This document shows positions 1 to 64,000 of a stretch of 64,000 bases of DNA, piece by piece. Position numbers and translations under genes: made by a program. Where the stretch lies: positions 70,160,033 through 70,224,032 of the forward strand of contig OX485804.1 in NCBI GenBank assembly GCA_950295325.1, read 5' to 3'. The first letter of the stretch is position 1. Every line of letters begins with the position of its first letter. Origin of the DNA: Polytrichum commune (taxonomy: Eukaryota; Streptophyta; Polytrichopsida; Polytrichales; Polytrichaceae). Below the pieces are notes generated by a model that worked only from the letters and a program-made list of their open reading frames with translations, was not told the DNA's origin and did no database searches.

Positions 1-2
1 GG

Positions 3-1865
3 CTGAAGAATCACGACTGTATGTTGTCCCGGACTCTGACTTCGGGATACCATATCCGCAGGAGGCTGCTCCTGACTGGAACACCAATTCAGAACAGCTT
101 ACAAGAGCTTTGGTCTCTGCTTAATTTTCTTTTACCTGCAATCTTTAATTCCAGTGAGAACTTTGAGGACTGGTTCAATGCCCCCTTTACCGACCGCTCT
201 GATATGTCCCTAACCGAGGAGGAGCAGTTGCTTGTAATTCGGCGGCTGCACCAAGTCATCCGTCCTTTCCTGCTGAGAAGGAAGAAGGCAGAGGTCGAGA
301 AGTTTTTACCAGGCAAGACCCAAGTCATACTGAAGTGTGATTTATCGGCATGGCAGCGTCTTTATTACAAGCAGATTATGGAGTCAGGTCGGGTTGGGTT
401 GGACATTGGCTCAGGAAAATCTCGGGGCTTGTTGAACACAGCCATGCAGTTACGCAAGTGCTGTAACCACCCTTACCTTTTCTTAGAGGGCCAAGACTAT
501 GATCCCCGCAGCCGTGATGAACTAATTCGATCTTCTGGGAAGTTTGAACTCCTTGACCGCTTGCTACCCAAGTTACAAAAAACTGGCCACCGTGTGCTCC
601 TCTTCTCTCAAATGACTCGGCTGATGGATATATTGGAAGATTACTTAGAGTGGCATGGGTTTAAGTTTCTGCGCTTGGATGGGACTACAAAAACCGAAGA
701 GCGGGGGATTCTCTTGCGGGAGTTCAATGCCCCAGATTCTCCCTATTTCATGTTTTTACTTTCAACCCGGGCAGGTGGCTTGGGACTCAATCTTCAAACA
801 GCAGATACTGTGATCCTCTTTGACAGTGACTGGAACCCTCAAATGGATCAGCAGGCTGAGGACCGTGCACACCGCATAGGGCAGAAGAAGGAGGTCCGTG
901 TCTTTGTGTTGGTGAGTGTGGGATCAATTGAAGAAGAGATTCTTGAGCGGGCAAAATCAAAGATGGGGATAGATGCCAAGGTGATACAAGCTGGGCTTTT
1001 CAACACTACGTCCACTGCACAGGAGAGGAGAGAGATGCTAGAAGAGATCATGAAGAGAGGGTCAGATGCAATTGGAACTGATGTTCCAAGTGAGTGTGAG
1101 ATCAACCGGTTGTCAGCACGCGGGGATCATGAGTTTGTCATCTTTGAGGAAATGGATGAGCAGAGGCGACAGGAGGAGGGGTACAGATCCCGCCTTCTGG
1201 AAGAGCATGAGGTCCCAGAGTGGGTGTTCTTGAATGATCCCAAGGCACAAGGCGAAGAGGGCCTGCAAGCAACTCCCAGTCAGGTTACTGGGAAGCGGAT
1301 GCGGAAAGAGGTCATGTACACCGATGTGCTCAGTGACTCACAGTGGATGAAGGCTATTGAAGATGGAGAGGATGTCAGTGCTGCTGTCAAAGTCCAATTA
1401 ACAAAGAGAGTCAAACGGAAAGAGCAGCAGCAGGCAGCCATTGAGCAAGAGGTTGCAGATATGCTTGAAGACGAGGAAGAAATTATTGATGACACTAACT
1501 TAGAGATGTTCGGAGAGGAGGATATCGAGCAGCCAGAGTCGCAGCTTTCTGAAGAACTTGAGGGAGACCTCCAGATCAAGAAATCTGAGCATCGGACCCG
1601 CATCGTAATCAAAAGACGGCAGGACATGGAAGTGATGCCAGGAGCTTTGCAAAATTCTTACAGTGAAGGTGGTGAGAGCCAGTTACGGATTGTTCTGAGG
1701 CCTGATAAGTCTGCAGCCAATTGGAAAGGGCTGCAACGAAAGAGATCAAAACATGGGACCCCAACTGTTGATCAGGACGAATATTCTTTCCTGGATGCAA
1801 AACAAAACATAGACCAAGAGAACGGCTCTGATGATGAGGATGACACATTCCTTGAGAGCATGTAG
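3..1865 (+). CDS. CHR12: SNF2-family chromatin-remodelling ATPase, MINU/CHR12-CHR23 class (5' partial)
   Basis: Catalytic subunit of a plant SWI/SNF complex, using ATP to move nucleosomes in the nucleus. The frame is already open at base 3 (LKNHDC precedes the first ATG at 21), so the gene starts upstream and only the C-terminal part, one exon, is here. Visible in order: the [10 protein letters not shown] motif and the [11 protein letters not shown] helix, the [19 protein letters not shown] segment, helicase-C motifs ([34 protein letters not shown], the arginine finger in DRAHRIGQ), then a SnAC-like region ([13 protein letters not shown]). The tail has EINRL, the EVPEW segment and [20 protein letters not shown], which are typical of Arabidopsis CHR12/CHR23 (MINUSCULE) rather than BRM or SYD. 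The last ~150 residues are acidic and basic low-complexity. No bromodomain or AT-hook is visible. The stop is TAG at 1863. The class assignment rests on remembered family features, not a search. Confidence 0.9.
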
Positions 1866-3109
1866 CCCAACCTCGCAATTATTTTGTTCATTTGGTGCGC
1901 CATAGCAACCTAGTTACCTGTTGAGGGCAAGAGTCCAGCTGTCCATGGCCTGGCGTGGGCCATCTGGACCATCCAGTGGGGCAATGGCTGGATGGAAGCC
2001 CCATGCTGCTGGCTTGTTTCGGCCACGGAGGCAGGGAGGCCAGTTCTCCACAACTCACAGAATCTGTGCACGAATGCCGCCGCTTTGGTATACAGGATCA
2101 TAAAGAGGACACCACAGAGAAGGTGGTCAAAACTTTTCACATCATTTGCAGGTATTCCAAAAATGAGGTAGGGGATGTTGCCTTATCCTCATGATGCAGG
2201 ACACCATTGTGGAAACAAACTTGATCAGAAATTCAGGTTGCCAGAGAATGGAGACATTGATCAGATCAAAGCTGGAATCAAAAGTGATACACTGACAATC
2301 ACTGTACTTAAACAAAAGATGCAATGTGCAGTAAGCTGAAGAATCGAGGTTAAGTAGTGAAGTTGGTAACTTTGCTCCAACTGATCGTTCACAAGCCAAG
2401 CCCACACTGTGAAAAGGGAGTAGAGCCTACTTCTGAGGAGCCAATCACATTGATATCAAAGGAAACTACTCCACAGGAGCAATTTATTGATTTTGAAGAT
2501 TAGGGGACTTGCACAGAGGAGATGATGATTTAGAGCTTCCAACTTCTCCTGTATCAGATTTTTGAACATATGGACTATATTGACAGGATATATTGTAAAG
2601 GGGCAAAGCTGGATTTTATCAAGTAAAAAAACCTTTGGTGATACATCCTGAAAAATATGCATCCCCAAGGTAAAAGTGAGGGCTGTCAAAACTTTTTGAC
2701 TATGAAAATGCATACTTCATCATCTCCTCATAGTTAATTATTGTTCTGTTAGCTTATCATCGAGGAGAAGGCTCTGGGTGCACTACAGGAATAATGCCCT
2801 GTAGAGTGACCTGTCACTTCTCTTTTTTGGGCCGTCTGATGATGTACCTTTTTCTCCCTGGCTGGCTGTTGTTTTGGCGGTTCTTGAAATCAATAATTCT
2901 TCCAATTCTCCAATGCATTGCGCTTCCTCCGGACTGGGTAGACGTGGTTACACAAGATGCTGACCCACTGAGCTTTTATTGGTGCTCGGTAAGACTTCTA
3001 CATTTGCCACAAAAGTTGATTCAATGCTGGATGTTCTAGTCGGACTTCAAATTTGACCAACAATTAGGGGTTAGCCTTCAAAGAAATTCTGTACATTATG
3101 ATCTGCTTG
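1866..3109. other. 3' flank of the SNF2 gene, no supported gene
   Basis: The stretch between the SNF2 stop and the tandem repeat holds only short ORFs on both strands. An open stretch at 2794-3000 ends at a good-looking donor (gctcg then gtaaga) and could be an upstream exon of the next gene, but its translation is hydrophobic and unlike a small-heat-shock N-terminus, so it is not called. Confidence 0.5.
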
Positions 3110-4640
3110 CTTGTTTGGTGTCAAATGGATATACATTGTGGAGAAGCGTTTCAAAGTTTTCTTCAGCTTATCTGATTTGGTTCTCAACCTTCAAAGAATT
3201 CTTTGATTATGAACTGCTTTGTTTTTTGGTGTCTGGAATGCATAGAACATTGTGGAGGAGAAGTGTCACCAGTTTTCTTGGGGTGGTTTGGTTCTTAACC
3301 TTCAAAGAGCGTCTTCACATTACGATCCGCTAAACTCTATGGTGTCTGGAATGCATAGTACATTGTGGAGAAGTAGATATTGCGAATTTCTTTTGCTCTG
3401 AACATTCCTACTATTTTTTCCTTGGTGCTGATATTTGGGACCCATTCTTCTCCAACAGGAGCTTAAAGCAAATGCCGGACACTGTGGACTGTCTTTTTGA
3501 GCTGCCTTTTCCTCGCACACCTGCTACAACTACCACTCCCCCAATGTCTGGGAGCTTATGCAGCCCTTGGGATGTGATGGAGGATGAGGATACTTTCAGG
3601 CTCCGATTTGAAATGCCAGGGTTAAACAAGGAGGTAAGTTGAATTTTCAAAGAATGTTTTTCACTTTGTGATGATCTGCTAAGTTTTTGGTGTCTGGAAT
3701 GCATAGTACATTGTGGAGAGGTGTCATCAGTTTCCCTTTAGGTGCTCTGATTTGGTTTTTAAACCAGAAATTGAATCTGTGTATTATAATCTGCTTGTTT
3801 GGTGTCTGGAATGCATACTTTGTGGAGAAGTGTCATCAGTTTCCCTTAGGTGCTCTGGTTTGGTTCTTAACCTTCAAAGAGCTCCTTCACATCAAGATCT
3901 GTTAAGCTTTTGGTGTGTGGAATGCATAGTAGACATTGTGGAGAGAAGTGTCTTGATTTTGCTTCAGGTGCTCTGGTGTGGCTCTTAACCTTCAAAAAAT
4001 GTGTCTACCTTATGATCTGCTTTTGTGATGTCTAGAATGTATATATACATTGTGGAGAAGTGTCATCAGTGTTCTTCACGTGCTCTTGTTTGGTTCTTAG
4101 TCTTTGAAACATTTCTCTACATTATGATGATCTGCTTGTTTGGTGCCTAAAATGGTCATACATTGCATTGAAGTGCCACCACGTTTCTTCAGTGGTGCTC
4201 TTTGGTAGTTAACCTCGAATGAATCTCTCTACATTATGATCTGCTTTCTCTTATGGTGTCTGGAATGCACAGTACATTGTGAAGAAATGACATAGTTTCT
4301 CTTCAGGTGCTCTAATCTGGTTCTTAACCTTCAAAGGAATACTCTTCATTTTGATGTGCTTGTTTGGTGCCTGGAATGGACATACATTGTGGACAAGTGT
4401 CATCAGTTTTCCTTCAGGTTTTCTCTGATTTGGTTCTCAAACTTCTTCCAATGTAGATAAATTTCTTTGAAGGTTATTTTTCCTTGTTTTGTTCTTTGAC
4501 CTGCATAATACATTGTGGACAAATGCCATCAGTTTTCCTTCAAGTTTGCTCTGGTTTGGTGTTCTGCACCTTCAAAGAAAATCATTACATTATGATCTGT
4601 TTGTTTTGGTATCTGAAATGGACACAAATTGTGGAGGAGC
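3110..4640. repeat. ~114-bp tandem repeat array, twelve units, interrupted by a coding exon
   Basis: A unit containing GTGTCTGGAATGCATAG, ACATTGTGGAGAAGTG, then TTTGGTTCTTAACCTTCAAAG and an ATTATGATCTGC(TT) segment recurs. Its 'attgtggag' core falls near 3138, 3254, 3363, 3710, 3824, 3936, 4050, 4161 (degenerate), 4275, 4387, 4508 and 4628, giving a period of about 110-120 bp. Units are diverged. The array stops at about 3370, a coding exon occupies about 3373-3633, and the array resumes at about 3680, so most of the following intron is made of it. Confidence 0.85.
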
Positions 4641-4912
4641 TGTGTCATTCTTGACCAACATTTCGAATAATTTTGATGATTTAGGTCAAAGTGACAGTCG
4701 AGGACAGTGATTTTGTAATCAAAGGCGAGCACAATGCCAAAGGAAATGAAGACAAGCATGGCTGGTCATCTCGCAGCTACGGCAGCTACCACACCCGCTC
4801 AACATTGCCTGATTATGTGAAACATGATGGTGTGAAATCTGAGCTCAATGGTATTTTACCTGTCAACATGCCCAAGAGCAAGGGAGAGCCCAAGAAAAAT
4901 GGGATTAACTGA
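3421..4912 (+). CDS. Small heat-shock protein (HSP20/alpha-crystallin domain), organellar type, N-terminus unresolved
   Basis: ATP-independent holdase chaperone of the plant sHSP family. Two exons are supported: up to 3633 (donor gag|gtaagt) and 4685-4912 (acceptor gatttag|gtc), joined in phase 0; the stop is TGA at 4910. The first exon reads WDPFF (from 3436), then SLKQMPDTVDCLF, which resembles the amphipathic segment of chloroplast and mitochondrial sHSPs, then PWDVMEDEDTFRLRFEMPGL, the start of the alpha-crystallin domain. The second exon gives VKVTVEDSDFVIKGEH, WSSRSYGSYHTRSTLPD and a shortened last strand and tail (GILPVNMPK). Odd points: one residue seems missing at the splice (normally KEDVKV), the usual GVLYITIPK strand is altered, and the frame stays open upstream to at least 3361 without a clear acceptor or transit peptide. 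It may be a degenerating copy. The intron is almost wholly tandem repeat. Confidence 0.7.
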
Positions 4913-4930
4913 CATCATCATCAAGGATTT

Positions 4931-5013
4931 GGGCGAACCAACCCATACACTTGTTCCTTGTTGGATGCCTAAACCCTTGCCTCCAAGGAACCAGTGTATG
5001 GGTTGATTCGCCC
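4931..5013. repeat. 30-bp inverted repeat with 23-nt loop just after the sHSP stop codon
   Basis: Bases 4931-4960 and 4984-5013 are reverse complements at 28 of 30 positions. The arms begin GGGCGAACCAACCCATACAC and end GTGTATGGGTTGATTCGCCC. The hairpin begins 19 bases after the sHSP stop, so it probably lies in the 3' UTR. It could be a small foldback transposon remnant or a hairpin RNA precursor. Confidence 0.85.
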
Positions 5014-5117
5014 CAGCCGTCATCATGTACACGTTCCAGTGAGTTTTTACAGGACATGTGGATATTAAGGTAGAAGGAATTAATGTGGACAGGTTTGTGA
5101 AAAATGGGGGGTGTCAT

Positions 5118-7626
5118 TTGTTCAAAAAGTGAAGAGGAAATGACCTATTTAGTAGGTTATTTGGTCGGCTGGCACTATCAAAGTTATGCATTGTGTAAAC
5201 AAAAGAGGTATCATTAGTAAATTGCAAAAGGTTTTTATTGATAAACTATGTTCACATGAGCCAATTTGTGGATGCATTTTGGGTTGTTTGGAATGGCTTC
5301 ATCTTTATTGTGTCTTGTTAAGGTAAGTGGGTGTTTTATGGACACTGTAAGCTCTGCACTTGCTTCTCGTAGGTTGTGAAACACGCATTTAGTGTGAGAT
5401 GATTGCCAATTCCAAATCATGCCTGTAGCCTCATTAGTTGGGGCGGACGCTAAACCTCCCCCTACAAACTTTCAAGGCGATGCGGCACCTCCAGGCAGTC
5501 CTCACAAAAATCTAATTTTTTTAATCCTGATCAAAAACCGCTGTCCGCTCTGCCCGACTTTGAAAAAATAAAATTGCGTTTGCATTCTTGAAGGCCGCTT
5601 GTCCATATAATCTATATTGAGTGCACTTCATCTTCAAGGTCCAGAATCCAATATATATATGTATATATACATTCATTTTCGTTGAGTAAATAAGCAATTG
5701 AGTGGGATTTCAATTTCAAAGTGAAACCATCAATAAAGCATATAATGAACATGGAAGTAAAAAATATTTCAAAACCCTCATTAGCATTGAAGTTATAATT
5801 TTTGTGACTTATCATTAAAAGGATCTTTGTCATTCTAAAACGGAACTAAAATTAACATTGGTATTTTTAGTATGTATATTTTATAGCTAATGCCTTCTAT
5901 TTCCACAAGTATTTATACACGTTCAAACTAATAAATTGTGATTGAATGTAATTAATTCTAATTAATTCTAATTAAGCCCAATTAAATCAGAAAGTATGCT
6001 TAACAATTTAAATAATCCTAATTAATTTATAAAATGCACTTACTTGAATTAATCATGATTTAATTCTGATATGAGGAATGATGTGCTTAATTACACTTGT
6101 TTAGGCTTCATTATGCTTAATTAGTCCGAGTGTGTATGAATACTTGTAGAAACCTAGGGCTTGCGCTCAATTACTTTCTAGTAAGGTTATTTACACTTAA
6201 TTACATTTAATCACATTTAATTAGTCTGAATGTGTATGAATACTTTGTGAAAGTAGAAGGTATTAACTAAAAAAGTATAGAAGTTTGTGACAGCAGGTCT
6301 TATAGGGTTTGTGGCAATCAATTAAAATTGCCATGGTGGGGACTTGCACCTAAACATATGTTAAGGTCCCTCAACACGGTCCACTTTCACATTTATATTG
6401 AGCTTGAGGGCCCATCGATCATGAAATTGGATTTCTATTTTCTCAATGATTTTCAAGGATCTTTAGATTTTTGTGGTCATGATTCTTGGTTTGTCGACCG
6501 CTCTTAGTAGTTGCTATGAGTTGCAAGAATCATCCATCATTGTGCAATTTCAAGTTGAAGTTTGTGAGTACAATGATCGAATTTTTATGCCAACATATTT
6601 GTTTCTTACATGCATGACATTCTCTCATTTGTTGAACTCTTGGCATGTTAGGTTTAGTATCATGTTTTCTAATAGAATAAATTAAGGATGTAAAAATGCT
6701 TATTTTCAAAGTTGAAGGCACATACACATTGTTAAATAAACTCCTATACATGCAATATAAATATAATTACCAATGCGATTCCCACACAAAACATTTCATT
6801 TCATATTTGCATAACATTATTTAGTTGTGTGGGGTTGTTTCATGAATATGAGTATTTTCAAGAAAACGTCCTTGGACAATTTTTGTTGGATTCCCAGATG
6901 AATTCAAGGGGTTGTGGCTCCAATATAACCCTAGCTCACAATGACATTCTAGGAAAATTGGAATGAGAAGCCGAGCAATCCCACACATTTGTATAATCTT
7001 ATGCAGACATTTCTTTTTAATTAAAAAAAACACCAAATACTTAAAAACAATAGAATATGCAAAGAGAAGAAGCTCGAAGCTTACCAAGTTTGCCAAGTGG
7101 TTACGGAACATATAGTCTTAAAAGAACAATAGCAAATCGAACTCATAACCTTATATTGAATATCTCACAGTTGGAAGGCTATAGTGAATCTTTCTCAGTT
7201 ATTTGTAAGTTAAGGAAAATCTTTGACTAAGTTAACTCAAACTCTTTCACTTGAATACATACTGTAAGTATCAGAGAGATGCTTCTGCACTAGACTACCA
7301 CACCATAAATCATCGCCTAGTTTGGGAGCTCTATCTATTTCACACACATAAAGCAAGGGTTAGGAATCACAATGGAACCAGAAGAGAATGTTATGACTGT
7401 AGAAAGGCTCTCCCTTGCAATTGGGGTTAAACAGTAAGTTAAGGATGAGTCTTACTTAAGTTAGCCTAAGTTAAGTGACCTAAGCTTAACTTAAGTAAGT
7501 TAGCGATGGTAGTGTCCTACGAAAGGAAGAAGTAATGGAGCTTGCGGGCAGACCCAGGCGTGCCATGATGGCGTGGTGTTGCTTGGACGCCGTGGCCATG
7601 TGGGAATCGTCGAGTGATGCACACGT
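5118..7626. other. AT-rich intergenic region, no supported gene
   Basis: No ORF here looks coding. The segment at about 5935-6240 is rich in TTAATTA/TAATTAA words such as CTAATTAATTCTAATTAA, a low-complexity AT tract. The last few hundred bases contain the promoter and 5' UTR of the following ATG7 gene, but I see no clear TATA box that I would defend. Confidence 0.5.
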
Positions 7627-7758
7627 TTGCTCAACTTGAATGGCATAATCTCTCATTTGGACCTGAATCTGTCACGAAATTTGGCACTTTTTTCACGCTC
7701 TAGGGTTTGGATTGTATTCAATTCAAGGTTTCTTGTATTTGTGAGTCGCTGTTGGATC

Positions 7759-10700
7759 ATGGGAAAAACTTCAGCAGTAATGGAGGAATCCGTGAGCAGC
7801 ACTTCCAAAGTGGAGATGGTTGTGAACGAAGGGGATGCGGGTCAGGTGCCGATGCCATTCAAGTTTGTTGCATGGGCGGGGTCTGCGGATACAGGTTTCT
7901 GGCATCGCCTGGCGGATTTTAAGCTTGATACTCAGAAGCTTACGGAGGAACCCATCTCCATCTCAGGTAGCTACGCCTTTGCTCTTTGCAATCTATAATC
8001 TTGGTGCATAAATCACTATCAGAATTATATATGGTTATTAGGCCGTCTGGGTAATGGACGTCAAGTGTAGATCCATCTGATGCCTTGAGATTGAGGTTGT
8101 GCAGGATTCTTTGCACCCTGTAACCAACCACATGCCCCATCCTATTTGCAGCTGATGTTGGAATCGCTCCCACCCGACCTGGGTATCAACGATGGGCCTG
8201 CGGAAGTGCCGTACAATCGAAACCGATTACCAGTGCCTGGAACCCTATATAACACAAATACACTCGAGAGTTTCAATGCTCTTGATAAGCGATCGCTCTT
8301 GAGAACTGCAGCTGATAAGGTCAATTTTCAATGCCATTTCTACATTATTCGCCACGAGACACTAGTGTATGTGAATCATTGTGCACTCAGTTTATTAGTG
8401 GAAGTGAAACCTTCTATGTTGTGGTTGTAAATTGTCCTCAATTTGTGTATATGCTACAATCTGCTAAATGCTCAATGCTTATACGCTCAATTTGTCAAGA
8501 ATAATATGTGTCTGAACATTCTTGAAATATCCACTCGATGCTGTGTTACAGATTTGGGATGATATCACATCAGGAAGAGCAGAGGAAGATAGCAGTCTTC
8601 TAAGTAGATTTTTCATCATTTCATTTGCTGATTTGAAGAAATGGACTTTCACGTACCGGTTTGCGTTTCCTGGTTTGGTCATGTCACCACAAGCTACTGC
8701 CGCTGCTTGTCAACCTGCCTCTGATGTCTTCAACAGCGATGAGGTGACCTATCTGCATGGGCCGTTTTATTTTTATTATTTTTATGTATATGTCTATACT
8801 ACAAGGTCACTTTTACACACTAGCTGTGAACATTATAGTGTGGGAACATCTCAAGTACAATCTGATGATCCATGGAACCTGAAACCCTCCAACATGAATT
8901 GTTACATATTGGAGGGTTTGGAGTTGCAGATTACAAGCATTGGTCAATACTTGTGACCTAAACTATGGCCTGGAGACGATTATAAGACATTCATTAATAT
9001 ATATTTTGTCAGGCTGCAGGGATCTTGACAGCATGCACAGTGTGGCGAGGTTTGCCATCAGGAGCAAGTGAGCTACAACTTTCAAAGATAGTTTTGTTTT
9101 GAAGTTTTTGAGACACACTTTGTTTTATGATTTGGTCACTTCTATCACTAATTATATGTATATAGATCAGTTATTTGTTCTTGTGGCAATCTGGGCTAGA
9201 GGGATGTTTTTTCATACATACTACATGTTAGAAGAATTAGTGTTTAGAATTTTCTTTTTGCATCATTAGCAAGAAAATTGCTGGAGATGCAAAGCAAGAC
9301 CCAAATTACTGACATCAACACTTCGTGGTAACTGGCTCTTGAAAGTGGCGGGGCATGTTTAGGACCCAATCAAACTTATTGTTAGATTCTAAGAACCCAC
9401 CAAAGCATGCTGCCAAATTTTAGCAGAATTTTAAAAGCTGTCATTTTTGAGGAAGTGGTAAGATAGCAGTTGATTTTGTATTCAGCGTTTTAGGTAAGTT
9501 TGTTTGGCTTCAAACTTGGCAGTCAATGTGTAGCTGTGTCTTCTTTACAGGATTGACTTCTTTTCTACTACACCTGACATCTGATTCCCGAGTTAGAGCT
9601 CGATCTTTAAAAGACTGGGACAGTGCACAACAAGAAGGTGGAAAGGTGAATGGTCTGCTATGTATGAATTATGTGTATGGTCTTTCCTAATCAACTTTAC
9701 TTCCCGATATCTGGTGCCCCTTGTACCATCTTATTATGTTCATGTCTCTGGTGTTTTTCCGGTGGTGTGCAAATAGTTTATTTTTTTGCTGGTCCTCTCT
9801 CAATGATTCTGACAAGGAGTATATTGGTAGATTTTGAATCGAGCAATGTGAATTTCAATGCAGATAAGCTTTTTGGCTCCATAAGTATAGTCTTTTTAGC
9901 TAGATCCAAGTTGATAGAAAAATCATATTTTGACTATCTTCCAAATATCTTCCAGGTTATTTTAGCATTTTATGATCCTTGCAACATGATAGCAAACCCT
10001 GGGTGGCCACTCCGGAATCTCCTGGCCTTGGCAAGTGTGAGATGGGGTGTCACAAGAGTACAAGCTCTCTGCTATCGGGAGAATCGGGGTGGTCATTTAG
10101 ACCTTGAGCATTCTCCAGTCCTTGATATAATTCTGCCACCTAAGCCTGGTTAGTATCTAAGGTCACTAGATTCATATGCACGCTTATCTTTGTTATTGCT
10201 CCCAGTCTGGTCTTAAGTGGAGTCTGCATATAATTCCTCTTTCTTGCTTTTTGTTGCAGTCTCATGTAAGTCTTACATTAAAGTTTTTGAGGTTCTTTAC
10301 AGTTTTATTAAAGAAGAAGCTGTCTGTCACATGCCCATGTCTTGAGCTTGTTCTGTTGTAGCATTGGTTTATTATTTAGGAGGCTATGTTTGACTAATAG
10401 TATTTAAAGACTTGCTCTCTTTGCAGAGTGGAAAGAACCAGCTGGGTGGGAAAGAAATGCACGTGGTGGCAATGGTACTAAGCGAGTTGACCTTGGTCAA
10501 TCAATGGATCCTATTAAGTGAGTTCTTGTGTAAATGAGTAGTCAACTAGAAGAGGATGATATGTATCTGATGATAATTTAGTTAGTATCTGCACTATAAT
10601 AGGTCTAGTTTGGAAAAGAAAGGCACTTGATAGAGAAACCAAATTGTCACATGAATTATTATTATTATTATTATTTTCAAAATATTTTGATTTGACATGT

Positions 10701-13700
10701 TAGCTTCTTTGGTAGGTTGGCTGAGTCTGCAGCAGATCTAAATCTGAAGTTGATGAGATGGAGATTATTGCCATCACTGGACTTACCACGTATGGCATCC
10801 ACTAGATGCTTGCTTCTGGGAGCAGGCACTCTGGGCTGTCAAGTTGCACGCATACTCATGGTAAGCAGGAGGTTGAACGGATAATTCATTCACCCCATTG
10901 CTTGTATGAATACCTCGTTACTGGTGCGAACTCAGAAAAGTAGAACTTATCTCCTCATGAAGTCTTCAAATAACTGAATTACTTGTTTGCATGTCTGTTC
11001 ACTATCCCAGTTACTATGACATGGGATTTAAGTTGTGTTTGAATGGTAATATTCATTTACTTTCTTTTCTAACTCGGATTTGAACTTGGTCTTGAAAGGC
11101 ATGGGGAGTGCGGAATATCACACTGGTCGATTATGGAAGGGTTGCCATGTCAAATCCTCTTCGGCAGTCACTCTTCACTCATGAAGACAGCTTAAACAAT
11201 GGGAAGCTGAAGGCTGAAGCAGCTGCCGAGAACCTCAAGCGAATCTTCCCTGGTGTGGTAGTTTTCCAAACCTTGGTTTCTCTGCAAATGACTATGAGCC
11301 ATCAGCCATGGAATTGTGCTACTGTAGGGATTGTTGGTGGTGGAGAATCTTCTCCTTTCTCCTGATTGTTGCCTGCCATGATGGTGTTGCATGACTATCT
11401 GACATAATATTTTTTCTTATGCTTTTAATTAGCTACACAGGGTATTTCTCTTAACTGGAAAGTGTATCAGCTTGCATAAATATCTGAGTGCTAGGTTCCT
11501 TTGCCTTTGATACTGACCTGCCTGGTCTCATTTCTGCTCTGTTCTATTCCAGACAGCTTCAAATGTGGTTTTTTTTTCTTCCTGTGGACAGAATGCTGTT
11601 GGTGTTCGCTTGTCAATCCCTATGCCAGGTCACTCTGTTGGGGATAATGAAGTTCCTGGGGTGCTCCAAGACTGCCACAGGCTGAAAGAACTGGTGGATG
11701 AGCATGACACTGTATTCTTGTTGACTGATACACGTGAAAGTCGGTGGCTGCCCACTTTGTTATGTGCAGACTCCAATAAGGTACACCCAAGTTTATACTG
11801 CTGTGATTACAAGGTCATGTTCCTTTGTAAGTCCTTGAAGCAGGAGCTGAGTACAAAATGTTGACTCTCTTTTCTTATAATCTGCAGGTGGCTATCAATG
11901 CAGCACTAGGGTTTGACACGTACTTGGTTATGCGCCATGGTGCTGGTCCCTTTGTGGGCTGTGAGAGCAGTGATAATGCGAGCAGTTCCAGTGCAGGCCA
12001 AACACTCAGATTGGGCTGTTACTTCTGTAACGATGTGGTTGCTCCCTTGGATGTATGTATACTTTCACTATGGGAAACTGTTTCTGTTTTGAGAGTGCAC
12101 AACTTTCTCTTTACTGATTTACCATCAGGAAGATATGCAATTCAATCTGGTTGAATTTCACATGGCTCCTGAATGAACAACTTGTATCGCTACCTGTTCA
12201 GCTGCTTGAAATTGGTGTAATTTCAAAAAATCCTTTGGTTAATTTCTTCTATTGAGTTTCGGGTAGAGGGTTTAGGTAGAGTGACAGATTTTAAGCTTTA
12301 TCACCTTTACTGAGAGCTACATAAAATATTTTGTTGCAGTCAACAGCAAATAGGACCTTGGACCAGCAGTGTACTGTAACAAGGCCGGGATTAGCTCCAA
12401 TTGCTGCTGCCCTTGCTGTGGAGCTTGCAGTGGGTCTCCTCCACCATCCACTTGGGTGAGACTTTGCAGATTAACCCTCAACTCTTTATTGCCTGAGCTT
12501 GTTTCCATATGGTCAACCATATCTTGCACCCAACATTTCACCACTCATTTATGATACTTTTCTATAGCAACATGAGCATACCACTAACTCATTGTAAATT
12601 TTCAGAATTTTCTATTAATAATAACAAACTAATTTTTTTCTATATCATAAAATAGAACTTAAAATCATAGAATTTATAAATCAAATTTGAAAAGAACAAT
12701 ATTTCACAAACTTTGTAACATTTGTAAGTATAACATGGTAAGGAAAAATTTAGCTTTAGTATCTCAGTATAAAACTTTGATTGATTACGATGCGATATAA
12801 TGTAGTTGACACCTTATGACTTATAGGGCTTGCAAATGCAATTAAAAACTCAAATTTTGGGAATTTTTTGATTTGTAAAGTGGAATAGAAAGTAGTTTTC
12901 AAGATTTTTCTTCATCACTGAAGCTGTGTCATCTTAAGTTGGAATTTAGGTTTGAACGATGAAAAGCCTTGAGGGGGCTCCTTAGGAAATTAAGGGTTAA
13001 TGGTTCAAAGGAGCTCCCATGGGGCTTTTTGAATACATTCCACATAAGTGTATTAAAGCCAATCTTATCCTCTTTGACACTAACTTAGTTTAGTGAGTCT
13101 ATACGCTTCCAGTGAGTGTAACACATATGTTCTGAATGAGAGCCAAATTTAATAAAGGGAATACATACAAATATGCTAGTGTTAGTTTTCTTTCTATATG
13201 TCGTATATTTGGTCACTGTTGCCATCTGTTATTGTATCTTTGCTCTTCTTGAGTAACATGTATCAAATGTAGGTTCAAGGTCATATGCAAAGTCAGATGT
13301 TGAAATACTATATAAGTTTTGAACTCAAAATCATGAATTGTGGTGTCCTCCACATTACAAGAGTGAATACAACTTCCAACTGCATGGATGTTATCTCGAA
13401 GTCATTATTAACATGGTCTATTTATATGGGAAAATCAAGCCTGTCATCTTAGACCGTCTTACATCAAAAAATTCCTAGGTCATATAAGGTGCCATTTCAT
13501 TATTATTACTATTAATAATGACTTATTTGAGTTCGTGGAATGGTATTAGGAATTTTCATATAGAATGAGCACTCTTGTACTTTCATTGAAACTGTGGTTT
13601 GATTGAACAGTTAGTAAATGTGGTGGGAAAGCTCCACGTACAGCAAGTAATAGGTCCACATCATTTGGAGCAAACAGTGAAAGGAAGTGTAGCGAATTGC

Positions 13701-14387
13701 AAACCTCTTCAAACATAAGTTAAGCTGGCTAGTTATCATATAAGATGTCATTGTCAGAGACACAACTACCTGCATATGGATCCCACAATGTTTTTATATC
13801 CCAGATGGTTGTAACAGGTAAATTTTCCTCAAATACTGCTTGTTGGCTGGTTGATTACAGGTTATTAGCTCCTGCTGAGCAAGGGTCTTCTTTGACTGAC
13901 AATACAGAACACCCACTGGGAATCATGCCTCATCAAGTTCGGGGGTTCATTGCCCACTATGCACAATTGGTTGTCACTGGCCATGCTTTTGACAAGTGTA
14001 CTGCATGCTCTGCAACTGTATGTTATCCTTCACTTTGGCTTCTATAAAAGTTCACGTGCAATGTTTGTAAGCTATGTGGAAAAAATAAATGTGTCTGCAT
14101 CAATTGACAATATCTTCAGCTTATGTTCAACAGTAACAATTTGGACAATATGTAGGTTCATGGTTATGTAAAGCTGACACATAATAATATGATGTAAAAG
14201 ATGCTGAGCTGGCAAGCTTTTCTGGCAGGTCGTGAAAGAGTATCGCGAAAGAGGCATGGAGTTTGTATTGGAAGTTCTGAATCGTCCTAATTATTTGGAA
14301 GATTTAACTGGTCTGACAGAGCTGCTCTCAGCTACTCAATCCATGAGCCTGGATTGGGATGAGGACACTGAAGCACCAGATTTTTAG
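7759..14387 (+). CDS. ATG7: Autophagy-related protein 7, E1-like activating enzyme (14 exons)
   Basis: Cytosolic E1-like enzyme that adenylates ATG8 and ATG12, carries them as thioesters and passes them to ATG3 and ATG10 in autophagosome formation. Fourteen coding exons, all GT-AG: 7759-7966, 8105-8319, 8552-8743, 9013-9067, 9551-9645, 9956-10148, 10427-10517, 10716-10860, 11099-11257, 11592-11780, 11888-12052, 12340-12455, 13861-14017, 14229-14387. They total 2,139 nt, 712 aa, close to the ~700 aa usual in plants. Every junction preserves frame. The N-terminal domain has FWHRL (exon 1) and GFFAPC across the first junction; FYDPCN and NPGWPLRN follow in exon 6. The nucleotide fold is [14 protein letters not shown] (G385-x-G387-xx-G390). 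The catalytic cysteine is C580 in [17 protein letters not shown]. The tail [17 protein letters not shown] matches the dimerisation/ATG8-binding end. The start was chosen because the upstream in-frame segment is not conserved-looking. Intron 7 holds a short ATT microsatellite (~10,658-10,678); intron 12 is the largest (1,405 bp). No sign of damage. Confidence 0.96.
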
Positions 14388-16350
14388 GTGATGGCTTTAG
14401 GGCCTGTAAGATGGCGGTATGTTTGACAAGAAAGTTGTTTCTGAATTATATAAATCAATAGTCTTGCTTCTTTAACAGCTAGTGGCTAGAACATGGAAGC
14501 TATGGAAGTTTCAAATTGTTGAAATCGCACTGTGTACAGCATTGATTCATGACTTCATTGTCTACTTTTGAAGGAACTTCTTGGGTGTATAACAAAGCCT
14601 CTTAGAATATACTGCAGGTCTTTTGGAATATTGACCTGCAGCACCACTTGATATGCTTTGTGACTCTATTTGTGGAGCACCACATGACTTTATTTCTGAT
14701 GGTTTGAAAGAGTCAGCAGGTTTGCAACCTGGGTATATTAAGTAGGCTACTTCAAATTCTTTGTTGTCAGGACTCTAGTAACCAAATCATGCCGGTAACC
14801 CTAAACCCTAATCATGTGGATTGAGGTTAAATGTCAATATATATGAATTATATAGAAAATGTGTAGATTATGACATACACGTCCTAACAACCTTCTTTAC
14901 ACTAAGATTTTGAAGACCACAATTCAAGACTTCCAGGAACTTTCTTTAGTTGAGAATAAGGTAGATGAGGCTAACTTGGTAAGCTTCCTTAATAGGCAAA
15001 CGACCCATGTAGAATTTGCTAATGATGTTGTCACTTACACAGCATTGAACAATAAAAGAGTTTCCCCCAATAACACCATATTGGGAAATGAAGAATCTTT
15101 GATTATGGAGCCTTTAAGGAGTGAATCAGAAAGTTAAATAATGTTGTGCTATAGAGATTTGCCCTAAACTTGACTGAAGGTCTCATGTTAGAATGCTGTC
15201 ATAATTGAATAATATTGATCTTTGTTATATGATTAAGAACATTCTCGAATTTGGACCTGGAGTCTGATCTTGATCCAGATGTGAAGTGGTCATGATACAT
15301 TTCGTGCTTTCTTCACCAATAATAATTGTCTCTGGTTTATGTTGTGGATTGTGTCATTGTCAAAAGAATTTGTTGTATTAAAACTTTCCAGGGCCGCATC
15401 CCAAAACAATGTAAGTATGACTTCGACTTTTGACCAATACAAATGCAGTTATCAAGGCTACTACACCAGATCCCATCAGAACATTGAAGTTAAATGTATG
15501 TGTGCCCGAATAAGACTACGATGGGTAACCTTGTGGGAAGATCTAGTGTTGCATCCAGGGTTTAGGAGTTTGGGGGATCGGAAATTTGAGTCGAGATTTT
15601 GGCTACCCTCCCCCCCGCGCTTCAATTTGGCCCTTGTGATTGCAACGGTGAAGTTGGAAACTTATACATGTTTTTAGATTGGTAGATACGGAACAACAAC
15701 ATTCCAAATCTAGAAAACTTAAATTTCATGAGTGAGTTGTGTTTAAAATTATTTGCCTTCATGATGTAGAGGGTTTCGGAATTCGGAATTCGAGAATCCT
15801 TCACCTCCAGGTCACACCTTTCACATGCTAATGAATAATATATATATGGATTAGATTGTACATGATCTCTACAGTTCACTCCAAACTGTTTAATAATGTG
15901 GCGAGTTGCATGAACACGATCTACAAAGACACCCGTCTTTGTCTAGCATCTAGCGTACATTTTCTTTAGCATGAGACTTGGAATAGTCTTGTTTGCCACT
16001 CTATTGTGAAGATACCATGCAACTTTATTGAGGAAATTAAAGGTCAAGCATCCAGCTCATATGTAAGGGTAAGGATTTAGGCTTTAAAGTCTTGGGGTTA
16101 CAAAGCCAGCCTATAGATAATCGTCAAAAGTTGCGTTTTTGGGGTACATTTTTATTGTTCCTACCCCCCGTTTGCAGGGTTTGTTATTCCAACGGTGGAA
16201 AATTTGATCTAAACACTATCACCGTTTGTCAGAAATGGAACATTTGATTTTCACCTTGATCACGCTTTGATTTTCCTTACGTGTGTTCATTTACTTAAAA
16301 AAATAAAGATTAGGGACCTTAAGAAAGATAAAGATCAGTATTATTCATAA
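14388..16350. other. 3' flank of ATG7 and intergenic DNA, no supported gene
   Basis: The first few hundred bases must include the ATG7 3' UTR. Beyond that only short ORFs occur (for example 14910-15137 and 15339-15677), with no recognisable domain, no splice context and no repeated structure that I can see. Confidence 0.5.
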
Positions 16351-16767
16351 CTAATATCTCTGTCTTTCATTCCACGCCTCGTATTTTTTAGACCTAGGTG
16401 TGAGACATTCATCAAATTTTGGAAAGCAATCGTCGGCAATAGATGCTCTGGAGCAATCAAAATCATATCCTCGTATTTCACCCTCAACCAAGGCACCCAG
16501 TTCCTTCCAGTATAGTAGCAAGATGCACATAATTTTTAACCTGGTCATGCCGAGCTTGCTTCTTGTCCAAACCCTTCCGTATAATGGCTTTGTAATTCCT
16601 CCATCCATGCTTTTGAACAAATTGGGCATATATAGGATTCCAATCAACTCAGAAGTATCTATTTTCTCTATGCTCTGGCGTCCATAGCGGCTGGGAACGT
16701 TGATAGGCAAACATAAGACACGCAGAACATCTTCAAGTGCTCCCTTCATAGGGCAAAGCTTCAACAA
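16351..16767 (-). CDS. Unassigned 138-codon ORF next to a retroelement remnant
   Basis: The translation is not low-complexity (it includes LFKSMDGGITKPLYGRVWTRSKLG and a tryptophan/leucine-rich LLLYWKELG segment) and reads like protein, but I do not recognise a family. It lies directly before the gag-like remnant on the opposite strand, so it may be part of another decayed element. There is no support for a start codon, promoter or splicing. It could equally be a chance ORF. Confidence 0.2.
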   Translation of the reverse strand: MLKLCPMKGALEDVLRVLCLPINVPSRYGRQSIEKIDTSELIGILYMPNLFKSMDGGITKPLYGRVWTRSKLGMTRLKIMCILLLYWKELGALVEGEIRGYDFDCSRASIADDCFPKFDECLTPRSKKYEAWNERQRY

Positions 16768-17257
16768 TTTATGTCACTGAGTTGTTTTAGTACCAAAATG
16801 GGGTTCTTCTGGCATGCACCAGAATTTCACCCAACATGTCGGAGACACTGGCCCCTTTGTTTTCCTGCTTCCATACTACGACCTTCAAAGCTTCACCGAT
16901 TCCTGCATCTAGTGCTTCTGCCACTGCATGTTTTTTCTGCCAGCAAATCATTACTGCTCTATGGTATAGTGATCAACGAATTCATCCTCACCATCAGAGT
17001 CTTGGTACTCTTGATCATATCTGGTTCACCATCAACATCGAACAACTCGTCTATGGTGTCATAGACAACTACTCAACTGTGAAGAAGAACTCAACTGACT
17101 CAAGCCATTCCTAAAATGTATAGCACAAGTGGAACAACATAGTTACAGACCATAGTTACATACTCTAGAAAGTCAAAAAGGGGGCAGATAGTTACACCTC
17201 GAGAGTGGGAAGAATTATCAGCGTCGTAATCTTAGAAGCAGTAGGAGATTTTTTTTT

Positions 17258-20200
17258 GCCATGGCCCCTCTCACTCCGGTCAAGGCAGCCATGTTACCGG
17301 ACATTCCGCATCGGTTGCAGAAGCTCATGATGAAGAACAGAGCCAACCTGGGAAAAACAAATTTTTGGGAGTGCTTATTGTAGGTACGAGATGCAGAAAA
17401 GGAAGTGAACGAAGACAAACTCACCCGTTTTGTACACTCATACCAGTTGAAGACCCAGATGGCACAAGTAAGGGGAGTAACAGTGGATTTTTCCACTATA
17501 GCGATCTCGAGAGTCGCAGCATTACCAGATGAAGGTGTGGAATTTGATAAACTCCCTGACCTACAAAAATCGGAGGCAGAAGAGATCTTTGGGTACAAGT
17601 TTAAGTAGGACAAAGAGACCATTTGGGACTATGCAGCAGCTCGTCAGCATTGGAAGGCATGATTCAAATTTGTGAACACCAATCTGTTATTTCGAACCCT
17701 GGAACAAAAAATGGAGCATAAATATGTCGTGGTGGCCATTAGAAGCTGGAAAGGCATGGAGGTAAATTGGGCCAAGTTGGTATAACAAAGGATTAATGAA
17801 TAAATTCAGGAGATGAAAGTAATTGGATCGCAAGTCATTCACTTATACTCTGCTTTTTATATTTCCTGCCTTTGTGAGAATGTGAGTGTGATGGTCGAGC
17901 AGACACCTCCAAGATACGCATTTCCTTCGTCTCCCCCTTCTCCAACAATTGATGAATTAGAGGTGCAAGCAGCCAAGGCAAGGTGCATGATTGTAGAATT
18001 GGAGAAGAAAGTGTCGGATCGGAAGGGTAAAATTGAGCAAATCCAAGAGAGAAGCGCTGAGTACGTTCAACATATTAATCAAATATTGCAGGAAAAATTG
18101 AGTGATCACCGGAAACGTGAGCAGCTATAAACTATTAATGTTGCTTTGAAGATTCAACTTGAGGATTCTCGTAGGGAGCTCAATCGGCTTCAAGGCGAGG
18201 GACCAAGGAAAGATATGACGCGGCCAATCATGGTGGAGAAGTCGGTCAACACCATACCAGTTAAATCGGTGCCCTTAATCCCCTCCATGACGGTGGTTCA
18301 ATGCACACCCAACCCGCGGGAGTCCACCTCAACTCCACCCTTGCCTCTCTTGTCTATGGAAACATGTATTAGCCTATGGTTGGCCAAGGGCAAGGTGTTT
18401 CCTCAATTTAATTTGTATCATTTGTACGAGTTACAGAGAGATCTATTTTTTATCATGACCGGGAAGAAGATTGAAGAGTTATTCACTCATGAGCAATTTC
18501 AAACTTTGTGGGAATTTAGTGTGAAGCTGAAGGTTGAAAACCTCTTCACCAAGATTTTGGCTCGTAAACATTTGAGGTTATCAGACCCTTTTGCTGTTTT
18601 TGTGAAATTGGAGACGTGAGCGCTCGAATTTATCTGTACTATTCCGGGTGTGAAAAACAATGTCAAATTAAGAGGAGCATCGGAAGGCAGGTACATGAGC
18701 GTGTGGTTGACTGGGCGGATTATGGCTCTCAGATGTCACAACAATTTTATGGACATGATAGTAATACCAGGGCCGAATGGCAAAATACTTTGGAGTCATT
18801 GTTGCTCTGGGTGAAGGATGAAGACTATTTGGTTCGAATTTTGGATAGCAATTTGAAACGAACCTATCAATTTACAGAGGTATTGGATTTTATCAATTCC
18901 TACTATATTTACAATCGGGAACGGGCCGAGGATTGAATGAAGAGGTATTTGCAAGCAATTGAGGCAAAGAAAACACCCATGCTTTCAATGCAAGGGCAAG
19001 TACAATTTCTGAACCCTGCACTAGGTTACCGTCCTAGATAGATGATGCGGGTGACTATGACTTTAGAAGGAAGTAGGGCCAATCAAAGGTACTTAGGTAA
19101 GTACTTGGAATTTTTTGACGATGACATCGAGCAACATGTTCCTACCTGGCCCGCGTTGGCCTGGAAACTTGAAGACTATGGCCTTTCAAGATTTGAACTG
19201 GTGGCTGTCGATATCATTTACAAGCAAATTAGTGAGCCATGGTCGTTTGAACCACCCCTAGTTGTTCATAGTCATCCTCAATTTTGTCCTTGTGATCGTC
19301 GACACAAATGGGCACCTGATGCTACAATCAACTCCATTGAGTATAATTGTCGCAACCCTTGCTAGCCCCCGTTGACAATCTTGCCAATTTTCAATTCTAG
19401 CAAAGGTTACGAGCGCTAACCATTCGCATTCCGCCATGCCAATGGTTAGCTCCTCCTACCCCGGACCATATAGTTCATAAGAGGGGAACCAACCCTCCTA
19501 CTTTACTTTTGGGACTCACCCCTTAATCCGTAACCAATTCCCAAATGTGGACTTCCATCCATGGAAGTCCAATCCTATGTTGATCATCGCATTGCCGGAG
19601 CAACACTACAACAACCCGAACCATACTAGGCAACTATGGCCTCACAATGGGCCAAAGCCCATGGAGGCCGTGCCGTTTGGCCTCGGGTGGGTGAGGCCAC
19701 ACCACCTCACCCATATAAGCCTCTAGGACTCTACGCGGGGCCCCTACCCCACCGTCAACCAACCTCTTGTCTCTCTACCAAGAGTTGGGGCCAAGTGGAC
19801 ATTCTCCTTTAGCTGCTGGGCCTAGAACCCCCCTAGCAGCTTCAGACCATCATAACTTCCTTGTATGATGTCTGATCATAACAACCAACCACTCTATCTT
19901 CATCTACGCTTCACGTAGATGCCGATGGACTCCTCACTTGCCGCATTCGGGCAAGTCTTGAGGAAGTTATGCCTGTTTGAACCTTGGCAGTCCCGGGAAT
20001 CACTCCCAGGCACTGCTGTACCAGGGCGCTGTCCCGGGACAGCGCCCCACTCAAATGGCCATAACTCCTAGCTCCCACCTCCGATTGAGGTGTTCTTGAG
20101 CATTCTAGAATCACCACGCCATGAGCTACGCATAGCTTATAGCCTTACCCTTGTGCCTCCTAGTCTCCGTGGGTGGGAGGCGTTCCCAACGCCCGGGCCC

Positions 20201-20810
20201 TCACCCACACTAGGATTACTTGGGCCCTCTCACCAACGGCGCCACAAGTCCCGGGTGTCACTCCGGGGTCCCCCTTGTGCCCATGGTGTTTCGGGCACTC
20301 CTCATGGAGAGGTGCGCGACAATAATTGGCCTCAAATTCAGGGAGCCCCAGGATTTAATACACCGGTGCAATGTCAAGCGGCGTATCAACGATTTTTTGA
20401 AGACCATCAAGACCATCGAGATCCGGTTTTTTTTCGAGTAGCAATTTGTTGTGCAGCCTTGGCGGACTGGTGCGAACGATGGAACTTTGCCATTAACGTG
20501 AACACTCACTAGGAAGCGAGACAAGAGTTCCTTATGTTGTTGAAACTCCAGTATCGACTTGCTTAGTGGCTGAGATTAGTGGAGGCAATGGCAATTACTC
20601 ATTTCATCGAAGGAGTTCATACTAGTCTCATTAATGAATTTCCTTACACATGAGCTGGTCCCTTTGATAGATTTTTGCGGTGACAATGCCAACATAATCC
20701 TCAGGGAGTTGCACAAGACGAGGATTTACAGAGGGCCATCATACGAATGGAAGGCAAGGACTTAAAGAAGAGAGGGAAGCTGTCAGCTACAAACCCCCAC
20801 CCATTTGCGT
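17258..20810 (+). pseudogene. Decayed retroelement gag-like ORF, split by a solo LTR
   Basis: A long open sequence with scattered in-frame stops and frameshifts. It starts MAPLTPVKAAMLP at 17261 and continues through FVHSYQLKTQMAQVRGVTVD and LPDEGVEFDKLPD. Around 17,940-18,130 there is a coiled-coil-like stretch (EVQAAKARCMIVELEKKVSD), then LYELQRDLFFIMTGKKIEELF, and a more C-terminal part from about 18,616 to 20,810. The style (a conserved N-terminal module, a coiled coil, then helical segments) is that of plant retroelement capsid-like proteins, but I cannot name the family. The solo LTR at 19348-20321 interrupts it: the reading frame passes from SIEYN before the insertion to WPQIQGAPGF after it once the insertion and one copy of the target duplication are ignored. 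Stops include those after 17,607, 18,130 and 18,617. Confidence 0.6.
19348..20321 (+). mobile_element. Solo LTR, copy A (974 bp), target duplication ATAAT
   Basis: Begins TGTCGCAACCC and ends GCGACA, a TG...CA sequence with 6-bp inverted ends, flanked by ATAAT at 19343-19347 and 20322-20326. No coding sequence or second LTR is attached. It shares nearly its full length with copies at 32509-33480 (reversed) and 35530-36501. Inside are a 24-bp perfect palindrome at 20024-20047 (centre TCCCGGGA) and an 8-bp-stem hairpin at 19901-19921 (CATCTACG ... CGTAGATG). Confidence 0.88.
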
Positions 20811-20814
20811 CGTA

Positions 20815-23549
20815 GTCCGGGTGGGAGCCGATGACTCACATACCTTTGATAAACCCCTTTGCTCGTGTGCTTGATGCTCAATACTCAAGATTGGAAATAT
20901 TAACTCACACCTTTTTATTCCAATGCCATGAGGATCCAAGTATTTAAAAATACTATCCTTACTCATGGCCCTCGGTACACAACCACATCCATAATGCCCA
21001 TGAATTGAGTGTCACCCACCTAATTTCCTTAAACCCGACATGACATCGCAAGAGATTGGACATGCCCACATCCTTGTGAGTGGCCTCAAAATAATGTGGT
21101 TGCACGATTCAAACCACTCTCCTAAATGATAACTTCACAACATAACTGCCTCAACTACAACATGAAGCTTCAAGCATCTGGCCATCCCTACCCTTCAAAG
21201 AACTAACACCTACCACACGCTAAAATCCTACTGGACCATCCCAAATTCCCATTACAAATACCGACCAGAAGGATGGGCACTCCAGATTTGCATTCGGAGT
21301 TAAGGCCATTCGGAGGAGGCTGCTGCTAGGCTCTGGCCTTAGAGTTGACTGACACCCTTCCTCAATGGCCTTCAGCGAGGATTCAAGCCCAGCCGCCGAG
21401 CGCACCCTCTCGGCCCTTGCCCCTCCTTCCTGTGAGAACGCTGGGATGTTGCGAAGCAGTACTGCTGCACCCTCTCGTCGTAACATCCACAATGCAATTC
21501 GACAGTCCTTCGAAGAGGACCCCCAGCAAAGTTTGGGCTAGCAACCGCCGCATAACTGCCGCCTCTATCGGACCGAATCCCAGTCGACCAGTCTGACACC
21601 TTGCAAATTTTGAGCTCCCAGATCAGTGATCTTACCATAGCAGCAGCGACCGAACTGAAGTGAGAGCACTCTCGCTTCACAACACCCGAGAGAGGCGGGC
21701 AACTCTGGAGCAAGACCCCGAGGCAGATTGATGAATAAGGAGAGAATTTCTCACCCGGGTGTAGAGCAGAATGCTTCGCCTTCTTCTCTTGTGCCCCTGG
21801 ATAGCTGCATTGCTCACATTCGCCCCAATCGTGCACCTGGTTTGTTGTGAGACCCTCTCAGTGCATCCCCGCTCTCGCATTTTGCCAGTCCACTGTACTC
21901 CTCAGTTGACGCTAGCGCCGCTGGTCCTTTGGTCGTCCTCGGGGAATTCCAGCTCTTCCATCCCCCTTTCGCCTCTAGCCCAACACTGGAAGCCGGTCAT
22001 CCAGCCATGCGCCATCCTCTCGCCCAATTAGTTGTTGTTTTCTCCGGCTCACAGATCCATCCAGCATCCGAACTAATGACCTGCAACCTAGGCTCTACAC
22101 ATCCCGTCCCTCCTCGGTGACCTCCTCTTCCTTCCGGACAGAGAGAGAAAGAGAGAGAAAAAAAAAACTGAGAGAGGAAATCCCGATAGTCCCAGGTCCT
22201 TCCCCGAGAGCCCAGAAATCCGGGTCTGATCCACTTCCGGGAGGACCAACCTCCCCTTTACGCACACAACTTCAACCTAAAGCAACCAAGACTCTTACCT
22301 AAAACAAACAATTCTCACTAGCTTGAACCGCTTCCCACGGTGGGTACCAACTAAGTTCTAATCCCACTAACTCTAAACTTTGTCTATTAATTAATTCCCA
22401 AATCACTACTTTGACCTTGAGCCCCAAAATACTCCTACACACATCTTCAACTCAACTCTAATCCAAACACACCAACTTCACTCTGTTTAAACTATTGGGG
22501 CCTCCAATGTAAATTAGAAACCTAAATTTTTAATGGTTTTAGGGTCAGGAACACATGTGAGCATGAAATTGGGCTCACAGAAGTAGAGAAGTCGAGATGA
22601 TCTTGAGGATGACAAATACGATGTTCGTGATAGTTCGGCAAAACGACTCTAGATTGGCGAGGACGCCAAGTGATAGAAGAGGGGGCCATGTAATCCACAT
22701 TTTTGTTTCGGAGATAGCATTTTGTGATTTTAGCTGTTAAGAGTGGAACAATATTGCTCTATAGTTCTCACTTAGTGACAAAATGATCAATTTATTACTT
22801 AGAGACTGAAATGGTAGAAAGTTAGTAACAATTACCAAGATGCAGATTGGTTGGCCATATACTGTAGTGTAAATAGTGACATTTTGTGAAAGGGCCATAG
22901 TATGGTATGGTGGTTACTAGCCGAACCTCTCTTCTTCGGGGTTATAGGCAAGAGGATCGACCATAGTCATTTAGTCATCCTTTGGGACTCAAGAGAGCAG
23001 AGCTAGTTGAACATACACCCTCTCGGGAAGAGAGTGGTATTTTTTTGTGGTCAATCTTCTTTTCCTAAGCAATTGCAAGTTTCTAAGAGGATTAGAGCCT
23101 CACCATTTTCTGAAGTAATTCTTGTGTGAATTAGCTTGAGTGAGAGTGTGTGTTTCTATTCTGTCTTCCCCAAGGAAATAAAATCAATAATTTGTAAGAA
23201 GCTTTGCAGGTTACGCATAAGGTCTATATATTGAAATCTGCCTAGTGTGTCGTATGTGTGTGTGTCTACTTCGGGTGAGTATGTGTGTGCTTGTATTCTC
23301 AATTCTGTCTATGTGGGAGGATAATGAGTTTTTCTTCACGGTTGTGAAGTCCTCCGTTTCTCTAGTGTAAGGCGTGTTTGTGCTTTTTACAAGACCTGGC
23401 AAATTCAAAAACAAACTTTGTAAGGATAGAGACAGCCTGAACTCAATGATAAGAAAATAATGCAAGAGCTTGTAGCATACGTTGATAATTTTTTCGTTTC
23501 TCTAGTGTAAGGCAATTCATATTTGGCTGTGAGTCGCTTTTGTGACAAT
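20815..23549. other. Repeat-flanking DNA without a supported gene
   Basis: Contains several overlapping ORFs of 60-150 codons on both strands around 21,220-22,030 that lack any recognisable domain. The part around 23,000-23,200 (a CT-rich stretch, then GGAAATAAAATCAATAA) looks like the R-U5 end of an LTR, but no partner copy is in the window, so it is not called. Confidence 0.4.
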
Positions 23550-23749
23550 GCATGTGGATTTCGCCAGTTTCTCAGGTGGCTTCACAAAGGAATTCAATTG
23601 TCACAGCCACAAAACTTTTCCATCGTGCCCATGGAATAGTCAGGCTTCAAATCTGAAGGTAACTTTCACATGTTTAATTGACTACCTGTGCACATCTGTG
23701 TATCTGGATAATCTACGTCGTGTCTTTTTGAGCTGCTTTTCCTGCACAT

Positions 23750-23924
23750 TTGGTAGTGCAGGAAATCCTTGACTCCAGAATGAGTGTATTTCTGTTGAAA
23801 ATATATCCTGTAAATGTCAAATTGGGTGTTGGAATGGTGTCAGATGGCACCCTGGTTTTCGCATCTTTTGGCACAACGGCTTTGAGTAAAGGAGATACCA
23901 TTCTAGAGCTGCAGGTTTGTTGCA
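23750..23924 (+). pseudogene. Unassigned exon-like fragment
   Basis: An open segment reading VQEILDSRMSVFLLKIYP, then VNVKLGVGMVSDGTLVF and GTTALSKGDTILELQ, ending at a gcag|gtttgt-like context. The residue pattern (alternating hydrophobics, a glycine turn) looks like real protein, but I do not recognise it and find no neighbouring exons. It sits just upstream of copia remains and may be a captured or abandoned exon. Confidence 0.25.
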
Positions 23925-24243
23925 CAGTTCCTTGATGAGTTCCTTGTAACATATAATGATTCTGCCTTCCTTGCATGACGGCGGTGAGTGAGTCCTAAAT
24001 TTTGTAATTCAACCAGCTTCTACATGTTTTATACTCAAGTGGAAAAGAGTCGAGGTGTCAAGGAACAAGAATGAAGAATATGGCTAAAGAAGATTAAAAA
24101 ATCTCTACGGCTTAAAGCATACTGGCCAGTTGTGGAATCACACTTTTGATGCCTTTCTCAAACTCTACAACCTCATTACTACTATTGCACACACTTGTCT
24201 CCACTATAGACCTCCTCAATTTCTGTTGACCTCATTGTCGGCA

Positions 24244-25180
24244 TTTTTGTCAATGTTAGTTGGCATCGTGTGTGTCTCTAACGAACATGAACTAGATGAT
24301 GTCATTCAACATCTTGCTTGTATGTTCAGAGACATGCCTATGGATTATTACACTGGATTTCAAGTTCATCACGATCCCCACACTCACACTATTCTTATCA
24401 ATCAAGCTCACTATGTTTCCGACATTATTAAGCAGTTCCAATTGGATACTGCTAACTTTGTCTCAACCCCCACAGATACACATCTTCCTCTTCAAGCAAC
24501 TCAAGGGCCCTCATGATCTTGCCCTCCCACCCTCGGCTCCTTATCGCGAGGCAGTCGGTTGTCTCATGTATGCGATGGTCTTCACTCGACCCAATATCGC
24601 ATTCGACATTAGTTGAGTTGCGAAATTTACGAGTCAACGCTGCCATTCTCATTGGACTATTGTGAAGCGCATCTTTCATTAGCTATCTGGTACGATTGAC
24701 ATGGGCATTTCTTATTATGGTTCCCCTGAAGTCTCTGCATTATGCGGGTATTGTGATGTAGATTACGCCGGTGACCACGACGACAATAAATCTTGCACAT
24801 GTTATTTGTTCATTCTTGCAAATGGCATTGTAGTATGGTGCAGTAAACAATAAGGGTGCATTTCTGATTTGACCACTGAGGTTGAATTTGTCGCCATGGC
24901 AAAGTCAATTAAAGAAATAATTTGGCTTCGTCGCCTTCTCCACAACCTAGGGTTACCTCAACGGGCTCCTACGATTATCTATTCTAATAAGCAAGGTGCT
25001 ATCCAATTAGTCAAAAACCTCAAGTATCACAAGCAGACCAAGCACATCAAGACTAAATACTATCTGATTCGAGAGAAGTACAGCCGGAAACAAATTGATG
25101 TTCACCGCATCCATACTAATCAACAACTTGTAGATCTTCTTTCCAAGGCTCTATTTCTCTTAAAGAGTATCTTGTGTGCA
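24244..25180 (+). pseudogene. Decayed Ty1/copia pol fragment (end of RT and RNase H)
   Basis: Copia-type sequence broken across frames. It begins at the degraded catalytic region of reverse transcriptase (MLVGIVCVSNEHELDDVIQHL, where the expected YVDD is lost), then ILINQAHYVSDIIKQF and, after a frameshift, APYREAVGCLMYAMVFTRPNIAFDIS, ending in a stop. RNase H follows: CDVDYAGDHDDNKS, a stop just after WCSKQ, then TTEVEFVAMAKSIKEIIWLR, IYSNKQGAIQLVKN and HIKTKYYLIREK with the closing LVDLLSKAL. Integrase, protease and gag are absent and no matching LTR pair is visible. It cannot make a working enzyme. Confidence 0.88.
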
Positions 25181-25401
25181 TGTAGTGTATCAAGCGTAAG
25201 GACAAGTTGTAGGTACAACATCCTGTTAGATACGGCAATGCATAGCATAGTGATCAAGTAGTGTATCACGTGTAGGAGTAATGATAGGAACTATTTTATA
25301 AGGTACTCAGTAAGTGTAATAGCTTAGCATAGTAATAAAATTTCGTTCAAAAGCAAAGTTGTTTCCTCACAGTTACTTGTGACATTTACTCCAATTTGCA
25401 T

Positions 25402-25625
25402 CAGGGGAGAACCAACAGCTACATGTAGTTACAGATGAACCAGTTGAGCTTGAGAAATAATTGGTTCAGATTCAAGACTTCAGGAAAATTACCAATCGAT
25501 TCAGAGGAATTTCCAAAATATTCCTCATCTTAATAAAGAAAACCCGAAAGATGTCAACATGTAACCAGTTTATATTGGAAACACCAGGATCTTGACTGGC
25601 TATGCCCAAAAATATCCATGGATAC
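25402..25625 (-). mobile_element. MITE-like repeat, copy 1 (reverse orientation)
   Basis: From AGGGGAGAACCA to CTATGCCCAAAAATATCC, this segment is the reverse complement, with divergence, of the copy at 30054-30272. Shared words in this orientation include TTCAAGACTTCAGGAAAATTACC and GATGTCAACATGTAACCAG. With the next copy it forms a large inverted pair. Confidence 0.75.
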
Positions 25626-25714
25626 TGTTTCTCTGTAATCCGACCCAGAAATGACCATTGTAGATCAATTTCCAAATTTTAAGTATTCCCAAGAGAGAGC
25701 GAGAGAGATGATGC

Positions 25715-25905
25715 CAACCAGTGCCCAGGAAGTTTTTGGGCATAGTTGGTCAAGATCCTAGTGATTCTAATTCCAACCAGTTACATGTTGACATCGTCCG
25801 GTTTTGTTTTATTCATGTGAGGTATATTCTATAGATTCCTCTTAAATGATCGGTAAAATTCCTGAAGTCTTGAACTCAACCGGTTTATTTGCAACTAGGG
25901 TAGAT
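25715..25905 (+). mobile_element. MITE-like repeat, copy 2 (forward orientation)
   Basis: Shares TTTTTGGGCATAGTTGGTC, CCAACCAGTTACATGTTGACATC, a diverged TTCGGTTTT/TCCGGTTTT segment and CCTGAAGTCTTGAACTCAACCGG with the copy at 30054-30272, but ends early: the distal terminus (CAGTTCTCCCC) is missing. It faces copy 1 about 90 bp away, so a transcript through both could fold back over about 190 bp. Confidence 0.72.
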
Positions 25906-26126
25906 GCACCTATTATTGCGCATTTAAGGACTCGTCCACGTGTATAAACCACAATTTAGGGATATTCTCGGAACTTATTACATGAAAATTGGAAAGATAT
26001 GAATTGATTTTATTAGTGTTTTTCCAAAATATAATTTTGTAAATGTATGACACCTCGATGTAAGAATTCAAAGAGGTAGGTTTTAAGCTACTTTTGAAAG
26101 GTCAAATCACCTATGTTTACGCATGC

Positions 26127-26200
26127 TGTCCCTATGATTGCGCACCATGTGTTCCTATGATTGCGCACCATGTGTCCCTATGATTGCGCACCATGTGCTT
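26127..26200. repeat. 23-bp tandem repeat, three units
   Basis: The unit CCTATGATTGCGCACCATGTG starts at 26131, 26154 and 26177, with one or two changes between units. The neighbourhood shows no coding sequence. Confidence 0.9.
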
Positions 26201-27320
26201 GACACTTAGGATGCTTCTTGACACTCATAATCCGAGCTTGAGTGCAGATTGCGTAATACGCTGCACAATATACAAAGACGCACACACACTATGATCTGAA
26301 TGGCAAATAAATTATTTTAACCAACTCAATAAAAAATGAAAACTTTGCACACTGAAAGTATGTTCACACGTGTTTTTTACATATGCATTGCTCCAAATAT
26401 GGTGAGCTTATGAAAAAACAAAGTAGTGTAATTGCTTCAATACCAACAACCAATCTTTGGGTGACGTGCACCTGCAAGATATCTACTACACGTATCACAT
26501 ATAGATGAGATGTGACGGCCTCTCATATGACAACTCTGGTATTTTGTTTGTAATCGAACTGAATCACTATACCTACACAAAATATGATATTTAGTGTTTG
26601 ATACACTACATACGAACATAATCCTGCTCAAAAAATGGAACATAATCTTGGAACATAACAAGTCACTGCTCAAACTCCAAGTTGGACGGCTCAGGCCTTT
26701 ATAGAAACCGTAAATTCCATTACAGCCAAAATCAAAACGACCATCAGGTCTGTCTGCAGCCGTCCTTCTCCCAGATAGAAAAAACAATCTTACTGCCTTG
26801 CTAAGGTTCCGTTGGTAACAACTTACACCCATGAACCATAAACACAGGTTAATGCACTGCAGTGGATAATCTCACCAATTAAACCAATTTCTCCTTCATA
26901 AGCCTCTCCTGCACAGGTAATTTATGATGATTGCCATAGAATGTGCCACATGGCAATCTTGCATTGCCTGTAACCACTTAAATCCTACGTGTTGAATAAA
27001 TGATGAGGTATTCAGAAACTGTGAACTTATAAGCACCGAGGGGTTTCACAACAAAGGATCGGAGTTTTCGTGTTTTTGACACTGAAGTATACTTACAGTT
27101 CATAGAAGAGATTCAACAATCCATTATGAGGGCATTTCAACATTGAGATAAGAGGTGATAAGATTGCCTCCTGCTGTGAACCTACATGTCTGACTCTAGG
27201 GTTTGGAATTGCAATATCGGCCTCCACTATGTCATTAAACATCTTCGGTTTGAATACTCTGCATCTTTCAGAATATGATACTTAGTATCGAGCAAGAAAT
27301 GCATTTGATCTGGGCTAGGG
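26201..27320. other. Region downstream of the kinase pseudogene, no supported gene
   Basis: A 131-codon minus-strand ORF at 26437-26832 and a shorter minus-strand open stretch at 27,120-27,260 were examined as possible last exons of the receptor kinase. Neither resembles the expected kinase C-lobe end, so the kinase appears to stop at 27328. Confidence 0.4.
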
Positions 27321-27327
27321 TGTTTAC

Positions 27328-29563
27328 CAGCTCGGAGCGCTTCTGAGGGAAGGGGCTCCTGATGGTAGGAGGCCGCCCGAGTACCATCTCCAAGAGCGCG
27401 GCGCCATACTCGTATACCTCTTGTTTATCGCGTTGTTCCCGCTGCAGACATTACGGCATGTCTTACTCCGCATCATGTTCAAACAACTGCTTGAATCGGC
27501 ATCTCATTCTTTAATGATTTAATTAACAATGAGATTCACCTATCCAATTCCTCTCCAATATGTGTCCTCATTTCGGGGTAAGCAAAGACATGATAGTACT
27601 TTGACATGTACTTCCAACTCTGAGATTGCAGCAAAAGAGAGGATAAGCTTTTAGCAAGTTGAGCGCACGCTCTACAGGATTGGTGTAGGGATGGTTGTGA
27701 CAGGGGGACAGTGAGATTTCATATGTTACCTTCGCAGAGACGCATTGTGAACAAGTCGAGCAGCTCCAAATTTTCCACTTCCAGATTTTGATTCTGATGC
27801 AACAACCTGCACCACTCCAAAGAAAATATGAAATCTGGAAGATTTGAATTTAGTACTGCACTTCATGTCTAAAAACCCCCGGATATGGTTCAAGATATTT
27901 CGAAGGGAAAGAGACCGGTTGCTTACATCCATGGAAAAGGAAACCCTCCGCACCAGCAAACCGAAGTCGCTGACTTGTGCTACCATATTTGAATCGAGCA
28001 GAATGTTAGTGATCTTCAAGTTGTTGTAGAATATAGGGGGCGACACTCCGGTGTGTAGATAATGGATCCCACGGCCAGCGCCGATTACAGCGGCAAGCCT
28101 CTGTGACCAGTTTAAAGCGTCCCTACCCTTGTGTCCTGCGCACATTCGTTCAAAACTTCAAACAAGTGCCTCCATATTCTTCCATCATTGATGCATTCAC
28201 ACGCCGAGAGATAAGATCATCCTCTCCACCACTATTACCTCTCTCGATAAATCAATCTTGCATTGACATGATACCTCCGGCATCGACTGTGCATTCTACA
28301 AATTCTTCAGAGCAGCTTTACTGGAGCATTGACCGACATTAATGAGATTGTGAGGTGTGCTTGGAGAATTAAACTTACTTCTCAAGTGGCTTCGGAGGTC
28401 ACCCTGCTCCACGAAGTCAGACACAATGAATAAGCAATATGATTTAAGCTCTTCGTCGCCAACTTTCGTTGACATCTCTTCTGTGCAGTAGCCAAGAACA
28501 CTAACAAGGTGATGGTGCCTCAGCTTGCTGAGCACCTCTGCCTGTGTTTTGTATTCGTTCATGTCCTCCTTCGACTTGAAAGCCAACCACTTGACCGCCA
28601 CATATGTCTTGTCTTCCAGCTGCCCTTTGAACACCTGTATTTTAGTGCAGAGAATTTCAGCCGCCAGATCCCATTCTTTGCAGAAAATCACACAAGAATC
28701 GGAGTCACAGGGGATAAATAGCTCCGAATCTTGAAAAAATTACTGCAAGGAGGTTGCTCTGCATTGGCAGCACAATTATACGTACCTTTCCATGCCTGCC
28801 TTCACCTACAAATGAAGATGGGCTGAAGTTATTCGTAGCCGTCTTGAGATCTTCGATAGTGAAGGTTCTGTTCACAGATTGAGGGAGCACTCCTAGTCGC
28901 ATGGACTGCGAGATGTATCCTGGTAAAATAGATTCAAACTGTTATGAGAATGAAAATGATCACCACCGGCTGTTAAAAGAGGTAATCGGTACTCATTTCT
29001 GTATGTTGTTTGACCTGATTGCAAAGTCTTCGGCTCACATCCGATTACTAAACTTGTATTTCGATTGATGCAGGGGAGATGATAACAGGTTAACCATTGC
29101 GAAATTGTGGTTGAATGTGGTGATGAGATTGAAAAAGAATTTAAGAACTCATACTTGCATTGAAGAGCAGTTCCGAAGGGATGCCAAGGCTGTTTGCGAA
29201 AGAGTGATCCTCCCGTCCGTCGATACTATCTTTGTCACTTCCACATGATTTTTTGATCAACACAAACACGAATGCACACAATGCCACTGTCACCCCTACC
29301 CCTCCTCCCACCGCAGCGGCGATGATCGCCAACAGATGGTTATGGTGGAGGCTAATAATCCCAAGCTTGGCAGCAGATACAGTAATCCGACGGTGGGGAA
29401 TACAAGAATGCGCGGACATAGGTGTATGCTGCGCAACCATGGGGTTTTTCGCAGTGATAGGCACACATACCATAACCACCAGTTCTTCCTGGACATAGAC
29501 GCCAACCGACCGAAGGCTGGCACCGTTGAGAGGCCGTTTCACCCTTGGGCAAGGTGGGCTCAA
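27328..29563 (-). pseudogene. LRR receptor-like pseudokinase (At3g03770/At5g14210 class), incomplete
   Basis: Minus-strand exons, in order: ~29563-29155 (membrane span LLAIIAAAVGGGVGVTVALC then VFVLIKK), 28919-28786 (SQSMRLGVLPQSVNRTF, IEDLKTATNNFSPSSFVGEG), 28634-28379 (GQLEDKTYVAVKWL, LSKLRHHHLVSVLGYC, FVEQGDLRSHLR), 28135-27927 (LNWSQRLAAVIGAGRGIHYL, NNLKITNILLDSNMVAQVSD then FGL), 27806-27730 and 27441-27328 (VYEYGAALLEMVLGRPP). Membrane receptors of this class are predicted inactive: here the lysine (VAVK) and DFG remain, but the HRD aspartate is replaced (VSPPIFYNN). The first four exons splice in frame with GT-AG sites. The 27806-27730 exon ends in phase 2 while the next needs phase 0, so either a frameshift or a splice choice I cannot see. 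The extracellular leucine-rich repeats are not intact upstream (stops around 29,570-29,620), and the C-terminal kinase exons are missing. Most likely a decaying copy; a gene with unusual short exons is the alternative. Confidence 0.72.
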
Positions 29564-30053
29564 ATGGTCCTTCAGGGACCGTTAAGCTCTACTGGGGGAT
29601 TTTCAATGGTTGGAAGGAAAGGAGGGGTGTCCAGGACAAACACTTTGACATTGCATATTCAGAATGTTCAGTCCGGTACACTTCGAGTACTTAAGTTTCT
29701 CAAATTCTGATGGATTCATACTACACAGCATTGACCACCCATCAGCTGTAATGCATGTAGGTAGAATCAAATTTAGGATTTGTGGGACCATTGCCAGTTT
29801 GCAAATTGCTGAAGTGATTCACATCCTTACCAATTCTTCGTTGAATTTAATTGCAAAGCCCAAGATCTATGGGGATGTTTTCCACTTCTGCCCCTTTGGA
29901 GCCTCAAGAAAAACTTAGACCGTTACAGGAGGGGTAAAGTGCAACCATGGACCATCCAAGAGGACCAGAAGAAAGAAGAGGACCTGCAATAACCACACCA
30001 GAGCAACCCGAGTCCCAAGTGATGCAGAGAATTTGACAGACATCCCGGCCAGT

Positions 30054-30272
30054 GATCGGGGAGATTTTTGGGCATAATCGGTTGAGATACTAGTGTTTGC
30101 AAGTCCAACTGGTTACATGTTGACATCCTTCGGTTTTCCTTTATTAAAAGGGGATATATCCTATAAATTTCTCTAAAATGATCTGTAATTTTCCTGCAGT
30201 CTTGAACTTCAACCGGTTATTTCTCAAACTCAACCAGTTCATCTGTAACTAGCTGCCAGTTCTCCCCGATCA
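30054..30272 (+). mobile_element. MITE-like element, 219 bp with 12-bp terminal inverted repeats
   Basis: Starts TGATCGGGGAGA at 30054 and ends TCTCCCCGATCA at 30272, a perfect 12-bp inverted terminus. No coding capacity. Two diverged relatives lie at 25402-25625 and 25715-25905. I could not identify a convincing target-site duplication, so the superfamily is open. Confidence 0.8.
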
Positions 30273-32280
30273 TAGATCCCAGCTCATATGAAGATGCTCA
30301 CTTGCAATGAAGGTTTGGATTATCAATGTTGGTGCTGAAGGACACCTTCCAAGTCCAGACCTTGCTCATGCAAACAAGAAACTTTTCTCAGGAATTACTG
30401 GCCCAACATGTGGCCATTATCTGAATGATAATTGATAATCGTTGGGCTCATTTTCTTGCCATCAGCTTCAACTTAAAAGACAAACTTGCCCAGCACAAGA
30501 ATGCTCAATGCAAGCCATTATTCAGGATACGTGATTTGGAGTATCAGTAGGAGTATTCAAGCCCCATTGGTAATACTGCACAAGCACACCAAGTCATATG
30601 TATTTCACCTTTCACAATCCCAGCACAATTCAGTAGAGTACTTTGCACTAAGACTTCTTCCCATTTCAGAGATTCCCATGCGATTTGCTTGTATCTTCTC
30701 TGTACTTGCATAAGCACATATGCATTACTACTAGAAAAGCACATACGCGCCTTAAACCCATATCGTCTGGGTGAGAGCCAAAGGGCAAGTATATACTGTA
30801 AGGCTTCCCCCTCTCCTTTCGAATTACTAGACTATGACTTGACATTTTAGACTATGATTGGAGACCACGACTATGGCCCGGTTCTCTAAGACGTGGAACT
30901 TGGTAACTATGACCGATACTTGGTCTATGCTCGCCTACATTCGAGACTATGACCGATTAAGACTTGATACTTGGTACTTGTGACTGATACGTGTCACATC
31001 AGGTTAAACTCTGCGATTAAACTTAGTTAGTGACCGGTCGATTAGTCTGGGTTACTGGTTACTACATTTTTTGCTAACTTCATTTTGGTAAATTTCGTAA
31101 GTGAATAACTTAACTACATTATGAATTTCATCTTGTCTAAAGGAGAAGAACTTATAGATGAAAATTAAGGTGCCCTTGACCTTGGTTTTAGATGACCATG
31201 GCATATTCAAAGACTATTGTTGGGTTGTGACCCCCTGTTTTGTAATTTCAACTTAAAAGGAATAATACGCCTGGATGTTGGTTGTAAGGAAGAGACTGAA
31301 TAATTGTATGTCCTGCATTAAGTGCCCTCACATTCATCAACCTTAAGACAATTAATTCCCGAATACACACAAGTAGTCATACTTCATAAGAATGTCATCT
31401 TTATTTCGTTTAGTAACCATTGTGATCTATCAATGAACCTAATTGTGACAATCTATAGTTCAATCTTACACACATTTAGTCTTCCCTGTTTGGTTTTCTT
31501 AATTGAAACCCAATCCCAAAAACTAACTATACACCTATCATGGAATCGAGATACGAGAGCCAATGCATATCGGCCGAACCGGTGATCAATGGTTTGTATA
31601 CTCGTATCCTTAACGTTCCTTCCGACGCTTTCCATCCAGAAACCTGTGCACAGGTCTTGCACAGTTAGCCATTTCTCTCTCTTGTAGTTTAATCATCAAG
31701 TCTTGCAAGAGATTGTTTCCTTGTGCACGGAACTACGTTCATCTTAGCTCATTCCAATTTCCTCTGCATTCTCTTGGACATCTTAGAATGATTGTACTCC
31801 TCTACTGTCGAGATAATTCCTCGGATCCACCCAGCAAAGGATTTAGTCTTTACCACACCGTGACGTGTTATCATTTTTACAACCCAGTGGCGATGATCAG
31901 GTGGCTTCGGTGGCAGTTGTGATTGCAGATCGAAACACTCTCCATGGTTGATTACGATCGAATGATGTTCAATAGGAAGCAGCTCTTGTTAGTTCCTTGC
32001 GCCAATGTGAGATATGGAATTCTGGACGTTCTTTGTGGTGTTTTAATTGAGTCAGAGTAGATACACGGATGTATTCGAGGCTAGTCCGCCATGAGTAATA
32101 AGAAGTGACTTAGCCGAAGTACATGAGAAGTTTGAAACTAAGTCAGGCTTTCAAAATCTTCAGGAGCTGATGATGGCATAATTTTGTTACAAAGGTAGTC
32201 ATTGTGTTTGCAGATCAAAACACTCAAGTCTATGAGTTCCAGGTGATGGTTAATAGGAACCAAGTTTTTTTTGATGCTTG
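30273..32280. other. Intergenic DNA, no supported gene
   Basis: Short ORFs only. The tract around 30,820-31,080 repeats phrases such as GACTATGA and TTGGTA in loose order, which suggests old low-complexity expansion rather than coding sequence. Confidence 0.4.
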
Positions 32281-32284
32281 TGCA

Positions 32285-34008
32285 ATTGTGAATGTGGAAT
32301 TCTGGACGCCATTGGCATAGAAGGGATGAGAATGGATTGAACCCATCTGCAAACAACGCCATGCAGATGTTTAAAAAACCCGACGCGAACGAAAGAAACT
32401 TGGTGTCGATTGCACGCCACGCAGGCGAGTCGTGTACGCCATGCATTTTGCCATCCGTGGATTTGTTATTATGAGCCAACCTCAACAATCCCGCTATTCT
32501 AGCTGACTTGTTGCGCACCTCTCCATGAGGAGTGCCCAAAACACCATGGGCACAAGGGGGACCCCGGAGTGACACCCGGGACTTGTGGCGCCATTGGTGA
32601 GAGGGCCCAAGTGATCCTAGTGTGGGTGAGGGCCCCGGGCGTTGGGAACGCCTTCCGCCCACAAAGACTAGGGGTAACAAGGGTAAGGCCATAAGCTATG
32701 CGTAGCTCATGGCGTGGCGATTCTAGAATGCTCAAGAACACCTCAATCGGAGGTGTGAGCTAGGAGTTATGGCCATTTGAGTGGGGCGCTGTCCCGGGAC
32801 AGCGCCTTGGTACAGCAGTGCCTGGGAGTGATTCCCGGGACTGCCAAGGTTCAAACACGCATAACTTCCTCAATACTTGCCTGAATGGGGCATGTGAGAA
32901 GTCCATCGGCATCTACGTGAAGCGTAGATGAGGATGGAGTGGTTGCGTGTTGGCATTAGACATCATACAAGGAAGTTATGATGGTCTGAAGCTGCTGGGG
33001 GCTTCTAGGCCCAGCAGCTAAGGGAAAATGTCTACTTGGCCCCAACTCTTGGTGGAGAGACAAGAGGTTTCTTGACGGTGGGGTAGGGGCTCCGCGTAGA
33101 GTCCTAGAGGCTTATATGATGAGGTGGTGTGGCCTCACCCACCCGAGGCCGAACGGCACGGCCTCCATGGGCATTGGCCCAATGTGAGGCCATAGTTGCC
33201 TAGTATGGTTCGGGTTGTTGTAGTGTTGCTCCGGCAATGCGATGATCAACATAGGATTGGACTTCCATGGTTGGAAGTCCACATTTGGGAATTGGTTACC
33301 GATTAAGGGGTGAGTCCCGAAAGGAAAGTAGGAGGGTTGGTTCCCCTCCTATGAACTATATGGTCCGGGGTAGGAGGAGCTAACCATTAGCATGGCGGTA
33401 TGCGAAGGGTTAGCATTCGTAACCTTTGCTAGGAATGAAAATTGGCAAGATGGTCAAGGGGGCTAGCAAGGGTTGCGACATGACTTGTACCACATTACCA
33501 ATCGAGGTATTAAGGGGAAGTGTCTCAAAACACTCACTGGCACTTGTGACTTTCCATAGGCTTTGTATCGATTTGCATTGCAAACTGGACATTCAGTCAT
33601 ATCTTTGTGTGCGTCCCCTTGAAACAACACACATCCATTCTTACAAGCGTGTATATTCTCGTAGTTGTGGCCAACTTTCTCCACGAGCACCTTTGCATGG
33701 TACATATTCGTGGGCAGAGAATTCGGTCATGGCAATATGTATTTGTGTAGCAAGTACAACAATTCATCCACAAATTTGATATTCAACCCGTGCATTGTAC
33801 AGATAGTTATGATGAGCATGGTTGCTGCCAGCTTTGTCACAGAGGCACCTGCATACAATGGGTGGCACGACAACAAAACATCTGCCAGATTCAAGTTTTG
33901 GAAAATATCCAGAGGTGTGTCCTCTGAATCCGCTGCTCCGTCGTCCATTTCGGGTCTCCCGGATGAATCTCTGGGTGCAGATGCAGCAGCCTCCCTCGGG
34001 GGGTGCAC
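32285..34008 (-). pseudogene. CACTA (En/Spm) TNP2-like transposase, split by a solo LTR
   Basis: DNA transposase of plant CACTA elements. Reading leftward from 34008: SGRPEMDDGA, then LDIFQNLNLADVLLSCHPLY and TKLAATMLIITICTMHGLN, FVDELLYLLHKYILP, an in-frame TGA (about 33,727), then NSLPTNMYHAKVLVEKVG, IHACKNGCVLFQGD, CPVCNANRYK (zinc-knuckle cysteines) and VLRHFPLIPRLVMWYKS at the insertion point. Past the LTR (from 32508) the same frame resumes: ARIAGLLRLAHNN, then DSPAWRAIDTKF and LFADGFNPFSSL, all landmark segments of TNP2. Beyond about 32,290 the match fades. Dead because of the stop, the insertion and the missing catalytic C-terminal part. No CACTA terminal repeats were identified. Confidence 0.85.
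32509..33480 (-). mobile_element. Solo LTR, copy B (972 bp, reversed), target duplication TGACT
   Basis: Reverse complement of copies A and C; the right end reads GGTTGCGACA (canonical) and the left end TGTTGCGC (one change from TGTCGC). It is flanked by TGACT at 32504-32508 and 33481-33485. It interrupts the CACTA transposase in codon frame. The internal palindrome seen in the other copies is at 32785-32806. Confidence 0.88.
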
Positions 34009-34085
34009 CTTTCATTAAAACCTAGAATCACGTGCGTTCACTGCATACTCTAAAAACCCCCTATATACAAGTTATTTTTTGTGAA

Positions 34086-35080
34086 ATGAAGTAATACACA
34101 TACAATTGCAACAATAAATATACAAGTGACAATATGTATACACAAATAAACATCCATTCATATGTAGTCATTAACATAAGTATAAAAATATAATTTTGAA
34201 CAATAATCAACCCCTATAATATGTATAACAAAATATCCTAGCTTTCATCAGCAAAGTCGTTGAAAACTTTTTCATCTCCTAGATGTAACTCATAAACATT
34301 TGATTCACCAATATATGTCATTGTAGCCAATGCAATTATTGTCTCTAAGTCTACCATCAAATGATCAGTAAGATCATATGTCCACTTGTTGTTAGCCCCT
34401 TTTTGATACCAACATAAACCAATCTCCTTGTTACTTTGAGTTGAATGAATCATTTCAAAACCCTAATACTGCCTCTTTCCCCGATATTACCTTGACACCT
34501 TGTACATGGTTCATACTACCCTATAAGGTTGCTAACGAAAATCGTTAATCCTAGTTAATCCTAATTTCATCCAATATGAAAACTTATGATATGTAGTATA
34601 GTAACAATACCATACAAGTACAATTATTGTATACTTTTTAAAGGCCTTCCATATATGTACGTAACTATAAATTATAACATGTATACCATATGTATACGTA
34701 ATACGGCAAGGTCCAAATCAATACCCCTCTTGTGCACTCACGTATACTCGTACATGTTTAGTACAGTGCACCCCCCGAGCAGCCTCCGCCATCATTCTTT
34801 CACGCTCTTGCATAGAGTCTGCCTCTGCTTGCACATTCTCCACAATGGTTTGGATTTGTTGCACAACCTCCATAATGTGGTTGTCCAATTGTCGTCATAT
34901 TTGCAAAGTCTTGTTGTTCCGTACGACCTGCACCATGAGCTTCGCTGGCAGGAGGGACAATCGTAGGTGGGATAGCATTCACATTTTCAAACAGCCTTTG
35001 CAGTCCAACATTCCTATCCACTGGACGTGGGAGGAAGGAGGCTCCACCGCTGCGAACGTGATCGTCCCATTCATCATCAG
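34086..35080. other. AT-rich degenerate segment within the CACTA-related region
   Basis: Minus-strand open stretches (34238-34453 and 34800-35021) are present but lack recognisable domains; the second, with HGAGRTEQQDF and NHCGECASRG, may belong to the same decayed transposon gene set. Confidence 0.3.
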
Positions 35081-35089
35081 AACCGTCCC

Positions 35090-35424
35090 TTACACCCGGG
35101 CCTCTCCATCTTTGGAAGGAGTGGTGTCTCCCATTTCCATTAAATGTTTTTCAACCATGTCCATCGCCATGTGTTTCTTGCTCCCTTTGCAAAGTTTGCA
35201 AGGGCAAGCCATGTGTTTTATGCGGTGTTCTGCGTACATGGTCTTCTCTCGACGCCATAACTTCTCATCCTGCATTGCGACGTGTATAGGATAGTGCAGG
35301 TCACGTCGAGGCACCGAATCTCCCATGGTGGTGGTTTGGTCCAACAAGGTTGGATTTTTCTTATGTGCCTAGCATCTCTGCGACAATTCCAATGTGTTAT
35401 GTTAGATAGCCTGCCAAAATTCAA
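35090..35424 (-). pseudogene. CACTA-associated coding fragment with CPCxxC motif
   Basis: Minus-strand segment reading HIRKIQPC in one frame and RREKTMYAEHRIKHMACPCK, LCKGSKKHMAMDMVEKHL in another. The pattern CPCxLCxG...KHL(x)EMG is what N-terminal parts of plant CACTA transposase reading frames look like. It lies upstream of, and on the same strand as, the TNP2-like remnant, so it is probably the 5' part of the same element, separated by about 1 kb of degenerate sequence. The two reading frames overlap, implying a frameshift. Confidence 0.5.
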
Positions 35425-35529
35425 TCAAGGGTGGGATGTTCACATGCAAAAACGTTCTAATGTCTAAATAAACATGCTGGATAATTCCATGGCTCCATCA
35501 ACTTAAGCGACTTGGTTCGACAACATTGG

Positions 35530-36501
35530 TGTCGCAACCCTTGCTAGCCCCCTTGACAATGTTGCCAATTTTCATTTCTAGCAAAGGTTACGGGCGCTAA
35601 CCCTTCGCATACCGCCATGCTAATGGTTAGCTCCTCCTACCCCGGACCTTATAGTTCATAGGAGGGAACCAACCATCCTACTTTGCTTTCGGGACTCACC
35701 CCTTAATCAATAACCCATTCCTAGATGTGAGCTTCCATCCATGGAAGCCCAATCCCATGTTAATCATCGCGTTGCCGGAGCAACACTACAACAACCCGAA
35801 CCATACTAGGCAACTATGGCCTCACATTGGGCCAATGCCCATGGAGGCCGTGCCGTTCAGCCTCGGGTGAGTGAGGCCACACCACCTCACCCATATAAGC
35901 CTCTAGAACTCTACGCGAGGCCCCTACCCCACCGTCAAGAAACCTCTTGTCTCTCTACCAAGAGTTGGGGCCAAGTAGACATTTTCCCTTAGCCGCTGGG
36001 CCTAGAAGCCCTTAGCAGCTTCAGACCATCATAACTTCCTTGTATGACGTCTAATGCTAATAAGAAACCACTCCATCTTCATCTACGCTTCACGTAGATG
36101 CCGATGGACTCCTCACTTGCCACATTCAGGTAAGTCTTGAGGAAGTTATTCCTATTTGAACCTTGGCAGTCCCGGGAATCACTCCCAGGCACTGCTGTAC
36201 CAGGGCGCTGTCCCGGGACAGCGCCCCATTCAAATTGCCATAACTCCTAGCTCACACCTCCGATGGAGGTGTTCTTGGGCATTATGGAGTCTACACGCCA
36301 TAAGCTACGCATAGCTTATGGCCCTACCCTCAAGCTTCCTAGTCTCTGTGGGTGGGAGGCGTTCCCAACGCCCGGGGCCCTCACCCACACTAGGATCACT
36401 TGGGCCCTCTCACCAATGGCGCCACAAGTCCCGGGTGTCACTCCGGGGTCCCCCTTGTGCCCATGGTGTTTCGGGCACTTCTCATGGACAGATGCGCGAC
36501 A
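35530..36501 (+). mobile_element. Solo LTR, copy C (972 bp), target duplication ATTGG
   Basis: TGTCGCAACCC at the left, GCGACA at the right, flanked by ATTGG at 35525-35529 and 36502-36506. Nearly identical in layout to copy A, including the palindrome at 36203-36226. No internal retroelement sequence is attached. Confidence 0.9.
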
Positions 36502-36506
36502 ATTGG

Positions 36507-37151
36507 TGTGACCTGCAATGGGTGCCACCCAATCTAAACACTGAATTCGATGGTCATATGTTTTAGTGCACACGTCTGCTGGGTGCTAATTCCATGCATG
36601 TGCAATTAAAGTATTGGCTGGCTTTTGCTGAGAATTTTGGGATTGCTGGGAAACATGTTTCCATGAAGGTTGTCGCGCGCCAAAATTTCAAATGGGATGG
36701 TCCAAAAACATGCACGTCCATTTCCGTTTGAGCTCTTTCTTTTGTTTGTACATGCGCATTGCTTGTTGGTGAACATTATAGGGTATGCAGGCATGAAGTG
36801 TACCCACTTCAACCACGCATATGTTCAATATGAATAAGTCCATATATATGTGCTCAATTGACTAAATTGTGACTAATGTGGACAAAATAACTTTGAATGT
36901 ACAGAATGTACCATTGTGTGATTTGCACAATAATGTCCAATCATCATTGGGTTCTTGGCAAAGAAATATGAGCATGATCGGATGCCGTGCAGGATGCAAG
37001 TACTTGTGATGTGTTGTCCGCCCACACGGTTACCTATGTGGATGACAATCACCAAATATGGTGAGTGTGGCACCCACCTCATCCATGTCCTCAACTAGGG
37101 TATTGTATGTGCCCAGGTTAGTGTGTTGTATGCGTATAATCCTTCCCTCGC
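36507..37151. other. Spacer between solo LTR C and an unassigned ORF
   Basis: No coding sequence recognised; only short ORFs on the minus strand. Confidence 0.4.
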
Positions 37152-37826
37152 ATGGAGAAATCTTCCACGCCTGCTTGCTTGGGATTCTTTAGGCGTGCCA
37201 AATTATTGCAGCCTGTTGGCGTTGGAGTTGTCAAGGCGAGTGAGGAGGTCGAGTTTCTTGCCGATGTCTCTTATCAACCTCTATTACAGTGCATCGAAGT
37301 GAGAGGGCAATGCCAATTGAGTCATGTAGATGAGGGAAGACGAGAGGTGGGAGGAAACAATTGCAACCAAAGGATAGAGGATTGGGAGGCCAACTTGAAC
37401 GACCAGGGGCAAGGGGAGGCGGAAAGGCAGGAGGCCAAGTATAGGCGAGTGTTTGTGGAAGGAAGGGAGGACATAGAGTGCATGAGGGATTGTGGAGGTG
37501 GCGCGCAAGAGGAGGGGCACGTAGAGGAGGAAGGGAGTGTGAAAGAGGGAGTAGGCGCTCAGGAGGAAGGCTTTGTTGTGCAACAACCAAACACCTACGA
37601 GGCCGAGCACAACAAACGCGTGGCAAAGGACCAGGAACGACTCCAACTACTATTAAGTGCAAAATTCAGCATGTGGGTTGGATCAATTTATGGGTTTTTG
37701 TTATTCTTGGGTGGTGGGTGTTCTCTCTTTCCGTTCGCCCAAACTGGATCTTTGGCATGTGGTCAATGGTCGCCTGCATTGTCACACCCACCTGTTCTCC
37801 TCCAAACCCTAAATCTGAATACCTAA
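37152..37826 (+). CDS. Unassigned ORF, Glu/Gly-rich (224 codons)
   Basis: Begins MEKSSTPACLGFFRRAKLLQ and has an acidic, glycine-rich middle (GGGAQEEGHVEEEGSVKEGV) with lysine/arginine-poor composition, then a hydrophobic segment. The strong purine bias leaves both strands open, so part of its length may be an artefact of composition. No known domain. It may form one transposon-related unit with the ORFs at 38037-38660 and 39502-39792 on the same strand. Confidence 0.25.
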   Translation: MEKSSTPACLGFFRRAKLLQPVGVGVVKASEEVEFLADVSYQPLLQCIEVRGQCQLSHVDEGRREVGGNNCNQRIEDWEANLNDQGQGEAERQEAKYRRVFVEGREDIECMRDCGGGAQEEGHVEEEGSVKEGVGAQEEGFVVQQPNTYEAEHNKRVAKDQERLQLLLSAKFSMWVGSIYGFLLFLGGGCSLFPFAQTGSLACGQWSPALSHPPVLLQTLNLNT

Positions 37827-38036
37827 TCTTTCCTTGTGCAACCTGTTTCGACGCCATTTTTTGGAGGACCAGCAGGTTGGCAGCCTCCATTCCAGTATTT
37901 TGTGTGAGGTGCAGCTCATGCTTGCATTGTTGTGTGTGTGTCAAATTAGAATCCGCTTGTATGAGGAAATTGTGGGTTTTTGGAGCACAAATCCAAGCAA
38001 CCTTCTCAAACCCTTGTTTGTTGTCCACCTTTCATG

Positions 38037-38668
38037 ATGTCTGGCTCCGAGGGTGACCAAATAGAACATGAGATTGTGATTGTGGGCCATCAGCTTGCAC
38101 TTGTGAACCACAAATTGCAAAGCCAATTGGAAACCATGAAAGATCTCATCCACGAGTACGAGGTTTTTTTGGCGGCGGAGGGAATGCTGGATTGGTCTGG
38201 GATCATCCCCGTTGAAACGGCTCTCCTTGCTCTGCCAATGCTAATTCCTTCCCCACGTCCTACAACCATTGCTGTTCCGGACATGAACATAGTAGACCTC
38301 TGTGCGGTTGTCCTCCCCTTAATTCAGGATGACATGTTTTCATGGAGAGAGGACAAATTTTTTGCCAGCTTGGGGAAAAAACCCACACATGCCTACACCC
38401 GAACCAACCCCCCCTGCAGTCATATAGGTTTCCAGCATGTGCCTGTGGCAGTCCTGGGAGGGAGGGAGGGAGGTGGACATGCCCTATGGGTTGTGGGGGG
38501 ACTTGCATCGACAAGTTGTGTGCACGGACAATGTGCAATTCCTAAAGACCAACCACCCTATGCTTCATGTCTTCTACAAATCTATGGAGGCGCAACTTTG
38601 TGTTGTCACCAGATGCTGCCCGGAAATGCATCGCAAAACCCCGGCAGTTCCCAAGTTTTTTGGATAGT
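38037..38668 (+). pseudogene. Unassigned, probably frameshifted coding sequence
   Basis: From MMSGSEGDQIEHEIVIVGHQ (38034) the frame reads protein-like sequence through LALVNHKLQSQLETMKDLIH, LDWSGIIPVETALLALPML, MNIVDLCAVVLPLIQDDMFS and WREDKFFASLGKK. From about 38,437 a second frame carries the better sequence (MPYGLWGDLHRQVVCTDNVQ, FLKTNHPMLHVFYKSMEAQL, CCPEMHRKTPAVPKFFG, stop). The switch suggests an indel around 38,420. I do not recognise the family. Its neighbours are transposon remains, so a decayed transposon gene is likeliest. Confidence 0.35.
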
Positions 38669-39501
38669 GCATGCAACGGGGATTGCAATTATTAGGGTTA
38701 CTTTGTATTTTTGTGTTCGTCCAGTGTGTGCCAGATTCTAACTTCATTAAAGGGAGAGTTGCACATATCTTGGTTATATTTGTGATGGTATTGGATCATA
38801 TATACTTGTGTATCGTTCAAGATTGTTGCACAAGAGCTTAGTTCTTCCCAATTCTTAGAGGAAGAGACCAGCCTCAAACGCACGAGAGAAGGCGATCGTG
38901 AAGGAAAAGGCATCAGACGCCAACAATGAGGATTTGGTTGAAGCCGACACGACACTGACTGTTCCGCCTTCAAAGAAGATAAGTAACAACAACATTGTAT
39001 TCGCCAATATGAAACAGGCAGCAAGTATGAAACAAGTAGCAAATCTTTCCTCCCCCAATATAATATTTGCATGCGTGTAGAATATACACCCAAATGTGGT
39101 CACCACCACATGTCGGCAAGTCAGAGTCCCGAGAATGTCCGTGGGCGGAGTGGGGGCAGTGTTGTTTATGAAGGTCAGGGCTGACTTGAATTTATTTTTG
39201 TTGACTTAGTGCAACGCGTTTTTATAAATTGCAAGTAATTTTTGTTGGCCTTGCAGTGTGCATATGCAGAATGCCGGAGGAGGGAGAGGAAAGGGCAGCA
39301 ACAAAACGTCAGCCCGGTAGTCAAAACCAGAGTGGGATTTAAACCGAAACAGGACGCAGAAACCCGCGAAGAACATGCCATATGTAAGAATCGCGACACC
39401 CACGGGATATATAAACCTTCAACTTCGTCAAGGAGCTTTAATTCTGTGAAAATTTTAGTCGTGCTAACCGGTGACTGTGTTTTCATTGTTTATACGCCCA
39501 G

Positions 39502-39792
39502 GGAGCATGGGCAAAAGGGGAGTTGGTGGATTTATTTCACCCTGACGAGCCGGTGAAAAAAATTGTTGAGTGTTGCACTGTCTCTGGCTATGTTGGAGAA
39601 CCATTCCATGGCATGAGCATTGCGCCAGGAATGTTTAAGGTTAATGTGGGCCGGATTTTGGTTCAGGATTGTCCGTTGTTTGTGACTGTCGAAGACGACA
39701 TGCCTCCACAGCTGACACTTTTGAATGTCAAGCGCGGGATGACGGTGTGGCCAGGAGCCTATCTACGCCTGTATGAGCCAAGCTCAGAATAA
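39502..39792 (+). CDS. Plant-transposon-associated domain, possible last exon (DUF8039-like)
   Basis: After an acceptor-like sequence (tatacgcccag|gga) the frame reads WAKGELVDLFHPDEPVKKIV, ECCTVSGYV, FHGMSIAPGMFKVNVGRILV, then LNVKRGMTVWPGAYLRLYE and a stop at 39790. The order (a 'leader-HPDEP' strand, a 'HG-x-IxPG' turn, a 'V-WP' end) resembles the small C-terminal domain found in many plant CACTA-type reading frames. That link is from memory, not search. Upstream exons are uncertain. Confidence 0.4.
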   Translation, partial: GAWAKGELVDLFHPDEPVKKIVECCTVSGYVGEPFHGMSIAPGMFKVNVGRILVQDCPLFVTVEDDMPPQLTLLNVKRGMTVWPGAYLRLYEPSSE

Positions 39793-41760
39793 ATAATGTG
39801 GTCTTTATAGTTTTGAAGAAGTAACATACGCGGATGCACAAGTATGACCATATACGAGGCGTTCATGTTGGACACATGAACTTGGCAATAAAATGTGTTG
39901 TTATGTTTTGTTTGTTTTTTATTGGGTTGTTGTTTATGTCAATCCTTGTGAGCCCAATATGGAGCCCACATGTTTTCTTAACCTCTAAAATTCATAAGAA
40001 TGTAGGTTTGATTTTTGTACCAAACATTTGAAAGCATAAAAAGAGTGTGAGTTCGGGTGTGGATGAAATTTAGATATAAGCCAAAGCACTTGGGAGTGGG
40101 GCATGGTAGGATTAATTAGAAATAAGTAATGGGATTGCAAGGGGGTAGGCCCTCGGCAGTAAGGGTTGGCCTTGTTAGATAGTTTTAATTGACTAAGTTA
40201 GGATAGGTGGGTAACCGTAATGGGGTGCGGACACCTGTTCCCTAGAAAAAACCGGGACCAGGACTTTATTGGTTCGGTGGACGGGCAGAGCATTGAGAGA
40301 GAGGAATGATCAGGAGAAGGTGGCGAGAGAGGTCGGCTGGAAGCGTGGCGGAGTTTGCTGGTCGATGCCTCGGCATCGATTCACAGCGGGATTTGGCAGC
40401 TGCATTAGGGAGCGGTAGCAAAAGGGGTGAATGGGGGAGAGAGGAGGCAGGCAAGGCTGGTCAGACAAGGGTGAATGAGAGGTAATGCGAGGGAGGCAAG
40501 GTCTAGTCGAAGTTGTTGGCTGAGGGCAGAGGATGCGCATTCGGGAGGAGCGGGGTAGATGAAATTGCTGGCATTGCTTTGATGATGAAACATGGATTGT
40601 AACGGCTGGTAGCCTCAATGGGATGCGGATCTCGGAGTCCAGAAGCTCACACAATGAGTGAAGGAGAGGGGAGATGTGCGGGAATTTTGATCAGGCAAAA
40701 GGCATTTGTTCTGGGGATTACTCCTGCAATGCAGGCACCTGGTAATTGGAATTGTGGTCGGAATTGAGTGTGGGAAGAAGTGCAGAAGGGCCTCGAATCA
40801 CTCGGCATCAATAATTCCAGGGTTGTTGATTGAGCAGTCAAATTGGTGCGGAAGGGGAACAGTGTGGGCAAGGCAGCCGTTTTCTTTTAGTTGCAATTGG
40901 TTGCTCGATTGAGGCCACAGTTAAGGTGTTGTTCAGGGGCCGAAGCTGGAATTCAGGAATTGAGGAGAGGAGCTGGAACCCCGCAACAAGAAGGGGTGAA
41001 ATTGGCTAGTAGGAGAACGGGCTCCTCAAGCTGCTGCTGTCTACTGGTTACCGAACTGAGAGGGCGGAGGAAGGCAGTTGAGCCAGTACCCACAGGGCAG
41101 GTTGCTACCAGGTCCAGCAAGGAGGTGACTCATTTAATGGGAAGGCTAAGGGGTGCGGCAGTTGACAAGTTTAAGGTGCATCAGGGCAATGGGAAGTTAG
41201 GGGCTAGGTAGGTAGGGCTGCCAATTTTGGTGGGATGTGAGGGGATTTATTTAAGTGAGGCTTGATGGAGGAATGCCCCAACAAGTCAAGTTAATCATAG
41301 ACATCTAATACAATTAGGAGCATGGTGGTGTTGATCATTTCAATATGATGTAATTGGGTGTGAGCTTGGTATGGACATGAATTTATGACATGTGAGGCAT
41401 ACAAGGCCGAGGGGTGTTTTAAGAATTGTGTTTGGGTCACTTTTAGCAAAGCTGGTGAATTCAACACTAGAGGGAGGTTGTGATGAGAAAGCCAGTCCAC
41501 ACTGTGGGATTTAATTAAGCCAATGTTAACCTCAAGCTTCCACCTGGACTACCACGCACAAGGGTGGGGGTTTGTGGCTGACAATCCTGAAAGAAGTGTT
41601 GAAATTCTATTGGTGCCCATCATGCGCTGGACTTCATGTGAAGAGGTATAATTAGCCTCCTTGTGAATTTGTACATGAAAAACACTCCATCATTCAATGT
41701 GATTGGAGCTATTTTTTTATCAATGTTGTGTACATGTTGGCATGTTGTGGTTGGCATGTT
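39793..41760. other. Purine-rich stretch with two-strand ORFs, no supported gene
   Basis: From about 40,260 to 41,220 the plus strand is rich in GAG/GGA, so the minus strand has Pro/Ser/Leu-rich ORFs (40310-40654, 40405-40593) and the plus strand Gly/Arg/Glu ORFs (40891-41211). The composition explains the openness. The segment could be an LTR or untranslated leader of an element, but no second copy is in the window. Confidence 0.4.
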
Positions 41761-41779
41761 GTAGTTGTTAATGCAAGAG

Positions 41780-41899
41780 GCTCAAGAAGAAGCTCTTCAA
41801 GTAGCATTGAACATCTTCAACACTGAGGATGTGGGTGGACGAACAACAAGGATGAAGTATGAAAGACAACTTCATACAACTGTCAAGAAACACTTTGAG
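41780..41899 (+). pseudogene. Exon fragment like plant guanylate-binding proteins
   Basis: A 120-nt, phase 0-0 exon with acceptor gcaagag|gct and donor gag|gtaagt. It reads AQEEALQVALNIFNTEDVGG then RTTRMKYERQLHTTVKKHFE. The pattern EAL..A...FN...VG....R.KYE..L.....K.FE matches the start of the helical C-terminal region of plant guanylate-binding (dynamin-like GTPase) proteins as I remember it. The expected next exon (YKRNAFMEADL type) is not found downstream within 500 bp, nor is a GTPase domain upstream, so this is probably an isolated captured or left-over exon. Confidence 0.4.
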
Positions 41900-42572
41900 G
41901 TAAGTACGAATTTTCTTTGGTGTGGTTTCTTTTGTATGAGAGATTACGTTGCCCGGATTCTGGATAATTTTAACATTGCAAACAGACACGAGGTTGTTTA
42001 TTCAAAGAATTCTCTTAAGTATGTCTTTGGAAGTTTTCCCTGATACCTTGAATTCACATAGATACATCTTCACACATATTATTTTCTTGTAATACTTGAA
42101 TAAAGAGTCTTACACCAGTATGTTTGATCTCTGGTTCTGATTGCAGTCGAAGTGCTAGCCTGGATAATTGATGATGAGCTTCTACTGGTTCTCGCCCTCA
42201 TCTATAGGTGATTATTGATCGATCACATGGTTAGGAAGTGCCTCTTTACAATCTCAGTCCCAAGTTCCTGATACATGTTGTTAGTTTGTAATGGACAAGA
42301 CAGTTCCCTTTGTCAACATAGCTAAGCAGAGTATCTTGCAGAATGAACATTGTAGGTTCTACAACTGAAGTTTTTGGGTAAGACCCCATGGAAAGACTTA
42401 AACTATCCATTAGTTCTACCTTATTAATAGTATGCATTCATTTCCTTAATGAGCTGAACATGTGTTGAAGAAGCGATCATTTTGGTAAGCAGTTAACTGC
42501 AACCTGCTACCTTTTCTTGGCTGAGGAAGTAGAATTGACCAAATTCTTGGCACTTGGCATAATTAAAGACAT

Positions 42573-42740
42573 TTGTGTTGCAATAGTAATAAGAAAAAAA
42601 ACAATGATGCACAAGATGGTGGCGATGCTAAACTGCTCTCTGTGTCCCAAATAGTTCAAGAAGAAAACACCGAAGTAAACCAACAGCCCACATCAAACAA
42701 AAAAAAGGTTACAGACAGGCCTAGCCGAGCTGACGTTCAG
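42573..42740 (+). other. Exon-like Lys/Asn-rich segment
   Basis: Reads KKKNNDAQDGGDAKLLSVSQ, then EENTEVNQQP and NKKKVTDRPSRADVQ before a caggtaaaa donor-like site. It is hydrophilic and disordered-looking, with no family recognised. It lies between two host-gene fragments and could be part of the same patchwork. Confidence 0.2.
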
Positions 42741-43031
42741 GTAAAAACTAGCACATGTCACAATTGGGAATCTTTCTTGACTAATTCCAGAGAATGTGTT
42801 GAAATTGGTTGATTAATATTGTACTTACATGTTGCAAGAATTTGGGTTGCTCTTTTTGCACTAGGTATATTTCTTAGTGAACTTTGTCAGGGCATCTGTC
42901 TTGCAGTCTCTCTTGAAGGGAGAAAGTGATGTCCCTCAATTTATTTTCTAAATGGTTTTCTAATACCTGGTACTCTATATCATCTTATATTTCAATCCAT
43001 TCTGCTTGGACAACTTCAAGGTTCTCTCTGC

Positions 43032-43243
43032 CCTGCCATGGCCAAGGAGGGAGATGTGAAGCATGTTGCAGAGGAAGGGGGTACATTTGTAGATGGAGTG
43101 TTGTCATTGCTTATCCTGATCAGATGACAAAGTCAGGGAAGAAGTTGCCTAAGAAATATGTAAAGAGTGTTAGAGAGGTTGTCAAGAGGTTGCGGGAGTC
43201 ATTTCAGGAGGACACTATGAACGACGCAAAATTTAGAAGAAAT
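43032..43243 (+). pseudogene. Frameshifted fragment like the thylakoid-lumen 16.5-kDa protein (MPH2 type)
   Basis: One frame reads AKEGDVKHVAEEGGTFVDGV then LSL. After a shift near 43,113 the next frame reads YPDQMTKSGKKLPKKYVKSV, REVVKRLRESFQEDTMND and AKFRRN. The second half follows the core I recall for the Arabidopsis thylakoid lumen 16.5-kDa protein (TKSGK-LPK-Y-KS-REVVK-LRES...FRR), which helps maintain photosystem II under high light. Similarity ends abruptly after FRRN, so both the 5' targeting part and the C-terminal helices are missing. Truncation plus frameshift mark it as non-functional. The family name needs a search. Confidence 0.45.
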
Positions 43244-43761
43244 GTCCATCCAACATTGGAATTGGTGACTGCACATCCATTCTGTAGCAGCATTGCTCAC
43301 AATCGGAACAATAGTACTTGAGGAAGAGCACTGGGTGGTAATCTATCAATGTGATTCTCTAAGAGGTGTGTGAAATCATAACTTGTGCATTGGAGTGTTA
43401 TGTGGGTAGGACAACATGTGGGTGGGTTTTGGTTCTGGGGTTGTTCCACAATGAATTGCGAGTGTTTCTAGTGCGTGTTGTTGTTGGGACTGCTTATTTA
43501 ATCTCCTTAGCTTTGGGATAGGATGAAATTGAGACCTAAAAGGATAGGGGAACATACATTGGGATGAATTCTTTGTTAGTTGTGGTCGCACTTGATGCTA
43601 TAGACAAAAGAGCACAAGAAATGATAGAGATGTTTGTTATTGATCTAGAGCATAGCAGACGCACACATGAAAAACTTAATTCAAACTTTCGGAGAATTCT
43701 TTCATCATCAACAAATAATGATAATGATTCCTATGGTTTAGTTTCGAATGATATGGATTGA

Positions 43762-46530
43762 ACTTTAGGATATTAATACATCTCTAAAAACTCACTTTAT
43801 TTTAGTTGTTCTCACGAGCAATGACCCTTACATTGAGAGTAGAGATAATGAAGGTTGAGATTGTATTAACTCCAAAGAATTATATTCAAATCATAAGGAG
43901 AAAAAAAGGTTAATATTTTTTTTGAGGATTACGATTGAGCATGTTAATGAAACATGATATTCTCAAGCGATTATAAATTAACATGATCTTATATTGTGAG
44001 TCTTCTCAGCTTATTGTAAAGGAACGGCCCATGGTGTTCATCAAGAGGTTACCATTTTCTTTTATTCAATCAAGGGAGGAAATGGATCACTAAGCAAGTG
44101 GCCCTTAAGAAGCCAATTCCGCAAAAGTGGCGGAATGAAATTTCCCTCTGCACCTCGTTTAAGTGGAATATCATCTCGCACAAAGCTAAGGCACAAAAAG
44201 AGGTTGTATTTCTCTGGTCGATCATCCCCAAGGCTGTGGCAATTAACGAGAAACGTAGAAAATCCTCGGGGGGGGTCACTCCCTCTTATAATAATGCATG
44301 CATGTGCGCTTAGGACCTATTTATTGGGGGCTATTTACCTTGCACAAAATATTATAAGGCATGGTTTTTTCAAAATAATGATAAATGCTTGTATTTTAAT
44401 ACACCCTATCAGTAATTATAAATTTTGAGGGAATCATTTTAAAAACTCTATTTTACTTATACTGCCAAAGAAAATTGGAAAGAAGATTGCAATTCAAACA
44501 ATGCGCTGAAATTTTCCCTCCCGGCACGTAGGTAGAGAACATTAACTCCACATTGGATATATTGGTTCAGTAACGTTCAAGCCAGCCAACCTGCAAAGTC
44601 ATCCATCCAAACTTTTTCAAAAGAAAATTACCTCTTTTCATCCACTAGCACAGACCCTACCCTAGACCCGTTACCCTTAGTAATTGTTTCCACGATATTT
44701 TACATGTACTAACTTGATAAGGAGGGGGCCACACCCGGGGGGTCCATGCCCGGTACTGGTGCCGGCACCGGTGGGGAATAGCTAATGGGCACCCCACATG
44801 GGGTATCCAAAACGGCCCTTGTGGCATGGTGTCAAAAGTTGTCCCCTCGTCCTTCCTACCGGAAAGGGGTTCACAGCTGCCCAGAACACTGCTTTCTCGA
44901 CGTAGCCAAATACCAGCGTTTCGAGGAAGCGGATGGATGGTGTGAATGAAAATACGGAGGTTGGGATGGATGTCATCCACTGCCAGAGCCGCAGCGCAAT
45001 GGAAGCGGGCAATGGAGGTCGGACATTCGAGGGTGGGACGGGGGTTCGGTCGAACATGGTGTGCATGTGGCCTGCGGCGAGTCGATGCGACTTGGGGGGG
45101 TCGCCACTCAGTGGTTTCGGTGCGATTGTGGTTTCTTGAAGGTGAGTGCCACGCCCGCGAAGAACATCTACGTGTCCCGGAATGTGAGGCACGGGGGGAT
45201 CACACCCTCTTACATTTTGTAACTCTTACATTAATGGGGTATTTAATGGGGGGGTATTTATGCACCTCTCGGTATTTTTTCCCTCCCTATTTGTAGATAT
45301 AAAGTTGCTTTGACATATTTTTAAGCACCCTATGTTTATTTGTAATTTTTTGGAGAGACCAATTTTTAGCATCATATTTTTTTTATAAATTGTACAGGTA
45401 CCAAATAATGAACAGAATACTATAGCATTGCAAAATCGACTATGTGAGCAACAAATGTTCCATACTATCCATCTTGTCATTTAATCAGTTTCAATTAGTT
45501 ATACCAATGCTAAAGCATTCAAAGTACCATTCAAAACACAATCAATAACACTTGGAGTTTAGTTAAAAGATTACCAATGAACATGGAGATGACAAAATGT
45601 ACAAGCTAACATAGACAAGTTATAAACACGGATAGAACAAAACAAGCAATATAATCAATTGTCATAAGACATGAAAATTTTGCATAATTATCTACTCCAA
45701 AACAAAAGATTGCATTCAATTGAAAAAACTAAATACACAAATTGAAAACAAACACATTCAATTTACTTTAATTGTGTTCACAAACACATTCAACCTTGTA
45801 CCAAATATTTACAATGTGAAGGGTTAGGATATAACTATGCACCCTCCAATACATGTCAAGGTACATATCAATATCTTCTCTTATGTCATGATAAGACAAA
45901 AAATTTGGAGAGGTTTAACACCAATGATGACAACGAACTAAAACTAATTGTTGGCACGAGGCGGACATACCTCACGAGAGCGGAGCAAACCGAATCTTTG
46001 GGGCTTGTGACACACCATGTGTGAATGTTGTGAATGCTATGGAGCAAAGAAGAAAGCTCCAAAAAATGTGTCTTACCTACCGCCTCTGTGCCACGCTTCA
46101 CCAATGCAAGACCTCCTACCCAAACGCTTCACCGCCTTCATACCACTATGCTTGTCCAAACCCTAAGCAAACCCAAGGGCCGTTGAGAAGTCACAACATT
46201 CCTTCCCCCAAAAAAATCCACAACGTTTTCCTCCAAACTAACGCGTTTCATTCAAATTTGGACAAAATTACACAATTTTTCATCCAAGTAGTCTAACCCA
46301 TAATTATTCTATTGATTCTACTACACACATTTGGGGGGATCCAATATCTATAATCCTATTTTTTTTCTACTGATTACTAAAATGGAGGAATTATTCACCG
46401 CCATTTTACATATAAACATGTAGGGAACATATTTCCAAAGCTATGGTAGATCTAATGAATGTATAAATTTTACCCTCAACGAATTAAATTGACCCTATTT
46501 TTTATCTCACATGGTTTCTAAAATTCCGAT
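43762..46530. other. Intergenic DNA with compositionally open ORFs, no supported gene
   Basis: A GC-richer island at 44,700-45,200 is open on both strands (136 codons minus, 116 codons plus) but gives no recognisable protein. Flanking AT-rich DNA carries phrases that recur nearby ('ggggctatttacctt' at about 44,328 and 47,990), hinting at shared ends of old elements that I could not delimit. Confidence 0.35.
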
Positions 46531-46532
46531 AG

Positions 46533-48000
46533 TCACCTCCCCGTGATGTGAGGCACGTGCACATAAGAAATAGGGGTTGAGAGATGGAGAGTATGCGGGA
46601 ATGTGGCCCACCGCATTTGTTTCGGGAATTTGTGTTGTGAATCGCCCTCAGCAGGATAGGAGACCAGCGTCGCCACACAGGCCGTCCCCAATTCCAATGC
46701 TTGTGTTTGCAGGTGCGCTGTTGGGTTCATGTGCACACATAATTTTGGAAACCCACCATCGCTCCGCACACAGAACCAGGGGTCAACGGAGTGCTCCTCC
46801 GAGCAGGAGACGTCCATGAATGGCATTTTCGTTGTCTGTGTTGGTCTTCGCTGGGTTTTGGTTGGGGCAGATAGTCGCCATAGATCATACATTGGAGTCT
46901 GGTTAGCCGGATTGATTTTTGGATGGCTGTCGGCATGTTGTACTCGGCCCATCCGCTGCTAACAAATCGATGTTGTGTATTAGGGCATTGTCGTCCGCGT
47001 GGCTGGGGGTTGCGGCATCGTGAGCTTGGAGGTCGCCTTTTCTACCTTGGAAGGGGGCCCAAGGAAGGGGTGGGGTGAGAGTGTAAGAGGGGGTGGCATT
47101 GGAGGTTGTGCTATCCAGAAGACGCGGTGGAGCCGGATTGAAGCCGGGAGACGGAGGTAATTCCTGGCGCAACATCCTGGGCTACGGTTTGTGAATATTT
47201 GTCGGTTGTCCTGTTTTGGTTTGGTGGTTCGGGCTGTGGTGCCTGGTGTGGTATTTCTGTGCGCACAATTTGGTCGTTGCTGCCGGCCTCCAGCAGCTGT
47301 GCGGAGCATATCCGGGCGTCGGCATCGGCTCCGCCAATCGGGGACTGCCTGTCATTGGTTATTTTGCGGTCGGCAGGACGTGCTGCACATGAATGTGTGG
47401 TAGGAATCCAAGGTACTCGCCCCTTCGACCTTCTCGGCCGTGTCTTTGGTTATGTCCCATCCTGGTCCTCTGTTTTTTATGGTTGGGGCTCTACCATCCG
47501 CCCCCGTGTGTGAGGGGTGGACTGTGCGTGCCTTCGATCTGCTGCGATGATTGTGGGATGCGGTGCGGATTCGTGGGCCGGTTGCAACATTCGAGTGTCG
47601 TGCACATTTTTTGGTGCACATTCAGTGCGTCTGTCCGGGGTGGTTGTGGACATTGGGTGCGCCTGTGTCGAGTGTGGAGATTTTGCCATTCCCAGAGGTT
47701 GCATGCTCAAATTCATGGATTGGTTTGCAGTCGGGGGATTACACGTTCAGGGTGCTACGACGGGGATGGATCAGAAGCATACCTTTGTGTTTCTTTCTCG
47801 GAATTGGGATTGGTGCGCCTGTGGGGTCACTGTGCGGAGCGACGGATGTTCACAACAGTCACATTGGATTTCATTGTGAGTTCTTGCAGAGCTGTTGTCC
47901 TGCTGGTGTTGGCTCCACATGGTTGTGACACGGGTAGATCACTTTAAGGCATTTTTGTGCGCCACGTGCGGCTGGGGTTTTTTTTGCTTTGGGGCTATTT
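46533..48000. other. GC-rich degenerate segment with overlapping ORFs
   Basis: All three plus frames between 47,390 and 47,950 are open for over 100 codons and the minus strand is open at 46533-46952. Protein-like stretches shift between frames (CVECGDFAIPRGCMLKFMDW in one, FPEVACSNSWIGLQSGDYTF in another), as expected from an old, indel-ridden coding sequence. No family recognised. Confidence 0.3.
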
Positions 48001-49222
48001 ACCTTCAAGGGTTGAATTAAAACCTCCCTATAATTACTTAAATTTAAAAAATGGCCCATTTGTTTGCACCCTTCCATTACTTATATTGTCCAAGTCACTG
48101 CAATTTTTTGTACTCTATATTCTTTTTAAGCCATTTTTGGACAGACGGAAATCCCAATTATCATCCATCCCCGTGAGTCCTAAACCCATTTACATAGCAT
48201 ACTAAACATACCTTCTAGGATCCTTATCTTCAGCCCCTATATTAATTTTACAATAAAATAATGGCCCACGTTTTATGTCCATCCAACTTACTTATAATGG
48301 GATTGTCTACATTTAATGGCCCCTTCATTATTTGGAATTCCTTTATAATTTTAATTTCAAATGATTTTAATCCTCTCTATATTATGCCGCACGTCGTTTT
48401 TAAAATGCACTAAGTGATCCACCCGTGGGTTGTGATGGAGCTGGGGTGGCTTCCCAGGTGCTCCTCCAATTAGGTTCTCAATTGTCGATTTTGTATGTGC
48501 AGGTTTGCCTGTCTGGACTCCTCCACACTAAAATTCAACCCCCCCGGTCTCCACTCTTCGATGCTGGGAGACACCGGCTTTGCTACAATTGCACCTGCTC
48601 CGCAAGCCCACATGCGTGAATGTAATGCGGACATTTTTTCGGTCTCTCCAGGAAGCAACAACCATTTCTTTGGGCGGCCAACGATTGTCTACAGTTTAGG
48701 GCCCCGGGTTCCGTGGACTTCTTCACTTCTTGTGGTTGCCCTCGCCGTATGCAGGTCTCATCACTTGGCCGCAGCGTCGGGTGGTCCCCATATTGGTGCA
48801 TTCTTGCTCCACATGGCAATCCTTAGTGTAAACAGGTGCAACTCGGTGCATGCGTGTTCATTGGGCCCTTCGCATCTGCCGAGCACTCTTGCATTGTTTT
48901 TTTGCTGTTGTTTGTCTGCCACATTCTGTCGTGAGATATGTTGGCTTCATGTATCCCACCAAGGTTTACGCCCAGTAGGGTTTGCCATGGCATTTGTCCG
49001 TTGACTGTGAAGTTCTTTTGATTTCTACGGGTTTCCTGCCTTCAAAGAACTTGGATTTCTGGACCGGCTGCCATTCTGTGTGTCCTAAGGTGTTTATGTT
49101 GTGCGAATTATATGCGAGTCTATGTTTCCATGCAGCAAGACATAACATTACCAGTTTGCATTCAACTGTTGTTTGTATCTTTGTTTCAATAATTTTGTAG
49201 ATATTGGGGTTGTCTGTGTTCC

Positions 49223-49790
49223 ATGTGTGTGTGTTGGGGGGGGGGGGGTTTAATTGGTTTTCGAGCAATAGACGACGCTGTGCATTTGGGCGGGTGCTCG
49301 CAATGTCCGTCAACTCAAGTGCCCATAGACATGGACGATGGCTTCCCATCCGAGTTTGTGGACGACGAAGTGCCCCTGTCCAATGTTCCAGCGCCTTCGA
49401 GAGGTGGTGTGCGTGGTAGGGGTAGATCGAACACCGGACGGTCATCATCCGTATCTTCACATACAAAGGCTGCACTTCCCCACAAGGTTCGAGGGCCTAA
49501 CTGGACGGAGGCGGAAATGCTTGTCCTCATCGGGCAGAAACGGATTGAGTGGGACGGGAGGCATAATTGAAATTAGCCCTCTCTTGCCAAATTCATGTAT
49601 GGAAACACGGCGTGGAAGTTGATCTTGGCAGGTTGCATGGGTGTGGTTGGGTGCCCCCGACGTCGCCCGCATCGGGCGGGCCAGGAAATGGTGATTGCGC
49701 AAATACCAGTGCGTTGCGAGCCTTCAAGCCTATGGGGATTGAAGGGTGGGAGGGCGACGGGGACATTGCGGACCCGGCTGGAATAGGTGC
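49223..49790 (+). pseudogene. Degenerate Myb/SANT-like (trihelix-type) coding fragment
   Basis: A serine/arginine-rich leader (RGGVRGRGRSNTGRSSSVSS) is followed by GPNWTEAEMLVLIGQKRIEW, the usual opening of a plant Myb/SANT-like or trihelix DNA-binding domain (W-x-x-x-E-x-x-x-L-I), then a stop (49,568). In the continuing frame come PSLAKFMYGNTAWKLILAG and a broken CxxxxRRR segment. Such domains occur both in trihelix regulators and in the DNA-binding ORFs of plant DNA transposons. The internal stops and frameshifts mark it as decayed. Confidence 0.4.
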
Positions 49791-50625
49791 ACATGCGAGG
49801 CCCACGCCGTAGATGGCCGACATGGAATTCACAATGGAGGCCATGGGGAGAGCACAGTCTGTGCTCCCTCCCTGTTCCACACGCAAGCTATGGCCGGCCA
49901 CAACAATGGGGGCCGAACCCTAACCCACCCCCCCACCTGAGGGTTGTAAGAGTTGGGCGCTAAAGTCTGTTTGGTAGGTTATGGCCGCTGCTATCGCAAG
50001 TCACAGCCGCGAACCGGAGGCATTTTGGGTTCGGCGCCAAGCAGAAGGCAGGCGGAACAACAAAAATCGACCCACAAACAACAAAGAAAGTGCTCCCACA
50101 CCCACACACCCATGCCGCTACCTAGACACCGAAATGCGCAGGGAAGGGGTGAGGAGACCAGAATAAGCATGCATTACCCACCCGAAATGCAGTTCCCGAA
50201 GCTCAGCGTCAATTGCAATCGCCGTTGCTCCCTCCATGTCGTTGTGCGCGGATCTAGGAGCATAGGATGTTTCAGGGCCTCGGAGCGTGGGAGCACTACT
50301 AGGAATGGGGGTCCTTTCCCACACCAGAAGGAAATGGTTTTGCCAATTGATATCAAGCACGACACATATCCTAGTTGGTCCAACCACTATGGATGTGGTG
50401 TATTCTTGGACTAGTCCTAATTTTTAAAACGTATTGTGTCAAGACGATGTCCCAGGATAGTGCCCCTGGTAGGTGTCAAACTTGTGTCCCACTTTATTAT
50501 ATGATGCAACGGAATTAAAAGTTAATTTAGTCCATGCTATATATATATTAATCTCCAGCATTTATTAAAAAATGCAGTGATGGTGGGGGGCGCTACATCG
50601 CCGGCTACAGGTGTTTCGGTGTGTG

Positions 50626-51782
50626 GGGCCCAACTGTGTTTCTACACTCGGGGCCCGAAGTGCTACAACTGGGGCCCGAGTTGAGACACTTCAGGGTCCC
50701 AATTTCTACACTTGGGGCCCGAAGTGCTATAACTGGGGCCCCAGCTGAGACATTTCGAGGCCCCAGGTGTAGCAATTGGGGCCCCAATTCCTACACTCCG
50801 GGCCCGAAGTGCAACAACTGGGCCCGAGTAAAGACACTTCGGGGTCCCAATTTCTACACTCGGGGTCCCAAGTGCTACAACTGAGGCCCGAGTTGAGACA
50901 CTTCGGGGCCCCAATTTCTACACTCGGGGCCCAAAGTGCTACAACAACGGCCCGAGTTGAGACACTTCGCGGCCCCAGGTGTAGCACTTGGGACCCCAAT
51001 TCCTACACTCGGGGCCCGAACTGCTACAACTAGGGGCCCAATTCCTACACTCGGGGCCCGAACTGCTATGACTGAGGCCCCAGTTGAGACATTTTGGGGC
51101 CCCAGGTGTAGCAATTGGGGCCCCAATTACTACACTCCGGGCCTGAAGTGCAACAACTGGGCCCGAGTAAAGACACTTCGGGGTCCCAATTTCTACACTC
51201 GGGGCCCCAAGTGCTACAACTGAGGCCCAAGTTGAGACACTTCGGGGCCCCAATTTCTACACTCGCGGCCCAAAGTGCTACAACAAGGGCCCGAGTTGAG
51301 AGACTTCGCGGCCCCAGGTGTAGCACTTGGGGCCCCAATTCCTACACTCGGGGCCCGAACTGCTATAACTGAGGCCCCAGTTGAGACATTTCGGGGCCCC
51401 AGGTGTAGCAATTGGGGCCCCAATTACTACACTCCGGGCCCGAAGTGCAACAACTGGGCCCGAGTTGAGACACTTCGGGGTCCCAATTTCTACACTCGGG
51501 GCCCGAAGTGCTACAATTGGGGCCTGAGTTGAGACACTTCGCGGCCCCAGGTGTAGCATTTGGGGCCCCAATTCCTACACTCGGGGCATGAAGTGCTACA
51601 ACTAGGGCCCCAATTTCTACAGTCGGGGCCCGAAGTGCTACAATTAGGCCCCAATTCCTACACTCGGGGCCCGAAATGCTATAACTGGGGCCCCAATTGA
51701 GACATTTCAGGGCCCCAGTTGTAGCACTTGGGGCCCCAATTCCTACACTCGGGGCCTGAAGTCCTATTACTTGGGGCCCAAA
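50626..51782. repeat. GGGCCC-centred short-period minisatellite with higher-order structure
   Basis: About 1.15 kb of 21-22-bp modules, each with a GGGGCCC or GGGCCCC core in one of a few contexts: TACACTCGGGGCCCGAAGTG, CAACTGGGGCCCGAGTTGAG, ACACTTCGGGGCCCCAATTTC and CAGGTGTAGCAATTGGGGCC. Because module contexts are partly reverse complements of each other (CACTTCGGGGCC and GGCCCGAAGTG), the array is dyad-rich. Longer blocks repeat at about 340 and 297 bp (the phrase ending GGTGTAGCAATTGGGGCCCC at about 50,790, 51,123 and 51,421). Both strands stay open in several frames, giving repetitive 'LGP'-type ORFs that I regard as by-products. Confidence 0.93.
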
Positions 51783-52189
51783 GTAACACTATATTCGTTA
51801 ATCGGAGACTTTTGAAAGTCTCAAAATAAAATATGCCCATAGTTTGGGATGCCAATATTGTGGGCATATGGAATGTTGGGAACATCAAGAACATGACAAT
51901 TTAAAAATTCGCACGTAAAGAATATTCCTAATACTAAAAATAGAAAATTGCAATTATAATGAAAACGTGAACTCCATGTGGAAAATAACAAGCGAATATA
52001 AAAAACAAATGGTTTATGTCATTATAGAGTTTGGGGTGCGCATCCCATAAGTAAGGTTCTTATGGTTTTGGATGGCACATCCCAAACGTATACCACAATG
52101 GAGTGTGACAAGTCTACTAAGTCTATTAAAAACCAAGACTACTAAGTACTAATGTTTTTTCCCGCCGTTAACTTTCACCTATGTTATGT
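51783..52189. other. AT-rich spacer downstream of the DUF7869-type gene
   Basis: No ORF of note; it should include the 3' UTR of the minus-strand gene that ends at 52190. Confidence 0.4.
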
Positions 52190-55100
52190 TTACCCATCTC
52201 CATCTTCCGCTTCATATCCATTCTCGGCGTCATTTTCCGCAGCTGCAATACGTGCCAAGTTGTCTTTGGCAAAATGTATATGTTTTTGGGGGATGGTCAT
52301 TGCTTCTGTGTTGGAACCTTTGCGCGGCTTCCAAGCACAAAGTATAGTATCCGTGTTTATCCAAACCGGTGTGTACGCTGAGTCCACTGTCCACTTAAAA
52401 TTCTTTTTGGTGTCCCAACCTAAATAAGTGCGGAGCACGTTGTGGTCTTTAGTGCTTGGACGACAATATTCCACCTCAATTTGACGAAAGTTGGGGCTAG
52501 TTCGAACAAAATTGGGTGAAGACAATGCTTTTACCAACCAAATTGGCTTGGGATGCTCCTCATCCCCAGCTCGTACGAGGACCAAATACCCTTCATGGCA
52601 ATCAACACCTACACGAAACGACGGTGCCGGTCGATTGCGGGCAGGGCCAACGTAATGCTCGTCCATTGCGAACTCTTCACGAACGTCTCCATTGCTGAAA
52701 AACATAGTATCGGACTCGACAACCGTCAAACGACTTTGTGGCCAAAATCCTTGTGTCAAAGTCGTACGGGTGTCGCCACCAAGTGTCATCAAGGCTGAGC
52801 GAATGCGATCCCAATACGCGATCAACGGTTCATGGGTATTTCTAACACGTCTTGTGATGTCCTCCTCGCACAACTCTTTCCAATATTCAATGAATCCGGA
52901 TATGCCTTTGATGATTTCCGGCCCATTCCTCATGGGTTCGGGTTTGCAAGGCTTTGGTTCCCCATCCGGGACCAAACATTTCTCATCATTGTCTTGACGC
53001 CATACGAGTATACCATCATCCGGGCCCCAATTAGGAGATGTGCACAAAAGCTTGAATTGCATGGCCGGGAGACCATCGTCCCTCATATAAAATCGGAATT
53101 GTTGTGCTTTGGTATGCCCCACCAAACGGTCCCCTCCCTTCAACATGTATGGCTTGATGAAGGCCTTGAAATTTGGTACTTCCTCAATCAAGTGCGGAAT
53201 TACTGGCATATGGTCCAAATCCATATACGATTTCATAAGAAGAGGTATGGTTGGAAAATCTTCTTCATGCAACTTCATGCTCCACCGTCCGAATGATGCA
53301 TCAATGTCGTCGTGTGTATGTCCCACCATCAAGAAAGACACAAACACCTCCTTGAAGATTCCTTTCGCCACGAGCAATGACCAAAAACAAAATACGTATC
53401 GACATTTGTTGTCCTTCGCACAATTATCAAGTTGAACGTGGAGAGTTGGAGGCAATGGTTTTGCACAAATGGGCTCTCCGGGTGGTTCTGGCAATGACGA
53501 CATACAAACCTCCTTCCCCAAAAGCACTGCCTCATAAAGGGATGTGGTTCCACAACCATCAAAAAGTGCACGGGAAGAATGTACCGGTGGCTTCTCAAGA
53601 TCGCGCAACAGTTTTGCAAATGAACCCACCGTGTGGTTAGCATCCCCAGGGTAAAAATCCAAACCATAATGGGCATACTTTACGTCCCCATGGCCGTGGG
53701 CAATCATACCTGGAAAAAACAAACGATGCGTGACCAAAATAATCAAATAACCACTAAACGGATGTATGGAGTTGGACATTTGCCAAACACACCCAAGAAA
53801 ATTGGATAGACTTTAAACACGTAGTTGTGATTTCATACAAACCTGTGACAGCTACGGGCAACTTGAAGAGACCATCCGTGGCCTTTATTTTGCGTGCATA
53901 ACAAGGGCATGCGGTCTTGGCGTGGTCCATTTTATCATGGATGACTGTTAGAACCTCTGTGGGCCTCATTATGGATAGAGCACGATTCTTATAGTAATCT
54001 TGACGGTGTGCCTCTTGATTGTTGACATGTTCAATATATTTTTTCTGGTGTCTGGAATGAGATTCAGTGCCTATGGGGTGGGCGTCTCGAAGACCTTTGT
54101 ATTTTTCACACGTCGTACATCTAGCGAACTTGTCCCCGGGTCTTTTCAGAATGTATTCCGCAAACTGCTGGTTTTTAATCACACTCAACTTGGACAAAGA
54201 AATGGGCCCACATCCCGCTATGCGACCCACTTCATTGATGTCCGTTAAGATGTTCTTCCATTTTGTGCCCGTGGGCAACACCATTTGAACAACCTTCTCC
54301 CCTGACGACAATGTCCTCGTCTTGTGGGGCATTGCATCGGCCAATGGCACTATGATGGTGGATAGTGTCGCGGACGCTTGCAGTGTAGCCTCCCTAGGTT
54401 TCTTTGTGCCCGAGTTGCCATGAAATCGAGAGCGGCGACCCAACGATGAATATTTTCGAAACCTATAAAAGTCAGCCTTGGAGACGGCGTGGATGGTATA
54501 CCACGCTGTACAACACACATCAACATTCTCAAGTGTCACCACCTTATGCCCATGGGTATCAAGGTGCAAATTTCTGTGGACCTCGAGTTTCTTAGCCGAC
54601 CTCATACGAAAATCCGCAAGCCACATCTCTTGACGCAGAGATCTAATTTTCTCCCGCGGGAAAAATTGGCAACATTTCCTCGTGCAACAATCCTTGCCGG
54701 ACACTAGACGGATAGATTCGTCCCCCAAAAGCCGATCCCGTCGACGCTCCTTATCTCCGCGAAGCACACGGTTTGAATCATATCTACGGAGGCCTTTGCG
54801 AGGACGTGTTGTGGCCAACAAAGCTAATTGTGTTTGCTTATGCCGCCGCTCATGATCCCACAAACTCACTTCCTCATGTAGAACTCGACGAAGCGGCCAT
54901 CGACGCAAGGAAAATCTCCATGTCACCGGGAACTCTACCGGAAGCAAAGAGTTCAAGATGCACACGCCAACATCATCGAGACCTAGGGCGTTGGCATCGA
55001 CACAATCACGGGGATTGGAGTTTCTACATATACCATCTGCCACCGGGACACCAACCTCGTTGAGTAGAACGACATCAAGGCCAACCCATTGCTCCCTCCC

Positions 55101-55319
55101 GAAACCGGCACACAACGGAATGTCATCGTGGTCATCTCCGGAATGCAGAGATTGTTCGTGGACTTCCAAAGATTCATGGGAGGATGTATCCACAAACACC
55201 CCCCTCACGTTTGGTGAACCATTACTATCTGCCGACGGGGAAGACAGTTCACATTCAGCATCGGATGACGATGCATACGTCGACAACTCCAATGAACTAT
55301 CACTCACATGCAACGCCAT
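52190..55319 (-). CDS. Large DUF7869-type protein, transposase-like, two exons
   Basis: Two exons, 55319-53843 and 53709-52190, joined across a 133-bp GT-AG intron in phase 1, give 998 aa from the ATG at 55319 (MALHVSDSSLELSTYASSSD); the frame stays open 59 codons further upstream. After an acidic N-terminus come a cysteine cluster (GKDCCTRKCCQFFPREKI), the CTTCEKYKGLRD motif, and, mostly in exon 2, the family hallmark: VQLDNCAKDNKCRYVFCFWS (D at about 587), then FLMVGHTHDDIDASFGR (about 620-636). This QLDN...GHTHxDID pairing is what I know as DUF7869, found in plants, animals and protists; the spaced acidic residues look like an RNase-H-fold (transposase-like) active site, which is inference. 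The C-terminus (YLVLVRAGDEEHPKPIWLVK) resembles the small beta domain that often ends these proteins. Function unknown. The whole frame is intact, unlike nearby transposons, so it is young or under selection. Its upstream side carries ten copies of the palindrome family. Confidence 0.82.
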
Positions 55320-55641
55320 ACAGCCTAGACCAACCACCAGGACATGATCAACCCAACCACCACCGCAATGCATACAAGAGAGGATAGAATATATGTGGAG
55401 ATAAATGGCCCAAAATTGACAAACAAATTTTGGTGCACCATTGGAGAACCTCACGCACAAAGACGAACGCGCGTCCCAAAAAAACGTTTTAAGCATACGT
55501 CTAGGTTGTTCACTAATGTAAACAATACATGGACAAAGAGGAGAACACTCGTTAGTCGTCCAGGAGGGCCCTGCTGTTCGGACCAGCGCCTGTCCACATA
55601 CAACCGACGACGAAATCAGAAATCCGAGAACGCCACATGCA

Positions 55642-56716
55642 TTTACGAACGCGCATTCGTGACCTCAGTAACTTCTCCATGTACATCCGGCGGCCTTCGA
55701 GATCCCTCAAATGAGAGCACCCTGAGGAATATCGGTTTTGTAGGTCAAAGTACCATGTTGACTTAGGAACCTGCGCGATATACTATCACAAGAGAACACT
55801 TGTCCATACGCACAAAATTAGCAAATCTGCAGATGATGCCTGAATCAACTCCAACAATATTTTGAACACTGAGCACCTCCATATTGTGAATTTGATTATG
55901 TTGACTTTTGCGTACCTACCCATTTACGAACGGACGTTCGTAAATGGGTGCGACCCCGTGTTCACATCCTTCACGGACGAGCGATGAGCATATTTTTCTT
56001 GCTATTCTGTGTTCGTAAATTACTGCCATACTGATGTGCATGAATGAAGATGTGTTGCTGGATGCGTAGACAATAATGACATGTATTTACGAACGAACGT
56101 TCGTAAATTCCCGACCATCAGGTAACAATAGATACGGGTCAAATAAGTATGTATGATCCTCGAAGGCATATTTACGAACGCACGTTCGTAAATGACTGTC
56201 ATGGATTAAGTGCATGTGACTAACCATATGAGTACCTCAATCCAGAACATGCTCTCATGTGGGATTTACGAACGCACGTTCGTAAATTACCGACCAACAG
56301 GTACCAATAGACAAGGGTCAAATATATATGTATGAAACTCGAAGGCATATTTACGAACGCACGTTCGTAAATAAATGCCATGGATGATGTGCATGTGACT
56401 ATCCATGAGTAGCTCAATCCAAAACATGATCTCCTGTGGGATTTACGAACGCACGTTCGTAAATTACCGACCATCAGGTACCAATAGATAAGGGTCAAAT
56501 ATGTCTGCATGGTCCTCGAAGGCATATTTACGAACGCACGTTCGTAAATAACTGAGATGGATTACGTGCATGTGACTATCCATATGAGTAGCCCAATCCA
56601 GAACATGCTCTCATGTGGAATTTACGAACGCGCGTTCGTAAATCCTTGCCATGTCCAGGTCCGAATCGTTTGTCTAAACCTGAAGCTCTTCATCTTTACG
56701 AACGTGCGTTCGTAAA
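55642..56716. repeat. Palindrome cluster 1: ten copies, in part a ~178-bp tandem satellite
   Basis: Each copy has arms TTTACGAACG and its reverse complement around two free bases. Positions and centres: 55642-55663 (CG, right arm decayed), 55923-55944 (GA), 56087-56108 (AA), 56171-56192 (CA), 56265-56286 (CA), 56350-56371 (CA), 56442-56463 (CA), 56527-56548 (CA), 56621-56642 (CG), 56695-56716 (TG). A lone right half lies at 56011-56020. From 56087 on, spacing alternates about 85 and 93 bp, so a unit of about 178 bp holding two palindromes is tandemly repeated roughly three times; text between them (CATGGAT...GTGCATGTGACTA; CCGACCATCAGGTACCAATAG) is also repeated. A weaker relative (GACGAACGCGCGTCCC) lies at 55462-55477. 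Confidence 0.95.
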
Positions 56717-56989
56717 GTTCCGGTATTTACGGCGGTATATGCGGTAGGTACAGCCTGTACTGTACCTGGGTGGTGTAGGGTTGGCGCACACGAAATGGCT
56801 TGAGCGCGTTCGGTGAGGTCTGTAGAGCGCACACTTGCATGTGCCGCTGAAAAGAGCTTTGTTGTGGGGGGAAGAGCTTTAAGTACTTCACCCCGCTGGT
56901 TCAAAATCCCTTGGATGCTTTTTAAAAAGCAGATTCCCGCCGCCTTCTTTGACCTAACAATCTCCCATTCCATCCATGCGGAATTATAT

Positions 56990-57105
56990 AAATAGCATTG
57001 TCATGTATGGAACATGCCTTGCATGCACGCCAACATATTGAAAATATATAAATCGGTTGCACACCTTAGTTGTGACCAAGGTCTCATCGAAATATATGTA
57101 TATAC

Positions 57106-57142
<37 letters not shown>

Positions 57143-57257
57143 ATGTCTAAATATGAAGATGGTTAACATTGAATATTTAATGATTTGCGACTAAGGTATG
57201 AAGTCCAAGTTAATTGACAATTGATGCCTAATAAAGTTATGAATGTCGAAGTCATAG

Positions 57258-57298
<41 letters not shown>

Positions 57299-58930
57299 CA
57301 ATGAGGTCAGAGTGGCTAAGAAACATGTTGCGGACGCCCCTAAAATTATAGGTATCATATGTTTCACATCAAAAAATGACCGTAATATGGTCACCAAGTG
57401 CATGAATACAACTAAAAAATCGGGTTAATCCATAATGGCTTGCACTAGGGTAGATTGAGGACACTATGAACTAATTATACCTAATAATATATGTAAGTTA
57501 GGTCTTCTTTCAAATGGTATCTAGGTGTGAAAATAAGGAATTAAAATGGCATGAGTAGGAAGGATTAATCAATTTGTAATGCTGCATAGTATGATAGCGT
57601 AATGATCATTGAGACTTGAAACCATACTAGCTACCGTAACGTTGAATCATAGTTACAATTATTATGTGTTTGACGTCCTATTGGAAATTGAATTTTCGTC
57701 CACTTGTTGTAAGGGTACGGATACACATTGGTTAAATGTTTATTAGATCATTGGTGATATTTATAGTTGAATGCATTGTTCGATTGTTAGTTTAAGTTGA
57801 CACATGATTAAATGAGTTGAGGTCCTATTGGAAATAGACTTTTAGGGTTTGGGGAAATGCACTATTAATTTGGAATGGTGCATACAATAGTATGTACTTA
57901 CAATTAATATATGTTTTGCATCCTATGAGAAGGATGTGCATCATCATAGCTTAAAGTGTTGATATAAATTGAAGTCTTAAGACATGCATGTTATTATAAT
58001 AAGATCGTGGATTGTGTGATGAAATTTCACTCAGAACTATTAAGGTGAAAGTGGGAATATTTGAAATTTCACTTATCACTTAAACCAAAGTTTTATCTCA
58101 AATCTATTAATTTGGAATGTGAAATTGACAATTGCCATCATTATCAATTATTATAGTTGTTATGAACGGAATTAAGCATTCTCCATCCAACCAACATTGG
58201 TAGACCAATTTGACCTGCCCTCAGAAAACAACATGGCCACATATAAGAAAGGTTGGTAAGATAAAAAGATGCAAGGATGTAGGGTTTAGGGTTTGCGGTT
58301 AGGGTTTAGGGTAAGGGTTTGGGGGTAGGGTTTAGGGGTTTAGGGTTTGTGAAAGTTGTGTATGTGGTATTTGGGTTTAGGTTTTAGATTGTTACTAGGA
58401 TACATTACACACACAAACAATATTGACTCCTCAAAAACCCTTGTAATTGCATTAACTTCATTCATCGCAAGCTCGTAGTTGATGCTAGCAAAATAGTTGA
58501 CCACTCCAGAAATGCATTAGTTCAAGCTAACACCTAATATTAGAACTTGAATTGACATCCTATCGTATAGCAACTCTGCGCAATCTCATATTATTATGAA
58601 TTCTTTTTTGCATGTAATATTTATTTGAGGAACCATCGAATTAATTGAAAGATATCTAGCTCTTACATAAACTATATTTTAAAACACCATATATATATCT
58701 TTGGGGGTGGATTCTACATTGACAACCTAGGGAGTGACATGCATTGTTTATTACGAATTAACTGAGCATATTTTCCTAAAATATGTTTACAAGGAATCCA
58801 AATGTAGAGGTACTAAGGAAATAAAACGAGTAAAATTCATGTATTTGAACTAAGCTTGTCAAGTTAATGCCTTAAACGCGTCCATTACATAAAAATATGT
58901 CAAAGCATGAGAATAACATGAAGGGTTCCA
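56990..58930. other. AT-rich spacer between the two large genes, no supported gene
   Basis: Contains TA-dinucleotide runs at about 57,105-57,134 and 57,259-57,279, the latter followed by a CA run to 57,300. No ORF above 75 codons looks coding. The telomere-like tract inside it is listed separately. Confidence 0.5.
58279..58349 (+). repeat. Interstitial telomere-like repeat (TTTAGGG type)
   Basis: About 70 bp made of TTTAGGG units and near variants (GGTTAGGG, GTAAGGG, GGGGTAGGG). Plant telomere units read 5'-TTTAGGG-3' toward the chromosome end; here they are degenerate and internal. Confidence 0.88.
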
Positions 58931-58941
58931 ATATACAACCA

Positions 58942-59010
58942 TCTCCCATCTCCCATCGCATCCCATCCCATCCCATCCCTTCCCATCACCTCCCATACCA
59001 TCCCATCCCA
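58942..59010. repeat. CCCAT pentanucleotide microsatellite
   Basis: Imperfect (CCCAT)n with interruptions (CCCTT, CACCT, CCATA). It lies about 30 bp before the G-box and upstream of the presumed transcription start of the plus-strand gene. Confidence 0.9.
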
Positions 59011-59041
59011 TCTCTCTCCCAACCCTAGCCAGTGGAGTTGT

Positions 59042-59051
59042 GCCACGTGGC
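59042..59051. promoter_or_regulatory. Palindromic G-box (GCCACGTGGC)
   Basis: A perfect 10-bp dyad around CACGTG, the classic plant G-box bound by bZIP and bHLH factors. It lies about 1.6 kb upstream of the first coding ATG of the plus-strand gene and about 100 bp before a purine-rich leader-like stretch (from about 59,120), a sensible promoter position. Function is inferred from motif and place only. Confidence 0.5.
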
Positions 59052-59209
59052 AGGTGCTGGGAAACCCTAGCGGTGCACCTACCTCCCCGCGCCCCTTCCT
59101 CTTCTCCTCATTTGTCATTTCGAGGAGAGGAGGAGCGGAGCGTTTAGAGAGCGAAGCTCTTGCTTTTTTTAGTCTTGAAGTTTTAAATTAGTTTTGTTGC
59201 AAGTTTTGA

Positions 59210-59530
59210 GAGATTTCAGATTGAGAGCTTGTGTGAAAGCTTTTGAGTTTGTGAAAGCTTGTGAGTTTGTGAAAGCTTTCAGTGTGAGAGTTTGTGAGTT
59301 TCAAAAGCTTGAGAGCTTGAGTAGGAAAGCTTCAGAGTTTCGGATTGAGAGCTTGAGGGTGATCTTTAGAAGCTTGAGAGTTTAAGGAAGCTTCAGAGTT
59401 GAAGCTTGAGAGTTTAAGGAAGCTTCAGAAGTGAAGCTTGAGAGTTTAGGGAAGCTTCAGAAGTGAAGCTTGAGAGTTTAGGGAAGCTTGAGAGTTTAGG
59501 GTTTGCTTAAGAGTTCAGAAGCTTGAGAGC
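59210..59530 (+). repeat. AAGCTTGAGAGTT-type tandem repeat, ~32-33-bp unit in its regular part
   Basis: From about 59,368 to 59,500 the unit GAAGCTTGAGAGTTTAGGGAAGCTTCAGAAGT recurs about four times as two alternating halves (AAGCTTGAGAG and AAGCTTCAGA). Looser AGCTT/GAGAGTTTG variants extend upstream to 59,210. HindIII sites recur at each half-unit. It probably lies in the 5' leader of the plus-strand gene. Confidence 0.8.
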
Positions 59531-59899
59531 TACAAGGTTGTGAGTTTTGTGTACATAGGAGTATACTAGGGTTTGTATATAAGCTGTGAAGGCTTGAGGT
59601 CTGCATTAGAGAGTTATCTGAGTGTGCATTTGAAAGGCAATTGAGTGTGCAGTTGTGAGGATTTCTGGGATTTTCAGAAAGAGAAGAAGCAGGGATTGCA
59701 GTGTGCAGCATTTCAATGTAATTTGTTATCCTTTCCAACTCCTCTCACATTCTGAAAATGTTGCTTCTTGAATTCAATTTCTTTTGTTACATGCAATGTG
59801 AACTATCACTCTTTTCTTCATGTTTCATTCTGCATCTCATTCTGCATCTCAATTGCTTTATGATTGAAGAATTGCATCATTCTGACCAAAATTTTGCAG

Positions 59900-59928
59900 G
59901 CACGGCTGCAAGCAGAGTAACTAATAAG
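59900..59928 (+). other. Possible short non-coding exon before the plus-strand gene
   Basis: A 29-base segment between a strong acceptor (aaattttgcag) and a strong donor (ataa|gtgagt). If used, the following intron would be 59929-60674 and would contain all nine cluster-2 palindromes. Only splice-site look supports this. Confidence 0.35.
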
Positions 59929-59956
59929 TGAGTTATATACATATACGTATATATAC

Positions 59957-59978
59957 GTATTCGTATATACACGAATAC
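59957..59978. repeat. Short hairpin GTATTCGT / ACGAATAC
   Basis: 8-bp arms with a 6-bp ATATAC loop, embedded in an ATATACGTATAT tract just before palindrome cluster 2. The TTCGT/ACGAA core is shared with the palindrome family, so it may be a distant relative or a chance dyad in the AT/CG-alternating tract. Confidence 0.5.
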
Positions 59979-60014
59979 ATATATGTACGGACAGGGGATC
60001 CCAAAACCATCACA

Positions 60015-60646
60015 TATACGAACGCTCGTTCGTAAATGGACATACACTGCATACCCACCTCCATTTACGAACGCTCGTTCGTAAATGGACATACACTGCA
60101 TACCGAACCTCCATTTACGAACGTGCGTTCGTAAATACGCACTCCACGTTCTTTGAGATGATCTATATTTACGAACGCACGTTCGTAAATATACTCAAAA
60201 TATCACTCAGAAAGAACCCTAACTTAAATATGAACCTCTATGAATATCTAAAGAACAAATACAATTTTGCGAACACCAATAAGACAAATCACATGTACTT
60301 ACGAAAGATAAATCAACCAAATATCCGAAAAGATAGACCAAATGGACATACTTACGAACGCACGTTCGTAAATGAATCCAAACCTATAAAACCTATATCT
60401 TTTACGAACGATCGTTCGTAAAAATAACCAAATATATTACAAACACATTCATGACGAGTAGTCTCTTTGATCTTCATATCTTTTACGAACGCTCGTTCGT
60501 AAACTCAATACTAAAAATTTATATGATCTTGCAACCCCTCATTTACGAGCGAACGTTCGTAAATATAATTACATCAATTGCAAAGACGCATTAACACTGC
60601 GTAGTCTGTGGGATATGCATGTCACTTACGAACGTTCGTTCGTAAA
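60015..60646. repeat. Palindrome cluster 2: nine copies before the first coding exon
   Basis: Positions and centres: 60015-60036 (CT), 60064-60085 (CT), 60114-60135 (TG), 60168-60189 (CA), 60351-60372 (CA), 60401-60422 (AT), 60482-60503 (CT), 60542-60563 (AA, left arm has one change), 60625-60646 (TT). Three copies have an outermost or second base changed (TATACG, CTTACG). Unlike cluster 1 the spacing is irregular and the sequence between copies is not repeated, except between the first three. The last copy lies 28 bases before the acceptor of the first coding exon. Confidence 0.95.
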
Positions 60647-60674
60647 GTCACTAATTGTTTATATTCTGTTGCAG

Positions 60675-63600
60675 ATGGCAAGATCAAGCAGAAGCGCCAT
60701 TGAGATGTTCGCGGTGAAGGTCGATGGCCTCCCAGAGTCGGTGTTAGACGATAACGGCAACGACAACTATGTCCCCAAGGAAGACTTCATGGGGGAGTGG
60801 ATGGCACTGCCAGAGAAGATCGGGGACGGCCTCTTCTGCATGCGCTTCACCTACGAGCTGGAGACAAGACCGGACCAGCCCGAACAGTGGGTTCAAATGA
60901 AGACGTGGGAGATAGAGTCCATAGAGGCCCAGCGGGAGTATGTAATTTTGGACATGAAGAACAAGAAGGATCGTATCAACCTCTTGTTACATTTTCAGAA
61001 AAATACCTTCTCCTACCAATACGCCACCAATAACGTAGCGGAAGATGCCAAGCACTTCGACCTGGACGGCCTCTTCTCCAAATATGCGTTGAGCCCATAC
61101 TGGACTGCAAGGAAATTGAACGCCCTGGCATTGAACATCTCCAAATACAACAGTGTGGTCACTGAGGCAAACAAGAAGAAGAAGAGCCCCAGGAAACCAT
61201 CCACATCAGGGGCAGGAGGATCTAGAAGTGCACCCAGGCCTGTGCCTTCCGCTAGCAGGGCGACGGAGGGCCCCAGTAGACACTCCACGCCATCGAAGAG
61301 GACAAGGGAGGAGATGGAGAAATCGGGAGTAACGGAGACCGCAGAGGTGACCTCGCTTGTCGTAATGCCCACCCCCTTGAAAAAGGGTGAGAACCCTGAC
61401 GCTGTGAAGGCCACGAGGATCCTTCGAGACTTCAACAACTACTCGAAGGATTGCTGGCCCATGGGACGCCACTTCACATTCAACGTGGACTGCTTCAAGT
61501 GCGAGATGTCCCCCAACAAATGGGTGGTTCGCTCTCGCGAAAGCGGTGGTGTGAAGTGGCAGATAAATAATCTAATGAACAACGTCAAGTGGGACATGCA
61601 GACCGTCTGCGTCATGCCGAAGGGGCTGACATCCCGTCCGACGGAGAAGGACTGGCCACGGATCCAGAATGGAGAGTTCTGGATCATAGACGGCCAACAC
61701 AGCTTGGAGGCGTCCCAAATAATTCTCAAGGACGACAACTTCCAGCATGAGCTGAAGGAGGACTTGCGCTACTGGAAGGCGTTCTTGGTGTGGTCGGACG
61801 ATTGGGACAAGCTGCGGAAGATATCCACCTTCCTCAACTCCGGCAACAAAATCAAGGCCTTCGAGGCGTCGTGGGCAGCCAACATAGTGGCTGCAAGGGA
61901 CGTCTGGGTCGCCCACGGGTGCCCCCCTAAAGAAAGGGAGAACGCGAAGACGCCGTCTCCACAATGGAAGGTGAGTTTACGAACGAACGTTCGTAAATAT
62001 CTTTGACATTCAAATTTTCAAGTTCTTTGACATTCAAACTTACGAACGTGCGTTCGTATTTTGTGCGTTACTGATGTTTTTCTTGCTACAGGCATTCTGC
62101 GACGCGATGGTGGACAAGTTCTCCTCCATCGACATGAAGTCTACAACAACCAAGTCTGTCCTGGAGCTCAAGGGTGAGCTCCGCCTCATCTGTTGCAACA
62201 GGGACACTTGGGAGTTGTGGACACAATTTTTTGATGCGCACAGCTCGGGCGATCTGGTCAACCCCGACACCGAGGAGAAGTACAGCGCGGAGAAGACCGG
62301 GGAGGCCCCTCCACTACTGAGGGAGTTCTTCAGGTCCCTTCAAGGGTTAACAGAGTCCGAGTTGCAGAGGTGCGCGGTGCATCTTCTTGGGAACACTGTG
62401 GGAAGAACCATCCCATACCCGAAGATATTTTTGAAGAGGCCAAGACACAAGCCCGGCACGTATTCCATCAAGGAATGGTGCGAACACCGCAAGCTGAAGA
62501 CTGCTGCAATGAGGGAGTTGAGCGCCCTAATACCAGAGTACGCACTCATCCTAGCCGACGGGGACATTAATTGGGCCAGCTGGAAGATGTTCAAGGTCGA
62601 CTACAACATCTCCGGACCCTCAATGCGTTGTCTTGTCAAGGAGCACGCCTCCATTTTGAAGCAGAAGGGGAACAAGAGGACAAAGAAAACCGAGACGGAT
62701 CCCCAAGAGGTGGAGCAATACAGAAGCTTTTTGACGCGGAAGAGGTTGGCCACATTCGAAGGAGTGGCCAGATTTTGTCTGTTGACAAAAGGAGTGGAGA
62801 GGGTGACATTTTCCAAGTGGGACCGGACCATGAGCAGGGCCGAGGTGAGGGAGGATCGACGGGGGTGCCCATTTGCCCTGATCGATTTCAGGGGGATCCC
62901 CGGTGCGTCGAGGCAGGGGGGGAAGGACATACCTTTCTACGACCCCTTCATGGCCAAGTTCAAGGAGCACAAGTCTCCGGACATGAGGGAGCCTCACGTT
63001 TGGCTGTGGATAGTCGAGCAGGAGAAGCTCTCTGCTGTAGTCGACCTGTACGAGAAGTCGATCAAATTTGAGTACAGCATCTTCCACAGCACTTACGTGC
63101 CCGCCAAGACGGAAGGGATCGTGGCCATCAACGAGGCCAGGGGGAACAAACAGGTGGGGGCGGTCAGCCTCGTCTTCTTGACGTACAACGCGCTGCGGAA
63201 TGGGCGAGCCCCTGTCAAGGCGAACACTACGTTCAAGAAGATCTACAGCATCCCCCATCCCCCTCCCAAGGATCTGCTGCAGGAGACCTTGTACACTGTC
63301 TTCCCGGCGATGGAACTCAGGTTGGAGTTCTACGTCTCCGTTTTGCAGAGCGTGGCAATAAGCGGAGAGACCGTGTACAACGTTTGTGGCGGCAGCAAGT
63401 TCATGTACGCTGCGATGGTAAGCTCTCCAACTAATATTTACGAACGCTCGTTCGTAAAGTTCACCTCAACTTGTCTTGGGTTTGATGACATTGTTTCTCG
63501 TCGTTGATGTTTACGAACGCACGTTCGTATTTTCTAACGTATTTGCTTGAATCTCAGATGCTGGGGCTGGTCGTCAACAGCTTCATTGAAGCCATCGACG

Positions 63601-64000
63601 AGGAGGACTTCCACGTGCACAGGGCGAAGGCCTCCACGATGGACCTGGAGGACATGTCCCTCCCGAGGACGGACATCAACATGCCCGTCGACGAAGGCAT
63701 GCCCGCCATGGAGACGGACGACGACGAGCCCGCGCCCTCCTACAACGTCGAGGCGATCCTCCGATCCTTGGACGTCACTCCTCTCCGCATTTTGGCGCCG
63801 TCGGGAAATCCATCCGACGTGCAAGGGACTCCGGGTGGATACACGGGGTCGTCGGCGGGGACAACCCAAGATGTCCTCCCCGCGAGAACGTCTGGAGCGG
63901 AGGCATTCGGCACTCCCGGGGGATGCTCGACATCCGTGTCGCCCAGGCCGATCGTGGTTCCCAAGATGGAGAACCTCGACCTTCTGGACCAACGGTCCCG
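60675..64000 (+). CDS. Large unassigned protein with DGQH motif, three exons, runs off the window
   Basis: Exons 60675-61970, 62092-63417 and 63558 to beyond 64000, all phase 0 and GT-AG, give 1,021 codons so far. The first exon starts with ATG straight after an acceptor (tgttgcag|ATG), so there is an upstream non-coding exon. Exon 1 has an N-terminal domain (WMALPEKIGDGLFCMRFTYE), a basic Ser/Pro/Lys-rich linker (about 175-235), then KWVVRSRESGGVKWQINNL and GEFWIIDGQHSLEASQIIL (D339-G-Q-H342), followed by YWKAFLVWSDDWDKLRKIST and FLNSGNKIKAFEAS. The IIDGQHxLEA pattern is like the DGQHR/ParB-type core of prokaryotic DNA-modification and selfish-element proteins, where it reads DGQHR; here it is DGQHS. 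Exon 2 has no domain I know (PHVWLWIVEQEKLSAVVDLY, then VSLVFLTYNALRNGRAP). Exon 3 turns acidic and disordered. Exons are GC-rich and intact, introns AT-rich and palindrome-filled. No function can be assigned. Confidence 0.8.
61971..62091 (+). other. Intron with two palindromes (121 bp)
   Basis: Between AAG|gtgag and ctacag|GCA. Palindromes occupy 61976-61997 (centre AA), starting five bases after the donor, and 62039-62060 (centre TG), whose right arm ends in ATT instead of AAA. They leave a 41-nt spacer and a 31-nt acceptor region (gttactgatgtttttcttgctacag) with a likely branch point CTGAT. The two palindromes are mutually complementary, so their pairing would bring donor and acceptor regions together. 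Confidence 0.92.
63418..63557 (+). other. Intron with two palindromes (140 bp)
   Basis: Between ATG|gtaagc and tctcag|ATG. Palindromes occupy 63437-63458 (centre CT) and 63510-63531 (centre CA). As in the other small intron, the downstream copy has a right arm ending in ATT, running into TTTTC before the acceptor. The layout (donor, palindrome, 40-50-nt spacer, variant palindrome, acceptor) is the same although the spacer sequences differ. Confidence 0.92.

Follow-up and report, generated by a model that had tools for sequence, protein, structure and literature searches.

A family of short palindromes within a large DNA transposon of a plant, probably a moss, probably serves as a set of self-recognition sites that are bound by the transposon's own gene 2 protein; we put the probability of this reading at roughly 60%. 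The palindromes have the form TTTACGAACG-NN-CGTTCGTAAA and were found in a 64-kb stretch of DNA (the window). They belong to a 16,099-bp element that runs from position 51784 to extended coordinate 67882, which is 3,882 bp beyond the window. By analogy, the best reading is that the element carries a self-recognition system that would work like the VANC/VANDAL system of Arabidopsis, although its proteins are unrelated and its site is a dyad.

What defines the palindrome family? Allowing up to three mismatches, there are 23 matches in the window, all between 55642 and 63531, and none in 100 shuffles. This agrees with a preliminary description of the DNA, which reported 23 copies in 8 kb and none elsewhere in the window. 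Sixteen copies are exact, four have one mismatch, one has two, and two have three; the preliminary description gave the arms as intact or one base off in nearly all copies. The center was described as varying freely, and eight dinucleotides were counted among the 23 copies (CA 8, CT 4, AA 3, TG 3, CG 2, GA 1, AT 1, and TT 1). The copies of cluster 2 and the introns were described as sitting in unrelated DNA, which simple tandem duplication would not explain, and the flanks are indeed mostly unrelated, sharing <50% identity in 243 of 253 pairs. However, cluster 1 is in part a tandem array with a 179-bp unit, and positions 55894-55980 share 78% identity with part of gene 2 intron 3. When the 19 spacings between neighboring sites were compared with periods of 10–11 bp, a period of 11 scored highest (vector length 0.65), in part owing to tandem copies; no weight is placed on this value.

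The element has the features of a cut-and-paste (DDE) transposon: terminal inverted repeats, a target-site duplication, and an RNase H-like transposase with an acidic triad, with the ends judged from one element copy. The part of the element within the window spans 51784..64000. Its left terminal inverted repeat (51784..51813, + strand, end sequence TAACACTATATTCG) agrees with the reverse complement of the right end at 27 of the first 30 bases, and an AG on both flanks constitutes the 2-bp target duplication. The insertion target is a GGGGCCC-rich tandem array at 50639..51783, which resumes at extended coordinates 67883-68886 with its best match in the same orientation. An empty site modeled by joining the flanks with a single AG is found twice in the surrounding array in an 18-base form and not at all in a 26-base form. 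The GGGGCCC arrays were themselves considered as inverted element ends; this was rejected because their best match is in direct orientation, their units are quasi-palindromic, and the placed ends lie at the inner borders of the arrays. The transposon carries a transposase gene, gene 1, on the − strand and a second gene, gene 2, on the + strand. Gene 1 exon 2 (52190..53709) encodes a DUF7869 domain (PF25273, E = 3.8e-40) of a DDE-type transposase with conserved acidic residues, and exon 1 (53843..55319, − strand), assigned from splicing by frame and from alignment, carries HDKMD, the first D of the presumed triad. The structure of a relative resembles those of DDE transposases and integrases. 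Foldseek with the gene 1 model returned no match at E ≤ 0.001, and literature searches found no paper on DUF7869. Other searches were negative: no Rfam family reached gathering score in 50000-64000, ARAGORN found no tRNA within the window, PADLOC and NCBIfam gave no matches, and sequence searches against the PDB gave nothing credible.

Where are the palindromes within the element? Cluster 1 (10 copies, 55642..56716) lies upstream of gene 1, with six copies in three aligned tandem units. Cluster 2 (nine copies, 60015-60646) lies inside the gene 2 leader intron (59929..60674, + strand), which has a GTGAGT donor and a TTGCAG acceptor and whose boundaries were set by eye. Exon 1 of gene 2 (60675..61970, + strand), which encodes a DGQH motif with subthreshold ParB/GmrSD-like matches, is followed by intron 1 (61971..62091), with palindromes at 61976 and 62039; exon 2 (62092..63417); and intron 2 (63418..63557), with palindromes at 63437 and 63510. 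Relatives read through both introns. Exon 3 (63558..64000 within the window) goes on beyond the window end, and downstream of it are intron 3, with five palindromes, and an exon coding for a NIF-like phosphatase domain. Including seven copies just beyond the window end (≤4 mismatches), the transposon has 30 palindromes, 20 of which are in gene 2. Most copies are in introns and spacer, but two of those beyond the window, at 64535 and 64911, sit within the exon 3 open frame. Outside the transposon, the palindrome is absent from the 83.8 kb examined at ≤6 mismatches, with three matches at 7 mismatches.

Several observations favor the reading as self-recognition sites. First, in the three aligned tandem units of cluster 1, the one array used for this test, none of the 40 arm columns varies, against 27 of the 135 flank columns (Fisher p = 0.0008), and one of four center columns varies. 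The arms of cluster 2 are not all alike; the copies at 60015, 60351, 60542, and 60625 differ. Second, the palindrome recurs in close relatives of gene 2. Where the proteins of these relatives read through introns, there are 21 peptide signatures of the window-type palindrome, in 13 of 17 segments, with a maximum of two in 2,000 shuffles, and across 121 proteins no signature falls outside these segments; the signatures, which accept I in place of L and C in place of Y, were defined after inspection of the peptides. Third, a distant gene 2 lineage has a palindrome of altered sequence and retained geometry. P0002, a gene 2 relative with 34% identity, has the peptides VWV[G/D]RPK and SLGRSTQT at the same two introns, and these peptides, in two frames, imply a different palindrome, GTTTGGGTCG-NN-CGACCCAAAC. 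There are 9,231 exact copies of this palindrome in the host genome, with 0 for the control. A locus selected on this palindrome alone (L041, the sole such locus fetched) has a gene 2 with 75-77% identity to P0002 and 33-37% identity to gene 2 of the window. Five palindromes of the second type precede its exon 1, three lie between exons 1 and 2, and three follow exon 2; no window-type palindrome is found in the locus at ≤6 mismatches. Gene 2 of this locus has one frame change within exon 2, so this copy may be broken. Across the two lineages examined, the second being L041 plus P0002, the palindrome type goes with the gene 2 lineage. The same pair of lineages thus has a VANC-type feature, namely arrays of non-coding motifs that change together with an accessory protein. 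The distant relative has its own mark, of another sequence but identical shape, at corresponding positions, which suggests that transposons of this kind tag themselves for recognition by a protein that they encode.

The protein in question might instead be the DUF7869 transposase, with the palindromes acting as internal sites for assembly of the transposition complex or for regulation of transcription. In plants, repeated subterminal motifs serve as binding sites for transposases and for the helpers of CACTA elements, and cluster 1 is directly upstream of the transposase gene. Moreover, the two palindrome lineages were compared through gene 2 only, and the partner may instead be the transposase. 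We consider this unlikely given that the element ends are free of palindromes at ≤4 mismatches for 3.8 kb on the left and 2.4 kb on the right, that two-thirds of the copies are in gene 2, and that the palindrome differs with the lineage of gene 2.

The palindrome family extends well beyond this locus. The preliminary description proposed a whole-genome scan for the arm pair; this gave 2,909 exact window-type sites in the 408-Mb genome, with 0 for the reversed-pattern control, so the family is not local. A sample of 20 × 10 kb from contig C2 contained none, the closest match having seven mismatches. Among 86 genomic sites listed, all on contig C1, 84 fall into five clusters, and one dense array (C1:640864-646099) contains many evenly spaced palindromes. 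Hence, the listed sites are not uniformly scattered; nor was an ordinary MITE terminus seen in the window, where the palindromes are internal and the transposon termini are different. A test of co-occurrence with homologues of the two flanking genes had also been proposed. The link to gene 2 is supported by a partial test that took in the listed clusters and locus L041, and for gene 1 the finding is its place in the same element. One of the five clusters has a scored gene 2 exon flanked on both sides by palindromes, as in the window; a second has a scored gene 2 exon ≤100 bp from its first palindrome; and three are without a scored gene 2 exon, with 95 of 1,158 candidates scored. The genome contains at least 95 matches to gene 2 (95 were scored for exon 2), 27 of which, including the window's own, match exon 2 at 100% identity after rounding, so the transposon family looks recently active. 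The high copy number of the palindromes raises the question of whether they are simply very small repeats that move or amplify, in the manner of MITEs or through gene conversion, and have no function for the element. The number of exact copies, the even spacing in the dense array, and the plain tandem duplication of some copies fit this idea. It is nonetheless improbable, because the arms are invariant while the flanks of the same tandem units diverge, and because the second lineage carries a palindrome of another sequence in the corresponding introns.

A role in RNA is another doubtful alternative. Copies within one intron could pair with each other or form hairpins, looping out the intron and affecting splicing. 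Consistent with this, introns 1 and 2, with two copies each, fold with their copies paired (z = −2.6 and −3.2), L041 has three copies at each of two intron positions, and in the gene model the copies of cluster 2 and introns 1-3, and perhaps cluster 1, are transcribed. However, pairing requires identity within one intron only, and the arms are common to different introns, cluster 1, two coding-exon copies, and relatives. Furthermore, no window copy has a changed pair restored to Watson-Crick by a second change, and the change at 60542 results in a G-T pair, equivalent to G-U in RNA; a single restored pair, at 65322 beyond the window, was seen by eye. The initial suggestion of a DNA or RNA hairpin is weakened but keeps some plausibility, as two copies in one short intron can pair with each other at the RNA level. 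The initial comparison to serine-recombinase crossover sites with a 2-bp center fares worse. The likeness is one of geometry only, and none of the few proteins examined is such an enzyme. Neighboring copies differ in their centers, and at serine-recombinase sites this would block recombination between many pairs. This explanation has almost no chance of being correct.

How might self-recognition by the gene 2 protein work? The protein would bind the 22-bp dyad, probably as a dimer, with each subunit on one 10-bp arm and the two central bases unread. Among the earlier suggestions, recognition by a symmetric dimer has the best support, because the arms are conserved more than the center or flanks in the tandem units and recur in relatives and genome-wide; dimer binding itself is inferred. 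The arrays upstream of the transposase gene and in the leader and other introns of gene 2 would concentrate the protein on the element's regulatory DNA. Once bound, it would most likely prevent gene silencing, as VANC does on VANDAL elements, or autoregulate. The resemblance of gene 2 to ParB or methyltransferase (MTase) proteins is only suggestive. Matches over the DGQH region are weak or subthreshold (DUF6551 0.03, DUF1015 0.043, GmrSD_N 0.097-0.1, PHROG ParB 0.096), and unrelated families score alike (N-SET 0.15, PfUIS3 0.11, and the nameless phrog_21482 0.0077). At the gene 2 signature, hhalign gave P = 0.022, with 0.49 for the reversed control; profile comparisons are at noise level, as are those with phage methyltransferases and ParB-methyltransferases, one reversed control included. 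By reading, the methyltransferase motif positions appear degenerate (DPPY to DFRG, DPFxGSG to NVCGGSK). The structure model is poor (mean pLDDT 49.7), too low for claims about fold, and Foldseek with this model gave no match at E ≤ 0.001. Viral contigs contain no palindrome matches and no gene 2 relatives. Two single palindrome matches in bacterial contigs, from a scan of genome contigs, were taken as chance. A more speculative and rather doubtful extension is that plant transposons captured a ParB-like family, which diversified into lineages each with its own parS-like 10-2-10 dyad. The protein would load on dense intronic arrays and spread along the element, excluding silencing, and the thousands of palindromes in one genome would represent mutually exclusive self-recognition codes.

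What are the implications of such a system? To our knowledge, sequence-specific self-recognition by a transposon-encoded protein is best documented for the VANDAL elements of Arabidopsis. The present element, unrelated to these and from another plant, appears to have arrived at the same layout by way of a different protein family and a symmetric site. Moreover, the genome contains side by side two lineages that differ in their palindromes, providing a natural experiment on how a DNA-binding protein and its many dispersed sites would change specificity together. This offers a direct test of why transposons evolve self-recognition codes. Literature searches, in a coverage that most subscription journals fall outside, found no report of these palindromes.

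The system has partial parallels in several known ones. CACTA (En/Spm) elements contain many copies of a short motif that is recognized by an element protein, TnpA, with a link to control of methylation. The transposon described here likewise has many copies of one short motif per element, but the CACTA motifs are subterminal and non-palindromic, whereas the sites here are internal. In bacterial partition, palindromic parS sites are read by a ParB dimer. The sites here are also palindromic and may be read by a protein with a ParB-like domain, but there are tens of sites per element, many of them intronic, and gene 2 is only putatively ParB-like. The available text on Sola1-1_Ec32 of Ectocarpus and similar algal elements describes an accessory protein, ParB plus DNA methyltransferase, that is encoded on the opposite strand and proposed to bind its own transposon; that text mentions no palindromic sites (PMC12477816). 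The present DNA transposon is similarly large and has its accessory gene on the opposite strand, and it is at the gene 2 DGQH motif that the subthreshold ParB-like matches occur. Unlike the algal protein, that of gene 2 has no significant ParB or methyltransferase match, and a later exon codes for a NIF-like phosphatase. The parallel on which our reading draws is with VANDAL elements, which, in the portions of the published accounts available, encode VANA (the transposase), VANB, and VANC with DUF1985, and carry the 9-bp, non-palindromic motif YAGTATTAY in one orientation (PMC5735166, PMC10398659). The element is not itself a VANDAL (MULE) transposon: gene 1 encodes DUF7869, and a Pfam scan that covered exons 1 and 2 of gene 2, the beginning of its exon 3, its NIF exon, and relatives detected no DUF1985. 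Its site also differs, being a 22-bp dyad with a free 2-bp center. According to the same available text, VANC motifs lie in introns of VANC21 and VANB21 and upstream of VANA21, and they differ between VANC21 and VANC6 (PMC5735166). The present element resembles VANDAL in that a second protein is encoded by the element, motif arrays lie in introns of the accessory gene and upstream of the transposase gene, and the motif is partly tandem duplicated and varies between related elements together with the protein.

The palindrome TTTACGAACG-NN-CGTTCGTAAA has 23 copies in the window when up to 3 mismatches are allowed, all of them between 55642 and 63531, reproducing the preliminary description; 100 shuffled sequences gave no matches. 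Sixteen of the 23 copies are exact, and 8 of the 16 possible centre dinucleotides are seen. That description was accurate overall, except that cluster 1, upstream of the transposase gene (gene 1), is partly a tandem array with a 179-bp unit. In three aligned units of this array, variable columns number 0 of 40 in the arms and 27 of 135 in the flanks (Fisher p = 0.0008), with 1 of 4 in the centres; therefore, the arms have been held while the flanks drifted. In cluster 2, within the leader intron of the accessory gene (gene 2), a single arm change is found in 4 of 9 copies. A separate perfect dyad, GGCGCTGTCC-CG-GGACAGCGCC, has copies at 20025, 32785 and 36204; it sits in a longer repeat found in both orientations and appears to be a separate repeat family. 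An open frame at 21-1865 (614 aa) looks, by eye, like the C-terminal portion of an SNF2-type chromatin remodeller.

The window and the adjoining genome stretch together place the ends of the element that carries the palindromes. The left terminal inverted repeat, TAACACTATATTCG, starts at 51784, and its reverse complement ends at 67882 (in extended coordinates, which continue past the window); 27 of the first 30 bases are identical between the ends. AG flanks the element on both sides, and joining the flanks with a single AG gives GGGCCCAAAGTGCTACAA. The GGGGCCC array around the element contains this join twice; a longer, 26-base join has no exact occurrence there. Given the inverted ends, the AG flanks and the presence of the join in the array, the element is therefore a 16,099-bp transposon inserted into a pre-existing array. 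This target, at 50639-51783 and extended 67883-68886, is a quasi-palindromic tandem array with units of about 21, 64 and 85 bp; a search of 200 kb sampled from the window's contig did not find it.

Across the 83.8 kb examined, 30 palindromes at ≤4 mismatches lie inside the element and none outside; looser searches gave 32 versus 0 at 6 mismatches and 38 versus 3 at 7. Ten of the 30 are upstream of gene 1, nine in the gene-2 leader intron, two each in gene-2 introns 1 and 2, and five in intron 3. The remaining two, at extended 64535 and 64911, are in frame in exon 3, where the site has entered coding sequence. At ≤4 mismatches there are none in the gene 1 exons and 133-bp intron, in gene-2 exons 1 and 2, or near the element ends. 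The exon downstream of intron 3 carries a NIF-like phosphatase domain (PF03031, E = 2.7e-16, positions 1810-2574 of the adjoining stretch, L019) and probably belongs to gene 2, judging by frame and splice signals assessed by eye. A NIF/FCP1-like phosphatase within a transposon would be either unusual cargo or the last domain of gene 2.

Does the site change with gene 2? Metagenome and genome protein sets contain 12 relatives of gene 2, and the open frames of several continue through introns. Ten close relatives (P0003-P0012, 69-82% identity) provide 17 read-through segments. Palindrome peptide signatures ([YC]ER[STPA]FV, [LI]RTxVR and TN[VADEG]RS, defined post hoc from the peptides viewed, with I for L and C for Y allowed likewise) occur in 13 of these, 21 times in total, against a maximum of 2 in 2,000 shuffles. 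None occurs outside the segments in 121 proteins (87,321 residues including segments). The four signature-free segments include two one-residue misses (YERPSV, LRTCVC); the others are 2 and 13 residues long. The letter behind the palindrome's centre codon varies among segments.

In a distant relative, P0002 (34% identity), read-through of both introns yields VWVGRPK twice, SLGRSTQT, and VWVDRPK twice, and two reading frames agree on the dyad GTTTGGGTCG-NN-CGACCCAAAC. Its 10-2-10 geometry is identical to that of the window-type dyad, with 5 of 10 arm positions in common. Predicted from peptides and then searched as an exact pattern in the host genome, it has 9,231 occurrences (reversed control, 0). 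One cluster among those listed, L041 (C1:2115400-2121400), encodes on the minus strand a gene 2 that shares 75-77% identity with P0002 and 33-37% with the window's gene 2. P0002-type palindromes there number five before exon 1 (one at 1 mismatch, one at 3), three between exons 1 and 2, three directly after exon 2 (one at 1 mismatch) and three farther downstream; window-type palindromes number 0 at ≤6 mismatches. This copy may be broken because the gene-2 match shifts frame once in exon 2. The evidence on the second lineage comes from one locus and one protein, with lineages compared by gene 2. P0002-type sites in the window at ≤6 mismatches are at 673, 4927, 52029 and 52066; the latter two, inside the element near its left end, are weak and may be chance or degenerate relic sites.

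The genome-wide scan for the arm pair proposed earlier found 2,909 exact window-type sites and 0 for the control. Among those listed, at least 86 are separate, all on contig C1: 84 in five clusters and 2 single. The cluster starting at C1:2270108 opens with spacings of 85, 94, 85 and 92, those of the window's tandem array. The proposed co-occurrence with gene-2 homologues is borne out at two of the five listed clusters: a scored gene-2 exon at C1:2466223-2467545 sits between sites 2466107 and 2467568, arranged as in the window, and another at C1:2533395-2534717 adjoins the first site (2534812) of its cluster. No scored exon falls in the remaining three clusters, which is uninformative because 95 of 1,158 candidates were scored. 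Of these 95 matches, 27 (the window's own counted) have a rounded 100% identity and 79 lack an internal stop, pointing to recent activity of the element family. An even 200-kb sample of the window's contig, C2, contains no copies of palindrome or element. A dense array at C1:640864-646099 has at least 26 exact window-type palindromes among those listed, many of them regularly spaced (33/34 bp and 93 bp) and with CC/GG centres; it is a different expansion of the site.

The palindromes are a genuine family of sites under constraint, carried by the element and, in the cases examined, co-varying with the accessory gene. As judged from sequence, the pattern is one expected of a trans-acting reader, because identical arms recur in several introns, upstream of a gene and even in coding sequence, with flanks that are mostly unrelated, and because the sequence differs, with geometry kept, where the element's second protein differs. 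Fixed arms around a free 2-bp centre fit a dimer, each subunit of which would contact one arm, leaving the centre unread. Each palindrome contains 4 CpGs (5 if the centre is CG), and CpG observed/expected rises from 0.5-1.0 to 1.3-2.4 near palindromes in the four stretches measured; given this content, binding by the putative reader could be methylation-sensitive. The palindromes may have a role in RNA, since gene-2 introns 1 and 2 fold with palindrome copies paired. The gene-2 product is the likeliest reader, with a probability of roughly 0.6: gene 2 holds 20 of the 30 sites, and a different gene 2 goes with a different site. The gene-2 protein would then read the element's own palindromes, and the family would represent a new form of self-recognition by transposons, a reading for which the comparative support is strong.

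The predicted effect of such binding is taken by analogy from VANC, since, according to PMC5735166, loss of methylation results from VANC expression. That paper places VANC21 motifs upstream of VANA21 as well as in VANC21 and VANB21 introns; the element's sites are likewise in accessory-gene introns and upstream of the transposase gene. In the same paper, VANC21 motifs are also described as unlike VANC6 motifs, just as the element's palindrome differs between gene-2 lineages.
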